49,591 nt of DNA from an uncultured bacterium. Lineage in GTDB: Bacteria; Bacillota; Clostridia; Oscillospirales; Oscillospiraceae. Position numbers and translations under genes: made by a program. The stretch is taken from assembly GCA_946548895.1 (NCBI GenBank), contig CAMNQF010000028.1:1-49591 (forward strand), read 5' to 3'. The notes under the pieces are model-generated. The model was not told where the DNA came from. It worked only from the letters and a program-made list of their open reading frames with translations, and did no database searches. Position 1 is the stretch's first letter, and the number at the start of each line of letters is the position of its first letter. This document shows positions 1-49,591 of this stretch, in pieces.

Positions 1-989
1 TGGCCCCCTACAAGCAGATCATCACCCACGGCTGGACGGTGGACGGCGAGGGCAAAGCCATGCACAAGTCCCTGGGCAACGCCATGCCGCCCGAGGAGAT
101 CATCAAGGACTATGGCGCGGATATGCTGCGGCTGTGGGTGTCCTCCGCCGACTACACCCAGGATATGCGTATCTCCAAGGAGATCATGAAGCAGCTGTCC
201 CAGGCCTATCTGAAGATCCGCAATACCGCCCGGTATATGCTGGGCAACCTGGACGGCTTCGACCCCAACCAGGCCGTGGCGGTGAAGGATATGGCGGACC
301 TGGACAAGTGGGCCATGTCGGCCCTCAACGGCCTGGTGAAGACCGTCCGGGCGGGCTACGACGCCTACGAGTTCCACACGGTGTACCGTGCCGTGTACAA
401 CTTCTGCGTGGTGGAGATGTCCAGCTTCTATCTGGACATCGTCAAGGACCGGCTGTACTGCGGGGACGACAAGGGCCGGGCCTCCGCCCAGTCCGCCTTG
501 TACCGGATCCTGGATGGCATGACCCGGATGACCGCCCCCATTCTGGCCTTCACCAGCCAGGAAATCTGGATGGAAATGGCCCACAAGGCGGGGGACGACC
601 CTGAGTGCGTGCTGTTCAACGACATCCCGGACTACGACCCCGCCCTGGCGCTGGGCGAGGCGGAAACGGCCCGCTGGGCCAGGCTGCTGGAGGTGCGGGA
701 CGTGGTGCTCAAGGCCCTGGAGGACGCCCGGGAACAGGGCATCAAGAAGAACCAGGACGCGGAGATCGCGCTGACGGTGGACGGCGCCCTGGGCTTTGAC
801 GAGGCCGAACTGGCCACCCTGTTCATCGTGTCCAAGGTGACGGTGGAGCAGGGCGGGGCCGTGTCCGCGTCCGTGAAGCTGTCCGGCGCTCCCAAGTGCC
901 CCCGCTGCTGGAACCACGACGCGGGCATCGGCGCCCCCGGCCATCACGCGGAGCTGTGCGGCCGCTGCGCGGCGGTGCTGGGCCTGTGA
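1..989 (+). CDS. ileS: Isoleucyl-tRNA synthetase, C-terminal part (5' end outside window)
   Basis: Charges tRNA-Ile with isoleucine in the cytoplasm. The reading frame is already open at base 3, so the start lies upstream of the window. The visible part begins just before the class I signature loop, here KAMHKSLGN (a KMSKS variant), continues through the helical anticodon-binding domain (DYTQDMRISKEIMKQ onward), and ends with a zinc-finger tail in which two CxxC pairs are visible (CPRC and CGRC). This tail is typical of bacterial IleRS. The protein stops at 987-989 and the next gene starts 26 bases later. There is no sign of damage. The identification is secure; only the N-terminal two thirds are missing. 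Confidence 0.96.
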   Translation, partial: APYKQIITHGWTVDGEGKAMHKSLGNAMPPEEIIKDYGADMLRLWVSSADYTQDMRISKEIMKQLSQAYLKIRNTARYMLGNLDGFDPNQAVAVKDMADLDKWAMSALNGLVKTVRAGYDAYEFHTVYRAVYNFCVVEMSSFYLDIVKDRLYCGDDKGRASAQSALYRILDGMTRMTAPILAFTSQEIWMEMAHKAGDDPECVLFNDIPDYDPALALGEAETARWARLLEVRDVVLKALEDAREQGIKKNQDAEIALTVDGALGFDEAELATLFIVSKVTVEQGGAVSASVKLSGAPKCPRCWNHDAGIGAPGHHAELCGRCAAVLGL

Positions 990-1015
990 CCGGCGCCGCC
1001 CGGAGGTGAGCGCTG

Positions 1016-1621
1016 ATGAAAAAACGCCTCTCCGCCTTTCTGCTGGCCCTGGTCCTGGCTCTCGGGCTGTCCGCCTGCGGCGGCCCGGCGGCGGGATTGC
1101 CCTCCTCTGACCCGGCGGAGTTCTCCGCCCCGATAGAACTTCAAACCGCCGCCCCGGCGGAAACCCAAGCCTCGGACCCGGCGGAAGCCTCCGCGCCGCC
1201 GGAAACCGTCTCCGTGGAGCCGGGAGGGCCCGCCTCCCAGGGCCCGGAGGACGGGGAGCCCGCCCTGTCCGTCGACGAGGACGGCTGGTATGACTCCAAA
1301 GAGGAGGTGGCCTTGTACATCCACCTCTATGGCCGCCTGCCGGACAACTACGTCACCAAACGGGAGGCCCAGGACCTGGGCTGGTCCGGGGGCGGCGTGG
1401 AGCGTTACGCGGGAGAGGGAACGGCCATCGGCGGAAGCCGCTTCGGCAACTATGAGGGGCTCCTCCCGGAGGCGGAGGGCCGCACCTATACCGAGTGCGA
1501 CATCGGCACCGTGGGCTCCTCCTCCCGGGGGGCCCAGCGGTTGGTGTTCTCCAACGACGGGCTGATCTACTACACCGGGGACCACTACGAGAGCTTCGAG
1601 CTGCTCTACGGGGAGCCGTGA
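1016..1621 (+). CDS. Lipoprotein-anchored barnase-type ribonuclease
   Basis: A 201-residue predicted guanyl-preferring RNase. Residues 1-20 form a signal peptide ending in a lipobox (LSAC, Cys21), so the mature protein should be lipid-anchored outside the membrane. Residues 22-90 are a Pro/Ala/Glu-rich linker. Residues 91-201 match barnase closely: LPDNYVTKREAQDLGW, then an EGLLPEAEGRTYTECD stretch and GLIYYTGDHYESF. The catalytic set is intact: Lys115, Glu160, Arg175 and His190 correspond to barnase Lys27, Glu73, Arg87 and His102, with a one-residue insertion between Glu and Arg. The barstar-like inhibitor gene begins 2 bases after the stop, as expected for a toxin/inhibitor pair. Barnase is normally secreted free, so the lipobox is the odd point. 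An active RNase is the best reading. Confidence 0.9.
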   Translation: MKKRLSAFLLALVLALGLSACGGPAAGLPSSDPAEFSAPIELQTAAPAETQASDPAEASAPPETVSVEPGGPASQGPEDGEPALSVDEDGWYDSKEEVALYIHLYGRLPDNYVTKREAQDLGWSGGGVERYAGEGTAIGGSRFGNYEGLLPEAEGRTYTECDIGTVGSSSRGAQRLVFSNDGLIYYTGDHYESFELLYGEP

Positions 1622-1623
1622 CC

Positions 1624-1905
1624 ATGGAGATTGTGAACTTGGACGGAGCCCTTCTCCGGGAACGGAAGGAGGCCATGGCTCTGCTGGGCCAGGCGCTTTC
1701 GCTGCCCCCGTGGTGGGGCCGCAATCTGGACGCCCTCCATGACTGCCTGACGGACCTGGGCCGGCCGGTGCGGCTGGAGCTGGGCCCCAGGGAAACCATA
1801 GGGGAGACCGCCTTCGGCCGGCGGCTGCTGCGGGTGCTGGAAGACGCGGCGGCGGAAACTCCCGGTTTGGAATTGTCTTTTGAACCGAACGGCGGCCCCC
1901 GCTGA
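1624..1905 (+). CDS. Barstar-family ribonuclease inhibitor
   Basis: A 93-residue cytoplasmic protein predicted to bind and block the upstream barnase. The core LPPWWGRNLDALHDCL aligns with barstar LPEYYGENLDALWDCL. Asp36 and Asp40 match barstar Asp35 and Asp39, the residues that plug the RNase active site. Tyr29/Tyr30 are replaced by Trp30/Trp31 and Trp38 by His39. The ATG at 1624 sits 2 bases after the barnase stop, so the pair is probably translationally coupled. The stop codon lies in the loop of a strong hairpin that likely ends the transcript. A longer in-frame extension upstream overlaps barnase and has no support. Confidence 0.9.
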   Translation: MEIVNLDGALLRERKEAMALLGQALSLPPWWGRNLDALHDCLTDLGRPVRLELGPRETIGETAFGRRLLRVLEDAAAETPGLELSFEPNGGPR

Positions 1906-1926
1906 ACCGCGGGGGCCGCCGTTTGC
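1889..1926 (+). terminator. Hairpin terminator after the barnase/barstar pair
   Basis: A perfect 14-bp stem (1889-1902 with 1909-1922) with a 6-base loop that contains the barstar stop codon. A weak GTTTG tract follows. It separates the RNase pair from the XRE regulator. Confidence 0.75.
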
Positions 1927-1968
1927 CGTGTTGCCGCCAATCCGCGCGCATTTGTACGGTTTTCGCGG

Positions 1969-1997
1969 TGGACGCGGCCCCTCCCGCCGTCTATAAT
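1969..1997 (+). promoter_or_regulatory. Sigma-A-type promoter for the XRE regulator
   Basis: TGGACG (1969-1974), 17-base spacer, TATAAT (1992-1997), about 30 bases before the ATG at 2028. The -35 is weak (4 of 6) and the -10 is perfect. Confidence 0.55.
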
Positions 1998-2027
1998 AAG
2001 GAGGCAAACAGGAAAGGAGCGGTATCT

Positions 2028-2483
2028 ATGAGTTTGGGAAGCAATCTGTGCCAGGCCAGGAAGAAGAGCGGACTGTCCCAGGAGGCGGTGGCGGAAAAGC
2101 TGGGGGTGAGCCGCCAGACCGTCTCCAAGTGGGAGACGGACGAAACCCTGCCCGACATCCGCCAGTCCAAACGGATGGCGGCGCTGTACAAGCTGTCCCT
2201 GGACGAGCTCATCGACTTCGACCTGGACGTGCAGGAGGTCCAGGAGGCCATTGCGCGCACCAGCGGCGCGGTGGCGGACAAAATCGACTGGACGAAGGCC
2301 TGGGGGAAAAAGTATCCCATCCTGGTGACCTACCAGGAGACGGTGGACCCGGCCCCCTACGCCCGGGAGCTGGCCCGGCTGCTGGACCGGATGGAGGAGG
2401 AATACGGCTACAGCGAGCTGGACGCCATGCTGGTGCTCAAGGATATCCTGGCCAAGGTGTGGCAGGCCCGGAAGAAGGGGTGA
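2028..2483 (+). CDS. XRE-family transcriptional regulator
   Basis: A 151-residue DNA-binding protein. Residues 1-70 are a Cro/CI-type helix-turn-helix (LCQARKKSGLSQEAVAEKLG, then VSRQTVSKWETDETLPDI and LYKLSLDELI), close to the domain found in many clostridial regulators. The remaining 80 residues are not recognised; they lack a peptidase or membrane segment and contain a short acidic helical stretch. The ATG at 2028 was chosen because AAAGGAG lies 8-10 bases upstream and a TATAAT promoter precedes it; an upstream in-frame extension would start inside the promoter. The gene converges on mutL with only 17 bases between stops and no clear terminator. The target is unknown. Confidence 0.85.
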   Translation: MSLGSNLCQARKKSGLSQEAVAEKLGVSRQTVSKWETDETLPDIRQSKRMAALYKLSLDELIDFDLDVQEVQEAIARTSGAVADKIDWTKAWGKKYPILVTYQETVDPAPYARELARLLDRMEEEYGYSELDAMLVLKDILAKVWQARKKG

Positions 2484-2500
2484 GCCGCGCCCTCCGCCGC

Positions 2501-4552
2501 CTACGCCCGTTTGAACTGCTTTTCCAGCTGCTTGCGGGTCAGCTCGACGGCCACCGGCCGGCCGTGGGGGCAGTACTTCACCGCGCCGCTCATCACCAGC
2601 CGGGCCACCTCCTCCAGCTCCTCCGCCCCGCTGCGCCAGCCCCCCTTGATGGCCGCCTTGCAGGCCATGGTGTGGAGCAGCTCGTCCCGGGCAGAATCGG
2701 GGTCGGCGGCCCCCGCCACCCGCAGGCGGCGGGCCAGCTCGCACAGGGCGGGCTCAATGTCCCCGGCGTCCAGGTAGTCCGGCGCGGACCGCACCGCCAG
2801 GGCGCTTCCGCCGAACTCTTCCAGCTCAAAGCCGAACCGGGCCAGCAGCGGCCCCTGGTCTAGCAGCGCCGCCCGCTCCTCCGGGGCGGGGGTGAAGGTG
2901 ACGGGGGTGAGCAGCTCCTGCACCATGGGCTGGTAGCCCTCCGCCTTGAGCCGGTCGAAGTTGGCCCGCTCGTGGGCGGCGTGCTTGTCAATAAGCAGCA
3001 CCTTGTCCCCCTGTTCCACCATGATGTAGGTGCGGAACAGCTCCCCCCGGATGACCCAGGGCTCCTCCTCCGGGGTGGGGTCCGGCTGGAGCGCGGATTT
3101 TCCCGCGGGCGCGGGCCGGGGCGGCTCCTCCCGGGCTGGGGCGGGCCGCGCCGCTGTAGCGGAGGGCGTCCCGGGCCCTTCCGGGGGCCGCTTCCCCTCC
3201 TCCGGGGCGGGCGTGGGCCGCTCCGGCGCCTTTTTCACCGGCACGGAGGGCTCCGCTCCCTGGGCGGGGGGGGGGTCCGGCAGGGGCTCCACCCACTGGA
3301 AGGGGGAGCCCTCCTTTTTTTGCGCCGGTTCCGGCGCGGGAGGGGCCGGGGGCTCGGGCTGCCGGCCCGGCGCCAGCCGGTCCCCCGGAAGGGGTTTGAA
3401 CCGGGCGGAGGGCATAAACCGGGCCCCCGGCAGCTCTCCCGTGCCGTCCCGCAGGGTGAGGGGGGCCGCCCGCCCGCCCCCGTCCCGGAGGGGCAGGGCG
3501 GTCTGATTGGGAGTCACGGTGTCCGCCGGCTTCACCCCCGGCATCACCGCTTGGGGGCGGGTGCGGTCCCGGTCCAGGGCGGACAGCACGGCGTAGTACA
3601 CCGTGGAAAACACCTGCTGCTCCCGCTGGAACTTCACCTCGGTCTTGGCGGGGTGGACGTTCACATCCACCTCCCCGGGCTTCACGGTGAGGTGGATGAC
3701 GCAGCCGGGGAATTTGCCCACCATCTTTTGGTTTTTATAGGCCTCCTCCACCGCCGCCGTCATGACCCGGCTCTTGATGTACCGGCCGTTGACGAAGAAG
3801 TGCTGGTAGCTCCGGCTCCCCCTGCAGCAGGTGGGCAGGGAGGCGAAGCCCTCCGCCCGCATTCCCTCGCCGGACCCGCTGACGGGCAGGAAGCCCAGGG
3901 CGATGTCCCGGCCCATGACGGCGTAGACGGCGCTTTTCAGCTGGCCGTCGCCGGGGGTGAGCAGCTCCTGCCTGCCATCCCGGATGAACTTCACGCTCAG
4001 CTCCGGGTGGGACAGGGCGGTCCGCTGGACGGCGGCGAACACCGCCGCCCCCTCGGCGGCGTCCTTCTTCATGAACTTCAGCCGGGCGGGGGTGTTGAAA
4101 AACAGGTCCCGCACGGCGATGGCGGTGCCCTGGGGGCAGCCCGCCTCCTCCTGTTCCACCACCGTCCCGGCCTCCACCGTCAGGGAGGCGCCCAGATCCT
4201 GGTCCTGGGTGCGGGTGAGCAGCTCCACCCGGGACACGGCGGAGATGGCCGCCAGCGCCTCCCCCCGGAAGCCCAGGGTGCCGATGGCCTCCAGGTCGTA
4301 CTCGGTGGATATCTTGGAGGTGGCGTGGCGCAGGAAAGCGGTGGCCGCCTGGCCGGCCGGGATGCCGCAGCCGTCGTCCGTGACCCGGATGAGGGTCATC
4401 CCGCCGTGGGCGATCTCCACCGTGACGGCGCTGGCCCCGGCGTCGATGGCGTTCTCCATCAGCTCCTTCACCACGCTGGCGGGCCGCTCCACCACCTCCC
4501 CCGCCGCGATGAGGTCGGCCACATGGGGGTCTAATTGTTTTATTTCAGCCAT
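2501..4552 (-). CDS. mutL: DNA mismatch repair protein MutL (endonuclease type)
   Basis: A 683-residue mismatch repair ATPase and probable nicking endonuclease. The N-terminal GHKL ATPase shows ELMENAIDAGA, DDGCGIP and GFRGEALAAI within the first 110 residues. Residues about 340-490 are a Pro/Glu-rich low-complexity linker. The C-terminal domain carries the metal site DKHAAHER at residue 522 (family DQHA-xx-E-xxxx-E), ACKAAIKGG, CPHGRP (Cys661) and a terminal FKR, as in MutL proteins of bacteria without MutH. The last acid of the first motif is Asp rather than Glu. The ATG at 4552 follows the dtd stop by one base and has GAGG 6 bases upstream; an upstream in-frame start at 4564 lies inside dtd. 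mutS is not in the window. Confidence 0.96.
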   Translation of the reverse strand: MAEIKQLDPHVADLIAAGEVVERPASVVKELMENAIDAGASAVTVEIAHGGMTLIRVTDDGCGIPAGQAATAFLRHATSKISTEYDLEAIGTLGFRGEALAAISAVSRVELLTRTQDQDLGASLTVEAGTVVEQEEAGCPQGTAIAVRDLFFNTPARLKFMKKDAAEGAAVFAAVQRTALSHPELSVKFIRDGRQELLTPGDGQLKSAVYAVMGRDIALGFLPVSGSGEGMRAEGFASLPTCCRGSRSYQHFFVNGRYIKSRVMTAAVEEAYKNQKMVGKFPGCVIHLTVKPGEVDVNVHPAKTEVKFQREQQVFSTVYYAVLSALDRDRTRPQAVMPGVKPADTVTPNQTALPLRDGGGRAAPLTLRDGTGELPGARFMPSARFKPLPGDRLAPGRQPEPPAPPAPEPAQKKEGSPFQWVEPLPDPPPAQGAEPSVPVKKAPERPTPAPEEGKRPPEGPGTPSATAARPAPAREEPPRPAPAGKSALQPDPTPEEEPWVIRGELFRTYIMVEQGDKVLLIDKHAAHERANFDRLKAEGYQPMVQELLTPVTFTPAPEERAALLDQGPLLARFGFELEEFGGSALAVRSAPDYLDAGDIEPALCELARRLRVAGAADPDSARDELLHTMACKAAIKGGWRSGAEELEEVARLVMSGAVKYCPHGRPVAVELTRKQLEKQFKRA

Positions 4553-4553
4553 G

Positions 4554-4988
4554 TTATACCTCAAATAATATAGTCACCGGGCCGTCGTTCTGGGAGAACA
4601 CCTGCATATCCGCCCCGAACTCCCCGTGCTCCACCCGGAAGCCCCGCTCCCGGCACTGGTCCATGAACCGCTCATAGAGTGGGATGGCCGTCTCCGGCTT
4701 GGCCGCGTGGGAGAACCCCGGGCGGCGGGAGGAGGTGTCGGCGTACAGGGTGAACTGGCTCACCACCAGCAGGGCGCCCCCCACGGCGGCCAGGTTCAAG
4801 TTCATTTTCTCGTTCTCGTCCTCGAAGATCCGCAGGCCGCAGATCTTGTCCGCCAGTTTATCCGCTTGGGCGGGGGTGTCGCCGGGGCCCACCCCCAGCA
4901 GCACCAGGAAGCCCGTCTCAATGGCCCCGCTGATGGCTCCATCTATCTCCACCCGGGCGTTTTTCACCCGGGTCACAACCGCTCTCAT
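4554..4988 (-). CDS. dtd: D-aminoacyl-tRNA deacylase
   Basis: A 144-residue cytoplasmic editing enzyme that removes D-amino acids (and Gly from tRNA-Ala) from tRNA. The length and start (MRAVVTRVKNARVEIDG) fit the family. The conserved SQFTLYAD motif near residue 80 and the NDGPVTILFEV tail (family NxGPVT) form the cross-subunit active site. AAGGAGGAC lies just upstream of the ATG. It is the middle gene of a tight leftward operon: 12 bases after the SdpI-like gene, and its stop is one base before the mutL ATG. Confidence 0.95.
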   Translation of the reverse strand: MRAVVTRVKNARVEIDGAISGAIETGFLVLLGVGPGDTPAQADKLADKICGLRIFEDENEKMNLNLAAVGGALLVVSQFTLYADTSSRRPGFSHAAKPETAIPLYERFMDQCRERGFRVEHGEFGADMQVFSQNDGPVTILFEV

Positions 4989-5000
4989 GGAATGTCCTCC

Positions 5001-5390
5001 TTACCGTCTGGTTCCGTTCTGGTCAAAGGTTTTCTTCAGCGCCCGCTCCACCGGGATGATCGTGAGGAGGAGCGCCGCCGCTTCCCCAAGCGCCGCCAAA
5101 ATGCCCAACAGCCAATTGGTCTGCCCCCCTCCGGGGCGGGTCTGCATCCACGCCAGGAGGGCCGCGGACAGCGCCAGCAGGATCCAGCCCGCCCGCCACC
5201 AGACCCGCCCGCACACCTGGTGGGCGAATTCCCAGGTATCTCGGTTCTTCATGGACATGGGGGTGCGGTAGCCGTATGCGCCGTCGATGTCTTGGGGCGG
5301 TCTTTTCATGAACCGCCATCCGAAGCCCAGCAGAATGGCGGGCACGGCCAAAACGTCAGCCAGCAAAATTGCCCAATCATACCATTCCAC
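5001..5390 (-). CDS. SdpI-family membrane protein
   Basis: A 129-residue predicted membrane protein with about three hydrophobic segments (residues 6-24, 68-82, 92-112). The loop GYRTPMSMKNRDTWEFAH is the hallmark of SdpI/YfhL-type proteins, best known as immunity or signalling proteins against the SDP killing peptide in Bacillus. The start is GTG at 5390 with GGAGGGG 6-8 bases upstream. It heads an operon with dtd and mutL under a clear promoter. No SDP-type toxin is nearby, so the immunity role is family knowledge only. Confidence 0.8.
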   Translation of the reverse strand: MEWYDWAILLADVLAVPAILLGFGWRFMKRPPQDIDGAYGYRTPMSMKNRDTWEFAHQVCGRVWWRAGWILLALSAALLAWMQTRPGGGQTNWLLGILAALGEAAALLLTIIPVERALKKTFDQNGTRR

Positions 5391-5413
5391 CGTGACCCCT
5401 CCTTTTTTCTTCC

Positions 5414-5442
5414 ATTATACACCGAAAAAGGGCGGCTGTCAT
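5414..5442 (-). promoter_or_regulatory. Sigma-A promoter of the SdpI-like/dtd/mutL operon
   Basis: Read leftward: ATGACA (5437-5442), 17-base spacer, TATAAT (5414-5419). It is a near-consensus site about 25 bases before the GTG start at 5390. Confidence 0.75.
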
Positions 5443-5456
5443 TCGTTTTTTGACGT

Positions 5457-5480
5457 ACCCCCGCCCTTGCGGGCGGGGGT
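5457..5480 (-). terminator. Hairpin downstream of mnmE
   Basis: A perfect 10-bp GC stem (5457-5466 with 5471-5480) and a 4-base loop, 27 bases past the mnmE stop. No T-run follows on the mnmE strand, so termination is only probable. Confidence 0.45.
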
Positions 5481-5506
5481 GCACAAGAGATACCCGCTGT
5501 CACGCC

Positions 5507-6889
5507 CTATTTCCCCACGCAGAACCGCTCGAAGATGCGGGCGGTCACATCCTCCCGGACGGTGCGGCCCGTCAGCTCCCCCAGGGCGGACATGGCCTCC
5601 TCCACGTCGGCCACCACCGCGTCGGGGGGCATCCCGGCGGCCAGCGCCTCCGCCCCCCGGCGCACCGCCTCACGGGCTCTCCCCGCCGCCTCCGCCTGCC
5701 GGGCGTTGGTGAGCGCCGCCCCGGCCTGCCCCCCCGGCGGCTCCGGGAACACCGCCGCCACCGCCCGCTCCAGCTCGTCCAAGCCCTCTCCGGTCCTGGC
5801 GGACAGGGACACCGCCGCGGCGGGTTTTCGGCCCTCTTTGTCCGCGCTCCACAGGGCGCAGGACCCCGTCAAGTCCCGTTTGCTCACCACCCAGATCCAG
5901 GGCTTGCCGGAGGCCGCGGCCATTTGGATTACCGACCCGTCCTCCCGGGAGAACTTCTCCGAGCCGTCCGTTACCGCGACGATCAGCTCCGCGCGCTCTA
6001 TGGCCGTTTTGGACCGCTCCACGCCAAGGCGCTCCACCTCGTCGCCCGCCTCCCGCAGCCCCGCCGTGTCGATGAGCCGCAGCAGCACGCCGCCCAGATT
6101 CACCCGCTCCTCCACCGTGTCCCGGGTGGTGCCGGGGACGTCGGTGACAATGGCCCGGTCGTAGCCCACCAGCGCGTTGAACAGGGTGGACTTGCCCGCG
6201 TTGGGCCGGCCCACAATGGCGCAGGGCACCCCCTCGTTCAGCAGACGGCCCCGGCGGTAGGTGGCCGCCAGGGCGTCCAGCCGCTCCGCCGCCTGGGCCA
6301 GCGCCGCCGACAGCTCCGCCGCCTCAAAGGGCTCGATATCCTCGTCGGGGTAGTCCAGCACGGCGTGGAAGTGGGCGCACAGGCCGGCCAAACCGTCATA
6401 GATGCTGTCCACCGCGCCGGCCAGCGCCCCGCCCAGCTGGCCCGCCGCCTGCCGCACCGCCGCCGGGGTCTCGGCGTGGATCAGGTCGGCCACCGCCTCC
6501 GTCCGGGTGAGGTCCAGCTTTCCGTTCAAAAAGGCCCGCCGGGTGAACTCCCCGGGGAGGGCCTGCCGGGCCCCGGCGGCAAAGAGGGCCTCCAGCCCCA
6601 GGGTGAGGACGGCGGGGGAGCCGTGGCACTGCAGCTCCGCCGTGTCCTCCCCGGTGTAGCTGTGGGGGGCCCGGGATAAGGTGCACAGGCAGTGGTCGAT
6701 GACCGCCCCCTCCCGGTCCCGGAGGGCGCCGTACACCAGGGTCCGGCCGGGGCGGGCGGACATGGGCCCACCCTGGAAGGGGGTGAACACCGCGTCTGCG
6801 GCGGCGGCGGCCCCCGGCCCGGACAGCCGGAGAATGCCGATGGCGGAGGGGACGAGGGGGGTGGCGATGGCGGCGATGGTGTCGTTCAT
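5507..6889 (-). CDS. mnmE: tRNA uridine-5-carboxymethylaminomethyl modification GTPase MnmE
   Basis: A 460-residue GTPase that works with MnmG to modify the wobble uridine of several tRNAs. The N-terminal tetrahydrofolate-binding domain covers residues 1-120. The inserted G domain shows GRPNAGKS (227-234), TTRDT (254-258) and DTAG (274-277). The protein ends in FCVGK, carrying the conserved C-terminal Cys of the CxGK motif (Cys457). The ATG at 6889 was chosen because GAGGTG lies 9 bases upstream; a GTG four codons earlier is part of that ribosome site. In many Firmicutes mnmE sits with yidC, jag and mnmG; here it stands alone. Confidence 0.96.
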   Translation of the reverse strand: MNDTIAAIATPLVPSAIGILRLSGPGAAAAADAVFTPFQGGPMSARPGRTLVYGALRDREGAVIDHCLCTLSRAPHSYTGEDTAELQCHGSPAVLTLGLEALFAAGARQALPGEFTRRAFLNGKLDLTRTEAVADLIHAETPAAVRQAAGQLGGALAGAVDSIYDGLAGLCAHFHAVLDYPDEDIEPFEAAELSAALAQAAERLDALAATYRRGRLLNEGVPCAIVGRPNAGKSTLFNALVGYDRAIVTDVPGTTRDTVEERVNLGGVLLRLIDTAGLREAGDEVERLGVERSKTAIERAELIVAVTDGSEKFSREDGSVIQMAAASGKPWIWVVSKRDLTGSCALWSADKEGRKPAAAVSLSARTGEGLDELERAVAAVFPEPPGGQAGAALTNARQAEAAGRAREAVRRGAEALAAGMPPDAVVADVEEAMSALGELTGRTVREDVTARIFERFCVGK

Positions 6890-7047
6890 CCTTCGGTTCA
6901 CCTCAAATGCGTTTGACGCGATCGTTGACGCGGTTGAAAAGTTGAAAAGCTGGCTATATCATAGCACAGCCGGACGGGCTTTTCAATGCCGGCGCCGGGA
7001 GGAGCTGACGAGGGATCCTGCCGCCCGTTTTTGCCCGCCCCGGGAGA

Positions 7048-7097
7048 CCGGCCCCTGTTTTTGTGAAAAATCCACAAAAACAGGGGCCGGATTTTTT
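7048..7097 (+). terminator. Strong rightward intrinsic terminator with no gene upstream on that strand
   Basis: A perfect 18-bp stem (7048-7065 with 7073-7090), 7-base loop, then ATTTTTTC. The T-run is on the + strand, yet the nearest upstream gene, mnmE, is on the other strand. It may insulate the permease promoter just downstream. The AT part of the stem (TTTTTGTG...CACAAAAA) nearly repeats at 27383-27402. Confidence 0.8.
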
Positions 7098-7118
7098 CTC
7101 CCGGGCTGGTTTTTCTCC

Positions 7119-7147
7119 TTGAAATCATGGCGGGAATGGTCTATACT
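7119..7147 (+). promoter_or_regulatory. Promoter of the purine permease gene
   Basis: TTGAAA (7119-7124), 17-base spacer, TATACT (7142-7147). The expected transcript start falls at the beginning of an AT palindrome, AAGAAAA-A-TTTTCTT (7155-7169), placed like an operator before the AAGGAGG ribosome site. Confidence 0.7.
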
Positions 7148-7200
7148 CAAGGTAAAGAAAAATTTTCTTGATAGCTAAAAAAAAGTAAGGAGGATTTCTG

Positions 7201-8532
7201 ATGAAAACCCCGTCATCCCGGAGCACTGCGTCCGTGTTCTCTCTGGACGGCGTGCCCGCTCCGGGCGAGCTGATTCCCCTGGGCCTCCAGCACGTGGTGG
7301 CCGCCGTCGTGGGCATCATCACCCCCGCCATCATGGTGGCCAACACCTGCGCCCTGTCCGACGCCGACCGCACACTGCTTATCCAGGTGTCCCTCATCGT
7401 CACCGCCCTGGCCACCCTGCTCCAGCTGTACACCATCAAGCACCGCATCGGCTCCGGCCTGCCGGTGGTCATGGGCATCAGCTTCGCCTATGTGCCAACC
7501 CTGCTGGCCATCGGCGGGCAGTTCGATTTGCCCAACATTTTGGGCGCGGAGATCGTGGGTGGCTGCGTGGCCATCCTGTTCGGCATTTTCGTCAAGCAGA
7601 TCCGAAAGCTGTTCCCGCCCCTCATCACCGGCACTGTCATCTTCACCATCGGCCTGTCCCTGTATCCCACGGCGGTGCGCTACATGGCCGGCGGCGCGGG
7701 CAGCGAGGGCTTCGGCGGATTGAAGAACTGGTCGGTGGCCCTGGTCACCCTGGCGGTGGTGGTGCTCCTCCAGAACTTCGGCAAGGGCGTGCTCAAGCTG
7801 GGCGCCATCCTGTGGGGCATGATCGTGGGCTATATCATGGCCCTGTGCCTGGGGATGGTGGATTTCTCCGCCGTGGCCCCGGCGGGCTGGTTCCAGCTGG
7901 CGGCTCCCCTCCACTTCGGCGTGAAATTTGAGGTGAGCGCCTGCGTCTCGCTGGCGGTGGTGTACGTCATCAACGCGGTGCAGACCATTGGCGACCTGTC
8001 CTCCACCACCATGGGCGGCATGGACCGTATGCCCACCGACCGGGAGCTGTCCGGCGGCATCGTGGCCCAAGGCCTGGTGAGCATCCTCGGCGCCCTGTTC
8101 GGCGGCCTGCCCGCCGCCACCTACAGCCAGAATGTGGGCATCGTCACGGTGAACAAGGTCATCAACAAAGCGGTATTCGCCTTTGCCTCCCTGATTCTGC
8201 TGGTGGCCGGGCTGGTGCCCAAGCTGTCCGCCGGCCTCACCACCATCCCCCAGGCGGTGATCGGCGGGGCCACCATCTCCGTCTTTGCCACCATCACCAT
8301 GACCGGCATCCGCATGATTACCTCCGATCACTTCTCCATGCGTTCCAGCGCGGTGGTGGGCCTGTCGGTGGCCCTGGGCGTGGGCATCACCCAGGTGAGC
8401 GGCGCCCTCCAGGGGCCCGGCTTCCCTGTGTGGGTGCACACCGTGTTCGGCTCCTCCCCCATCGTGGTTACGGCCATCGTGGCCATCCTGCTTAACCTGC
8501 TGCTCCCCAAGGAGGGGGCTGCCAAGTCCTGA
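7201..8532 (+). CDS. NCS2-family purine permease (xanthine/uric acid type)
   Basis: A 443-residue nucleobase:cation symporter-2 membrane protein with about 14 hydrophobic segments. The TM1 QH signature is GLQHVVAA (Gln30-His31). The TM10 substrate motif SQNVGIVTVNK (Gln310-Asn311) fits xanthine/urate carriers rather than uracil carriers, which have Glu there. The TM8 position that is normally Glu (as in XanQ and UraA) appears to be Gln261 in NAVQTIGD. The gene opens the purine-degradation island, so it probably imports urate or xanthine. The ATG follows AAGGAGG at a good distance. Substrate is inferred from motif and context. Confidence 0.88.
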   Translation: MKTPSSRSTASVFSLDGVPAPGELIPLGLQHVVAAVVGIITPAIMVANTCALSDADRTLLIQVSLIVTALATLLQLYTIKHRIGSGLPVVMGISFAYVPTLLAIGGQFDLPNILGAEIVGGCVAILFGIFVKQIRKLFPPLITGTVIFTIGLSLYPTAVRYMAGGAGSEGFGGLKNWSVALVTLAVVVLLQNFGKGVLKLGAILWGMIVGYIMALCLGMVDFSAVAPAGWFQLAAPLHFGVKFEVSACVSLAVVYVINAVQTIGDLSSTTMGGMDRMPTDRELSGGIVAQGLVSILGALFGGLPAATYSQNVGIVTVNKVINKAVFAFASLILLVAGLVPKLSAGLTTIPQAVIGGATISVFATITMTGIRMITSDHFSMRSSAVVGLSVALGVGITQVSGALQGPGFPVWVHTVFGSSPIVVTAIVAILLNLLLPKEGAAKS

Positions 8533-8546
8533 CCCAAGTGGGAAAA

Positions 8547-8579
8547 AGAGCCGGGCGGCGCGCCCGCCGGCCCGGCTCT
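8547..8579. terminator. Bidirectional terminator between permease and YheO-type regulator
   Basis: A 10-bp stem (8547-8556 with 8570-8579) between convergent genes. On the minus strand it is followed by a T-run; on the plus strand by CCCTTTATT. Confidence 0.75.
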
Positions 8580-8583
8580 CCCT

Positions 8584-9228
8584 TTATTCCGTCCCCTTGG
8601 CCTCCTCCAGGTAGCTGTACAGGGTGTACTTGGAGATGCCGAAATATTTGCACACCTTACCCCCGGACTTGGTGATGAGGAAGGCCCCCGTGTCGTTGAG
8701 GAAGCGAATGGCCTTCACCTTGTCGTCCTTGGTCATGAGGGCCACCGGCTTGCCCACCCGCCTGACGCTCTGCTCGATGAGCTCGTCCAGCAGGTCGGAC
8801 ACATTCTGCGCGATGGGCTCCGGGGCGTCCTCCGGCTGTTCCGGGGCGGTGGCGGTGAACTGCCGCAGGGCCTCCTCCATGGCCAGCATCAGCGTGATGT
8901 CGTAGTTGATGGAGAAGATGCCGATGGGCTTTCCGTTCTCGTCCCGGATGTAAATGGTGGTGGACTTCAGGGTTTTGCCGTCCTTGGTCTTGGCCAGGTA
9001 GCTCAATCGGTCTTCCGGGGCGGAGCCGCTGTTCAGCGCCTCCAGCACCACGTGGGAGGGGCCGTCCCCCGCCTTGCGGCCGGAGACGTGGCCGTTCTCA
9101 ATGGCCACGATGGAGCTATCCGGGTCGTTGGTCATCAGGTCGTGGATGACCACCTCGCAGCTGGGGCCGAACTGGGCGGCCAGGGCCTTGGCCAGACGGA
9201 ACAAAAATTGAATCATGGACGCGTTCAA
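8584..9228 (-). CDS. YheO/DauR-type transcriptional regulator (PAS-like plus helix-turn-helix)
   Basis: A 214-residue regulator. Residues 5-120 match the YheO-like PAS sensor domain (SCEVVIHDL, IGIFSINYDIT). Residues 150-212 match its C-terminal helix-turn-helix (GAFLITKSGGKVCKYFGIS, then KYTLYSYLEE). The start is TTG at 9226-9228 because GAGGTG lies 6-7 bases before it; the ATG four codons later is too far from any ribosome site. It is transcribed away from ssnA and toward the permease, the only leftward gene in the purine island, so it is the natural candidate for the island's regulator. The ligand is unknown. Confidence 0.85.
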   Translation of the reverse strand: MNASMIQFLFRLAKALAAQFGPSCEVVIHDLMTNDPDSSIVAIENGHVSGRKAGDGPSHVVLEALNSGSAPEDRLSYLAKTKDGKTLKSTTIYIRDENGKPIGIFSINYDITLMLAMEEALRQFTATAPEQPEDAPEPIAQNVSDLLDELIEQSVRRVGKPVALMTKDDKVKAIRFLNDTGAFLITKSGGKVCKYFGISKYTLYSYLEEAKGTE

Positions 9229-9299
9229 GCGTATCACCTCATTACCGGCCCGCTGGGGCCGTCTCCTTGCGTGCCGGCCGCCGCGCGGCTGACGCTGAT

Positions 9300-9327
9300 A
9301 TTTTACCACAAATTCGTGCCAATGCAA
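9300..9327 (-). promoter_or_regulatory. Promoter of the YheO-type regulator
   Basis: Read leftward: TTGCAT (9322-9327), 16-base spacer, TAAAAT (9300-9305). On the other strand a 15-base palindrome, CAAAAAA-A-TTTTTTG (9343-9357), lies before ssnA and may be an operator. Confidence 0.5.
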
Positions 9328-9384
9328 GAAAAAATGTCAGACCAAAAAAATTTTTTGATTACAACACATAGGGAGGACAGGGAT

Positions 9385-10725
9385 ATGTTACTTATCGGCA
9401 ACGGCAGGCTGATTACCCGGAGCGCGGTTAACCCCTACCTGGAGAACGGCGCGGTGGTTCTGGACGGCGATACCATCCGGGAGACCGGGAACCTGGAGGC
9501 CATGCGGGCCAAGTATCCGGGCGCGGAGTTCGTCGACGCCCGGGGCGGGGTCATCATGCCCGGCCTCATCAACGTGCACACCCACATCTACTCCGGCCTG
9601 GCCCGGGGCCTGGCCATCGACGGCTACAACCCGACCAATTTCTTTGAGGTGTTGGACGGCCAGTGGTGGAATATCGACCGGCACCTCACTTTGGACGGCA
9701 CGAGGGCCTGCGCCTACGCCACCGTGCTGGACTGCATTCGGGACGGCGTCACCACCATTTTCGACCACCACGCCTCCTTCGGCGAGATTCCCGGCTCCCT
9801 GTTCGCCATCAAGGACGTGTGCCAGGAGCTGGGTATGCGGGCCTGTCTGTGCTACGAGGTATCCGAGCGGGACGGGGCGGAGAAGTGCGCCCAGTCCATC
9901 CGGGAGAACGCCGAGTTCGCCCGCTGGGCCAAAAGCGAGAACAGCGATATGATCAAGGCCATGTTCGGCGGCCACGCCCTGTTCACCATCTCGGACAAGA
10001 CCTTTGAGGAGATGGTGAAGGCCAACGACGGGCTCACCGGCTTCCACATCCATGTGGCCGAGGGCATGAACGATGTGTACGACTCCCTGAAAAATTACGG
10101 CTGCCGCCCCGTCAACCGCCTGCTGTACAACGGGATTCTGGGGGAAAAGACCATGCTGGGCCACTGCATCCACGTCTCCCCGGCGGAGATGGACATCATC
10201 AAGGAGACCAACACCATGGTGTGCCACAACCCGGAGTCCAACATGGGCAACGCGGTGGGCTGCTCCCCGGTGCTGAAGCTGTTTGAGAAGGGCGTCCTCA
10301 TCGGCCTGGGCACCGACGCCTACACCCACGATATGCTGGAGTCTTTGAAGGTCCTGCTGCCCATGCAGCGCCACAACGCCTGCGACCCCAACGTGGGCTG
10401 GTGCGAGGCCATGGGGATGCTGTTCCGCAACAACCCCGCCATCTGCGCCCGGTATTTCCAGAAGCCCCTGGGGGTGCTGGAGCCCGGCGCGGCGGCGGAC
10501 GTGATCGTCATGGACTACAAGCCCTTCACCCCCTTCGGGGCGGACAACATCGACGGCCATATGCTCTTCGGCATGATGGGTAAGAACTGCCGCACCACCG
10601 TCATCAACGGCAAGGTGGTGTACAAGGACCGGGAGTTCGTGGGCATCGACGAGGACAGGATCAACGCCTGGACCCTGGAGCAGTCCAAAAAGCTGTGGGG
10701 CCAGCTGAACCACAGGACATATTAA
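9385..10725 (+). CDS. ssnA: SsnA-type amidohydrolase of selenium/purine metabolism
   Basis: A 446-residue metal-dependent amidohydrolase of the deaminase/chlorohydrolase group. Metal ligands are visible: His65 and His67 in NVHTHIYSG, a later His in FHIHVAEGMND, GHCIHVSP, and the Asp in GLGTDAYTHD. The order and the next genes (ygfK, then a Mo hydroxylase) identify it as SsnA, a marker of the Se-dependent molybdenum hydroxylase and anaerobic purine-degradation clusters. The exact substrate has not been settled; deamination or hydrolysis of a purine-derived intermediate is inferred. The ATG at 9385 follows GGGAGGACAGG; upstream in-frame sequence overlaps the divergent regulator's promoter. Confidence 0.9.
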   Translation: MLLIGNGRLITRSAVNPYLENGAVVLDGDTIRETGNLEAMRAKYPGAEFVDARGGVIMPGLINVHTHIYSGLARGLAIDGYNPTNFFEVLDGQWWNIDRHLTLDGTRACAYATVLDCIRDGVTTIFDHHASFGEIPGSLFAIKDVCQELGMRACLCYEVSERDGAEKCAQSIRENAEFARWAKSENSDMIKAMFGGHALFTISDKTFEEMVKANDGLTGFHIHVAEGMNDVYDSLKNYGCRPVNRLLYNGILGEKTMLGHCIHVSPAEMDIIKETNTMVCHNPESNMGNAVGCSPVLKLFEKGVLIGLGTDAYTHDMLESLKVLLPMQRHNACDPNVGWCEAMGMLFRNNPAICARYFQKPLGVLEPGAAADVIVMDYKPFTPFGADNIDGHMLFGMMGKNCRTTVINGKVVYKDREFVGIDEDRINAWTLEQSKKLWGQLNHRTY

Positions 10726-10741
10726 AAGGAGGAACATGAAA

Positions 10742-13735
10742 ATGAGCGACATCATGCGGCCCATGCCCTTCGCCCAGCTGATGGACTGGGTGCTCACCGA
10801 GTACAAAAACCAGGGCAGCATTTTCGGCGTGTCCAAGCTGGTGAAACGCGCCGGGGACAAGGCCCTGCCCATCTTCAAGGAGAAAATCGAGTCCCCCTAC
10901 GGCCCCGCCGCCGGCCCCCACACCCAGCTGGCCCAGAACATCATCGCCGCCTACGCCGCCGGGGCCCGGTTCTTCGAGCTGAAAACCGTCCAGATCATGG
11001 ACGGCGAGGAGCTGTCCAAGTGCGTCAGCAAGCCCTGCATCACCGCCGGGGACGAGTGCTACAACTGTGAGTGGTCCACCGAGCTCACCGTGCCCCAGGC
11101 CTACGCCGAGTACGTCAAGGCCTGGTGGGCCTGCAAGCTGCTGGCAAAGGAGCTGGGGCTGGGCGATCCGGACGGCTTCGTGTTCAATATGTCGGTGGGC
11201 TACGACCTGGCGGGCATCAAGAGCGAAAAGATCGACAAATACATTGAGGGGATGAAGGACGCCTCCGGCAGCCAGGTGTGGAAGGAGTGCCTGGACTGGT
11301 CCCTGGCCAACCTGGACCGGTTTGAGCGGGTGGACCAGGGCTATGTGAAGTCCGTCTCCCCCAGGGTGTCCGCCTCCATCACCGAGTCCACCCTCCACGG
11401 CTGCCCCCCCGACGAGATCGAGCGCATCGCCACCTATCTCATCACGGAAAAGGGGCTGAACACCTACGTCAAGTGCAACCCCACCCTGCTGGGCTACGAG
11501 TTCGCCCGGAACACCCTGGACGGCCTGGGCTTTGACTACGTCGTGTTCGACGACCACCACTTCCTGGAGGACCTCCAGTGGAAGGATGCAGTGCCCATGT
11601 TCCACCGGCTCCAGAAGCTGTGCCAGGAGCGGGGGCTGGAGTTCGGCGTGAAGATCACCAACACCTTCCCGGTGGACGTGGCGGCGGAGGAGCTGCCCAG
11701 TAAGGAAATGTATATGTCCGGCCGGTCCCTGTACCCGCTTTCCCTCTCCCTGGCGGGAATGCTGGCCAAGGAATTTGGCGGCAAGCTGCGCATCTCCTAC
11801 TCCGGCGGGGCGGACGCGGTCTCCATTCGGAACCTGTTCGACGCGGGTATCTGGCCCGTCACCATGGCCACCACCATTCTGAAGCCCGGCGGCTACCAGC
11901 GCCTGAGCCAGATCGGCGGGCTGCTGGCCGATATCTCCTACCAGGCGTGGCAGGGTGTGGACCAGGCCAGGGTGTCCGCCCTGGTGGAGGCCATTCCGGC
12001 GGACGGCCACTGGACCAAGCCCGTCAAGCCCATCCCCAGCCGCAAGACGGACAAAAAGGTGCCCCTGGTGGACTGCTTCCAGGCCCCCTGCCGGGAGGGC
12101 TGCCCCATCCAGCAGGACATCCCCGCCTACCTCATGGCGGTGAACGCCGGGAAATACGAGGAGGCCCTGGAGATCATCACCCGGCGCAACCCCCTGCCCT
12201 TTATCACCGGCACCATCTGCTCCCACCGCTGCCAGGACAAGTGCATGAGAAACGCATACGACGAGAGCGTCTACATTCGGGCACAGAAGCTGAAGGCGGC
12301 CCAGGGCGGCTTTGCCTCCCTGTTGCCCAAGCTGAAGCCGGGGGCTCCTGTGGGCGGCAAAAAGGCGGCCGTCGTGGGCGGCGGCCCCGCGGGCATGGCG
12401 GCGGCTTTCTTCCTGGGCCGGGCCGGGGTGGACGTCACCCTCTTCGAGGCCAGGGATGCCCTGGGCGGCATTGTGCGCCACGTGATCCCGGAGTTCCGCA
12501 TCGGCCATGAGGCCATCGACAGCGACGTGAAGCTGATGGAGGCCATGGGGGTGAAGGTCCACCTCAACACCCGCATTGACGACGTCAAGGCCCTGCGCAA
12601 CGTGTACACCCACGTGGTGGTGGCCGCCGGGGCCTGGGAGCACGGCTCCGCCGGGCTGGAGTACGGGGAGGAGCTGAACGTGATCTCCTTCCTGGAGACC
12701 GCCAAAAAGGCCCCGGACACCCTGAAGCTGGGCGAAAATGTCGTCGTCATCGGCGGCGGCAACACCGCCATGGACGCCGCCCGGGCGGCAAAGCGCATCC
12801 CCGGGGTGAAGAAGGTGTCCCTGGTGTACCGCCGCACCAAGCGGTATATGCCCGCCGACCAGGAGGAGCTGGAGCTGGCTGTGGCCGACGGCGTGGAGTT
12901 CCGGGAGCTGCTGGCCCCCGTGGGTGTCAAGGACGGCGCCCTCACCTGCCGGGTGATGGAGCTGGGCGCCCCCGACGCCTCCGGGCGGCGGTCCCCGGTG
13001 GACACGGGCCGGACGGTGGAGGTGGCCGCCGACACGGTGATCGCCGCCGTGGGCGAGAAGGTGGACACCGCTTTGTACACCAACAACGGCCTGGCAGTGG
13101 ACAACCGGGGCAGGGCTGTGGTAAACTTAGAGACGATGGAGTCCAGCGTGAAGGGCATCTACGTGGTGGGCGACGGCCAGAAGGGCCCCGGCACGGTGGT
13201 GGAAGCCATCGCGGGGGCCATGAAGGCGGCGAAGGCCATCCAGGACTTCGATACCGACGCCTTTGCGGACAGGAACGTCAACCCCGATTACGCCGCCCCC
13301 CTGGCCAAGCGGGGGGACGTGTGCACCGACTGCGCCTCCTGCGGGGAGATCCGCTGCCTGGGCTGCGCCACCGTGTGCGAGACCTGCGCCGAGGTGTGCC
13401 CCAACCGGGCCAACGTGGCGGTGCGGGTGCCCGGAATGCGCCAGCGGCAGATCGTCCACGTGGACGGTATGTGCAACGAGTGCGGCAACTGCGCGGTGTT
13501 CTGCCCCTACGACAGCGCCCCCTATCAGGACAAGTTCACCCTGTTCTGGAGCCGGGAGGACTTCGACCACAGCGGGAACCAGGGCTTCCTGCGGTTGGAC
13601 GGCTCCAAGACCCTGGTGCGCTTCGCCGGCGAGGTGAAGGAGTACGACGTGTCCGACCCCGGCTGCGGCCTGTACGACCCCCTGCGCCGCCTGATCTGCG
13701 CGGTGTACGAAAACTACGGCTATCTGCTGGGTTGA
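10742..13735 (+). CDS. ygfK: YgfK-type Fe-S/FAD oxidoreductase (annotated as putative selenate reductase)
   Basis: A protein of 997 residues. The N-terminal 430 residues form a barrel-like domain related to dihydroorotate dehydrogenase/glutamate synthase partners. A GltD-like section follows: CREGCPIQQDIPAYL for an Fe-S cluster, VVGGGPAGMAAAFFLGRAG for FAD and VVIGGGNTAMDAARAAK for NAD(P)H. The tail carries Cys clusters (CTDCASCGEIRCLGC, CETCAEVC, CNECGNCAVFC). It sits between ssnA and a hydroxylase that lacks an FAD subunit, so it is probably that enzyme's electron partner; the selenate-reductase name is historical. GGAGG is 3 bases from an ATG at 10736 but 9 bases from the ATG at 10742, which also gives the family start MSDIMRP. 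Confidence 0.92.
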   Translation: MSDIMRPMPFAQLMDWVLTEYKNQGSIFGVSKLVKRAGDKALPIFKEKIESPYGPAAGPHTQLAQNIIAAYAAGARFFELKTVQIMDGEELSKCVSKPCITAGDECYNCEWSTELTVPQAYAEYVKAWWACKLLAKELGLGDPDGFVFNMSVGYDLAGIKSEKIDKYIEGMKDASGSQVWKECLDWSLANLDRFERVDQGYVKSVSPRVSASITESTLHGCPPDEIERIATYLITEKGLNTYVKCNPTLLGYEFARNTLDGLGFDYVVFDDHHFLEDLQWKDAVPMFHRLQKLCQERGLEFGVKITNTFPVDVAAEELPSKEMYMSGRSLYPLSLSLAGMLAKEFGGKLRISYSGGADAVSIRNLFDAGIWPVTMATTILKPGGYQRLSQIGGLLADISYQAWQGVDQARVSALVEAIPADGHWTKPVKPIPSRKTDKKVPLVDCFQAPCREGCPIQQDIPAYLMAVNAGKYEEALEIITRRNPLPFITGTICSHRCQDKCMRNAYDESVYIRAQKLKAAQGGFASLLPKLKPGAPVGGKKAAVVGGGPAGMAAAFFLGRAGVDVTLFEARDALGGIVRHVIPEFRIGHEAIDSDVKLMEAMGVKVHLNTRIDDVKALRNVYTHVVVAAGAWEHGSAGLEYGEELNVISFLETAKKAPDTLKLGENVVVIGGGNTAMDAARAAKRIPGVKKVSLVYRRTKRYMPADQEELELAVADGVEFRELLAPVGVKDGALTCRVMELGAPDASGRRSPVDTGRTVEVAADTVIAAVGEKVDTALYTNNGLAVDNRGRAVVNLETMESSVKGIYVVGDGQKGPGTVVEAIAGAMKAAKAIQDFDTDAFADRNVNPDYAAPLAKRGDVCTDCASCGEIRCLGCATVCETCAEVCPNRANVAVRVPGMRQRQIVHVDGMCNECGNCAVFCPYDSAPYQDKFTLFWSREDFDHSGNQGFLRLDGSKTLVRFAGEVKEYDVSDPGCGLYDPLRRLICAVYENYGYLLG

Positions 13736-13810
13736 TTTGACTGTTTGCCCGCCCTCCGGCCCGAAAACCGGGGGGTGGGCGGAGCGCCATGATAAATAGG
13801 AGGTAAAACC

Positions 13811-16399
13811 ATGGGCGAACGCTACAGCTTTACCGTCAACGGCGTGGTCCGGGAGACGGAGGAGGACAAACCCCTGCTACGCTACCTCCGGGACGACCTG
13901 GGCCTGCACTCCGTCAAGGACGGGTGCGGCGAGGGGGCCTGCGGCACCTGCACCATCCTGGTGGACGGCAGGGCCATGCGGGCCTGCATCCTCACCACCA
14001 AGCGGGCCGTGGGCAAGACCATCCTCACCGTGGAGGGGCTGTCCGTGGCGGAGAAGGAGGCCTTTGTCTACGCCTTCGGCAAGGTGGGGGCGGTGCAGTG
14101 CGGCTTCTGCATCCCCGGCATGGTCATGGCCGGCAAGGCCCTGCTGGACCAGAACCCCAACCCCACCGAGGCGGACATCAAGAAGGCTATCCGGGGCAAC
14201 GTGTGCCGGTGCACCGGCTACAAGAAGATCATCGAGGGCATCTCCCTGGCCGGGGCCATCCTCCGGGGGGAGGCTCAAATCGACCCGGAGCTGGAAAAGG
14301 GGGATGTGTTCGGGGTGGGGGACCGGGCCTTCCGCACCGACGTGCGCCCCAAGGTGCTGGGTTACGGGGAGTACCCCGACGACGTGTACCTGGACGGCAT
14401 GGTGTACGCCTCCGCCGTCCGCTCCCAGTACCCCAGGGCCAGAATCGTGAACATCGACGCCGCCCCCGCCCTGGCCCTGCCGGGGGTGCTGGCGGTGCTG
14501 ACGGCGGAGGACGTGCCCAACAATAAAGTGGGCCACATCCAGCAGGACTGGGATGTGATGATCGCCAAGGGGGATGTGACCCGCTGCGTGGGGGACGCCC
14601 TCTGTCTGGTCATCGCCGAGAGCGAGTATATTCTGAAACAGGCCAAGGCGTCCGTCAAAATCCAGTACGAGCCCCTGGAGCCGGTCCGGGATATCCACGA
14701 GGCCATGGCTGAAAACGCCCCTCTGGTCCACTCCAAGGGCAACCTGTGCCAGTCCCGCCACGTCACCCGGGGGGACGCGAAAACCGCCTTGGCCAACTCC
14801 AAATACGTGATTACCCAGAGCTACAAGACCCCCTTTACCGAGCACGCTTTCCTGGAGCCGGAGTGCGCCGTGGCCTTCCCCTACAAGGATGGGGTGAAGG
14901 TGTACTCCACCGACCAGGGGGTGTACGACACCCGGAAGGAGATCGCCATCATGCTGGGCTGGGAGCCGGAGCGCATCGTGGTGGAGAACAAGCTGGTGGG
15001 GGGCGGCTTCGGCGGCAAGGAGGACGTTTCGGTGCAGCACCTGGCGGCGCTGGCGGCCTTGAAAGTGGGCCGCCCGGTGAAGGTGAAGCTGTCCCGCCAG
15101 GAGTCCATCCACTTCCACCCCAAGCGCCACGCCATGGAGGGAACGTTCACCCTGGGCTGCGACGAGAACGGCATTTTTACCGCCCTGGACTGCGACATCT
15201 ACTTTGACACCGGGGCCTACGCCTCCCTGTGCGGGCCGGTGCTGGAGCGGGCCTGCACCCATTCCGTGGGGCCCTACTGCTACCAGAACACTGACATCCG
15301 GGGGTACGGCTATTACACCAATAATCCCCCCGCCGGGGCCTTCCGGGGCTTCGGCGTGTGCCAGAGCGAGTTCGCCCTGGAGTCCACCATCGACCTGCTG
15401 GCGGAACAGGTGGGCATATCCCCCTGGGAAATTCGGTGGCGCAACGCCATCGAGCCGGGGAAGGCGCTGCCCAACGGCCAGATCGCTGACTGCTCCACCG
15501 CCCTGAAGGAAACCCTGCTGGCCGTCAAGGACGCCTATGAGGCCAACCCCGGCCGGGCGGGCATCGCCTGCGCCATGAAGAACGCCGGAGTGGGCGTGGG
15601 CCTGCCCGACAAGGGCCGGTGCAGGCTGGTGGTGGAGGAGGGCGCCGTCAAGCTGTACTCCGCCGCGTCGGATATCGGCCAGGGCTGTTCCACCGTGTTC
15701 CTCCAGATTTTGTCCCAGACCGCCGGACTTCCCCTGGAGAAAATGCGCAACATGGGCAGCAATTCCGAGCTGTCCCCCGACTCGGGCACTACCTCCGGCT
15801 CCCGCCAGACCCTCATCACCGGCGAGGCGGTGCGCATGGCCGCCGTGGATTTGAAAGCCGCCCTGGACCAGGCGGGCGGGGACCTGTCCGCCCTGGAGGG
15901 CCGGGAATTCTTTGCCGAGTTCTTCGACCCCACCGACAAGCTGGGGGCCGACAAGCCAAACCCCAAGAGCCACGTGGCCTATGGCTTCGCCACCCATGTG
16001 GTGGTGCTGGACGATGACGGGAAAGTGAAGGAGGTCTGGGCCGCCCACGACTCCGGCAAGGTAGTCAACCCCACCTCCATCCAGGGGCAGATCGAGGGCG
16101 GCGTGCTCATGGGGCTGGGCTACGCCCTCACCGAGGACTTCCCCTTAAAAGACTGCGTGCCCCAGGCCAAGTTCGGCACCCTGGGCCTGATGCGGGCGGA
16201 CCAGATCCCCGACATCCACGCCATCTACGTGGAGAAGGAGGAGCTGCTCCCCTTCGCCTACGGGGCCAAGGGCATCGGTGAAATCGCCACCATCCCCACC
16301 GCCCCGGCGGCCCAGAACGCCTATTATGCCATGGACCATGTGCTGCGTGCCAGCCTGCCCATGGAGAATACCTTCTACAGAAAACCCAAGAAAGGTTGA
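13811..16399 (+). CDS. Selenium-dependent xanthine-dehydrogenase-type molybdenum hydroxylase (Fe-S/Mo fusion, no FAD domain)
   Basis: An 862-residue single-chain hydroxylase. The plant-type [2Fe-2S] domain has Cys39, 44, 47 and 59; the second [2Fe-2S] domain has Cys97, 100, 132 and 134 (QCGFC, VCRCTGY). Residues from about 175 on bind the molybdopterin cofactor: VGGGFGGKED, AGAFRGFGVCQSEFALE and the catalytic Glu824 in GAKGIGE. The family uses labile cofactor selenium, not selenocysteine; no in-frame UGA is present. It likely oxidises hypoxanthine/xanthine-type purines or runs in reverse on urate. It is comparable to E. coli XdhD. The 75-base gap after ygfK holds an imperfect GC hairpin. GGAGGTAAAACC precedes the ATG. 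Confidence 0.92.
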   Translation: MGERYSFTVNGVVRETEEDKPLLRYLRDDLGLHSVKDGCGEGACGTCTILVDGRAMRACILTTKRAVGKTILTVEGLSVAEKEAFVYAFGKVGAVQCGFCIPGMVMAGKALLDQNPNPTEADIKKAIRGNVCRCTGYKKIIEGISLAGAILRGEAQIDPELEKGDVFGVGDRAFRTDVRPKVLGYGEYPDDVYLDGMVYASAVRSQYPRARIVNIDAAPALALPGVLAVLTAEDVPNNKVGHIQQDWDVMIAKGDVTRCVGDALCLVIAESEYILKQAKASVKIQYEPLEPVRDIHEAMAENAPLVHSKGNLCQSRHVTRGDAKTALANSKYVITQSYKTPFTEHAFLEPECAVAFPYKDGVKVYSTDQGVYDTRKEIAIMLGWEPERIVVENKLVGGGFGGKEDVSVQHLAALAALKVGRPVKVKLSRQESIHFHPKRHAMEGTFTLGCDENGIFTALDCDIYFDTGAYASLCGPVLERACTHSVGPYCYQNTDIRGYGYYTNNPPAGAFRGFGVCQSEFALESTIDLLAEQVGISPWEIRWRNAIEPGKALPNGQIADCSTALKETLLAVKDAYEANPGRAGIACAMKNAGVGVGLPDKGRCRLVVEEGAVKLYSAASDIGQGCSTVFLQILSQTAGLPLEKMRNMGSNSELSPDSGTTSGSRQTLITGEAVRMAAVDLKAALDQAGGDLSALEGREFFAEFFDPTDKLGADKPNPKSHVAYGFATHVVVLDDDGKVKEVWAAHDSGKVVNPTSIQGQIEGGVLMGLGYALTEDFPLKDCVPQAKFGTLGLMRADQIPDIHAIYVEKEELLPFAYGAKGIGEIATIPTAPAAQNAYYAMDHVLRASLPMENTFYRKPKKG

Positions 16400-16405
16400 T
16401 CCCTG

Positions 16406-17500
16406 ATGAAAAAGCGTCTGTTGAGCCTTACCCTGCTGTCCGCCCTGCTGGTCCAACTGCTGTCCGGCTGCGCCGCCGGAGGGGTGGAGAGCGCCCCGCC
16501 CTCCGCCGCCCCCTCCGCCCCCGCTGCCACCGCGTCGGTTACGCCCGAACCCGCTGAGACCGGGCCCGCCCAGCCCGGGCCCGTCACCGTCACCGACCAG
16601 GCGGGGAGGACGGTCACACTGGAAAAGCCCGCCGAGAAGATTGTGTCCTGCTACTATCTGGTCACCGCCTCCCTGCTCACCCTGGGCCAAAAAGACAAGA
16701 TCGTGGGCATTGAGATGAAGGCGGACAGCCGGGAGCTGTACAAGCTGTGCGCCCCGGAGTTCCTGGACCTGCCGGGGGTGGGCTCCGGCAAGGAGACCAA
16801 TATCGAGGCCATCGCCGCCCTGGAGCCCGACCTGGTGCTGCTGCCCAAAAAGCAGCTGGAGGCCGCCGAGACCCTGGCCGGCCTGGGCATCCCCGCCGCC
16901 GTGGTGGAGCCGGAGACCTATGAGGCGTTCAACGGGCTGCTGAATATGCTGGGCGCGCTGTGCGGCTGCGGGGACGCGGCGGCGGAGCTCACCGCCTACT
17001 ATGACGGCGTGGTGGACCGGGTCACCGCCCTGACGAAGGACGCGGACAAGCCCGCCGTCTACCTGTGCGGCGAGGCGTCCTGGCTGCGGGCCTGCACCGG
17101 GGGGATGTACCAGCGGGAGATGATCGGCATGGCCGGTGGGACCTGCGTTTCCGCAGAGCTGGAGGGCGCCAAATGGGCGGACATCTCCGCCGAGCAGCTG
17201 GCCGCCTGGGACCCGGAGGTGATCTTCTCGGTGTCCTACGCGGAGTACACCCTGGACGACATCCGAAACGACGCCGCCCTGGCGGGGGTCAAGGCGGTGG
17301 CAGAGGACAGGCTGTACACCGTCCCCTCGGAGATTGAGGCCTGGGACTATCCCCAGCCCTCCTCCATCCTGGGCCTGCTGTGGATGGCCCACATCCTCCA
17401 CCCCGACCTGGTGACGCGGGAGGATTATGTGGGCGAGGCCAAGGCGTTTTACAAGACCTATTTTGACCTGGACGTGACCGAGGCCCAGCTGGGTCTTTAA
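16406..17500 (+). CDS. ABC transporter substrate-binding lipoprotein (BtuF/FepB fold)
   Basis: A 364-residue secreted lipoprotein: signal peptide and lipobox LLSGC within the first 23 residues, a Pro/Ala-rich linker to about residue 65, then the two-lobed binding fold of corrinoid, iron-chelate and some oxyanion importers (VTDQAGRTVTLEKPAEKIVS at the start of the domain, PGVGSGKETNIEAIAALEPD following). It starts 6 bases after the hydroxylase stop, so it is in the same operon, and its permease and ATPase follow. The cargo cannot be read from sequence. In a Mo/Se hydroxylase operon, molybdate or tungstate is a reasonable guess because FecCD-type MolABC systems exist. Confidence 0.88.
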   Translation: MKKRLLSLTLLSALLVQLLSGCAAGGVESAPPSAAPSAPAATASVTPEPAETGPAQPGPVTVTDQAGRTVTLEKPAEKIVSCYYLVTASLLTLGQKDKIVGIEMKADSRELYKLCAPEFLDLPGVGSGKETNIEAIAALEPDLVLLPKKQLEAAETLAGLGIPAAVVEPETYEAFNGLLNMLGALCGCGDAAAELTAYYDGVVDRVTALTKDADKPAVYLCGEASWLRACTGGMYQREMIGMAGGTCVSAELEGAKWADISAEQLAAWDPEVIFSVSYAEYTLDDIRNDAALAGVKAVAEDRLYTVPSEIEAWDYPQPSSILGLLWMAHILHPDLVTREDYVGEAKAFYKTYFDLDVTEAQLGL

Positions 17501-17657
17501 GCGGCATTGATGGAGCTAAAGCGCAAAAAACGGGGTCCCCGCAAAGCCGTCCTTTGACTTTGTGGGGAGAGGAGAAGCAAGGGAGCGGGCGCGGTTTTCG
17601 CCAAAAGCGGAAACAAAGCCCAGCGGACTTTGCTTTGACGAAAGGGGGCCTGCCGGC
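17501..17657 (+). other. 157-base gap inside the ABC operon with small inverted repeats
   Basis: No gene is seen. The gap contains CCCCgCAAAG...CTTTGtGGGG (from about 17537) and further CAAAG/CTTTG elements up to the ribosome site of the permease. The CAAAG/CTTTG theme recalls the structured element at 24662-24832. Confidence 0.3.
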
Positions 17658-18650
17658 ATGAGAAAGCGATCCTGGCTGGGATTGGCTGCTTTGCTGGCGG
17701 CCTCCTTTCTGCTGTCCTGCCTGTGCGGGCGGTATCCCCTGAGCCCGGCCGACCTGTGGGACATCCTCTCCGGCCGGGCGGCGGGGACGATGCGGGAAAA
17801 TGTGTTCTGGAACATCCGGGTGGCCCGCACCTGCGTCACCGCCCTGTGCGGCGGGGCGCTGTCCCTGGCGGGGTTTGTGTACCAGGGGCTGTTCCGCAAC
17901 CCCCTGGTGTCCCCCGACGTGCTGGGGGTCAGCGGCGGCGCGTCGGTGGGGGCCATCTGCGCCATTTTATTCTGGGGCGGGTCGGTGGCGGCCCTACAGC
18001 TGTTTTCCTTTGCCGGAGGCGTTGTGACGGTGGCCCTGTCCCTGCTGCTGGCCCGGGCCATCGGGGGCAACCGCTATTTCAACCTCATTGTGTCCGGCAT
18101 TATCCTGGGGGCCCTGGCCAACGCCGCCATCATGGCGCTGAAATACATGGCCGACCCGGCCCAGCAGCTGGCGGTCATCGACTACTGGCTGATGGGCAGC
18201 TTCAGCCTGGCCAGCTGGGACAAGCTCCGGGCCATTGCCCCGCTGATTCTGCCCGCCGGGGCGGTGCTCACCCTTCTGCGCTACCGCCTGAAGGTGCTCA
18301 CCCTGGGGGACGAGGAGGCCGCCAGCCTGGGGGTGGCGGTGGCGCCGGTGCGGCTGGCCTGCATCGGCTGCGCCACGGTGCTGGTGGCGGCCAGCGTGTC
18401 GGTGAGCGGCATCGTGTCCTGGGTGGGGCTCATCGTGCCCCATCTGGTGCGGGCGGTGCTGGGGGACCGCTTTGAGGCCAACTTCTTCCAGTCCATCCTG
18501 TGCGGGGCGTCCCTGCTGCTGGTGGCGGACACCCTGGCCCGGAGCCTGCTGCCCTCGGAGATCCCCATCAGCATCCTCACATCCTTCATCGGGGCGGCGT
18601 TTCTGGCGGCGTTCCTCATCCACCGGAAAAGGGGGGAGCGGCCATGCTGA
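17658..18650 (+). CDS. ABC transporter permease, FecCD family
   Basis: A 330-residue integral membrane protein with about nine or ten hydrophobic segments. It carries the FecCD signature: GGALSLAGFVYQGLFRNPL, then VSPDVLGVSGGASVGA, and the late GIVSWVGLIVPHLVRAVLG. As a homodimer it would form the pore for the importer whose binding protein is upstream. The ATG at 17658 gives the usual start (MRKRSWLGLAALLAAS); an upstream in-frame extension would add 32 non-homologous residues. The last 7 bases overlap the ATPase gene. Confidence 0.92.
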   Translation: MRKRSWLGLAALLAASFLLSCLCGRYPLSPADLWDILSGRAAGTMRENVFWNIRVARTCVTALCGGALSLAGFVYQGLFRNPLVSPDVLGVSGGASVGAICAILFWGGSVAALQLFSFAGGVVTVALSLLLARAIGGNRYFNLIVSGIILGALANAAIMALKYMADPAQQLAVIDYWLMGSFSLASWDKLRAIAPLILPAGAVLTLLRYRLKVLTLGDEEAASLGVAVAPVRLACIGCATVLVAASVSVSGIVSWVGLIVPHLVRAVLGDRFEANFFQSILCGASLLLVADTLARSLLPSEIPISILTSFIGAAFLAAFLIHRKRGERPC

Positions 18651-19450
18651 AGGTGGACCATCTGACGGTGCGCCGGGGCGGCCGCCTGGTACTGGACGGC
18701 GTGGGCTTCGCCCTGTGTCCCGGGGAGGTCACGGCGGTGCTGGGGCTGAACGGGGCGGGCAAGACCACCCTGCTCAAGGCGGTTTTGGGTTTTCTTCCCC
18801 GGGAGGCGGGGAAGGTCACGGCGGGGGGGCGGGACCTGGACCGGCTGTCCCCGGCGGACCGGGCCAGAAAGCTGGCCTATGTGCCCCAGCTCTACGACGG
18901 GGGGTTCCGCTATCCGGCGGAGGAGTTCGTGTCCATGGGGGCCACCGCCTACCTGGGGGCCTTTTCCCGGCCGGGCCGGGCGGAGCTGCGCCGGGCGGGG
19001 GAGATTTTGGAGGAGCTGGGCTGCGGCCACCTCATCGGACGGCCCATGGACCGCCTCAGCGGCGGGGAGCAGCGCATGGCCTACCTGGCCCGGGCGGTGA
19101 TGCAGGACGCGGACTGCCTGCTGCTGGACGAGCCGGTATCCTCCCTGGACTTCTCCCGGCAGCACCTGTTTCTGGAGCGGCTGCGCCGGTATGTGGAGCG
19201 GCGGCGGGCGGGCTGCCTGGCCACCATCCACGCCCCGGAGCTGGCCTATGCCTACGGGGACCGCGTTTTGATCCTGCACGGGGGCCGGGTGCTGCTGGAC
19301 GCGGCCCGGACGGACCCGGACTATGAGGGCCGGCTGGCGGCGGGCCTGGAGGCCATATACGGTCCCCGCACCCGGGTGCGCTTTCGGGACGGCGCGCTGG
19401 CGCTGGGCTGGGAGCGCGCCGGCCCGGCGCCGCGCCGGCGGCCCGGCTGA
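18644..19450 (+). CDS. ABC transporter ATP-binding protein, FecE family
   Basis: A 268-residue cytoplasmic ATPase that powers the FecCD importer. Walker A is GLNGAGKTT, the signature is LSGGEQ, Walker B is CLLLDEPVSSLD and the H-loop is ATIHAPEL. The ATG at 18644 lies within the permease's last codons (ATGCTGA overlap), a classic translational coupling. The C-terminal 20 residues are rich in Pro/Arg and not conserved. A GC-rich terminator follows. Confidence 0.93.
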   Translation: MLKVDHLTVRRGGRLVLDGVGFALCPGEVTAVLGLNGAGKTTLLKAVLGFLPREAGKVTAGGRDLDRLSPADRARKLAYVPQLYDGGFRYPAEEFVSMGATAYLGAFSRPGRAELRRAGEILEELGCGHLIGRPMDRLSGGEQRMAYLARAVMQDADCLLLDEPVSSLDFSRQHLFLERLRRYVERRRAGCLATIHAPELAYAYGDRVLILHGGRVLLDAARTDPDYEGRLAAGLEAIYGPRTRVRFRDGALALGWERAGPAPRRRPG

Positions 19451-19481
19451 AAAAGGCGCCGGCCGGGTTTTGCCCGGCGGC

Positions 19482-19513
19482 AAAACCGCCCCGCCTCCCG
19501 GCGGGGCGGTTTT
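19482..19513 (+). terminator. Terminator of the ssnA-to-ABC operon
   Basis: A perfect 14-bp stem (19482-19495 with 19500-19513), 4-base loop; the right arm ends in TTTT. It separates the first purine operon from the dpaL operon. Confidence 0.8.
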
Positions 19514-19594
19514 GTGCTGTCCGGCAAAAAACATCCCCCTGTTTTGGGCGATATGACGTTTTTTTAGGCAGACCGATTTTTTTTCAGATTTGGC

Positions 19595-19622
19595 TTGACA
19601 ACGGCGGCAGGCGTGGTATGAT
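19595..19622 (+). promoter_or_regulatory. Promoter of the dpaL operon
   Basis: TTGACA (19595-19600), 16-base spacer, TATGAT (19617-19622). The leader from about 19629 to the ATG is about 50 bases. Confidence 0.75.
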
Positions 19623-19648
19623 AGTGGTACAGACAAAAAGTTAGTTAT

Positions 19649-19668
19649 CCTAAAAAACTTTTAGGAGG
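19649..19668 (+). promoter_or_regulatory. Leader palindrome overlapping the dpaL ribosome site
   Basis: CCTAAAA (19649-19655), loop AAC, TTTTAGG (19659-19665), whose right arm overlaps the AGGAGG ribosome site (19663-19668). It could act as a weak translation-blocking hairpin or as a protein operator. Confidence 0.45.
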
Positions 19669-19677
19669 TACCGCCAA

Positions 19678-20892
19678 ATGAACGCCCCGATCAAATGGGT
19701 TCTGAACCAAATGCCCGCCAGCCAGGATAAGCACCTGGAGGTCATGTCCCAGGGGAACGTGGCCAAGGCCCAGGCATTCCACCGCTCCTTCCCGCAGTAC
19801 TCCGTCACCCCGCTGGCCCGGCTGGACGGCATGGCACGCCGCCTGGGGCTGGGCTCCCTGTGCGTGAAGGATGAGTCCTACCGCTTCGGCCTCAACGCCT
19901 TCAAGGTGCTGGGCGGCTCCTTCGCCATGGGCCGGTACATCGCCCGGGAGCTGGGCCGGGACGTGTCCGAGACGGATTACGCCTACCTCACCAGCGATCA
20001 GCTGCGGGAGGAGTTCGGCCAGGCCACCTTCTTCACCGCCACCGACGGCAATCATGGCCGGGGCGTGGCCTGGGCGGCCAACAAGCTGGGCCAGAAGGCG
20101 GTGGTCCATATGCCCAAGGGCAGCGCCAAGAGCCGCTTTGACAACATCGCCAGGGAGGGCGCCCAGGTCACCATCGAGGAGGTCAACTACGACGACTGCG
20201 TCCGCATGGCCGCCGCCGAGGCCGCCCGGACGGAGCACGGCGTCATCGTCCAGGACACCGCCTGGGAGGGCTATGAGGACATCCCCGCCTGGATCATGCA
20301 GGGCTATGGCACCATGGCCGGGGAGGCCGCCGAGCAGCTGCGCCAGCAGGAGATCGGCCGGCCCACCCACGTGTTCGTCCAGGCGGGCGTGGGCTCCCTG
20401 GCGGGGGCCGTAGTGGGCTACTTCGCCAACCGCTTCCCCACCGACCCGCCCAAGTTCATCGTCATGGAGGCCCAGATCGCCGACTGCCTCTACCAGGGGG
20501 CCGCGGCCGGGGACGGCAAGCCCCGCGTGGTGGGCGGCGACCTCCAGACCATCATGGCGGGGCTGGCCTGCGGCGAGCCCAACACCATCTCCTGGGACAT
20601 CCTGCGCAACCATGTCACCGCTTTCCTGTCCTGCCCCGACTGGGTCTCCGCCAAGGGGATGCGGATGCTGGCCGCCCCCGTGAAGGGCGACCCGGCGGTG
20701 TGCTCCGGCGAGTCCGGGGCGGTGGGCATGGGGGTCATCTCCGCCATCATGGAGGACGGCGCCTATAAGGACCTGCGGGAGGCCCTGGAGCTGGGCCGGG
20801 ACAGCCGGGTGCTCATGTTCTCCACCGAGGGGGACACCGACCCGGACAAGTACCGGGAGATTGTCTGGGGCGGGGCCTATCCCACCGTATAG
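19678..20892 (+). CDS. dpaL: Diaminopropionate ammonia-lyase
   Basis: A 404-residue PLP enzyme that converts 2,3-diaminopropionate to pyruvate and two ammonia (E. coli YgeX). The PLP lysine is Lys76 in FGLNAFKVLGGSFA, and the catalytic Asp123 lies in ATDGNHGRGVAW. Length and motifs match the family throughout. It heads the second purine operon (dpaL, ygeY, ygeW, carbamate kinase), in the ygeX-ygeY-ygeW neighbourhood known from E. coli and from gut urate-degrading clusters. A short second copy of its 3' end lies just downstream. Confidence 0.95.
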   Translation: MNAPIKWVLNQMPASQDKHLEVMSQGNVAKAQAFHRSFPQYSVTPLARLDGMARRLGLGSLCVKDESYRFGLNAFKVLGGSFAMGRYIARELGRDVSETDYAYLTSDQLREEFGQATFFTATDGNHGRGVAWAANKLGQKAVVHMPKGSAKSRFDNIAREGAQVTIEEVNYDDCVRMAAAEAARTEHGVIVQDTAWEGYEDIPAWIMQGYGTMAGEAAEQLRQQEIGRPTHVFVQAGVGSLAGAVVGYFANRFPTDPPKFIVMEAQIADCLYQGAAAGDGKPRVVGGDLQTIMAGLACGEPNTISWDILRNHVTAFLSCPDWVSAKGMRMLAAPVKGDPAVCSGESGAVGMGVISAIMEDGAYKDLREALELGRDSRVLMFSTEGDTDPDKYREIVWGGAYPTV

Positions 20893-20924
20893 CTCCAGCT
20901 TCCCGCCCTGCGGGCGGGGGGAGT

Positions 20925-20963
20925 GGGAAAGACATCTGGGACGGGGCCGATCCCACCGTGTAA
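20925..20963 (+). pseudogene. Remnant copy of the dpaL 3' end
   Basis: Read in the frame starting at 20925, this 39-base stretch encodes [12 protein letters not shown] and a stop, matching the true dpaL end REIVWGGAYPTV and stop. From the shared TGG codon to the stop, 23 of 27 bases agree. It has no start and lies between dpaL and ygeY. It looks like the scar of a dpaL duplication of which only the last codons survive. Confidence 0.6.
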
Positions 20964-20997
20964 TACAAAATCAATACATATATGGAGGAACAGCGTC

Positions 20998-22407
20998 ATG
21001 GATAAGGAAAAGATTTTAGCCGCCGCCGAGGGCTACCGCAAGGATATGAGCGCCTTTCTGCGCGCCATGATCTCCCACCCCAGCGAGAGCTGCGAGGAGA
21101 AGGAGGTCGTGGCCTGCATCAAGGCCGAGATGGAGAAGCTGAACTTCGACGAGGTGGAAGTGGACGGCCTGGGCAACGTCATCGGCTGGATGGGTGAGGG
21201 CGGCAAGATCATCGCCATCGACTCCCACATCGATACCGTGGGCATCGGCAACCGGGACAACTGGACCGCCGACCCCTACCAGGGCTGGGAGGACGGCGCC
21301 ATCATCTACGGCCGGGGCGGCTCCGACCAGGAGGGCGGCATGGCCTCCGCCGTGTACGGCGCCAAAATCATGAAGGACCTGGGGCTGATTCCCGCGGGCT
21401 ATAAAATCATGGTGGTGGGCTCCGTCCAGGAGGAGGACTGCGACGGGATGTGCTGGCAGTACATCGTCAACAAGTTCTTCCCGGAAAAGGGCATCAAGAA
21501 GGAGCAGGTGGAGTTCGTCATCTCCACCGAGCCCACCGACGGCGGCATCTACCGGGGCCACCGGGGCCGCATGGAGATCCGGGTGGACGTGAAGGGCGTC
21601 AGCTGCCACGGCTCCGCCCCCGAGCGGGGCGACAACGCCATCTACAAGATGGCCGACATCCTCCAGGACGTGCGGGCGCTCAACGAAAACCCCGCCAGCG
21701 ACGGCGTGGCCGTCAAGGGCCTGGTGAAGATGCTGGACCCCAAGTTCAACCCCGACCACTACGAGGACGCCCGGTTCCTGGGCCGGGGCACCTGCACCAC
21801 CAGCCAGATCTTCTACACCTCTCCCAGCCGGTGCGCCGTGGCCGACTCCTGCTCCATCTCCATCGACCGGCGCATGACCGCCGGGGAGACCTGGGACTCC
21901 TGCCTCCAGGAGATCCGGGACCTGCCCGCCGTGAAAAAGTACGGGGACGACGTGAAGGTGTCCATGTATATGTACGACCGGCCCGCCTGGACCGGCACCG
22001 TCTATGAGACGGAGGCCTACTTCCCCACCTGGATCAACAAGGAGAGCGCCGCCCACGTCCAGGCCCTGGTGGACGCCCACCACGCCCTGTTCGGCGCGGA
22101 GCGGCTGGGCCACAGCGACGCCGACCCCGCCCGGGACGCCATGCACCTGCGCCAGCGCCCCCTTACCGACAAGTGGACGTTCTCCACCAACGGCGTGGCC
22201 ATCCAGGGCCGGTACGGCATCCCCTGCGTGGGCTTCGGCCCCGGCGCGGAGAGCCAGGCCCACGCCCCCAACGAGATCACCTGGAAGGACGACCTGGTCC
22301 GCTGCGCCGCCCTGTACGCCGCCGTCCCCGGTCTGTACAAGGAGGAGAACAAGACCGCCGACGTGTCCCAGTTCCGGGCGGGTAAAACCGACAACGATAT
22401 CAAGTAA
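20998..22407 (+). CDS. ygeY: YgeY-type M20 metallo-hydrolase linked to selenium/purine metabolism
   Basis: A 469-residue zinc amidohydrolase of the peptidase M20 group. Visible metal and catalytic motifs are [37 protein letters not shown] and the late [14 protein letters not shown]. The family cleaves amide or carbamoyl bonds; the true substrate in the purine pathway is not certain, but a ureido or carbamoyl-diaminopropionate-type intermediate would fit between hydantoinase and DpaL. The ATG at 20998 follows TATGGAGGAACAGCGTC; upstream in-frame sequence encodes the dpaL remnant region in another frame. Confidence 0.9.
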
Positions 22408-22443
22408 GCCGCTCTACATCAAATTGAAAAGGAGAACATGAAA

Positions 22444-23643
22444 ATGGACGCCAAACTGCAAAGCTATATCGACAAGCTGAACTCCCTCAACTTCAAGGAG
22501 ATGTACGAGGGCGACTTCTTCCTGACCTGGGACAAGACCGACGACGAGCTGGAGGCCGTGTTCACCGTGGCCGACGCCCTGCGCTATATGCGGGAGAACA
22601 ACATCTCCACCAAGATTTTCGAGTCCGGCCTGGGCATCTCCCTGTTCCGGGACAACTCCACCCGCACCCGGTTCTCCTTCGCCTCCGCCTGCAACCTGCT
22701 GGGTCTGGAGGTCCAGGACCTGGACGAGGGCAAGAGCCAGATCGCCCACGGCGAGACCGTCCGGGAGACCGCCAACATGATCTCCTTCATGGCCGACGTC
22801 ATCGGCATCCGGGACGATATGTACATCGGCAAGGGCCACACCTACCAGAAGGAGGTGGTGGAGGCCGTCACCCAGGGCCACAAGGACGGCGTGCTGGAGC
22901 AGAAGCCCACCCTGGTCAACCTCCAGTGCGACATCGACCACCCCACCCAGTGCATGGCGGATATGCTCCACATCATCCACGAGTTCGGCGGCGTGGAGAA
23001 CCTGAAGGGCAAGAAGGTGGCCATGACCTGGGCCTACTCCCCCAGCTACGGCAAGCCCCTGTCCGTGCCCCAGGGCGTCATTGGCCTGATGACCCGGTTC
23101 GGCATGGACGTGGTGCTGGCCCATCCCGAGGGCTACGAGGTCATGCCCGAGGTGGAGGAGGTGGCCCGCAAGAACGCCGCCGCCACCGGCGGCACCTTCA
23201 CCAAGACCCACTCCATGGCCGAGGCCTTCAAGGACGCCGACATTGTCTACCCCAAGAGCTGGGCCCCCTTCGCCGCCATGGAGAAGCGCACCGACCTGTA
23301 CGCCAAGGGCGACAGCGACGGCATCAAGGCCCTAGAGAAGGAGCTGCTGGCCCAGAACGCCCAGCACAAGGACTGGTGCTGTACCGAGGAGCTGATGAAG
23401 ACCACCAAAGACGGCAAGGCTCTGTATCTCCACTGCCTGCCCGCCGACATCAACGACGTGTCCTGCGTGGACGGCGAGGTGGAGGCCAGCGTGTTCGACC
23501 GCTACCGCACCCCGCTGTACAAGGAGGCCAGCTTCAAGCCCTACATCATCGCCGCCATGATCTTCCTGGCCAAGGTGAAGGACCCCCAGGCCACCCTCAA
23601 GGCCCTGGAGGAGCGGGGCGCGGCACGCTGGTTCCAGAAGTAA
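22444..23643 (+). CDS. ygeW: Knotted carbamoyltransferase YgeW
   Basis: A 399-residue member of the aspartate/ornithine carbamoyltransferase superfamily. The carbamoyl-phosphate motif STRTR is present (DNSTRTRFSFASACNLLG), as is HCLPADIND near the C-terminus. YgeW is a distinct knotted branch whose physiological acceptor is unsettled; next to carbamate kinase it probably runs toward carbamoyl phosphate so that ATP can be made. GGAG lies 3 bases before an ATG at 22438 and 9 bases before the ATG at 22444, so the second was chosen; the same double-ATG arrangement occurs at ygfK. Confidence 0.92.
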   Translation: MDAKLQSYIDKLNSLNFKEMYEGDFFLTWDKTDDELEAVFTVADALRYMRENNISTKIFESGLGISLFRDNSTRTRFSFASACNLLGLEVQDLDEGKSQIAHGETVRETANMISFMADVIGIRDDMYIGKGHTYQKEVVEAVTQGHKDGVLEQKPTLVNLQCDIDHPTQCMADMLHIIHEFGGVENLKGKKVAMTWAYSPSYGKPLSVPQGVIGLMTRFGMDVVLAHPEGYEVMPEVEEVARKNAAATGGTFTKTHSMAEAFKDADIVYPKSWAPFAAMEKRTDLYAKGDSDGIKALEKELLAQNAQHKDWCCTEELMKTTKDGKALYLHCLPADINDVSCVDGEVEASVFDRYRTPLYKEASFKPYIIAAMIFLAKVKDPQATLKALEERGAARWFQK

Positions 23644-23654
23644 GTTCCTTTTTC

Positions 23655-23693
23655 ACAGGCCCGTCCGGGAAGGGCGGGCCTGTCTTGTATTTT
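23655..23693 (+). terminator. Hairpin between ygeW and carbamate kinase
   Basis: A 12-bp stem with one G-T pair (23655-23666 with 23672-23683), followed by CTTGTATTTT. It may attenuate rather than stop transcription, since the kinase gene lies 22 bases further on. Confidence 0.5.
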
Positions 23694-23715
23694 GGATGAT
23701 TTGGAGGTATTATCA

Positions 23716-24657
23716 ATGGGAAAGCGCATCGTCATCGCCCTGGGCGGCAACGCCCTGGGCAGTAATCTCCCCGAGCAGATGGCCGCCGTCAAGCAGACCG
23801 CCAAGGCCATCGCCGACCTCATCGAGGACGGCCACCAGGTGATCCTCTCCCACGGCAACGGACCCCAGGTGGGCATGATCCAGAAGGCCATGGCGGAGCT
23901 CACCCGGTCCGAGCCGGACAAGTACATCCCCTGCCCCCTGTCGGTGTGCGTGGCCATGAGCCAGGGCTACATCGGCTACGACCTGCAAAACGCCCTCCGG
24001 GAGGAGCTGCTGGACCGGGGCGTCCAGAAGGGTGTGGCCACCGTCCTCACTCAGGTGGAGGTGGACCCGGCGGACCCGGCTTTCGCCCACCCCACCAAGC
24101 CCATCGGGGCCTTCATGACCCGCGAGGAGGCAGACAAGCTGGTGGCCGAGCGGGATTATCAGGTGATTGAGGACGCGGGCCGGGGCTACCGCCGGGTGGT
24201 GGCCTCCCCCCGGCCCCAGTCCATCGTGGAGATCGAGTCCATTCGGGACATGGTGGAAGCGGGCCTGGTCGTCGTGGCCTGCGGGGGCGGCGGCATCCCC
24301 GTGTTCAAAACCGAGGGGCACCACCTCAAGGGCGCGGCGGCGGTCATCGACAAGGACTTCGCCTCCTGCGTGCTGGCCCGGCAGCTGGAGGCCGACACCC
24401 TCATCATCCTCACCGCCGTAGAGAAGGCGGCAATCAACTTCGGCAAGCCCGACCAGAAGTGGCTGGACGCCCTCACCCCGGAGGAGGCGGAGCGGTACAT
24501 GGCGGAGGGCCATTTTGCCCCCGGCTCCATGCTGCCCAAAGTCCAGGCGGCGGTGGAGTTCGCCCGGTCGGCCCCCGGCCGGTCCGCCCTCATCACCCTG
24601 CTGGAGAAGGCCCGGGACGGCGTGGCGGGCAAAACCGGCACCGTCATCCGGCAGTAG
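23716..24657 (+). CDS. arcC: Carbamate kinase
   Basis: A 313-residue kinase that makes ATP from carbamoyl phosphate and ADP, releasing carbamate. The start MGKRIVIALGGNALG, then SHGNGPQVGMI and CGGGGIPVF, are diagnostic. In this cluster (E. coli counterpart YqeA) it would harvest energy from the carbamoyl groups released by YgeW. GGAGG lies 8 bases before the ATG at 23716; in-frame codons before that lie in the preceding hairpin region. Confidence 0.95.
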   Translation: MGKRIVIALGGNALGSNLPEQMAAVKQTAKAIADLIEDGHQVILSHGNGPQVGMIQKAMAELTRSEPDKYIPCPLSVCVAMSQGYIGYDLQNALREELLDRGVQKGVATVLTQVEVDPADPAFAHPTKPIGAFMTREEADKLVAERDYQVIEDAGRGYRRVVASPRPQSIVEIESIRDMVEAGLVVVACGGGGIPVFKTEGHHLKGAAAVIDKDFASCVLARQLEADTLIILTAVEKAAINFGKPDQKWLDALTPEEAERYMAEGHFAPGSMLPKVQAAVEFARSAPGRSALITLLEKARDGVAGKTGTVIRQ

Positions 24658-24661
24658 CTTT

Positions 24662-24832
24662 GTTCCTTTTTCTTGAAAGAAAAAGGAACCTAAAAAGAAC
24701 TTTGGCGCAAAGCTGCGCTTTGCGTGCTTTAGGCCTTGGGCTGCCTCAAAGCCTAAAACAAGCGGAACACAGGTTCTAAAGTTTTTTACCCCGCTTTTTG
24801 AAAAAGCGGGCGGGGCCGGGGCGGAGCCCCGG
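24662..24832. repeat. Multi-hairpin intergenic element
   Basis: The gap between carbamate kinase and hydantoinase genes is almost wholly inverted repeats. A: GTTCCTTTTTCT/AGAAAAAGGAAC with a TGAA loop (24662-24689). B: CGCAAAGC/GCTTTGCG (24706-24724). C: TTTAGGC/GCCTAAA (24728-24757). D: CCCGCTTT/AAAGCGGG with a TTGAA loop (24790-24810). E: CCGGGGC/GCCCCGG (24816-24832), which abuts the GGAGG ribosome site. Long-range matches GAACCT/AGGTTC and AACTTT/AAAGTT also exist. It looks like a dispersed REP/MITE-type unit or a structured leader; which one cannot be told from one copy. Confidence 0.55.
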
Positions 24833-24849
24833 AGGAAGGAGGAATTACT

Positions 24850-26232
24850 ATGTCCATTCTCATCCAAAATGGCACTTTAGTCTGCCCCGAGGGCCCCGTC
24901 AAAGCCGACCTGCGGGTGGAGGGAGAAAAAATCGCGGAAATTGGCCCCAGCCTCCCCGCAGGGGGCAGCCGGGTGATTGACGCGTCCGGCAGGCTGGTGT
25001 TCCCCGGCTTCATCGACACCCACACCCATTTTGAGATGAACAAGGGCACCCCCCGGGAGACGGCGGACGGCTGGGTCTCCGGCACCCTGGCCGCCCTGGC
25101 CGGGGGGACCACCACCGTGCTGGACTTCGCCGAGTCGGAGCGCGGGGCGTCCCTGTCTTCCGCCCTGGACGTCTGGCACAGCCGGGCCGACGGCGCCGCC
25201 TCCTGCCACTACGGCTTTCACATGACCATCAAGGACTGGAACCCCGCCGTTCAAAGGGAGCTGGCGGATATGGACCGGGCGGGGGTGACCTCCTACAAGG
25301 TGTATTTCGCCTATGACAATTTGCGGGTGTCCGACGGCACGGCGCTGGAGGTGGTCCGGGCCGTGGGGGACCGGGGCGGCATCGTGGGCTGCCACTGCGA
25401 GAACGGCGACCTGGTGGCGGCGGGCATCTCCGCCCAGAGGGCGGCGGGGAACCTGGGGCCCTCCGCCCACCCCCTGTCCCGGCCGGCGGCGGTGGAGGCG
25501 GAGGCCGTCAACCGCTGGCTGGCCGTGGGCGAGCTGGCGGGATACCCGGTGAACATCGTCCACCTGTCCACACGCCGGGGGCTGGAGCTGGTCCGCATGG
25601 CCCGGGCGCGGGGACAGGCGGCGTATGTGGAAACCTGCCCCCAATACCTGCTGCTGGACGGCAGCCGTTACAATCTCCCCGGCTTTGAGGGGGCGAAGTT
25701 TGTCCTCTCCCCGCCCCTGCGGGGGGCGGAGGACATGGACGCCCTGTGGGCGGGGCTGGAGGCCGGGGAGATCGACACCATCGGCACCGACCACTGCTCC
25801 TTCCATTTCAAGGGCGTAAAGGAGCTGGGGCGGGAGGACTTTTCCCGGATCCCCAACGGCATCCCCGGGGTGGAGCACCGGCCCGTCCTGCTGTACACCG
25901 CCGGAGTGGCGGCGGGGCGTATGTCCGCCCACCAGATGATGAAGCTGCTGTCCGAGCAGCCCGCCAAGCTCTTCGGGATGTACCCCCGGAAGGGGGCGCT
26001 GGCGGTGGGGAGCGACGCCGATATCGTGATATTTGACCCGGAATATACGGGGCGTATTACCGCCGCCGCCCAGCATCAGGCGGTGGACTACACCCCCTAC
26101 GAGGGGTTTGAGACCAAAGGCCGGGCGGAGACCGTCCTGCTGTCCGGGGAGCCGGCGGTGGAGGGAGGCCGGGTGGTTTCCCCCGGCCGGGGCCGTTTTG
26201 TCCGCCGAGGGCCGTCCCGGTTCTGGCGGTGA
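24850..26232 (+). CDS. hyuA: D-hydantoinase/dihydropyrimidinase-family cyclic amidohydrolase
   Basis: A 460-residue binuclear metal enzyme that opens cyclic ureide rings. Metal ligands: HTHFEMN (His-x-His), the carboxylated Lys in SYKVYFAYD, His in VGCHCEN, His in VNIVHLSTRRG and Asp in GTDHCSF. Its place next to carbamate kinase and mocA matches E. coli HyuA, a phenylhydantoinase of unknown natural substrate. In a purine pathway it would plausibly open a five-membered hydantoin or allantoin-like ring. The start follows GGAGGAAGGAGGAATTACT. The stop overlaps the next gene by 4 bases (GTGA). Confidence 0.9.
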   Translation: MSILIQNGTLVCPEGPVKADLRVEGEKIAEIGPSLPAGGSRVIDASGRLVFPGFIDTHTHFEMNKGTPRETADGWVSGTLAALAGGTTTVLDFAESERGASLSSALDVWHSRADGAASCHYGFHMTIKDWNPAVQRELADMDRAGVTSYKVYFAYDNLRVSDGTALEVVRAVGDRGGIVGCHCENGDLVAAGISAQRAAGNLGPSAHPLSRPAAVEAEAVNRWLAVGELAGYPVNIVHLSTRRGLELVRMARARGQAAYVETCPQYLLLDGSRYNLPGFEGAKFVLSPPLRGAEDMDALWAGLEAGEIDTIGTDHCSFHFKGVKELGREDFSRIPNGIPGVEHRPVLLYTAGVAAGRMSAHQMMKLLSEQPAKLFGMYPRKGALAVGSDADIVIFDPEYTGRITAAAQHQAVDYTPYEGFETKGRAETVLLSGEPAVEGGRVVSPGRGRFVRRGPSRFWR

Positions 26233-26798
26233 AGCTGGGCGCGGTGCTGATGGCCTCCGGCTCGGGGGCGCGGTTCGGCGGCAACAAGCTGCTCTGCCCG
26301 GTGGACGGCGCGCCTATGATCCTGCGGGCCTTTGCGGCGGTCCCGGCGGGGCTGTTCGCCCGGGCCTGTGCGGTGAGCTGCTACCCGGACATCCTGGCCC
26401 TGGCGGAGGCGCGGGGGTATCTGGCCGTTCCCAACCCGGACGCGGCCCAGGGGCAGTCCGCCTCCATCCGGCTGGGGCTGTCCCGCCTGACGGATTTGGA
26501 CGGGGTGCTGTTTTCCGTGTGCGACCAGCCCTGGCTGCGGCGGGACAGCGTGGAGCGGCTGCTGGCGGATTTTTCCGCCCATCCCGGCTGCGTCTGCTCC
26601 CTGAGCTGGCAGGGGGAGCGGGGCTCCCCGGCAGTGTTCCCCCGGGATCTGTTCCCAGAGCTGCTGGCCCTCACGGGGGACCGGGGGGGCGGCGGGGTCA
26701 TCCGGGCCCACCGGGGCCGCCTGCGGCTGGTGGAGGCGTCCGGGGCGGAGGAGCTCCGGGATGTGGACGAGCCGCCGGACCTGGACCGGCCCAAATAG
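26229..26798 (+). CDS. mocA: Molybdenum cofactor cytidylyltransferase (MocA/YgfJ type)
   Basis: A 189-residue nucleotidyltransferase that attaches CMP to molybdopterin for xanthine-dehydrogenase-family enzymes. The N-terminal loop MASGSGARFGGNKL and CDQPWL match the MobA-like fold; WQGERGSPAVFPRDLF is the usual substrate loop. The start is GTG at 26229, overlapping the hydantoinase stop by 4 bases, so translation is coupled. It is the last gene of the purine island and would mature the hydroxylase encoded 10 kb upstream. Confidence 0.92.
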   Translation: MKLGAVLMASGSGARFGGNKLLCPVDGAPMILRAFAAVPAGLFARACAVSCYPDILALAEARGYLAVPNPDAAQGQSASIRLGLSRLTDLDGVLFSVCDQPWLRRDSVERLLADFSAHPGCVCSLSWQGERGSPAVFPRDLFPELLALTGDRGGGGVIRAHRGRLRLVEASGAEELRDVDEPPDLDRPK

Positions 26799-26829
26799 CG
26801 GAAAGCCCCGCCGGCGGCGGGGCTTTCCG
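26799..26829. terminator. Terminator between mocA and the HIT gene
   Basis: A perfect 14-bp stem (26799-26812 with 26816-26829) and 3-base loop, midway between convergent genes. Neither side has a long T-run; the stem carries AAAG/CTTT. Confidence 0.75.
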
Positions 26830-26845
26830 TCTGCTTGGAGGTCCT

Positions 26846-27274
26846 TTAAAGGGCCGCGCGGATGCGGGCGGCCATGTCCGCGTACTCCTCCGGGGACAGG
26901 GTTTCCCGCTTGGGATCCATCTGGAACACGCCCCCCCACTCGAAGCCGTCCCGGTACTTGGGCACCAGGTGGAAGTGCAGGTGCCGCCCGGTGTCGCCGT
27001 AGGCGCCATAATTCACCTTGTCCGGGTGGAACGCGGCGTGGATGGCCTTGGCCGCCCGGGCCACGTCGGCGAAAAAGGCGTTCCGCTCCTCGTCCGTCAG
27101 GTCCACCAGCTCGCCGACGTGGTCCTTGTAGGCCACGATACACCGGCCGGGGTGGCTCTGCTCCTTGAAGAGGATGAGGCTGCTGACATTCAGCTCGCAG
27201 ATGAACACGCCGAAGGCGTTCAGCAGTTCGCCCCGCTCCTCCCGCATACAATAGGCGCAATTTTGATCCTTCAT
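26846..27274 (-). CDS. HIT-family nucleotide hydrolase
   Basis: A 142-residue histidine-triad protein. The triad HLHFHLVP (His98, His100, His102) is complete, and CAYC near the N-terminus (Cys6, Cys9) with HPGRC suggests the zinc-binding subtype. Such proteins hydrolyse AMP-linked small molecules or dinucleoside polyphosphates. The ATG at 27274 has AAAGGAG 9 bases upstream. A very long open frame covers the same strand across the whole GH3 gene, but only this last part is real. It converges on mocA and is divergent from the GH3 gene. Confidence 0.92.
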   Translation of the reverse strand: MKDQNCAYCMREERGELLNAFGVFICELNVSSLILFKEQSHPGRCIVAYKDHVGELVDLTDEERNAFFADVARAAKAIHAAFHPDKVNYGAYGDTGRHLHFHLVPKYRDGFEWGGVFQMDPKRETLSPEEYADMAARIRAAL

Positions 27275-27382
27275 GTCTACCCACTCCTTTTTGTGGTGCC
27301 GGCGGGGCCGCGCCCGCCGGGATATGCCCCCAGTATACCACAGGCCGGGGGCGGAGCACAAGGCGGAAGCGGCCCGGAGCTC

Positions 27383-27402
27383 TTTTGTGAAAATCCACAA
27401 AA
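27383..27402. promoter_or_regulatory. Palindromic operator-like site in the HIT/GH3 gap
   Basis: TTTTGTG-AAAATC-CACAAAA, a 7+6+7 palindrome in the 300-base gap between HIT and GH3 genes. It is almost the same as the core of the hairpin at 7058-7080 and resembles TTGTGA...TCACAA-type sites of Rex or CRP/FNR-like regulators. The same gap has GCAGTTTG twice (27442-27449, 27463-27470), exactly 21 bases apart, and a possible -10 TATGCT (27503-27508) without a clear -35. Confidence 0.45.
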
Positions 27403-27574
27403 TCCACCGCGCCTGATTATAAAATCTGCATAGGGCAAAACGCAGTTTGATTCCAAAACCGTGCAGTTTGCGCAAAAATCCGCACAGAAGAAAAAAGTGT
27501 GCTATGCTGGCCCTATCATAAACGCGTAACCAGGCGGACCCGCCGGGCCCGCCATGAAAGGAGCGGCGTGAGCA

Positions 27575-29992
27575 TTGAAGCATCAAGACATCATCAAGCA
27601 AATGACCCTGGAGGAAAAGTGCTATCTGTTTTCCGGCAAAGACTTCTGGCAGACCCGGAGCGTGGAGCGGCTGGGGGTGCCCAACATGACCCTGTCCGAC
27701 GGCCCCCACGGCATCCGCAAGCAGGCGGGGGCGGGGGACCAGCTGGGCCTGAACCCCTCCCTGCCCGCCACCTGCTTCCCCACGGCGGCCACCATCGCCA
27801 ACTCCTGGGACCCCGCGCTGGGGGAGGAGATCGGCCGGAACCTGGGCGCGGAGGCCGCGTCCCAGGGGGTGGGCGTGGTGCTGGGCCCCGGGCTCAACGT
27901 CAAGCGCTCTCCCTTCTGCGGGCGCAACTTTGAGTACTTCTCCGAGGACCCCTTCCTGGCGGGCAAGATGGCCGCCAGCTACATCCGGGGCATTCAGGCC
28001 AACGGCATTTCCGCCTGCCCCAAGCACTTCGCCGCCAACTCCCAGGAGCTGCGCCGGATGGCGTCGGATTCCGTCATGGACGAGCGCACCCTCCGGGAGA
28101 TCTACCTCACCGGCTTTGAGATCGCGGTGAAGGAGGGCAAGGCCAAGTCCATCATGTCCTCCTACAACCGCATCAACGGGGCCTACGCCAACGAAAACCG
28201 GCACCTGCTCCAGGAGATCCTCCGGGACCAGTGGGGGTTCGAGGGTTTCGTGGTGTCCGACTGGGGCGGCTCCAACGACCATGTGGAGGGCGTCCGGGCG
28301 GGTTCCCACCTGGAGATGCCCACCACCGGCGGCGACTCCGACCTGGAGCTCATTGACGCGGTGAAGTCCGGCAAACTCAGCGAGGAGCTGCTGGACCAGC
28401 GGGTGGATGAGCTGCTGGACGTGATTCTGTCGGTGACGGCGGCGGTGAAGCCCCTGGAGGGAAAGCCCTTCGACGTGGACGCCCACCATGCCGTGGCGGC
28501 GAAAGCTTCCGAGCAGTCCATCGTGCTGCTGAAGAACGAGGGCGGCATCCTGCCCCTGAAGAAGGGCGCGAAGGTGGCCGTGATTGGCGAGTTCGCCCAG
28601 AAGGCCCGGTACCAGGGCGCCGGCTCCTCCGTGGTCAACCCCACCAAGCTGGACCACGCCATGGACGTGATTCAGAACTTTGACCTGGACGTGGGCGGCT
28701 TTGAGCCGGGCTACCCCCGCTCCGGGGCGGGCGATCCGGCCATGCGCGCCAAGGCGGTGAAGCTGGCCAAGCAGGTGGAGGTGGTGCTGCTGTACCTGGG
28801 CCTGGACGAGATCAGCGAGGCCGAGGGGCTGGACCGCTCCCATATGCGGCTGGCCCAGAGCCAGGTGGACCTGCTGGAGGCGGTGGCCGCGGCCAACCCC
28901 AACGTGGTGGTGGTCATGTCGGCGGGCTCCGCCGTGGAGATGCCCTGGCTGGACAAGTGCAAGGCCCTGGTCCACGGCTACCTGTGCGGGCAGGCGGGGG
29001 CGTCCTCCGTCCTCAAGGTGATTATGGGGCAGGTGAACCCCTCCGGCAAGCTGGCGGAGAGCTACCCCGTCAAGTACGAGGATGTGTCCTCCTCCCCCTA
29101 CTTCCCCTCCAAGGAGCGCACCGCCGAGTACCGGGAGAGCCTGTACGTGGGCTACCGCTACTACGAGACGGCCAAGGTGCCCGTGCTGTTCCCCTTCGGC
29201 TTCGGCCTGAGCTACACCACCTTCGAGTACAGTGACCTCACCGTTTCCAACAAAGAGGCGGCCTTTACCCTCAAGAACACCGGGAGTATGGACGGCGCGG
29301 AAGTGGCCCAGCTGTACGTGTCCAAGCCGGACGGCGATGTGTTCCGGCCGGTGAAGGAGCTCAAGGGCTTCGCCAAGGTGTTCCTGAAGGCGGGCGAGTC
29401 CAAGAAAGTGACCATCCCCCTGGACGACAAGGCGTTCCGCTACTTCAACGTGGACACCAACCAGTTCGAGGTGGAGGGCGGCACGTGGACCGTCATGATC
29501 GGCGCGTCCGTGGCGGACATCAAGCTGTCCGGCACCGTGGAGGTGCAGGGCACCGGGGCCAAATCCCCCTACGACAAGACCAAATTCGCCAAATACTTCT
29601 CCGGCGATATCAAGAATATCTCCGATGGGGAGTTCGAGGCCCTGCTGGGCCGTCCCATTCCCGACGGCAGCTGGAGCGGCACCCTGGACATGAACGACGC
29701 CATTTGCCAGCTGTACTACGCCAAGAGCGGCCTGGCCCGGTTTGTGTACAAGATCATGACCAATATGCTCAACAAGAGCATTGAAAAGGGTGAGCCCGAC
29801 CTGAACATCACCTTCATCTACAATATGCCCTTCCGGGGCATCGCCAAGATGGCGGGGGGTATGTGCACCATGGAGATGGCGGAGGGCATTCTCACCGTCT
29901 GCAACGGCCACTTCTTCAAGGGGATGGGCCGGGTGATCGGCGGGTTCTTCCGCTCCGGCAAGAAGCGCAAGGCGGCGGACGCCATCCATTAA
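27575..29992 (+). CDS. GH3 beta-glucosidase with C-terminal extension
   Basis: An 805-residue glycoside hydrolase family 3 enzyme without a signal peptide, so probably cytoplasmic. The N-terminal barrel shows TLSDGPHGIRK, GPGLNVKRSPFCGRNFEYFS, PKHFAANSQE and the nucleophile Asp229 in FVVSDWGGSNDH. The second alpha/beta domain (about 300-480) and the fibronectin III-like domain (about 555-660) follow. Residues about 675-805 are an extra helical tail unlike canonical GH3 enzymes. The start is TTG at 27575, with AAAGGAG 11 bases before. It is followed after 16 bases by a GtrA-like gene. Likely substrates are plant or host beta-glucosides; specificity is not readable. Confidence 0.92.
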   Translation: MKHQDIIKQMTLEEKCYLFSGKDFWQTRSVERLGVPNMTLSDGPHGIRKQAGAGDQLGLNPSLPATCFPTAATIANSWDPALGEEIGRNLGAEAASQGVGVVLGPGLNVKRSPFCGRNFEYFSEDPFLAGKMAASYIRGIQANGISACPKHFAANSQELRRMASDSVMDERTLREIYLTGFEIAVKEGKAKSIMSSYNRINGAYANENRHLLQEILRDQWGFEGFVVSDWGGSNDHVEGVRAGSHLEMPTTGGDSDLELIDAVKSGKLSEELLDQRVDELLDVILSVTAAVKPLEGKPFDVDAHHAVAAKASEQSIVLLKNEGGILPLKKGAKVAVIGEFAQKARYQGAGSSVVNPTKLDHAMDVIQNFDLDVGGFEPGYPRSGAGDPAMRAKAVKLAKQVEVVLLYLGLDEISEAEGLDRSHMRLAQSQVDLLEAVAAANPNVVVVMSAGSAVEMPWLDKCKALVHGYLCGQAGASSVLKVIMGQVNPSGKLAESYPVKYEDVSSSPYFPSKERTAEYRESLYVGYRYYETAKVPVLFPFGFGLSYTTFEYSDLTVSNKEAAFTLKNTGSMDGAEVAQLYVSKPDGDVFRPVKELKGFAKVFLKAGESKKVTIPLDDKAFRYFNVDTNQFEVEGGTWTVMIGASVADIKLSGTVEVQGTGAKSPYDKTKFAKYFSGDIKNISDGEFEALLGRPIPDGSWSGTLDMNDAICQLYYAKSGLARFVYKIMTNMLNKSIEKGEPDLNITFIYNMPFRGIAKMAGGMCTMEMAEGILTVCNGHFFKGMGRVIGGFFRSGKKRKAADAIH

Positions 29993-30008
29993 ATAAGGAG
30001 GAAAAACC

Positions 30009-30563
30009 ATGAAATTCTGGACTGATTTCGCGGAAAAGCACCCCGCCGCGGCCAAGTGGATCCGGGAGGGCGGGCTGTTCGTCATCGTCAGCAACCTCAT
30101 CACCGTGATGAAGTACTTCATCCTGCTGTTCCTGCCCAACGCCTTCGCGTTCCTGGGCGACCGCAGCTTCGGCTGGCCGGGCATCGAAATCACCCTGTTT
30201 GGCGAGACCTTCCAGTGGAACATCGTGGGCTATGACCAGGCCCACGGCGGGCTGGCCTACTTCGTGGCCTACATGATCGCCATGGCCATCGGCGAGATCA
30301 TCAACTTCCCCATCCAGAAGAACTTTGTGTTCCGCAGCAAGGGCAACCTGGGCAAGCAGATCGCGTGGTACTTCGTGGCCTTCATCGTCATCAACTGCAT
30401 TGTCAACTCCATCAACTGCATCTGGGTGGCGGTGGCCGGGCTGTTTGTGCCGGGCTGGCTGTACAACATCGGCACCGTCGTCCTCCAGGGCGGCATCTCC
30501 ATGGTGGTGTTCTTCTTCGTCAACAAGATCATCTTCCCCGAGGGGGAGGCAAAAAAGGTCTGA
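30009..30563 (+). CDS. GtrA-like small membrane protein
   Basis: A 184-residue protein with four hydrophobic segments (about 23-48, 77-95, 117-140, 148-170) and the basic loop NFPIQKNFVFRSKGNLGKQ, which resembles GtrA-family proteins that flip or accept lipid-linked sugars. It lies 16 bases after the GH3 gene, behind AATAAGGAGG, so the two are co-transcribed. A bidirectional terminator follows. Function is by fold resemblance only. Confidence 0.75.
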   Translation: MKFWTDFAEKHPAAAKWIREGGLFVIVSNLITVMKYFILLFLPNAFAFLGDRSFGWPGIEITLFGETFQWNIVGYDQAHGGLAYFVAYMIAMAIGEIINFPIQKNFVFRSKGNLGKQIAWYFVAFIVINCIVNSINCIWVAVAGLFVPGWLYNIGTVVLQGGISMVVFFFVNKIIFPEGEAKKV

Positions 30564-30573
30564 GCGCCTTAGA

Positions 30574-30624
30574 GAACCCAAACGGCCCCCGCCGGTTATA
30601 CCGGCGGGGGCCGTTTTTGGGTTC
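30574..30624. terminator. Bidirectional terminator
   Basis: A long stem: GAACCCAAA plus CGGCCCCCGCCGG (from 30574) pairs with the arm ending at 30624, loop TTATA, with a TTTTT tract inside the right arm. It serves the GtrA-like and PepSY genes, which converge. Confidence 0.85.
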
Positions 30625-30627
30625 AGG

Positions 30628-31659
30628 TCAGTGCTGGTCGTGCTCGTATTCCAGCACGTCGCCGGTCTGGGCGTCGATCTTGTACTCGTACTCCACGCCG
30701 CCGGAGAGAAACTCAATCTCGTACACCATGCGTCCGTCGTCCCGGTCCATCTCCGTCTTGGTGATCCGCACCTGGTCGGCGGTGAAGCCCGCGTGGCTGA
30801 GGGCGGCGGCCTTGGCCTTGTCGATGCCGATGGTGGTCCCGGATCCGGGGGTGTGGTGCTGCGCCGGGGGCTGGAAGGTCTCCACGCTTTTGGCGCATAC
30901 GCGGCCGGTGGCGGCGTCGATCTCGTACTCGTACTCGCAGTCGCCGGTGTAGAACTCCACGTCGTACACCAGCATCCCGTCGTCGTAGTCCGGGGCGGCT
31001 TTGGTGAAGGTGGCCTGAGCGGCGTCCACGCCCGCGTCGGCCAGGGCGGTGGTTTTGGCGTCCTCCAGGGTGAACTGGGGGGCGGCGGAGGCCGGCGGCT
31101 GGCTGGCGGGGGGGCTGGACGGCACGGCCGGCGGCCGGCTGGCGGGAAGGGCGGAGGGCATGGCCGGCGCGCTCTCCTGGGCGGGGGGAGGGGTGGAGGC
31201 CTCCGGGGTGGCGGAAACATAGACGTAGGTCTCGGAAGCCTTGCTGTAGACGGCCCCCGTGTTGGCGTTGATCTCGTAGGCGTAGCTGGTGTTCCCGGCG
31301 CGGAACTTGAACTCGTACACCCAGATGCCGTTGCGGTCCGTCAGGGCCTCCCGGCTGACGTCGGCCTCCCCGTCGGCCAACCCGGCGTCGGCCAGGGCCA
31401 GCACCCGGGCCTCGTCGATGGTCAGGGAGGGGACCACCCCCATCAGCGCGCCGGGATCGCTGGGGGCATCCGAGGGGGCGGGGCTGGGGGAGACGGCCTG
31501 GCTGGGCGGGGCGGAGGCCTTTCCGGCGGGGCTCTGCCCCGGGAGGGCCAGCACGATGTACGCGGCGACGGCGCCGATGGTGGCGATGGCCACCGCGGCG
31601 CAGAGGACGGTGGTGCGGACCTTTTGGGGTGTGTCAAAAAGGCGCTTGAGGTCGGGCAT
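30628..31659 (-). CDS. Membrane-anchored protein with three PepSY domains
   Basis: A 343-residue protein. Residues about 16-40 are a single hydrophobic segment (VLCAAVAIATIGAVAAYIVL), leaving the rest outside. Three PepSY repeats follow, each with an EA(K/R)..AL.DAG helix and a Y.YEI(D/N)A.TG hairpin: about 80-145, 200-255 and 285-340, separated by Pro/Ser/Ala-rich linkers. PepSY proteins usually act as protease inhibitors or envelope regulators; no protease is adjacent. The ATG at 31659 has GGAG 8 bases upstream; a GTG three codons earlier overlaps that site. Confidence 0.85.
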   Translation of the reverse strand: MPDLKRLFDTPQKVRTTVLCAAVAIATIGAVAAYIVLALPGQSPAGKASAPPSQAVSPSPAPSDAPSDPGALMGVVPSLTIDEARVLALADAGLADGEADVSREALTDRNGIWVYEFKFRAGNTSYAYEINANTGAVYSKASETYVYVSATPEASTPPPAQESAPAMPSALPASRPPAVPSSPPASQPPASAAPQFTLEDAKTTALADAGVDAAQATFTKAAPDYDDGMLVYDVEFYTGDCEYEYEIDAATGRVCAKSVETFQPPAQHHTPGSGTTIGIDKAKAAALSHAGFTADQVRITKTEMDRDDGRMVYEIEFLSGGVEYEYKIDAQTGDVLEYEHDQH

Positions 31660-31698
31660 GGAGCTCACTCCTTTGTTTCAAAATGGGGCGCCGCCCCT

Positions 31699-31707
31699 AT
31701 TATAGCA
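31699..31707 (-). promoter_or_regulatory. Extended -10 promoter of the PepSY gene
   Basis: Read leftward TGCTATAAT (31699-31707), an extended -10 element about 40 bases before the start codon; no good -35 is seen. Confidence 0.5.
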
Positions 31708-31759
31708 GGTTCCGCCGGAAAATGACAGGCCAAAATATGGGGGTTCGGACCGAGCGCGA

Positions 31760-31794
31760 AGACAGCCCCGCTTTCTGTGAAAGCGGGGCTGTCT
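31760..31794 (-). terminator. Hairpin after dhaM
   Basis: A perfect 16-bp stem (31760-31775 with 31779-31794) and 3-base loop, 25 bases past the dhaM stop. No T-run follows. Confidence 0.55.
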
Positions 31795-31818
31795 GTGTTA
31801 TATGCGGAGTTCGGGGAC

Positions 31819-32202
31819 CTATTGCAGCTTTTTCTGGGTCCCCACCTGGGCCAGCTCCTCCAGAATCTCCTCCAGGCTCATGCCCGCCTCGGCGTCCACG
31901 GTGCCTGTCACCGCGCCCTCGGCGATGGGGCAGTCGGCCATGGCCAGCTTGCGGCCCTCCATGGACTCTATGACCATCTCGGCGGTCATGACGGCGCTGC
32001 CCATATCCATGAGCAGGATGACGCCGTCGCCGCTGTAGACCTGGCCGATGGCGTTGGAGATCTTTTCAAAGCTGGTGCCGAAGGAGCCGTCCTCCAGCCC
32101 CCCGGCGGCGGCGATGGGGACGGTTTTGGCCATCATCCGGGCCAGGTCGGCCACCCCCTCCGCCAGCTTGGCGCTGTGGGACACAATGACAAAGCCGACC
32201 AT
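31819..32202 (-). CDS. dhaM: Dihydroxyacetone kinase phosphoryl donor subunit DhaM (EIIA domain only)
   Basis: A 127-residue phosphotransferase subunit that passes phosphate from HPr to DhaL. The phospho-acceptor is His9 in VGFVIVSHSAKLAEG. Only the mannose-type EIIA domain is present; E. coli DhaM also carries HPr and EI-like domains, so here general HPr must donate. The ATG at 32202 lies 2 bases past the dhaL stop, with GAGGTG upstream. Last gene of a dhaK-dhaL-dhaM operon. Confidence 0.92.
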   Translation of the reverse strand: MVGFVIVSHSAKLAEGVADLARMMAKTVPIAAAGGLEDGSFGTSFEKISNAIGQVYSGDGVILLMDMGSAVMTAEMVIESMEGRKLAMADCPIAEGAVTGTVDAEAGMSLEEILEELAQVGTQKKLQ

Positions 32203-32204
32203 GC

Positions 32205-32825
32205 TCACACCTCGCCCGCCACGGTCTCCAGCACCATGGTGAAGGAGGTGGCGCCGGGGTCCTGGTGGCCGATGGACCGCTCGCCGATATAGCTGGCCCG
32301 GCCCTTGGTGGCCGCGATGGTCTTGGTGTACTCCACGCCCTCCCAGGCGGCGGCCACGCCGGCGGCGAAAGCGGCCTTGGCGTCCTGGGTCTCGTTCCAC
32401 TTGGCTTCCATGGCCTCCTTGGCGGGGATCATGGAGTCCAGCATGGTCTTTTCGCCCTTGGTGGACCGTCCCCGCTGCATGATGCCCTCAATGGCCAGCT
32501 GAAGCCCCGCCAGGAAGTCGGGGACAGTGATGTCCGCCTTGCCCTTGAGGGCCGCGCCCAGCTTCATGAAGCCGGTGCCGTACAGGGGGCCGGAGGCCCC
32601 GCCCACGGTGGACACCAGGGTCATGCCCACGGTTTTGAGCACGTCGCCGGGCTCCTTGTCCGCCAGGGCGTCCAGCTTCTTGTCTACCTCGCCGAAGCCC
32701 CGGGCCAGGTTGATGCCGTGGTCGCCGTCGGCGATGACGTTGTCCAGCTCAGTGAGGAAGTCCTTCTCCGCCTCGATTTTGGCCCCGGCTTTGCGGATGG
32801 TGGCAATGAGTTTTTCAGTGTTCAT
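32205..32825 (-). CDS. dhaL: Dihydroxyacetone kinase ADP-binding subunit DhaL
   Basis: A 206-residue subunit that keeps ADP as a bound coenzyme and transfers phosphate to dihydroxyacetone held by DhaK. The Mg/ADP ligands are in IADGDHGINLARG; GGASGPLYG and RGRSTKGEKTMLD are the usual nucleotide loops. It follows dhaK by 33 bases and is nearly contiguous with dhaM. The PEP-dependent type of kinase is indicated by the separate three-subunit arrangement. Confidence 0.94.
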   Translation of the reverse strand: MNTEKLIATIRKAGAKIEAEKDFLTELDNVIADGDHGINLARGFGEVDKKLDALADKEPGDVLKTVGMTLVSTVGGASGPLYGTGFMKLGAALKGKADITVPDFLAGLQLAIEGIMQRGRSTKGEKTMLDSMIPAKEAMEAKWNETQDAKAAFAAGVAAAWEGVEYTKTIAATKGRASYIGERSIGHQDPGATSFTMVLETVAGEV

Positions 32826-32858
32826 ATGGTCAGCCTGCCTTTTTCAGAATGTGGCGCG

Positions 32859-33848
32859 TTATGCCTTGAAGCCCGGGGTGTCCGCCTTGGCGTCCAGCAG
32901 ACCCTTCAGCTGGTCGTCCAGCTTCAGCAGGGAGATGGAGAAGCCGGCCATCTCAATGGAGGTCATGAACTCGCCCACGAAGGTCTTGTACACCTTGACG
33001 CCCTTTTCTGCCAGCACGTCGGCCACGCGGTTGTTGATGATGAACAGCTCCATCAGCGGGGTGGCGCCGGAGGAGTTGATCATCACGGCCACCTCGCCGC
33101 CGGTGAAGTCCAGGTCGCCCAGGATCTGGGCCAGAAGCATATCCACGATCTCATCGGCGGTCTTGATCTTCTCCCGGTGGGTGCCCGGCTCGCCATGGAT
33201 GCCGATGCCCACTTCCATCTCGTCCTCGGCCAGCTCGAAGCCGGGCTTGCCCGCGGCGGGGACGGTGCACGGCTCAATAGCCGCGCCCATGGTGCGCACG
33301 TTGTCGATGACCTTCTGAGCCACGGCCTGGACGGCGTCCAGATCCGCGCCGGTCTCCGCCATGGCGCCGGCGATCTTGTGGACGAACACGGTGCCCGCCA
33401 CGCCCCGGCGGCCCACGGTGTACAGGCTGTCCTTCACGGCCACGTCGTCGTTCACAACGACCTGGGCCACCTTGATGCCCTCGTCCCGGGCCATGTCGGC
33501 GGCCATCTCGAAGTTCATCACGTCGCCGGTGTAGTTCTTGATGACCATCAGCACGCCCGCGTCGGTGGCGACGGCCTTGATGCCCTCATAGACCTGGTCG
33601 GGGGTGGGGGAGGTGAACACGGCGCCGGCCACCGCCGCGTCCAGCATACCCTCGCCCACATAGCCGCCGTGGGCGGGCTCGTGGCCGCTGCCGCCGCCGC
33701 TGATGAGGGCCACCTTGCCCTCCTTCTTATTGGCGCGGACCACCACGTTGCCGCAGTCCAGCTTGCGCACGTACTGGGGATAGGCTTTGACCATGCCCTG
33801 GATCATCTGGTCCTCTACCTTGTCCACGGCGTTGATGAACTTTTTCAT
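32859..33848 (-). CDS. dhaK: Dihydroxyacetone kinase substrate-binding subunit DhaK
   Basis: A 329-residue subunit that binds dihydroxyacetone covalently through a histidine, here His218 in GIHGEPG, the same number as in E. coli. GGGSGHEPAHGGYVG and GAVFTSPTPDQV are family motifs. AAAGGAGTGCATTCATC precedes the ATG. It leads the leftward dha operon and is divergent from glpP, sharing a 144-base gap that carries direct repeats. Confidence 0.95.
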   Translation of the reverse strand: MKKFINAVDKVEDQMIQGMVKAYPQYVRKLDCGNVVVRANKKEGKVALISGGGSGHEPAHGGYVGEGMLDAAVAGAVFTSPTPDQVYEGIKAVATDAGVLMVIKNYTGDVMNFEMAADMARDEGIKVAQVVVNDDVAVKDSLYTVGRRGVAGTVFVHKIAGAMAETGADLDAVQAVAQKVIDNVRTMGAAIEPCTVPAAGKPGFELAEDEMEVGIGIHGEPGTHREKIKTADEIVDMLLAQILGDLDFTGGEVAVMINSSGATPLMELFIINNRVADVLAEKGVKVYKTFVGEFMTSIEMAGFSISLLKLDDQLKGLLDAKADTPGFKA

Positions 33849-33893
33849 GATGAATGCACTCCTTTATGAAATGTCAAGATTTTTCGGGCCGAG

Positions 33894-33936
33894 AGCGGGA
33901 AAAAGCGTTGCGGAAGCGGGAAAAAGACGCTATAAT
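33894..33936 (+). promoter_or_regulatory. glpP promoter and direct repeats in the dhaK/glpP gap
   Basis: TTGCGG (33908-33913), 17-base spacer, TATAAT (33931-33936) drives glpP. Overlapping it, AGCGGGAAAAAG occurs at 33894-33905 and 33915-33926, exactly 21 bases apart (two helical turns), as expected for binding of a dimeric regulator on one face. The TetR protein at 36865 is a candidate. Confidence 0.55.
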
Positions 33937-33992
33937 CAAATGTTGAACAGCTGCCCGGCGGGGCCGGGCGGGCAGAACAGGGAGGGATTGCT

Positions 33993-34562
33993 TTGGACCA
34001 GCGGTTTTATGACGCGGTGCTGGCCTCGCCGGTGATCGCGGCGGTGAAGGATATGGAGCAGCTGGAGGACTGCCTGACCCTGGACAACATCCAGGTGGTG
34101 TTCCTGCTGTTCGGGGATCTGTGCACCATCGCGGAGGTGGCGGCCCGGGCCAAGGACGCGGGCAAAATCGTGCTGGTCCATGTGGACCTGATCGCGGGGC
34201 TGTCCTCCAGCCAGGAGATCGCCGTGGACTTCCTGCGGCGGAACACCCGGGTGGACGGCATCATCACCACCAAGCCCAACTTCATCCGCCGGGCCCGGGA
34301 GCTGAAGCTGTTCACCGTCATGCGCCTGTTTGTCATCGACTCCATGGCGCTGGCGGGCATCAGCAAGCTGGAGAGCGTCAAGCCGGACTTCATCGAGGTG
34401 CTGCCCGGGGTCATGCCCAAGACCATCCGAAAAATCGCCCAGACTACCCGCATCCCCCTGCTGGCCGGGGGGCTCATCGCGGACAAGGAGGACGTGGTGG
34501 CGGCGCTGTCCGCCGGGGCCATGGCGGTGTCGGCCACCAGCCGGGAGGTCTGGCGGATGTAG
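33993..34562 (+). CDS. glpP: Glycerol-3-phosphate-responsive antiterminator GlpP
   Basis: A 189-residue barrel-fold regulator that, when bound to glycerol-3-phosphate, allows transcription through leader terminators of glp genes. HVDLIAGLSSSQEIAVDFL, DGIITTKPNFIRRA, KPDFIEVLPGVMP and PLLAGGLIADKEDV are family hallmarks. The start is TTG at 33993 with GGAGG 7 bases before. It lies between dhaKLM and the glpK/glpF genes, whose leaders are its likely targets. Confidence 0.93.
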   Translation: MDQRFYDAVLASPVIAAVKDMEQLEDCLTLDNIQVVFLLFGDLCTIAEVAARAKDAGKIVLVHVDLIAGLSSSQEIAVDFLRRNTRVDGIITTKPNFIRRARELKLFTVMRLFVIDSMALAGISKLESVKPDFIEVLPGVMPKTIRKIAQTTRIPLLAGGLIADKEDVVAALSAGAMAVSATSREVWRM

Positions 34563-34577
34563 CGGGCCCCTCAAAAA

Positions 34578-34660
34578 CGGAAAAGCCGCCCAGGCGCGGG
34601 ACGGACCCCCGCCCTCCCTCGGGAGGGGCGGGGCCTTTCCATGCCTGTACGGCTTTTCGG
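34578..34660. terminator. Nested terminator between glpP and the small peptide gene
   Basis: The inner stem CCCCGCCCTCCC/GGGAGGGGCGGGG (34607-34633) lies within an outer CGGAAAAGCCG/CGGCTTTTCGG pair (34578-34588, 34650-34660). It serves two convergent genes. Confidence 0.7.
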
Positions 34661-34676
34661 AGACGGGCGCAAGGGC

Positions 34677-34889
34677 TCACTTGCCTTCGCAGTTCATGTC
34701 GTCCAGGCTGCAGCTGGTGTCCCCGTCCTCAGTGACGGCGTTCATGTCGGTGATGGAGTAGCTCTGCTCCTCCTGGCCCTCCAGGCAGTTCATATCGTTC
34801 AGCGCGCAGCTGCGGTCGTCGTCGCTGGAGATGCCGTTCATGTTGGTGATGCCCAGGCTGCTCTTGATTTTCGGTTCCTTCTGATCCAT
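34677..34889 (-). CDS. Small acidic peptide made of four 16-residue repeats, function unknown
   Basis: A 70-residue peptide not recognised as any family. After a 10-residue head (MDQKEPKIKS) it consists of four tandem units starting at residues 11, 27, 43 and 59. Each has the form S-x-x-(I/L)-x-(N/D)-M-N followed by an acidic tail; Met-Asn recurs at 17-18, 33-34, 49-50 and 65-66. Units 2 and 4 carry Cys pairs spaced C-x6-C (28/35, 60/67), units 1 and 3 do not, so the true unit may be a 32-residue pair duplicated. It has its own promoter and a strong AAGGAGG site 9 bases before the ATG, supporting real expression. No modification enzyme or exporter is adjacent. It might be a multi-core peptide precursor, a metal-binding peptide or a redox peptide; none is proven. 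Confidence 0.75.
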   Translation of the reverse strand: MDQKEPKIKSSLGITNMNGISSDDDRSCALNDMNCLEGQEEQSYSITDMNAVTEDGDTSCSLDDMNCEGK

Positions 34890-34999
34890 GGTTTGGTTCC
34901 TCCTTACTCATGGTGTTGGCACGGCGAAAAGGCCGGCGGGGCCGGAGCCGCTCCGCCGGGTGATGCGTCAGCAATGCGAACGGATTGCTTTCATCATAA

Positions 35000-35028
35000 A
35001 GTATAGCCCAACCTGCCCAAAAATACAA
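35000..35028 (-). promoter_or_regulatory. Promoter of the small repeat peptide
   Basis: Read leftward: TTGTAT (35023-35028), 17-base spacer, TATACT (35000-35005), giving a leader of about 100 bases with a GC-rich hairpin near 34931-34960. Confidence 0.6.
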
Positions 35029-35162
35029 GGGCGGAAGGTATTGTTTTTGACAAATCTTCCATTTTGTTGGACGCGGGCCGGGGTCGCGGCCGCTTTTTTG
35101 TGAAAAATGTCCGCCAGGGGGAAAAACTTTGGAAGCGCAGGGGGCTTTTTCGCCTGGGGCGG

Positions 35163-35191
35163 TTGAAAAATTCACAAAATTCTGGTATCGT
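35163..35191 (+). promoter_or_regulatory. Promoter of the peroxiredoxin operon
   Basis: TTGAAA (35163-35168), 17-base spacer, TATCGT (35186-35191). The spacer carries TTCACAAAA, and an inverted TTTTGTGAA half-site lies about 70 bases upstream (near 35096), recalling the palindromes at 7058 and 27383. The 371-base gap 34890-35260 otherwise holds only the divergent peptide promoter and GC hairpins. Confidence 0.55.
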
Positions 35192-35260
35192 AAGATAGAA
35201 AAGGCCGTCCGCGGGCCTGGAGCAAAAATGTTACACCGAAGATAATAGGAGGAATGTGTT

Positions 35261-35827
35261 ATGGCGCATATGATTGGCAAGGAGCTGGAACCCTTCTCCG
35301 TCATGGGCTACCACCAGGGAGAGTTCAAGCCCTTCACCGAAAAGGACCTGCTGGGCCACTGGTCCGTGCTGTTTTTCTACCCCGCCGACTTCACCTTCGT
35401 CTGCCCCACCGAGCTGAAAGACCTGGCCGAGCAGTACGCCGGCTTCCAGGCGGAGGGGTGCGAGGTCTACTCCGTCAGCGAGGACACCCATTTTGTCCAC
35501 AAGGCCTGGGCGGACGCCTCCGACACCATTCAGGCCATCAGCTACCCCATGCTGGGCGACCCCGCCGGGGTGCTGGCCCGGCAGTTCGGCGTGCTGGTGG
35601 AGCAGGAGGGCCAGGCCCTGCGGGCCACCTTCCTGCTGAACCCGGAGGGGAAGATTGTGCTGTACGAGATCCATGACATGGGCATCGGCCGCAACGCCGA
35701 AGAGCTGCTGCGCAAGCTCCAGGCCGCCAAGTTCGTCCACGAGCACGGCGACCAGGTATGCCCCGCCCACTGGCATCCCGGCGAGGAGACGCTGACCCCC
35801 AGCCTGGATCTGGTGGGGCTGCTGTAA
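35261..35827 (+). CDS. ahpC: Alkyl hydroperoxide reductase AhpC-type peroxiredoxin
   Basis: A 188-residue typical 2-Cys peroxiredoxin that reduces peroxides. The peroxidatic Cys48 is in DFTFVCPTEL and the resolving Cys167 in DQVCPAHW. HKAWADASDTI and GEDTLTP-type tail motifs (here GEETLTPSLDLVG) fit AhpC. GGAGG lies 9 bases before the ATG. It is followed after 13 bases by an AhpF N-terminal-domain protein, its likely electron donor. It is the oxygen-defence insert within the glycerol region. Confidence 0.95.
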   Translation: MAHMIGKELEPFSVMGYHQGEFKPFTEKDLLGHWSVLFFYPADFTFVCPTELKDLAEQYAGFQAEGCEVYSVSEDTHFVHKAWADASDTIQAISYPMLGDPAGVLARQFGVLVEQEGQALRATFLLNPEGKIVLYEIHDMGIGRNAEELLRKLQAAKFVHEHGDQVCPAHWHPGEETLTPSLDLVGLL

Positions 35828-35840
35828 GGAGGAGTCTGTC

Positions 35841-36506
35841 ATGCCGCTCCAACCCGAACATTATCCCGCGAAAAGCCCTCTCATTGCCGGGGAGCTGGAG
35901 GGCCAGCTGAACCAGCTCTTATCCAAGCTGTCCGCCCCCGTCACCCTGGTGTGCCTGCTGGACGGGGGGGAGAAGAGCGCCGAAATGGCCGCCTTTGTCA
36001 ACCACGTCGCGGGGCTGTCCCCCCTGCTTTCCTGCAAGTTCCTCTCCCCCGGCGAGGACCCGGCGGTGGACGCGGCCTTGGACGCCTCCCTGCTGCCCGC
36101 CACCGGCGTCTATACAGAGGCCGGGTTTGCCCGCATGGTGTTCCACGGCATCCCCGGCGGCAAGGAGATCACCGGCTTCGCCGGAGCCCTGCTCAACGCC
36201 GGGAACGCCGCCAAGCCCCTGGACAAGCCTACCCTTAAGGACATCGGCAAAATCAAAAAGCCGGTGGACATCCGGGTGTGCGTGTCCCTGGCCTGCCACC
36301 ACTGCGCCCAGCTGGTGATGAGCGCCCAGCGGGTGGCCTGGGAGAACCCCCTGGTCACGGCCCACATGATTGACGCCAACCTGTACCCCGCCCTGGTGAA
36401 GCAGTACCAGATCCAGCGGGTGCCGCTGACGGTGCTCAACGGGACGCAGGCCGTTCCCGGCGGCAAGACCATGGCGGAGCTGACTACTCTGCTGGCCAGG
36501 CTCTGA
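35841..36506 (+). CDS. AhpF N-terminal-domain-like tandem thioredoxin-fold protein
   Basis: A 221-residue protein equivalent to the first 200 residues of AhpF: two thioredoxin folds, of which only the second keeps a redox pair, Cys152 and Cys155 in SLACHHCAQLVM. KPLDKPTLKDIGKIKKPVDI is the typical joining stretch in AhpF. The FAD/NADH reductase half is missing, so a separate thioredoxin-reductase-like protein must reduce it. It is co-transcribed with ahpC (GGAGG before the ATG at 35841) and would hand electrons to it. A T-rich terminator follows. Confidence 0.88.
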   Translation: MPLQPEHYPAKSPLIAGELEGQLNQLLSKLSAPVTLVCLLDGGEKSAEMAAFVNHVAGLSPLLSCKFLSPGEDPAVDAALDASLLPATGVYTEAGFARMVFHGIPGGKEITGFAGALLNAGNAAKPLDKPTLKDIGKIKKPVDIRVCVSLACHHCAQLVMSAQRVAWENPLVTAHMIDANLYPALVKQYQIQRVPLTVLNGTQAVPGGKTMAELTTLLARL

Positions 36507-36530
36507 TTCCGAAAAAGGACGGCAAATTGG

Positions 36531-36571
36531 CTCCGCTGACAAGATTTTATGTCCTGCCAGCGGAGTTTTTT
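36531..36571 (+). terminator. Terminator of the peroxiredoxin operon
   Basis: CTCCGCTG (36531-36538) pairs with CAGCGGAG (36558-36565), then TTTTTT. A 19-base loop contains a further ACA/TGT pair. Confidence 0.85.
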
Positions 36572-36654
36572 GTGTATTTCCGCAAAACGAGGAGTGCAAT
36601 TTTGTGGGAATTGTCGAAATTTACATATGATTGCCAGAAATTGTTGCTTTTCTT

Positions 36655-36684
36655 TTGCATATATGCTAAATTAAGGAATATAAA
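36655..36684 (+). promoter_or_regulatory. Promoter of the candidate RNA at 36690
   Basis: TTGCAT (36655-36660), 18-base spacer, TATAAA (36679-36684). TGTCGAA, a Spo0A-box-like heptamer, lies at 36612-36618. Confidence 0.5.
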
Positions 36685-36689
36685 TGGAC

Positions 36690-36800
36690 TGGATGGACAT
36701 GGCTCCCACGGGAGCAACTGAATACCATGAACCTTTGAGACGAGCGCTGCAGGGTCTGGACAGTGGGAAACCGCTGGCTTTGGTCCTGCACTCTTTTTTT
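36690..36800 (+). ncRNA. Candidate structured RNA or attenuator ending in an intrinsic terminator
   Basis: About 110 bases between a promoter and a run of seven T. The 5' domain has CATGG...CCATG (36698-36702, 36725-36729) enclosing GCTCC-CACG-GGAGC and an unpaired CAACTGAATA. The 3' domain is GCAGGGTC...GGTCCTGC (36749-36756, 36782-36789) enclosing CAGTGG-GAAA-CCGCTG with a GNRA-type loop, then ACTCTTTTTTT. The TetR gene begins 65 bases on, so this could be its attenuating leader or a free-standing small RNA. I could not match it to a known riboswitch, T-box or 6S pattern. The region 36507-36864 holds no convincing protein gene. Confidence 0.5.
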
Positions 36801-36864
36801 ACTCAGAGGGGCGGACGCCCCGCCGGACCCATCGCGGCCGCGGGAGTAGGGGGAATTTATCATA

Positions 36865-37422
36865 ATGTGCTGTAACACGAAGCAGAAGATCGCCCGGGCG
36901 CTGCGCCAGCTGATGAGCGAACGCCCCCTGAGCAAAATCACCGTGCAGGACCTGATGGAGCGGGCCCAGATGAAGCGGCAGAGCTTTTACTACCACTTCC
37001 AGGATATCTATGATGTGCTGGGCTGGATGTGCGAGCAGCAGCTGGGCGCTCCCCTCCGGGAGGACCCGGAGATGGACTTCGAGGCGTGGTGCCTGCGGCT
37101 GGTGGAGCTGATGGAGGAGGACCGGGCGTTCTACCGCCGGGTGTTCCTGGCGGGCAGCCCAGGGATTGTGCGGGACTTCTGCGAGGGGCTGGTGCGGCCC
37201 CGGATGGCCCGGCTGCTGTTCCTGGTGGACGACCCGCGGCAGCTGCCCAGGGAGCAGGCTTTTGTGGCCGACTTCTGTACCAGGGCCATTACCAGCTATT
37301 TCATTGAGCTGTGCGCCTCCCGGAAAGAGCTGGACTGGGCGGAGGTCCGCCTGTGCCTCCACAGCCTGTTGAGCGTGGTCCGCCCGGCGGAGGAACTGTG
37401 CCTGCGGGTTCAGGCGGGCTGA
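36865..37422 (+). CDS. TetR-family regulator resembling DhaS
   Basis: A 185-residue regulator. Residues 5-55 are the DNA-binding domain (KQKIARALRQLMSERPLSK, then ITVQDLMERAQMKRQSFYYH), with the FYYHF core of the family; the C-terminal 120 residues form the ligand domain. The N-terminal pattern is like the dihydroxyacetone kinase regulators (DhaS group). Lying between dhaKLM/glpP and glpK, it probably controls one or both. The ATG at 36865 is preceded by a modest AGGGGGAA site. Possible operators are the repeats at 33894-33926 and the palindromes at 37443-37496. Confidence 0.85.
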   Translation: MCCNTKQKIARALRQLMSERPLSKITVQDLMERAQMKRQSFYYHFQDIYDVLGWMCEQQLGAPLREDPEMDFEAWCLRLVELMEEDRAFYRRVFLAGSPGIVRDFCEGLVRPRMARLLFLVDDPRQLPREQAFVADFCTRAITSYFIELCASRKELDWAEVRLCLHSLLSVVRPAEELCLRVQAG

Positions 37423-37442
37423 ACGCTTGACAGCGGTGGACA

Positions 37443-39163
<1,721 letters not shown>

Positions 39164-39275
39164 AGCCCCGCCCGCGGCTTGCGCGCCGCGCAGTTCGGTT
39201 TTCCGCCATCTGTCCCCTGGGGCGGGGCCCGCTGCCCCGCCCCGGGATAGAGTAAAATAGAGGAGGGTTTTGTCA

Positions 39276-39998
39276 ATGTTAGTGAAGTTTTTGGCTGAGT
39301 TCGTGGGCACGATGCTGCTCATCCTGCTGGGCGACGGCGTGGTGGCCAACGTCACCCTGAACAAGTCCGGCATGAAGGGCGCCGGCTCCATCCAGATCAC
39401 CCTGGCCTGGGGCCTTGCCGTTATGATCCCCGCGTTTATCTTCGGCGCGGCCTCCGGCGCGCACTTCAACCCCGCCCTGACCATCGCCCTGGCGGTGGAC
39501 GGCAGCCTGCCCTGGGCTGAGGTTCCCATCTACATCATCGGCCAGTTCGCCGGCGCCATCCTGGGCGCGTGCATCGTCTACCTGATGTTCAAGGATCAGT
39601 TTGACGCCACCGACGACCCCGGCACCAAGCTGGGCGTGTTCTCCACCGGCCCCTCTGTCCCCAATATGCCCCTGAACATCTTCTGCGAGGCCGTGGCTAC
39701 CTTCGTGCTGGTCTTCGCCATCAAGGGCATCCCCGGCACTGTGGCCGGCGGCGTGAGCAACCTGTTCGTGTTCGGCATCATCGTGTCCATCGGTATGTCT
39801 CTGGGCGGCCTGACCGGCTATGCCCTGAACCCCGCCCGTGACCTGGGCCCCCGTATCGCCCACTCCTTCCTGCCCATCAAGGGTAAGGGCGACTCCAACT
39901 GGGGCTATGCCATCGTTCCCCTGTTTGGCCCGATCATCGGCGCCGTTGTGGCCGTCCTGGTCTACATGGGTCTGGGCGCGGCCGGCGTGTGGGCCTGA
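39276..39998 (+). CDS. glpF: Glycerol uptake facilitator (aquaglyceroporin)
   Basis: A 240-residue channel with six membrane spans and two half-helices carrying NPA boxes: HFNPALT and LNPARDLGPR. The Asp after NPAR is the mark of glycerol-conducting rather than water-only channels. AGGAGG lies 9 bases before the ATG at 39276; a TTG two codons earlier is too close to it. Downstream of glpK by 112 bases, with a GC hairpin in between, and followed by the glycerol-3-phosphate oxidation genes. Confidence 0.96.
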   Translation: MLVKFLAEFVGTMLLILLGDGVVANVTLNKSGMKGAGSIQITLAWGLAVMIPAFIFGAASGAHFNPALTIALAVDGSLPWAEVPIYIIGQFAGAILGACIVYLMFKDQFDATDDPGTKLGVFSTGPSVPNMPLNIFCEAVATFVLVFAIKGIPGTVAGGVSNLFVFGIIVSIGMSLGGLTGYALNPARDLGPRIAHSFLPIKGKGDSNWGYAIVPLFGPIIGAVVAVLVYMGLGAAGVWA

Positions 39999-40086
39999 TC
40001 CCCACAGCCTGACGAGGTAATCGCATTGAAAGGCCTGCGGGCCAAATAACCCCCTGGTCTCTCATGCGGAGTGAATGAGAAGCTGT

Positions 40087-40142
40087 GAGCCGGGCAGCCC
40101 TGACCCCTCTGACAGGAGGGGCCGGACCGGGCTGCCCGGCTC
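40087..40142 (+). promoter_or_regulatory. Large hairpin between glpF and the GlpA-like gene
   Basis: A perfect 14-bp stem, GAGCCGGGCAGCCC with GGGCTGCCCGGCTC (40087-40100, 40129-40142), encloses a second hairpin CCCCTC/GAGGGG. No T-run follows. It could be an mRNA processing or attenuation point that lowers expression of the downstream genes relative to glpKF, or a GlpP target. Confidence 0.5.
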
Positions 40143-40179
40143 AATCTGTCAAATAACGGTAAAAAGGAGTGAACCTGTT

Positions 40180-41610
40180 ATGGTTGATATCGTCATCATC
40201 GGCGCGGGCGTGTCCGGCTGCGCCATCGCCCGGGAGCTGTCCCGGTACAAGGCGGACGTGCTGGTGCTGGAGCGGGAGGAGGATGTGTGCTGCGGCACCA
40301 CCAAGGCCAACAGCGCCATCGTCCACGCGGGCTACGACGCCGCGAACGGGTCCCTCATGGCCAAGCTGAACGTGGCGGGCAGCCTGCTCATGCCCGAGCT
40401 GGCCCGGGAGCTGGACTTCGCCTATGAGCAGAACGGCTCCCTGGTGGTCATGATGAGCGAGGAGGACCGCCCCGCCCTGAACAAGCTGTACGCCAACGGC
40501 GTGGCCAACGGGGTGGAGGGCCTGCGCATTGTGGAGCGGGACGAGCTGGTGGCCATGGAGCCCAACATCAGCGACGAGGCCGTGGCCGCCCTGTACGCCC
40601 CCACCGGCGGCATCGTGTGCCCCTTCGGGCTCACCTTCGCCCTGGCGGAGAACGCCGCCCACAACGGGGTCAAGTTCCAGTTTGACAGCGAAGTGACCAA
40701 TATCACCCAGATTGACGGCGGCTGGAAGGTGTCCACCGTCAAGGGCGACGTGGAGGCCAAAGTGGTGGTCAACGCCGCCGGGCTGTATGCCGACAAGCTC
40801 CACAACATGGTGGCCGGCGACAATATGACCATCATCCCCCGCCGGGGCGACTACTTCCTGCTGGACCACACCACCCAGGGCTTTGTGCGCAACACCATCT
40901 TCCAGCTCCCCGGCAAGTACGGCAAGGGCGTGCTGGTGGCCCCCACCGTCCACGGCAACACCATCGTGGGCCCCACCGCCATCGACATTGAGGATAAGGA
41001 GGGCACCAATACCACCCAGGCCGGCCTGGACGACGTGCGGGCCAAGTGCGGCATGGCGGTGAAGAACGTGCCCCTGCGCCAGACCATCACCAGCTTCGCG
41101 GGGCTCCGGGCCCATGAGGCCCGCCACGAGTTCTTCATCGGCGAGATCAAACCCGGCTTCGTGGATTGCGCCGCCATCGAATCCCCCGGCCTGTCCAGCT
41201 CCCCCGCCATCGGCCGCATGGTGGCCGGCATCGTGAAGAATATCCTGGGCCTGGAGGTGGACCTGTCCTTCGACCCGCGCCGGAAGGGCATCCTGGACCC
41301 CAAGGCCCTGGACAATGAGGCCCACGCCGCCCTCATCAAGGAGAATCCCGCCTACGGCACCGTCATCTGCCGCTGCGAGACCGTCACCGAGGGCGAGATC
41401 ATCGACGCCATCCGCCGCACTCCCGGCGCCCGGAGCCTGGACGGCGTGAAGCGCAGGGTCCGGGCCGGCATGGGCCGGTGCCAGGGCGGCTTCTGCTCCC
41501 CCAGGGTGATGGAGATCCTGGCCCGGGAGCTGGGCGTGGACCAGAGCGCCATCACCAAGGCCGGCGCGGGATCCGAGCTGATCGTGGGCGTCAACAAGGA
41601 CGCCATCTGA
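40180..41610 (+). CDS. Glycerol-3-phosphate dehydrogenase-type FAD protein with BFD-like [2Fe-2S] tail
   Basis: A 476-residue flavoprotein. The N-terminal Rossmann motif is DIVIIGAGVSGCAIARELSR; SAIVHAGYDA and FAGLRAHEARHEF match GlpA/GlpO-like dehydrogenases. The C-terminal domain has Cys397, 399, 434 and 439 (CRCETVTEGEI, GMGRCQGGFC), a BFD-type [2Fe-2S] site as in anaerobic GlpA. With glpK and glpF upstream it most likely oxidises glycerol-3-phosphate to DHAP. The ATG at 40180 follows AAAAAGGAGTGAACCTGTT. The next two genes probably encode its electron-accepting partners. Confidence 0.9.
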   Translation: MVDIVIIGAGVSGCAIARELSRYKADVLVLEREEDVCCGTTKANSAIVHAGYDAANGSLMAKLNVAGSLLMPELARELDFAYEQNGSLVVMMSEEDRPALNKLYANGVANGVEGLRIVERDELVAMEPNISDEAVAALYAPTGGIVCPFGLTFALAENAAHNGVKFQFDSEVTNITQIDGGWKVSTVKGDVEAKVVVNAAGLYADKLHNMVAGDNMTIIPRRGDYFLLDHTTQGFVRNTIFQLPGKYGKGVLVAPTVHGNTIVGPTAIDIEDKEGTNTTQAGLDDVRAKCGMAVKNVPLRQTITSFAGLRAHEARHEFFIGEIKPGFVDCAAIESPGLSSSPAIGRMVAGIVKNILGLEVDLSFDPRRKGILDPKALDNEAHAALIKENPAYGTVICRCETVTEGEIIDAIRRTPGARSLDGVKRRVRAGMGRCQGGFCSPRVMEILARELGVDQSAITKAGAGSELIVGVNKDAI

Positions 41611-41625
41611 AGGAGGGGCTGAACC

Positions 41626-42891
41626 ATGAGAGAATATGAACTTGTTATCATCGGCGGCGGCCCTGCCGGGCTGGCCGCAGCGGTTGCCGCCCACGAGGCG
41701 GGCCTGCGGGACATCCTGATTCTGGAGCGGGACAACGAGCTGGGCGGCATCCTGAACCAGTGCATCCACAACGGCTTCGGCCTGCACACCTTCAAGGAGG
41801 AGCTCACCGGCCCCGAGTACGCTGGCCGGTTCATCCAGCAGGTGAAGGAGCTGGGCATCCCCTATAAGCTGAACACCATGGTGCTGGACCTGGCGGCGGA
41901 CAAGACCGTCACCGCCATGAACCGGGAGGACGGGCTGTTTCAGCTTCATCCCAAGGCGGTCATCTTGGCCATGGGCTGCCGGGAGCGGCCCCGGGGCGCG
42001 CTGAACATCCCCGGCTACCGCCCCGCCGGCATCTTCACCGCCGGCACCGCCCAGCGGCTGGTGAACATGGAGGGCTATATGCCCGGCCGCAAGGTGGTCA
42101 TCCTGGGCTCCGGCGACATCGGCCTCATCATGGCCCGCCGCATGACCCTGGAGGGCGCCAAGGTCCAGGTGGTGGCGGAGCTGATGCCCTACTCCGGCGG
42201 CCTGAAGCGGAACATCGTCCAGTGCCTGGACGACTACGGCATCCCCCTGAAATTGAGCCACACCGTAGTGGATATTGAGGGCAAAAAGCGGGTCGAGGCC
42301 ATCACCATCGCCCAGGTGGACGAGAAAAACCGGCCCATCCCCGGCACCGAGGAGCGCTATGAGTGCGACACCCTGCTGCTGTCCTGCGGCCTGATCCCGG
42401 AGAACGAACTGAGCCGCTCCGCCGGGGTGGAGCTGAACCCGGTCACCAACGGGCCCACCGTCAACGAGAGCCTGGAGACCAGCGTTCCCGGTGTGTTCGC
42501 CGCGGGCAACGTGCTCCATGTCCACGACCTGGTGGACTACGTGTCCGAGGAGGCGGGGGCCGCCGGCCGCCACGCCGCCGACTATATCGCCGCGGGCTGC
42601 AAGGCCCAGGAGCATAAGGCCCTGCCCGTGAAATGCGAGAACGGCGTGCGCTACACCGTCCCTGTGGCCATCCGGCCCGACGCGGCGGGGGACACCGTCA
42701 CCCTTCGGTTCCGGGTGGGCAACGTGTATCAGAACAAAAAGGTGGCCGTCTACGCGGGGGACGCCTGTATCTTCAGCCGCAAGCGCCCGGTGCTGGCCCC
42801 CGGCGAGATGGAGACGGTCATCCTCAAGACCAGCCTGCTGAAGGACCACCCCGAGGCGGACGGCATTACCGTGACTCTGGAGGAGGCGTGA
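41626..42891 (+). CDS. NAD(P)/FAD-dependent oxidoreductase, partner of the GlpA-like protein
   Basis: A 421-residue two-dinucleotide-fold flavoprotein: ELVIIGGGPAGLAAAVAAHE for FAD and KVVILGSGDIGLIMARRM for NAD(P), with ERPRGALNIPGYRPAGIF and SVPGVFAAGNVLHVHDLVDY. Active-site disulfide Cys pairs of thioredoxin reductases are absent. It starts 16 bases after the GlpA-like gene and ends 5 bases before the DUF1667 gene, so the three likely form a complex moving electrons from glycerol-3-phosphate to NAD(P)+ or a quinone substitute. It would stand in for GlpB. Confidence 0.88.
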   Translation: MREYELVIIGGGPAGLAAAVAAHEAGLRDILILERDNELGGILNQCIHNGFGLHTFKEELTGPEYAGRFIQQVKELGIPYKLNTMVLDLAADKTVTAMNREDGLFQLHPKAVILAMGCRERPRGALNIPGYRPAGIFTAGTAQRLVNMEGYMPGRKVVILGSGDIGLIMARRMTLEGAKVQVVAELMPYSGGLKRNIVQCLDDYGIPLKLSHTVVDIEGKKRVEAITIAQVDEKNRPIPGTEERYECDTLLLSCGLIPENELSRSAGVELNPVTNGPTVNESLETSVPGVFAAGNVLHVHDLVDYVSEEAGAAGRHAADYIAAGCKAQEHKALPVKCENGVRYTVPVAIRPDAAGDTVTLRFRVGNVYQNKKVAVYAGDACIFSRKRPVLAPGEMETVILKTSLLKDHPEADGITVTLEEA

Positions 42892-42895
42892 GACG

Positions 42896-43264
42896 ATGGA
42901 AGAGAAAAATCTGATCTGCATTAACTGCCCGCTGGGCTGCCCGCTTACCGTCACCATGGAGGGCGGCGAGGTCAAGAAGGTGGAGGGCAACACCTGCCCC
43001 CGGGGGGAGGCCTACGCCAAAAAGGAGCTGACCAACCCCACCCGCATCGTCACCAGCACGGTGAAGGTGAAGGGCGGCAGGCTGGCCATGGCCTCCGTCA
43101 AGACCGCCAACGACATCCCCAAGGGAAAGATCTTCGACTGCGTGAAGGCCATCCAGAACATTGAGCTGGAGGCCCCCGTGACCATCGGCCAGGTGGTGCT
43201 GGCCGACGTGTGCGGCACCGGGGTGGACATCGTGGCCACCAAGAATGTGCCCGCCAAGGGTTAA
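42896..43264 (+). CDS. DUF1667 small Cys-containing protein
   Basis: A 122-residue protein with Cys8, Cys11, Cys15 and Cys34 (LICINCPLGCPLTV, NTCPRGEAYA), the typical DUF1667 layout resembling the N-terminal Fe-S segment of molybdopterin oxidoreductases. A metal or Fe-S cluster is likely. It is the last gene of the glycerol-3-phosphate oxidation set and probably a small electron-transfer subunit, by analogy to GlpC. A strong terminator follows. Confidence 0.88.
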   Translation: MEEKNLICINCPLGCPLTVTMEGGEVKKVEGNTCPRGEAYAKKELTNPTRIVTSTVKVKGGRLAMASVKTANDIPKGKIFDCVKAIQNIELEAPVTIGQVVLADVCGTGVDIVATKNVPAKG

Positions 43265-43283
43265 GCGCTCCCGCGGCATAGCG

Positions 43284-43312
43284 AAAGCCCCCGCCAACGG
43301 CGGGGGCTTTTT
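43284..43312. terminator. Terminator of the glp operon
   Basis: A perfect 12-bp stem (43284-43295 with 43299-43310), loop AAC, T-run at the end of the right arm. A second GC hairpin with GGAG/CTCC lies at about 43320-43351. Confidence 0.85.
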
Positions 43313-43411
43313 GACGCCGTCCCGCCGGGGGAGGATAACTCCCGGCGGGGCGGCCCCGGAAAGGCGGGGGCGGATTGGACGGTCCGCCCCAGCGCTTTCC
43401 CATGCCGATGT

Positions 43412-43597
43412 TCAGTACTCTTTGGGCATAATCAGGGCGGCAATGATATACACCCACAGAGACAGCCCAGCGAAAGCCACCAGCAGGACGGTGGCCACCC
43501 GCACAACTGTGGGATCGACATTGAAGTAACGGGCGATTCCGCCGCATACGCCGCAGATGACGGCGTCGGGGCCCGTGGTGCGATAGAGACGCTTCAT
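43412..43597 (-). CDS. PspC-domain membrane protein
   Basis: A 61-residue PspC domain alone: MKRLYRTTGPDAVICGVCGG, then IARYFNVDPTVVR, and a hydrophobic segment (VATVLLVAFAGLSLWVYIIAALIMP). It is probably a small envelope-stress membrane protein. It is the last gene of the PadR/DUF4097 operon, 31 bases behind the DUF4097 gene, with AAAGGAGCTGTG upstream of the ATG. Confidence 0.92.
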   Translation of the reverse strand: MKRLYRTTGPDAVICGVCGGIARYFNVDPTVVRVATVLLVAFAGLSLWVYIIAALIMPKEY

Positions 43598-43628
43598 AAA
43601 AGCACAGCTCCTTTCAAAATTCCGCTTC

Positions 43629-45344
43629 TCAACGGCGCTCCAGCGACACGTCGCCGCTGACGCTGGTCATGGAGTAGGTGGGGCCGGAGCCGTCGCCGTA
43701 GACGCACAGGCCGTTGACATAGTTGGTGGGGAATTCGCAGCGCATCTCGCCGCTCACCGTCTTCATCCGCAGGGAGAAGGGGGCCGCGTCGGGAATGCTG
43801 GCCTCCAGGTCCCCGGACTTGGAGGCCAGCTCCAGCGTCTGGGGCAGCTGGGCGGTTTTTACCTGCACGTCGCCGCTGACGGAGGACCCGCGGAACTGAA
43901 CGGCAACCCCGTCCAGCTCAATGCTGCCGCTGACGGAGCGGAGGTCCGCCTCCGCCACCTCGCCCTGGAGGGAGATGTCGCCGCTCATGGTCTCGGCGTG
44001 AAGGACGGCGCAGGCCCCTTCCACCGCCAGATCGCCGCTGGCGGACTTGAAGTTCAGCTCGCCGCAGGCGCTCAACCGCACGTTCAGGTCGCCGCTTGCG
44101 GTTTTGACGGTTAGCTGGCCCGCGTCCAGCTCGTACTGCGGGTCGAACTCCACGTCGCCGCTGGCGGTGCTCACCATGATGAGCTCCCAGTGGCGGCGGG
44201 GCAGGAAGAGCTCCACGTCGGCGGAGGAGAACCCCCGGCGGGAGAAAAAGGAGGAGCTGGCGGTACGGCCCTCCCGGATGGTGAGCACCCCGTCGGCGGA
44301 GCAGGTCACGTCCAGGTCGTCCACGTCGCCATCGATGATGACCCCGGCATCCGAAGCCTCCGAAAGGTGGAAGGTCACATCCCCCGCCCCGGTGACAACC
44401 TCGATGCCCCGCAAGTCCTTTAAGGCGGTGACGGAATAGGAATCGTCGTCGTTGTGCCGCATAGAAGCGTCCACGCCCTGGAAATGGGGGCCGCCAGCCT
44501 TGACGCCGCCCTCACACTCGCCCCACTGGGCGTAAAAGCCGCCCTTGTCCTTGTCGTAGCCGAAACCGTAAATGACGTCTTTCCGCTCTTTGGGCCCGCC
44601 CCCGGCGAAGAACCGGCCCTCGCCGGAGTTCAGCTCGGCCTCAAACTCCCAGCCCCTAGGCGGCGTGGGGGGCTCCGGCGGCGTGGGGGGCTCCGGCGGC
44701 GCAGGCGGGGTGGCCCCGTTGGGCTGGGTATTGAAGTGGACCTTCACCCGGCCCTTTTCCTTCTCCACGGTGGTGCGGCGCTGAAAGGCGTCCTTGGCCT
44801 GCTTCAGGGCGCTCTTGGCCTGGTCGATGGCAATGTTGCACGCCTCCTGTACCCCCGCCAGAATGGCGTCCAGGTCGCTTTGGGGAATCTGGCCGCTGTG
44901 GCCGTCCTGCGCACCGCCCCGCTGGTCCGTCTGGCCCTGGGGGGCGTCCTGGGGCTGGGTTTCGTCATCCTCTACGGTGTTGATGATGATGGGATCGCCA
45001 TCGGGATTGTTAATGATAAAGGTCTGGCCATCCTCGGTGGTGATCCGGGTCTGGCCGTTCTCCGTTTTGATCCGGGCCTGACTGTTCCCATCTTTGATAA
45101 TCACATCGGGCGCGGCGGCGGGCTCCACGCCCAGGTAGCGGAGCAGCTCGTCCACGTCGCCCAGGTCGTCCAGGGCCCGCTTAAACGCCTCCTCCTCGGG
45201 CACGCCCGCGCCGGTCATGTCCAAAAAACGGCGGTACAGGTTGTCGGACAGCTCCTCAATCAGCTCCTCCTTGGCGGAGGAAGCGGGGGCGGCGTTCAGC
45301 TGGGCGGCCACCGCACCGTTCAGTCTCAGTTTGACGTCATCCAT
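43629..45344 (-). CDS. DUF4097-type beta-repeat protein with HAAS-like N-terminus
   Basis: A 571-residue protein. Residues 1-75 are a helical HAAS-like domain (LSDNLYRRFLDMTGAGVPEE, ALDDLGDVDELLRYLG). A polar Gln/Asp/Thr-rich segment, a short helical region and PEPPTPP repeats (near 215-235) follow. Residues about 300-571 contain repeating (S/T)xSGD units (VSTASGDVEF, TASGDLNV, SASGDLAV, TMSGDISL, SVSGDVQV, TSVSGDVSLERR) of the DUF4097 beta-helix. No signal peptide or membrane segment is seen. The ATG at 45344 overlaps the padR end by 8 bases and has GAGGAGGG 8 bases upstream. It likely senses or scaffolds at the envelope with PspC. Confidence 0.85.
   Translation of the reverse strand: MDDVKLRLNGAVAAQLNAAPASSAKEELIEELSDNLYRRFLDMTGAGVPEEEAFKRALDDLGDVDELLRYLGVEPAAAPDVIIKDGNSQARIKTENGQTRITTEDGQTFIINNPDGDPIIINTVEDDETQPQDAPQGQTDQRGGAQDGHSGQIPQSDLDAILAGVQEACNIAIDQAKSALKQAKDAFQRRTTVEKEKGRVKVHFNTQPNGATPPAPPEPPTPPEPPTPPRGWEFEAELNSGEGRFFAGGGPKERKDVIYGFGYDKDKGGFYAQWGECEGGVKAGGPHFQGVDASMRHNDDDSYSVTALKDLRGIEVVTGAGDVTFHLSEASDAGVIIDGDVDDLDVTCSADGVLTIREGRTASSSFFSRRGFSSADVELFLPRRHWELIMVSTASGDVEFDPQYELDAGQLTVKTASGDLNVRLSACGELNFKSASGDLAVEGACAVLHAETMSGDISLQGEVAEADLRSVSGSIELDGVAVQFRGSSVSGDVQVKTAQLPQTLELASKSGDLEASIPDAAPFSLRMKTVSGEMRCEFPTNYVNGLCVYGDGSGPTYSMTSVSGDVSLERR
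44659..44701. repeat. 18-bp tandem repeat inside the DUF4097 gene
   Basis: GGCGGCGTGGGGGGCTCC occurs twice head to tail (44659-44676, 44677-44694) with a partial third copy. On the coding strand it encodes the PEPPTPP linker, whose length may vary by slippage. Confidence 0.8.
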
Positions 45345-45684
45345 TGTTTTGACCCTCCTCAATCGAAATCAGCGCGTCTAAAAGCGCGCGGGTGTTTTCC
45401 CACTCCTGGCGGCCCTCCGCCCAGCGCTTGCGGCCTGCCTCCGTGATGGAGTAGTACCGCCGCCGGGCCCCCGGGCCGTCGTCCCCCCAGTAGGAGGCGA
45501 TGAGCCCCGACTGCTCCAGCCGCTTGAAGGCGGTGTATAGGGTGGCCTCCTTGAAGCCATACTCCCCTTGGGTGCCCTCTAAGATATTTTTGTTGATCTC
45601 ATAACCATAGTTGTCCCCGCGCATCAATTGTGCTAAAATGATAATGTCTGTATGGCCGCGCAGGGTGTCCGCTGAAATCGACAT
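45337..45684 (-). CDS. PadR-family transcriptional regulator
   Basis: A 115-residue winged-helix repressor: TLRGHTDIIILAQLMRGDNYGYEINKN-type start (quoted in part), FKEATLYTAFKRLEQSGLI and RRRYYSITEAGRKRWAE are PadR signatures. It heads the operon with the DUF4097 and PspC genes; PadR proteins in this arrangement usually autoregulate. Its promoter is dotted with copies of a GAGGTATCTC-like motif. GGGAGGACGCC lies before the ATG at 45684. Confidence 0.93.
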   Translation of the reverse strand: MSISADTLRGHTDIIILAQLMRGDNYGYEINKNILEGTQGEYGFKEATLYTAFKRLEQSGLIASYWGDDGPGARRRYYSITEAGRKRWAEGRQEWENTRALLDALISIEEGQNNG

Positions 45685-45722
45685 GGCGTCCTCCCTTCTT
45701 GGTGCAGGTTGTTTTTTGGCAT

Positions 45723-45812
45723 CCGAGATACCCGGTCATTCAAGATACCTCATGAGACGAAGTAACTTTGTGAGCTTAATATAGCACGAGATACCTCGCC
45801 TGTCAAGGTATT
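45723..45812 (-). promoter_or_regulatory. PadR operon promoter with four GGTATCTC-type operators
   Basis: Read leftward: TTGACA (45801-45806), 17-base spacer, TATATT (45778-45783). The motif GAGGTATCTC (given here as its complement GAGATACCTC) is present around 45723-45735, 45742-45754 and 45787-45799, the last inside the spacer, with a half-site AAGGTAT at 45805-45811 on the -35. This is a textbook repressor layout. Confidence 0.7.
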
Positions 45813-45871
45813 TTTCAAAAAATTTTTGCCGGGTTATTTTATGCTCCGGCAAGGCAAGGAGATGTGTCAAC

Positions 45872-46708
45872 ATGAGCGATTGCAGCCACAACTGCTCCTC
45901 CTGCGGCGAGAGCTGCGGGGAGCGCACCAGCCCTCAGGATTTCCGCAAGCCGGCCAACGCCGGCTCCCACATCAAAAAGGTGGTCGCCGTGGTGAGCGGC
46001 AAGGGGGGCGTGGGCAAGTCCGCCGTCACCTGCACCCTGGCCGCCGCCATGGCCAAGCTGGGGAAAAAGGTGGGCGTGCTGGACGCGGACATCACCGGCC
46101 CGTCGGTGCCCCAGGCGTTCAACATCCATAGGCGGGCCCTGGGCGATGAGGGCGGCATTCTCCCCGCCGTCACGGAGGGCGGCGTCAAGCTGATGAGCCT
46201 GAACCTGCTCATCGAGCGCGAGACGGACCCGGTGGTGTGGCGGGGGCCCGTCATCGCAGGGGCGGTGGAGCAGTTCTGGACCGACGTGGTGTGGGGCGAG
46301 CTGGACTACCTGTTTGTGGATATGCCTCCCGGGACCGGGGACGTGCCCTTGACGGTGTTTCAGTCCCTGCCGGTGGACGGGGTCATTGTGGTCACCGCCC
46401 CCCAGGCCCTGGTGGGCATGATCGTCACCAAGGCGGTGCGGATGGCGGAGATGATGAACGTGCCCGTGCTGGGCCTGGTGGAGAACTACTCGTTTTTCCG
46501 CTGCCCCGGCTGCGGCGGGGAGCACCCGGTGTTTGGCCCCAGCACCATCGACGCCCTGGGGAAGGAGCTGTCCCTGCCGGTGCTGGCCAGGCTGCCCATC
46601 GACCCCGCGCTGGCCCAGGCGGTGGACGAGGGCCGGGTGGAGAGCTACCAGCCCAACCCTATGGCCGAGGTGGCCCGGCGGCTGGACCAGGAATACGGGA
46701 CAAAATAA
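45872..46708 (+). CDS. Mrp/NBP35-type P-loop ATPase (Fe-S carrier)
   Basis: A 278-residue ATPase thought to carry and deliver Fe-S clusters. The N-terminus is Cys-rich (CSHNCSSCGESCG). The deviant Walker A is SGKGGVGKS (42-50), with VGVLDADITGPSVP, YLFVDMPPGTGDVP and a CPGCGG pair (CxxC) that bridges an Fe-S cluster in the dimer. It has its own gene space between the PadR promoter and a terminator, and would serve the many Fe-S enzymes seen here. The start at 45872 follows AAGGAGATGTGTCAAC. Confidence 0.94.
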   Translation: MSDCSHNCSSCGESCGERTSPQDFRKPANAGSHIKKVVAVVSGKGGVGKSAVTCTLAAAMAKLGKKVGVLDADITGPSVPQAFNIHRRALGDEGGILPAVTEGGVKLMSLNLLIERETDPVVWRGPVIAGAVEQFWTDVVWGELDYLFVDMPPGTGDVPLTVFQSLPVDGVIVVTAPQALVGMIVTKAVRMAEMMNVPVLGLVENYSFFRCPGCGGEHPVFGPSTIDALGKELSLPVLARLPIDPALAQAVDEGRVESYQPNPMAEVARRLDQEYGTK

Positions 46709-46711
46709 GCG

Positions 46712-46746
46712 CGCGCCCGGAGCGGCTTGGCTCCGGGCGCGTTTTG
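46712..46746 (+). terminator. Terminator after mrp
   Basis: A perfect 12-bp stem (46712-46723 with 46730-46741), 6-base loop, then TTTTG. Confidence 0.85.
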
Positions 46747-46822
46747 TGTCTGAACGCGGGCAAAACGGGTCCCCCACGCGGGAAACAGGCAATGTTTCCG
46801 GCCCGCCGTCTCCGTGCCGCCC

Positions 46823-46876
46823 TTGCAAAAGCGGGGCGGGTCTGCTACAATGGTAAAAATTCGACAAAATTCGACA
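46823..46876 (+). promoter_or_regulatory. Promoter with tandem Spo0A-box-like sites
   Basis: TTGCAA (46823-46828), 17-base spacer, extended -10 TGCTACAAT (46843-46851). TTCGACA (complement of the Spo0A box TGTCGAA) occurs at 46860-46866 and 46870-46876, 10 bases apart, just after the expected transcript start. The position suggests repression by Spo0A. Confidence 0.55.
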
Positions 46877-46967
46877 CGGAGCGGCCGCGGCGGCGGAAGC
46901 CATTTCCAGGAGAGGCCGGGCCGGATCTGCATAGCATAGTAGCAGCGGGACGAAGGGGGGAACGGGG

Positions 46968-47750
46968 ATGGACGATCCCAAATTAGACCGGGGGACGGCC
47001 CGGACCGCGGCGGAGCTGCGGCTCCAGCTGGCTCAGATGACCATCGTCAGCCAGGTGCTGGGGGGCAGCGCCCGGGATAAGCGGAGCAGAGACTATCTGG
47101 CCCTGATGGACCAGAGCATCTGCCGGATGCTGCGCATTGTGGAGCGGATGGAGTTCTCCGACCGGCTGGGCGGGGAGGCCGGGCCGCGGCAGGAGCCGGA
47201 GCTGGTGGACCTGAGCGGGCTGACGGTGGAGCTGGGTGAGCGGATGGCCGGCCTGCTGGCCTATACCGGGGTGGAGCTGACGGTGGAGGCGCCGGAACGG
47301 CTGAACGCCCGGGCACACCGGTGGATGATCCGCCAGATGCTGATGGAGCTGGTGTCCAACGGGGCCAAGGCGGGCAAGCACGTAAGGCTCACCCTGGCCC
47401 GCCAGGGGGACCGGGCGGTGTTCACCGTGGAGGACGACGGGCCGGGCATTCCCCCGGAGCGGCTGGCCTACCTGTTTTTCAGCGAGGAGGAGGCCGTGCC
47501 CGACTGGCGGCGGGGGGGCGTGGGCATCGCCATTGCCCGCCGGGCGGCCACCCTCCACGGCGGCACCCTGGTAGCCGACTGCGCCGAAGGGCGGGGCCTG
47601 CGGGCGGTGGCCTCCATCCAGCTGGGGGTGTCCGGGGGAACCGTGCTGGAGAGCCCCCGCCTGGGTTGGGACGCGGGAGGGTTCAGCGACGAGCTGGTCA
47701 TCCTCAGCGACCTGCTCCCCCGGGAGGTATTTGGCCCCGACAGCGAATGA
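46968..47750 (+). CDS. Soluble HATPase-domain protein, histidine-kinase-like
   Basis: A 260-residue protein with the ATP-binding domain of sensor kinases: N-box QMLMELVSNGAKAG, G1 DDGPGIPPE and G2 GGVGIAIARRAATLHGG. The N-terminal helical part (10-70) resembles a dimerisation domain, but the first 100 residues contain no histidine, so the normal phospho-acceptor is missing. There is no membrane segment and no response regulator next to it. It may be a degenerate kinase, an anti-sigma or phosphatase-like regulator. Tandem Spo0A-box-like sites at its promoter hint at a link to sporulation control. A GC hairpin follows. Confidence 0.8.
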   Translation: MDDPKLDRGTARTAAELRLQLAQMTIVSQVLGGSARDKRSRDYLALMDQSICRMLRIVERMEFSDRLGGEAGPRQEPELVDLSGLTVELGERMAGLLAYTGVELTVEAPERLNARAHRWMIRQMLMELVSNGAKAGKHVRLTLARQGDRAVFTVEDDGPGIPPERLAYLFFSEEEAVPDWRRGGVGIAIARRAATLHGGTLVADCAEGRGLRAVASIQLGVSGGTVLESPRLGWDAGGFSDELVILSDLLPREVFGPDSE

Positions 47751-47757
47751 AGTACTG

Positions 47758-47784
47758 GGGCCGGGGGGCGCGCCTCCCCGGCCC
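47758..47784. terminator. Hairpin between the HATPase gene and the recombinase gene
   Basis: GGGCCGGGG (47758-47766) pairs with CCCCGGCCC (47776-47784), followed by TTTA. It lies between convergent stops. Confidence 0.65.
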
Positions 47785-47785
47785 T

Positions 47786-48838
47786 TTACGCCTCCCGCCC
47801 CGCCCGGGAGATGGCCTCCGCCACGGCAGCCAGCACCTCCCCGTGGGTCTGGTCGAACAGGTGGGTGTAGATGCGCTGGGTGATGACCGGGCTGCTGTGG
47901 CCCATGGCCCGGCTGATTTGGTACATGGGCACCCGGGCGCTGTTGGCCATGCTGGCGAAGGTGTGCCGCAGGCCGTGGAAGTTGATGGGGTCCAGGTTTT
48001 TTTCCGCCACAAAGGCGGCCAGGGCGCCGGTCATGCGGTTGGGGTGGAAGGGGAGCCCGTCCTCCCCCAGCACCAGAAAATCGCCGGGGCCGCAGGGCAG
48101 GCCCATCTGGCGGCGGTCCGCCCGGAGGTCCCGGAGCAGCTCCAGCAGGCCGGGCAGGGCGGCGATGGACAGGGTGCGGCGGCTTCCGGCGGTTTTTGGG
48201 GGTTTTTCCACCACCTGGGAGCCCACGGTGGTCCGGGCCCAGCGCACGGACAGCTGGCCCGCGCTCAGGTCCACATCCCGCCAGCGCAGACCCAGGATCT
48301 CCCCCCGGCGCAGGCCCAGAGAGCAGGCCAGCCGCACCGGCAGCTCCAGCGTGTGGCCTTCCACCGCCCGGAGGAGCCGGTCCAGCCGGTCCGGGGTGTA
48401 GTAGGCCGCCTCCACCGGCACCGCCGGGGGCGGTGTGGCCCGCTGGATGGGGTTGGCGGGGAGCACCCCCTGGCGGTAGGCGGACTTCAGGGCGGTGTGG
48501 AGCAGCACGTGGTGTTTGCGGATGGTGTTGGGGGACAGGCCCTTTTCCTCCGCCAGCCAGCGGTAGTAGCCATTGACCAGCTCCGGGGTCAGGTCGGACA
48601 GCCGCACCCCGCCCAGGGCGGGCCGGACATGGTTGCTGATGATGGTGTCGTAGCCGCCGATGGTGGTGGCCGCCCGGGTGGGCTCGATGTCCCGCAGCAT
48701 CCACAGGTCCAGCCACTGGGCCAGGGTGACGCCGGACCCGGCGGGCGGGGCGGCCTTGGGCAGGGGGAAGCCCACCTGGGGCGGGGCGGGGATGGGGCGC
48801 AGGACGATGCGCTTGGGGCGGGTTTTGGTTTGAGGCAT
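47786..48838 (-). CDS. Tyrosine site-specific recombinase (phage/ICE integrase type)
   Basis: A 350-residue recombinase. Residues about 35-130 are the core-binding SAM-like domain (LAQWLDLWMLRDIEPT). The catalytic set is complete: Arg177 in GLRRGEILGLRWRD, Lys in PPKTAGSRRTLS, His288 and Arg291 in HGLRHTF, His314 in GHSS and Tyr324 in RIYTHLF. Such enzymes insert or excise mobile elements, but no phage, conjugation or cargo genes flank it, so it is an orphan or domesticated copy. A TATAAT (leftward, 48919-48924) and a palindrome ATAAC-GTCCT-GTTAT (48890-48904) lie upstream. AAAAGGAGCTGTTATC precedes the ATG. Confidence 0.92.
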   Translation of the reverse strand: MPQTKTRPKRIVLRPIPAPPQVGFPLPKAAPPAGSGVTLAQWLDLWMLRDIEPTRAATTIGGYDTIISNHVRPALGGVRLSDLTPELVNGYYRWLAEEKGLSPNTIRKHHVLLHTALKSAYRQGVLPANPIQRATPPPAVPVEAAYYTPDRLDRLLRAVEGHTLELPVRLACSLGLRRGEILGLRWRDVDLSAGQLSVRWARTTVGSQVVEKPPKTAGSRRTLSIAALPGLLELLRDLRADRRQMGLPCGPGDFLVLGEDGLPFHPNRMTGALAAFVAEKNLDPINFHGLRHTFASMANSARVPMYQISRAMGHSSPVITQRIYTHLFDQTHGEVLAAVAEAISRAGREA

Positions 48839-48992
48839 GATAACAGCTCCTTTTCTCGGTGCTCCGCGGCGGGCCGCGGGCGTTTTGAAATAACGTCCTG
48901 TTATTTTTGGACCCTTTGATTATATAGCAATTGCTGCCAGCCGTGTGAGAAATGCCCTTTTTCAGCCGGCGGGGCGGAAGGGGAAGGGGGCC

Positions 48993-49021
48993 TTGACTTT
49001 TCCGCCGTTTGGCAATACAAT
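48993..49021 (+). promoter_or_regulatory. Promoter of proS
   Basis: TTGACT (48993-48998), 17-base spacer, TACAAT (49016-49021), about 60 bases before the proS ATG. The leader is too short for a T-box. The 244-base gap 48839-49082 otherwise holds only the recombinase promoter region. Confidence 0.7.
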
Positions 49022-49082
49022 AGTGGGCACCTGTTGATAGAAATGGAAGGCCCCTATTTTTATATAAAAGGATGGAAGCGAC

Positions 49083-49591
49083 ATGGCACAGGACAAGAAC
49101 AAGCAGGTGAGCCAGATCACCGACATGGACGTGGACTTCGCCCAGTGGTACACCGACGTGTGCACCAAGGCGGAGCTCATCGGCTACGCCAAGACCAAGG
49201 GAATGTTTATCCTCCGCCCCTACGGCTACGCTATCTGGGAGAATATCCAGGCGTATCTGGACCGGCGCTTTAAGGAGACGGGGCATACCAACGTGGCCAT
49301 GCCCATGCTCATCCCCGAGTCCCTGCTCCAGAAGGAGAAGGACCATGTGGAGGGCTTCGCCCCCGAGTGCGCCTGGGTGACCTACGGCGGCAGCGAGAAG
49401 CTGGAGGAGCGGTATGCCATCCGGCCCACGTCGGAGACCCTGTTCTGCGACCATTGGGCCGATATTGTCCACTCCTGGCGGGACCTGCCCATGCTGTATA
49501 ACCAGTGGTGCTCCGTGCTGCGCTGGGAAAAGACCACCCGGCCCTTCCTGCGCCACCGGGAGTTCCTCTGGCAGGAGGGCCACACCCTCCA
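49083..49591 (+). CDS. proS: Prolyl-tRNA synthetase, N-terminal part (3' end outside window)
   Basis: The first 169 residues of a class II synthetase that charges tRNA-Pro. [55 protein letters not shown] and [13 protein letters not shown] are typical of the archaeal/eukaryote-like ProRS found in many Firmicutes, which lacks the large editing insertion. The ATG at 49083 has AAAGGATGGAAG upstream. The frame stays open to the end of the window. Confidence 0.95.

Follow-up and report, generated by a model that had tools for sequence, protein, structure and literature searches.

The 49,591-nucleotide stretch of Oscillospiraceae DNA analysed here (the window) encodes a 70-residue peptide, MDQKEPKIKSSLGITNMNGISSDDDRSCALNDMNCLEGQEEQSYSITDMNAVTEDGDTSCSLDDMNCEGK, that belongs to an unnamed family of small proteins whose architecture is unusually strict. 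The family is made of four units in which a cysteine pair is present or absent as a whole, it is under purifying selection, and it is linked to the genes for the peroxiredoxin AhpC and for AhpFN, a stand-alone double-thioredoxin protein, at loci that hold no reductase module. The arrangement of the locus indicates a peroxiredoxin system without its reductase. It is quite possible, if somewhat short of probable, that the peptide serves this reductase-less AhpC-AhpFN system as a small cytoplasmic redox partner or switch.

The peptide contains four M-N anchors at an exact period of 16 residues, an arrangement that did not arise in any of 300,000 composition shuffles of its sequence. The original prediction, made from the DNA letters alone, had placed the units at residues 11, 27, 43 and 59 and confined the C-x6-C motif to units 2 and 4, and the translation of the open reading frame (ORF) bears out both points. 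It had also described the repeats as exact, which holds for the period and not for the sequences: the units are non-identical, with nine-residue cores that share 16 to 22 of 27 bases, and unit 4 is truncated to 12 residues. Over the five peptides examined, the units share just 10-24 of 27 bases. The repeats are therefore old, and a recent repeat expansion is ruled out. The prediction was staked on relatives with conserved spacing, and relatives with the same spacing do occur in other genera, so the ORF is real and conserved, far beyond chance; these homologues, together with a dN/dS of about 0.2, rule out a chance ORF.

Table 1. Features of the peptide locus in the window.
Feature	Position	Strand	Evidence or remark
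Four-repeat peptide gene (P0002)	34677-34889	-	ORF; relatives in 19 genomes; dN/dS ~0.2
Unit 4, residues 59-70, core SCSLDDMNC	34680-34715	-	C-x6-C; short tail
Unit 3, residues 43-58, core SYSITDMNA	34716-34763	-	Without Cys in the window; C-x6-C in L029, L030, L092 and L093
Unit 2, residues 27-42, core SCALNDMNC	34764-34811	-	C-x6-C
Unit 1, residues 11-26, core SLGITNMNG	34812-34859	-	Without Cys; N-x-N-G in 10/10 representatives
Ribosome binding site AAGGAGG	34899-34905	-	AGGAGG in 11/11 aligned upstream regions
18-base dyad GCAATCCGTTCGCATTGC, candidate operator	34971-34988	-	Between promoter and start codon; identical copies in the genus
TTGTAT-17-TATACT, candidate promoter for the peptide	35000-35028	-	Alignment of 11 upstream regions
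Divergent gene for the peroxiredoxin AhpC	35261-35827	+	NCBIfam TIGR03137, 277.2 bits, cut-off 272
AhpFN, stand-alone double-thioredoxin protein	35841-36506	+	CHHC; without reductase domain
Glycerol genes: GlpK, GlpF, GlpA-like (DAO + BFD), FAD protein, DUF1667	37505-43264	+	

The gene has the strong ribosome site that had been predicted for it (Table 1). A promoter of its own, likewise predicted, is plausible: in 11/11 aligned upstream regions the hexamer TATACT lies 17 bases after a TTG-type -35 hexamer, which is TTGTAT in 10 of them and TTGCCA in one, but a consensus promoter scan did not list TTGTAT-17-TATACT. The 18-base dyad downstream of this promoter looks like a candidate private operator. 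Identical copies were found in 9 of the 42 genomes of the genus, all nine of them peptide-bearing (9 of the 11 that carry the peptide), as a single copy per genome that always lies just upstream of the peptide gene. The dyad is missing from 31 other genomes of the genus when up to one mismatch is allowed. It folds as a hairpin in the leader of the window and not in the minimum-energy structures of two other leaders (L018 and L021). A role as an RNA element is unsupported on this inconsistency and for want of a credible Rfam family, since the three sub-threshold Rfam matches were all to animal families. Control by PerR found no support either: a scan for PerR-like boxes with up to four mismatches found none between the peptide gene and AhpC in the window and none upstream in L101 or L030; L100 has one four-mismatch site.

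Relatives of the peptide were found in 19 genomes in all. Eleven of the 42 genomes of the genus carry it, the source genome of the window included, but these form one clade and do not amount to 11 independent events. In a draw of 300 genomes from the family, a single-sequence query matched two, the source genome and G185, which carries two tandem, diverged copies (L004:5229-5733), the second without the Cys pair of unit 4. A search of the genome collection gave 14 loci, mostly in genomes already counted, and added G1060, G1061 and G1062; the family of G1060 (378 genomes) yielded relatives in G1343, G1264, G1212 and G1333. At an E-value of 0.001, profile searches matched only the source genome among 394 genomes of the order and among 391 of the class, so that the peptide family is, as far as these searches reach, rare and patchy. 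Weak profile matches with internal stops (G1081, G1432 and a second place in G1264) and a weak match in G333 (contig C24) are not part of the count of 19.

Sequence searches of Pfam, NCBIfam, PHROGs and the PDB gave no significant match to the peptide, with best E-values of 0.096 to 0.9 (PHROGs 0.096, Pfam DUF3079 0.11, PDB 0.43, none from NCBIfam). The peptide lies outside every known family in the libraries searched, and literature searches found no paper on a four-repeat peptide of this kind. An origin from a plasmid or phage was considered and rejected, as neither the window peptide, the profile nor the L095 peptide matched plasmids, phages or viral contigs.

The architecture was compared in ten representatives: the peptides of the window, L027, L029, L030, L092, L093, L094 and L095 and both copies from L004, of which L029 and L030 are near-identical; other members of the genus were omitted. 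All ten have four units, and all 30 intervals between units are 16 residues long. The core of the unit follows the consensus [ST]-[C or other]-[AGS]-[LI]-x-[DN]-M-N-[C, G or A] and is followed by a mostly acidic linker. Cysteines occupy unit positions 2 and 9 as a pair: both are present in 21 units, neither in 19, and there is no mixed case, although these units are related by descent, so that a Fisher value for the tally is no fair probability. The only cysteine outside the pairs in this set is one stray residue in L095, and the number of pairs per peptide varies from 0 to 3. Unit 1 never has cysteines and always has N-x-N-G. That neither the spacing nor the number of units varies would be in keeping with a defined fold or a binding register that is fixed.

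Within the genus, the dN/dS of the peptide is 0.215 (10 sequences, 61 codons), with 0.16 in the core and 0.29 in the linker, and a second estimate from 9 sequences is 0.194. The values for neighbouring genes are 0.184 for AhpC (6 sequences, excluding L018, L023 and L024, whose AhpC alignments are incomplete) and 0.227 and 0.138 for GlpP and DhaK (9 sequences each). The peptide is thus under purifying selection within the genus, comparable to that on AhpC.

An explanation that does not rely on thiol chemistry starts from the core itself. The peptide could be a scaffold, resembling CP12, in which a short binding motif, [LI]-x-[ND]-M-N-[G/A/C], occurs four times and assembles or regulates the enzymes of stress operons, while the Cys pair only staples the unit and can be replaced in that role by a Tyr/Leu/Phe...Gly/Ala pair. 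This would account for a motif core that is common to units with and without cysteines, even in a Cys-poor relative from an arsenic operon, and for the occurrence of one family in two different operon contexts. Composition also speaks for it, as a charge-hydropathy plot places 6 of the 7 peptides tested on its disordered side; however, the L095 peptide falls just on the folded side, and a spacing of 16 residues in every interval is not what flexible linkers would be expected to show and suggests a rigid register. This reading is unlikely.

The repeats had also prompted the suggestion of a multi-core precursor of a ribosomally made, modified peptide (RiPP) whose enzyme acts in trans, for example a radical-SAM enzyme that, like PapB, joins the Cys and Asp of CX3D motifs. 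The repeated units fit this suggestion, and CX3D is found in 19 of the 21 Cys units, with CX3N in the other two; PapB forms Cys-Asp thioethers at such CX3D sites (PMC9413430). However, the Asp or Asn is equally conserved in units that have no cysteine to be linked, and just 3-10 residues precede unit 1 in the ten representatives, which leaves no N-terminus of leader length. Multi-core RiPP precursors often vary in core number, but here the number is invariably four. Conserved radical-SAM neighbours were looked for in the 20 peptide-bearing loci by scanning ORFs of at least 180 codons for CX3CX2C. Neither of the two matches is credible, one being an antisense frame over the peptide and the other an in-frame extension upstream of another gene, and the neighbours that do recur across lineages are redox genes. 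A RiPP precursor is therefore highly improbable, and this part of the original prediction finds no support in the peptides and loci examined.

Those redox genes are AhpC and AhpFN. In the window the peptide gene is flanked by the convergent GlpP gene on its left and by AhpC on its right, which is divergent, as had been noted for the peroxiredoxin operon from the start. AhpC and AhpFN lie less than 8 kb from the peptide on the same contig in 15 of the 17 genomes with readable surroundings (10 genomes of the genus together with G1062, G1060, G1061, G1264 and G1212); in the remaining two of the 19, G309 and G1343, the contig stops next to the peptide gene, which leaves them uninformative. The exceptions are G185, a 70% complete genome with a 7.4 kb peptide contig in which AhpFN was not found, and G1333.

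The linked loci show three orientations. In the genus, L027 and L101 the peptide is divergent from AhpC-AhpFN. Across the genus, the genes keep the order GlpF-GlpK-DhaS-AhpFN-AhpC, divergent from peptide-GlpP-DhaKLM; L101 has the divergent AhpFN-AhpC pair as well, without glycerol genes. In L029 and L030 the genes run AhpC-AhpFN-peptide on one strand, with the peptide directly downstream. L100 likewise has all genes on one strand, in the order AhpC-AhpFN-GlpP-GlpK-GlpF-GlpA-like-FAD protein-DUF1667-peptide, so that the peptide is at the far end and the glycerol set known from the window separates it from AhpFN.

Genes for glycerol and glycerol-3-phosphate surround AhpC-AhpFN in two lineages (L100:367-8940 and positions 33993-43264 of the window). 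The placement of AhpC-AhpFN inside a glycerol gene set suggests that glycerol oxidation and peroxide are connected.

A LytTR response regulator and a GHKL histidine kinase follow directly after the peptide on the same strand in L030 (10286-12746), and likewise in L029. The peptide could accordingly be imagined as the signal of a two-component system of the quorum-sensing type. This is scarcely credible, however, as searches of other peptide loci with both genes as queries did not recover the pair, and no secretion leader is apparent by eye.

Against AhpF models, the AhpFN protein of the window aligns over the double-thioredoxin part alone, with scores below the model cut-offs. Stand-alone AhpFN is present in exactly the 11 of 42 genomes of the genus that carry the peptide, and its open frame spans 364 codons in G333 and 226-262 in the others. 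Two further genomes of the genus have only a fused AhpF (frames of 584 and 589 aa) and lack the peptide. Sequence of a TrxR-type reductase was found in none of the 15 peptide-bearing AhpFN loci, the 49.6 kb window among them, but in all 29 other AhpF-type loci from the class, either fused or adjacent. The comparison loci come from a search with the AhpFN of L030, which matched 38 of 391 class genomes; loci were available for 30, one of them the source genome, so that the comparison leaves out eight matches without loci (open frames of 509-516 codons) as well as the fused cases of the genus (L048 and L049). The flanks examined measure 2.8-3.6 kb around the comparison loci and 5.8-49.6 kb around the peptide loci, and since the latter are the longer, the contrast is not made by short flanks on their side. 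In what is apparently the same draw of 391 genomes, a profile search found the peptide in the source genome only.

Seven of the comparison loci (L069-L075) have a split AhpF, in which the adjacent gene was confirmed as AhpF-reductase/TrxR-like. A ferritin-like gene, assigned by eye, follows the split AhpF genes in L071-L074. The glycerol genes of the window and of L100 include a Pyr_redox_2 flavoprotein without CxxC, which could in principle serve as a reductase for AhpC-AhpFN.

If the peptide is a redox partner or switch, the pathway may be as follows. The AhpC-AhpFN system would have lost the flavoprotein reductase module of AhpF, and the C-x6-C units would cycle between the dithiol and an intra-unit disulfide, exchanging thiols with AhpFN, the presumed partner, through its CHHC thioredoxin site. 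From there, the peptide might stand in for the missing reductase and pass electrons on to AhpC, if that is the direction of flow, or it might dock a reductase that acts in trans. Alternatively, a rise in peroxide would lead AhpC-AhpFN to oxidise the peptide and thereby alter its binding to a putative target.

The linkage in 15 of 17 genomes and a Cys pair that is kept or lost as a unit strengthen the redox half of the earlier proposal of a metal or redox peptide. Against a redox role stand the conservation of N-x-N-G in a first unit that is Cys-free throughout, and the two peptide copies of G185, an incomplete genome in which AhpFN was not found. AhpC can moreover be served by thioredoxin alone, as described for Helicobacter pylori (PMC10880999), so that the loss of the AhpF reductase does not of itself demand a new partner. 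As a new donor is not strictly needed, the role of a switch or client is favoured over that of an obligatory shuttle.

The second exception to the linkage, G1333, carries its Cys-poor relative (9539-9736, with its own ribosome site) in an arsenic operon (L102:8070-12416), between an SBF-family transporter, Acr3-type by context, and ArsD; the operon also holds ArsR, ArsA and an LMWP-type ArsC. Recombinase-like ORFs were seen by eye near this operon. The relative has one stray Cys and no Cys pair, which means that the dithiol cannot be the only function of the family, and its place in this operon goes unexplained by a redox role. It is the strongest evidence for a function of the repeat beyond thiols, and because of it the scaffold reading keeps the probability given above.

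An arsenic operon might also bring to mind the metal half of the earlier proposal, in which two Cys and one Met per unit, together with the acidic linkers, would be the ligands of a soft ion, for instance Cu(I), Zn(II) or As(III). Each Cys unit does combine C-x4-M-x-C with acidic residues. But the member in the arsenic operon is the very one without Cys pairs, Leu or Ile replaces the Met in some units, the number of Cys pairs differs between peptides, and the other loci have no recurrent metal transporter or regulator as a neighbour. Metal or metalloid binding is thus improbable.

The boldest version of the redox proposal is that a mini-protein of four fixed 16-residue units takes the place of a flavoprotein reductase as an electron shuttle, or is the client of a disulfide relay from peroxide through AhpC and AhpFN to the peptide, and that a Cys-free version of the same repeat was adapted to an arsenic-resistance operon. 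In this full form the proposal is distinctly unlikely, but a peptide that replaces a reductase would, if true, be categorically new. Should the peptide feed or sense AhpC-AhpFN, gut anaerobes would have a wiring of AhpC that departs from the usual scheme of AhpF or thioredoxin reductase, and the electron source of a reductase-less AhpC would become directly testable with three short genes.

Several known systems invite comparison. CP12 is a redox-switched, disordered regulator of GAPDH and phosphoribulokinase that bridges enzymes when oxidised (PMC3906501). The peptide resembles it in being small, mostly acidic and on the disordered side by composition, and in its Cys pairs and tie to a thioredoxin-type protein. 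However, the sequences of the ten representatives show no AWD_VEE core (motif from PMC3906501), and the peptide has four exact 16-residue units and is linked to a peroxiredoxin where CP12 is tied to Calvin-cycle enzymes. No homology to CP12 is claimed. Precursors of the PapA or freyrasin type (ranthipeptides) share the repeated C-x3-D motifs (PMC9413430) and differ from the peptide in that the latter has no radical-SAM neighbour in 20 loci, no N-terminus of leader length, and an Asp that is conserved without Cys.

The closest comparisons are among peroxiredoxin systems. The split AhpF systems have a stand-alone AhpFN-type protein as well, but with the reductase gene adjacent in 7/7 cases, and a pattern scan saw no Cys-repeat peptide in their loci. 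With the classical AhpC/AhpF system (TIGR03137, TIGR03140, TIGR03143) the window shares a bona fide AhpC, which scores above the model cut-off (Table 1), and an AhpFN that matches the double-thioredoxin part of both the AhpF and the AhpF-homolog models and keeps the CHHC site. It differs in that the peptide locus lacks the flavoprotein reductase part and contains the gene for the four-repeat peptide. The system is best called a variant of the AhpC/AhpF kind.
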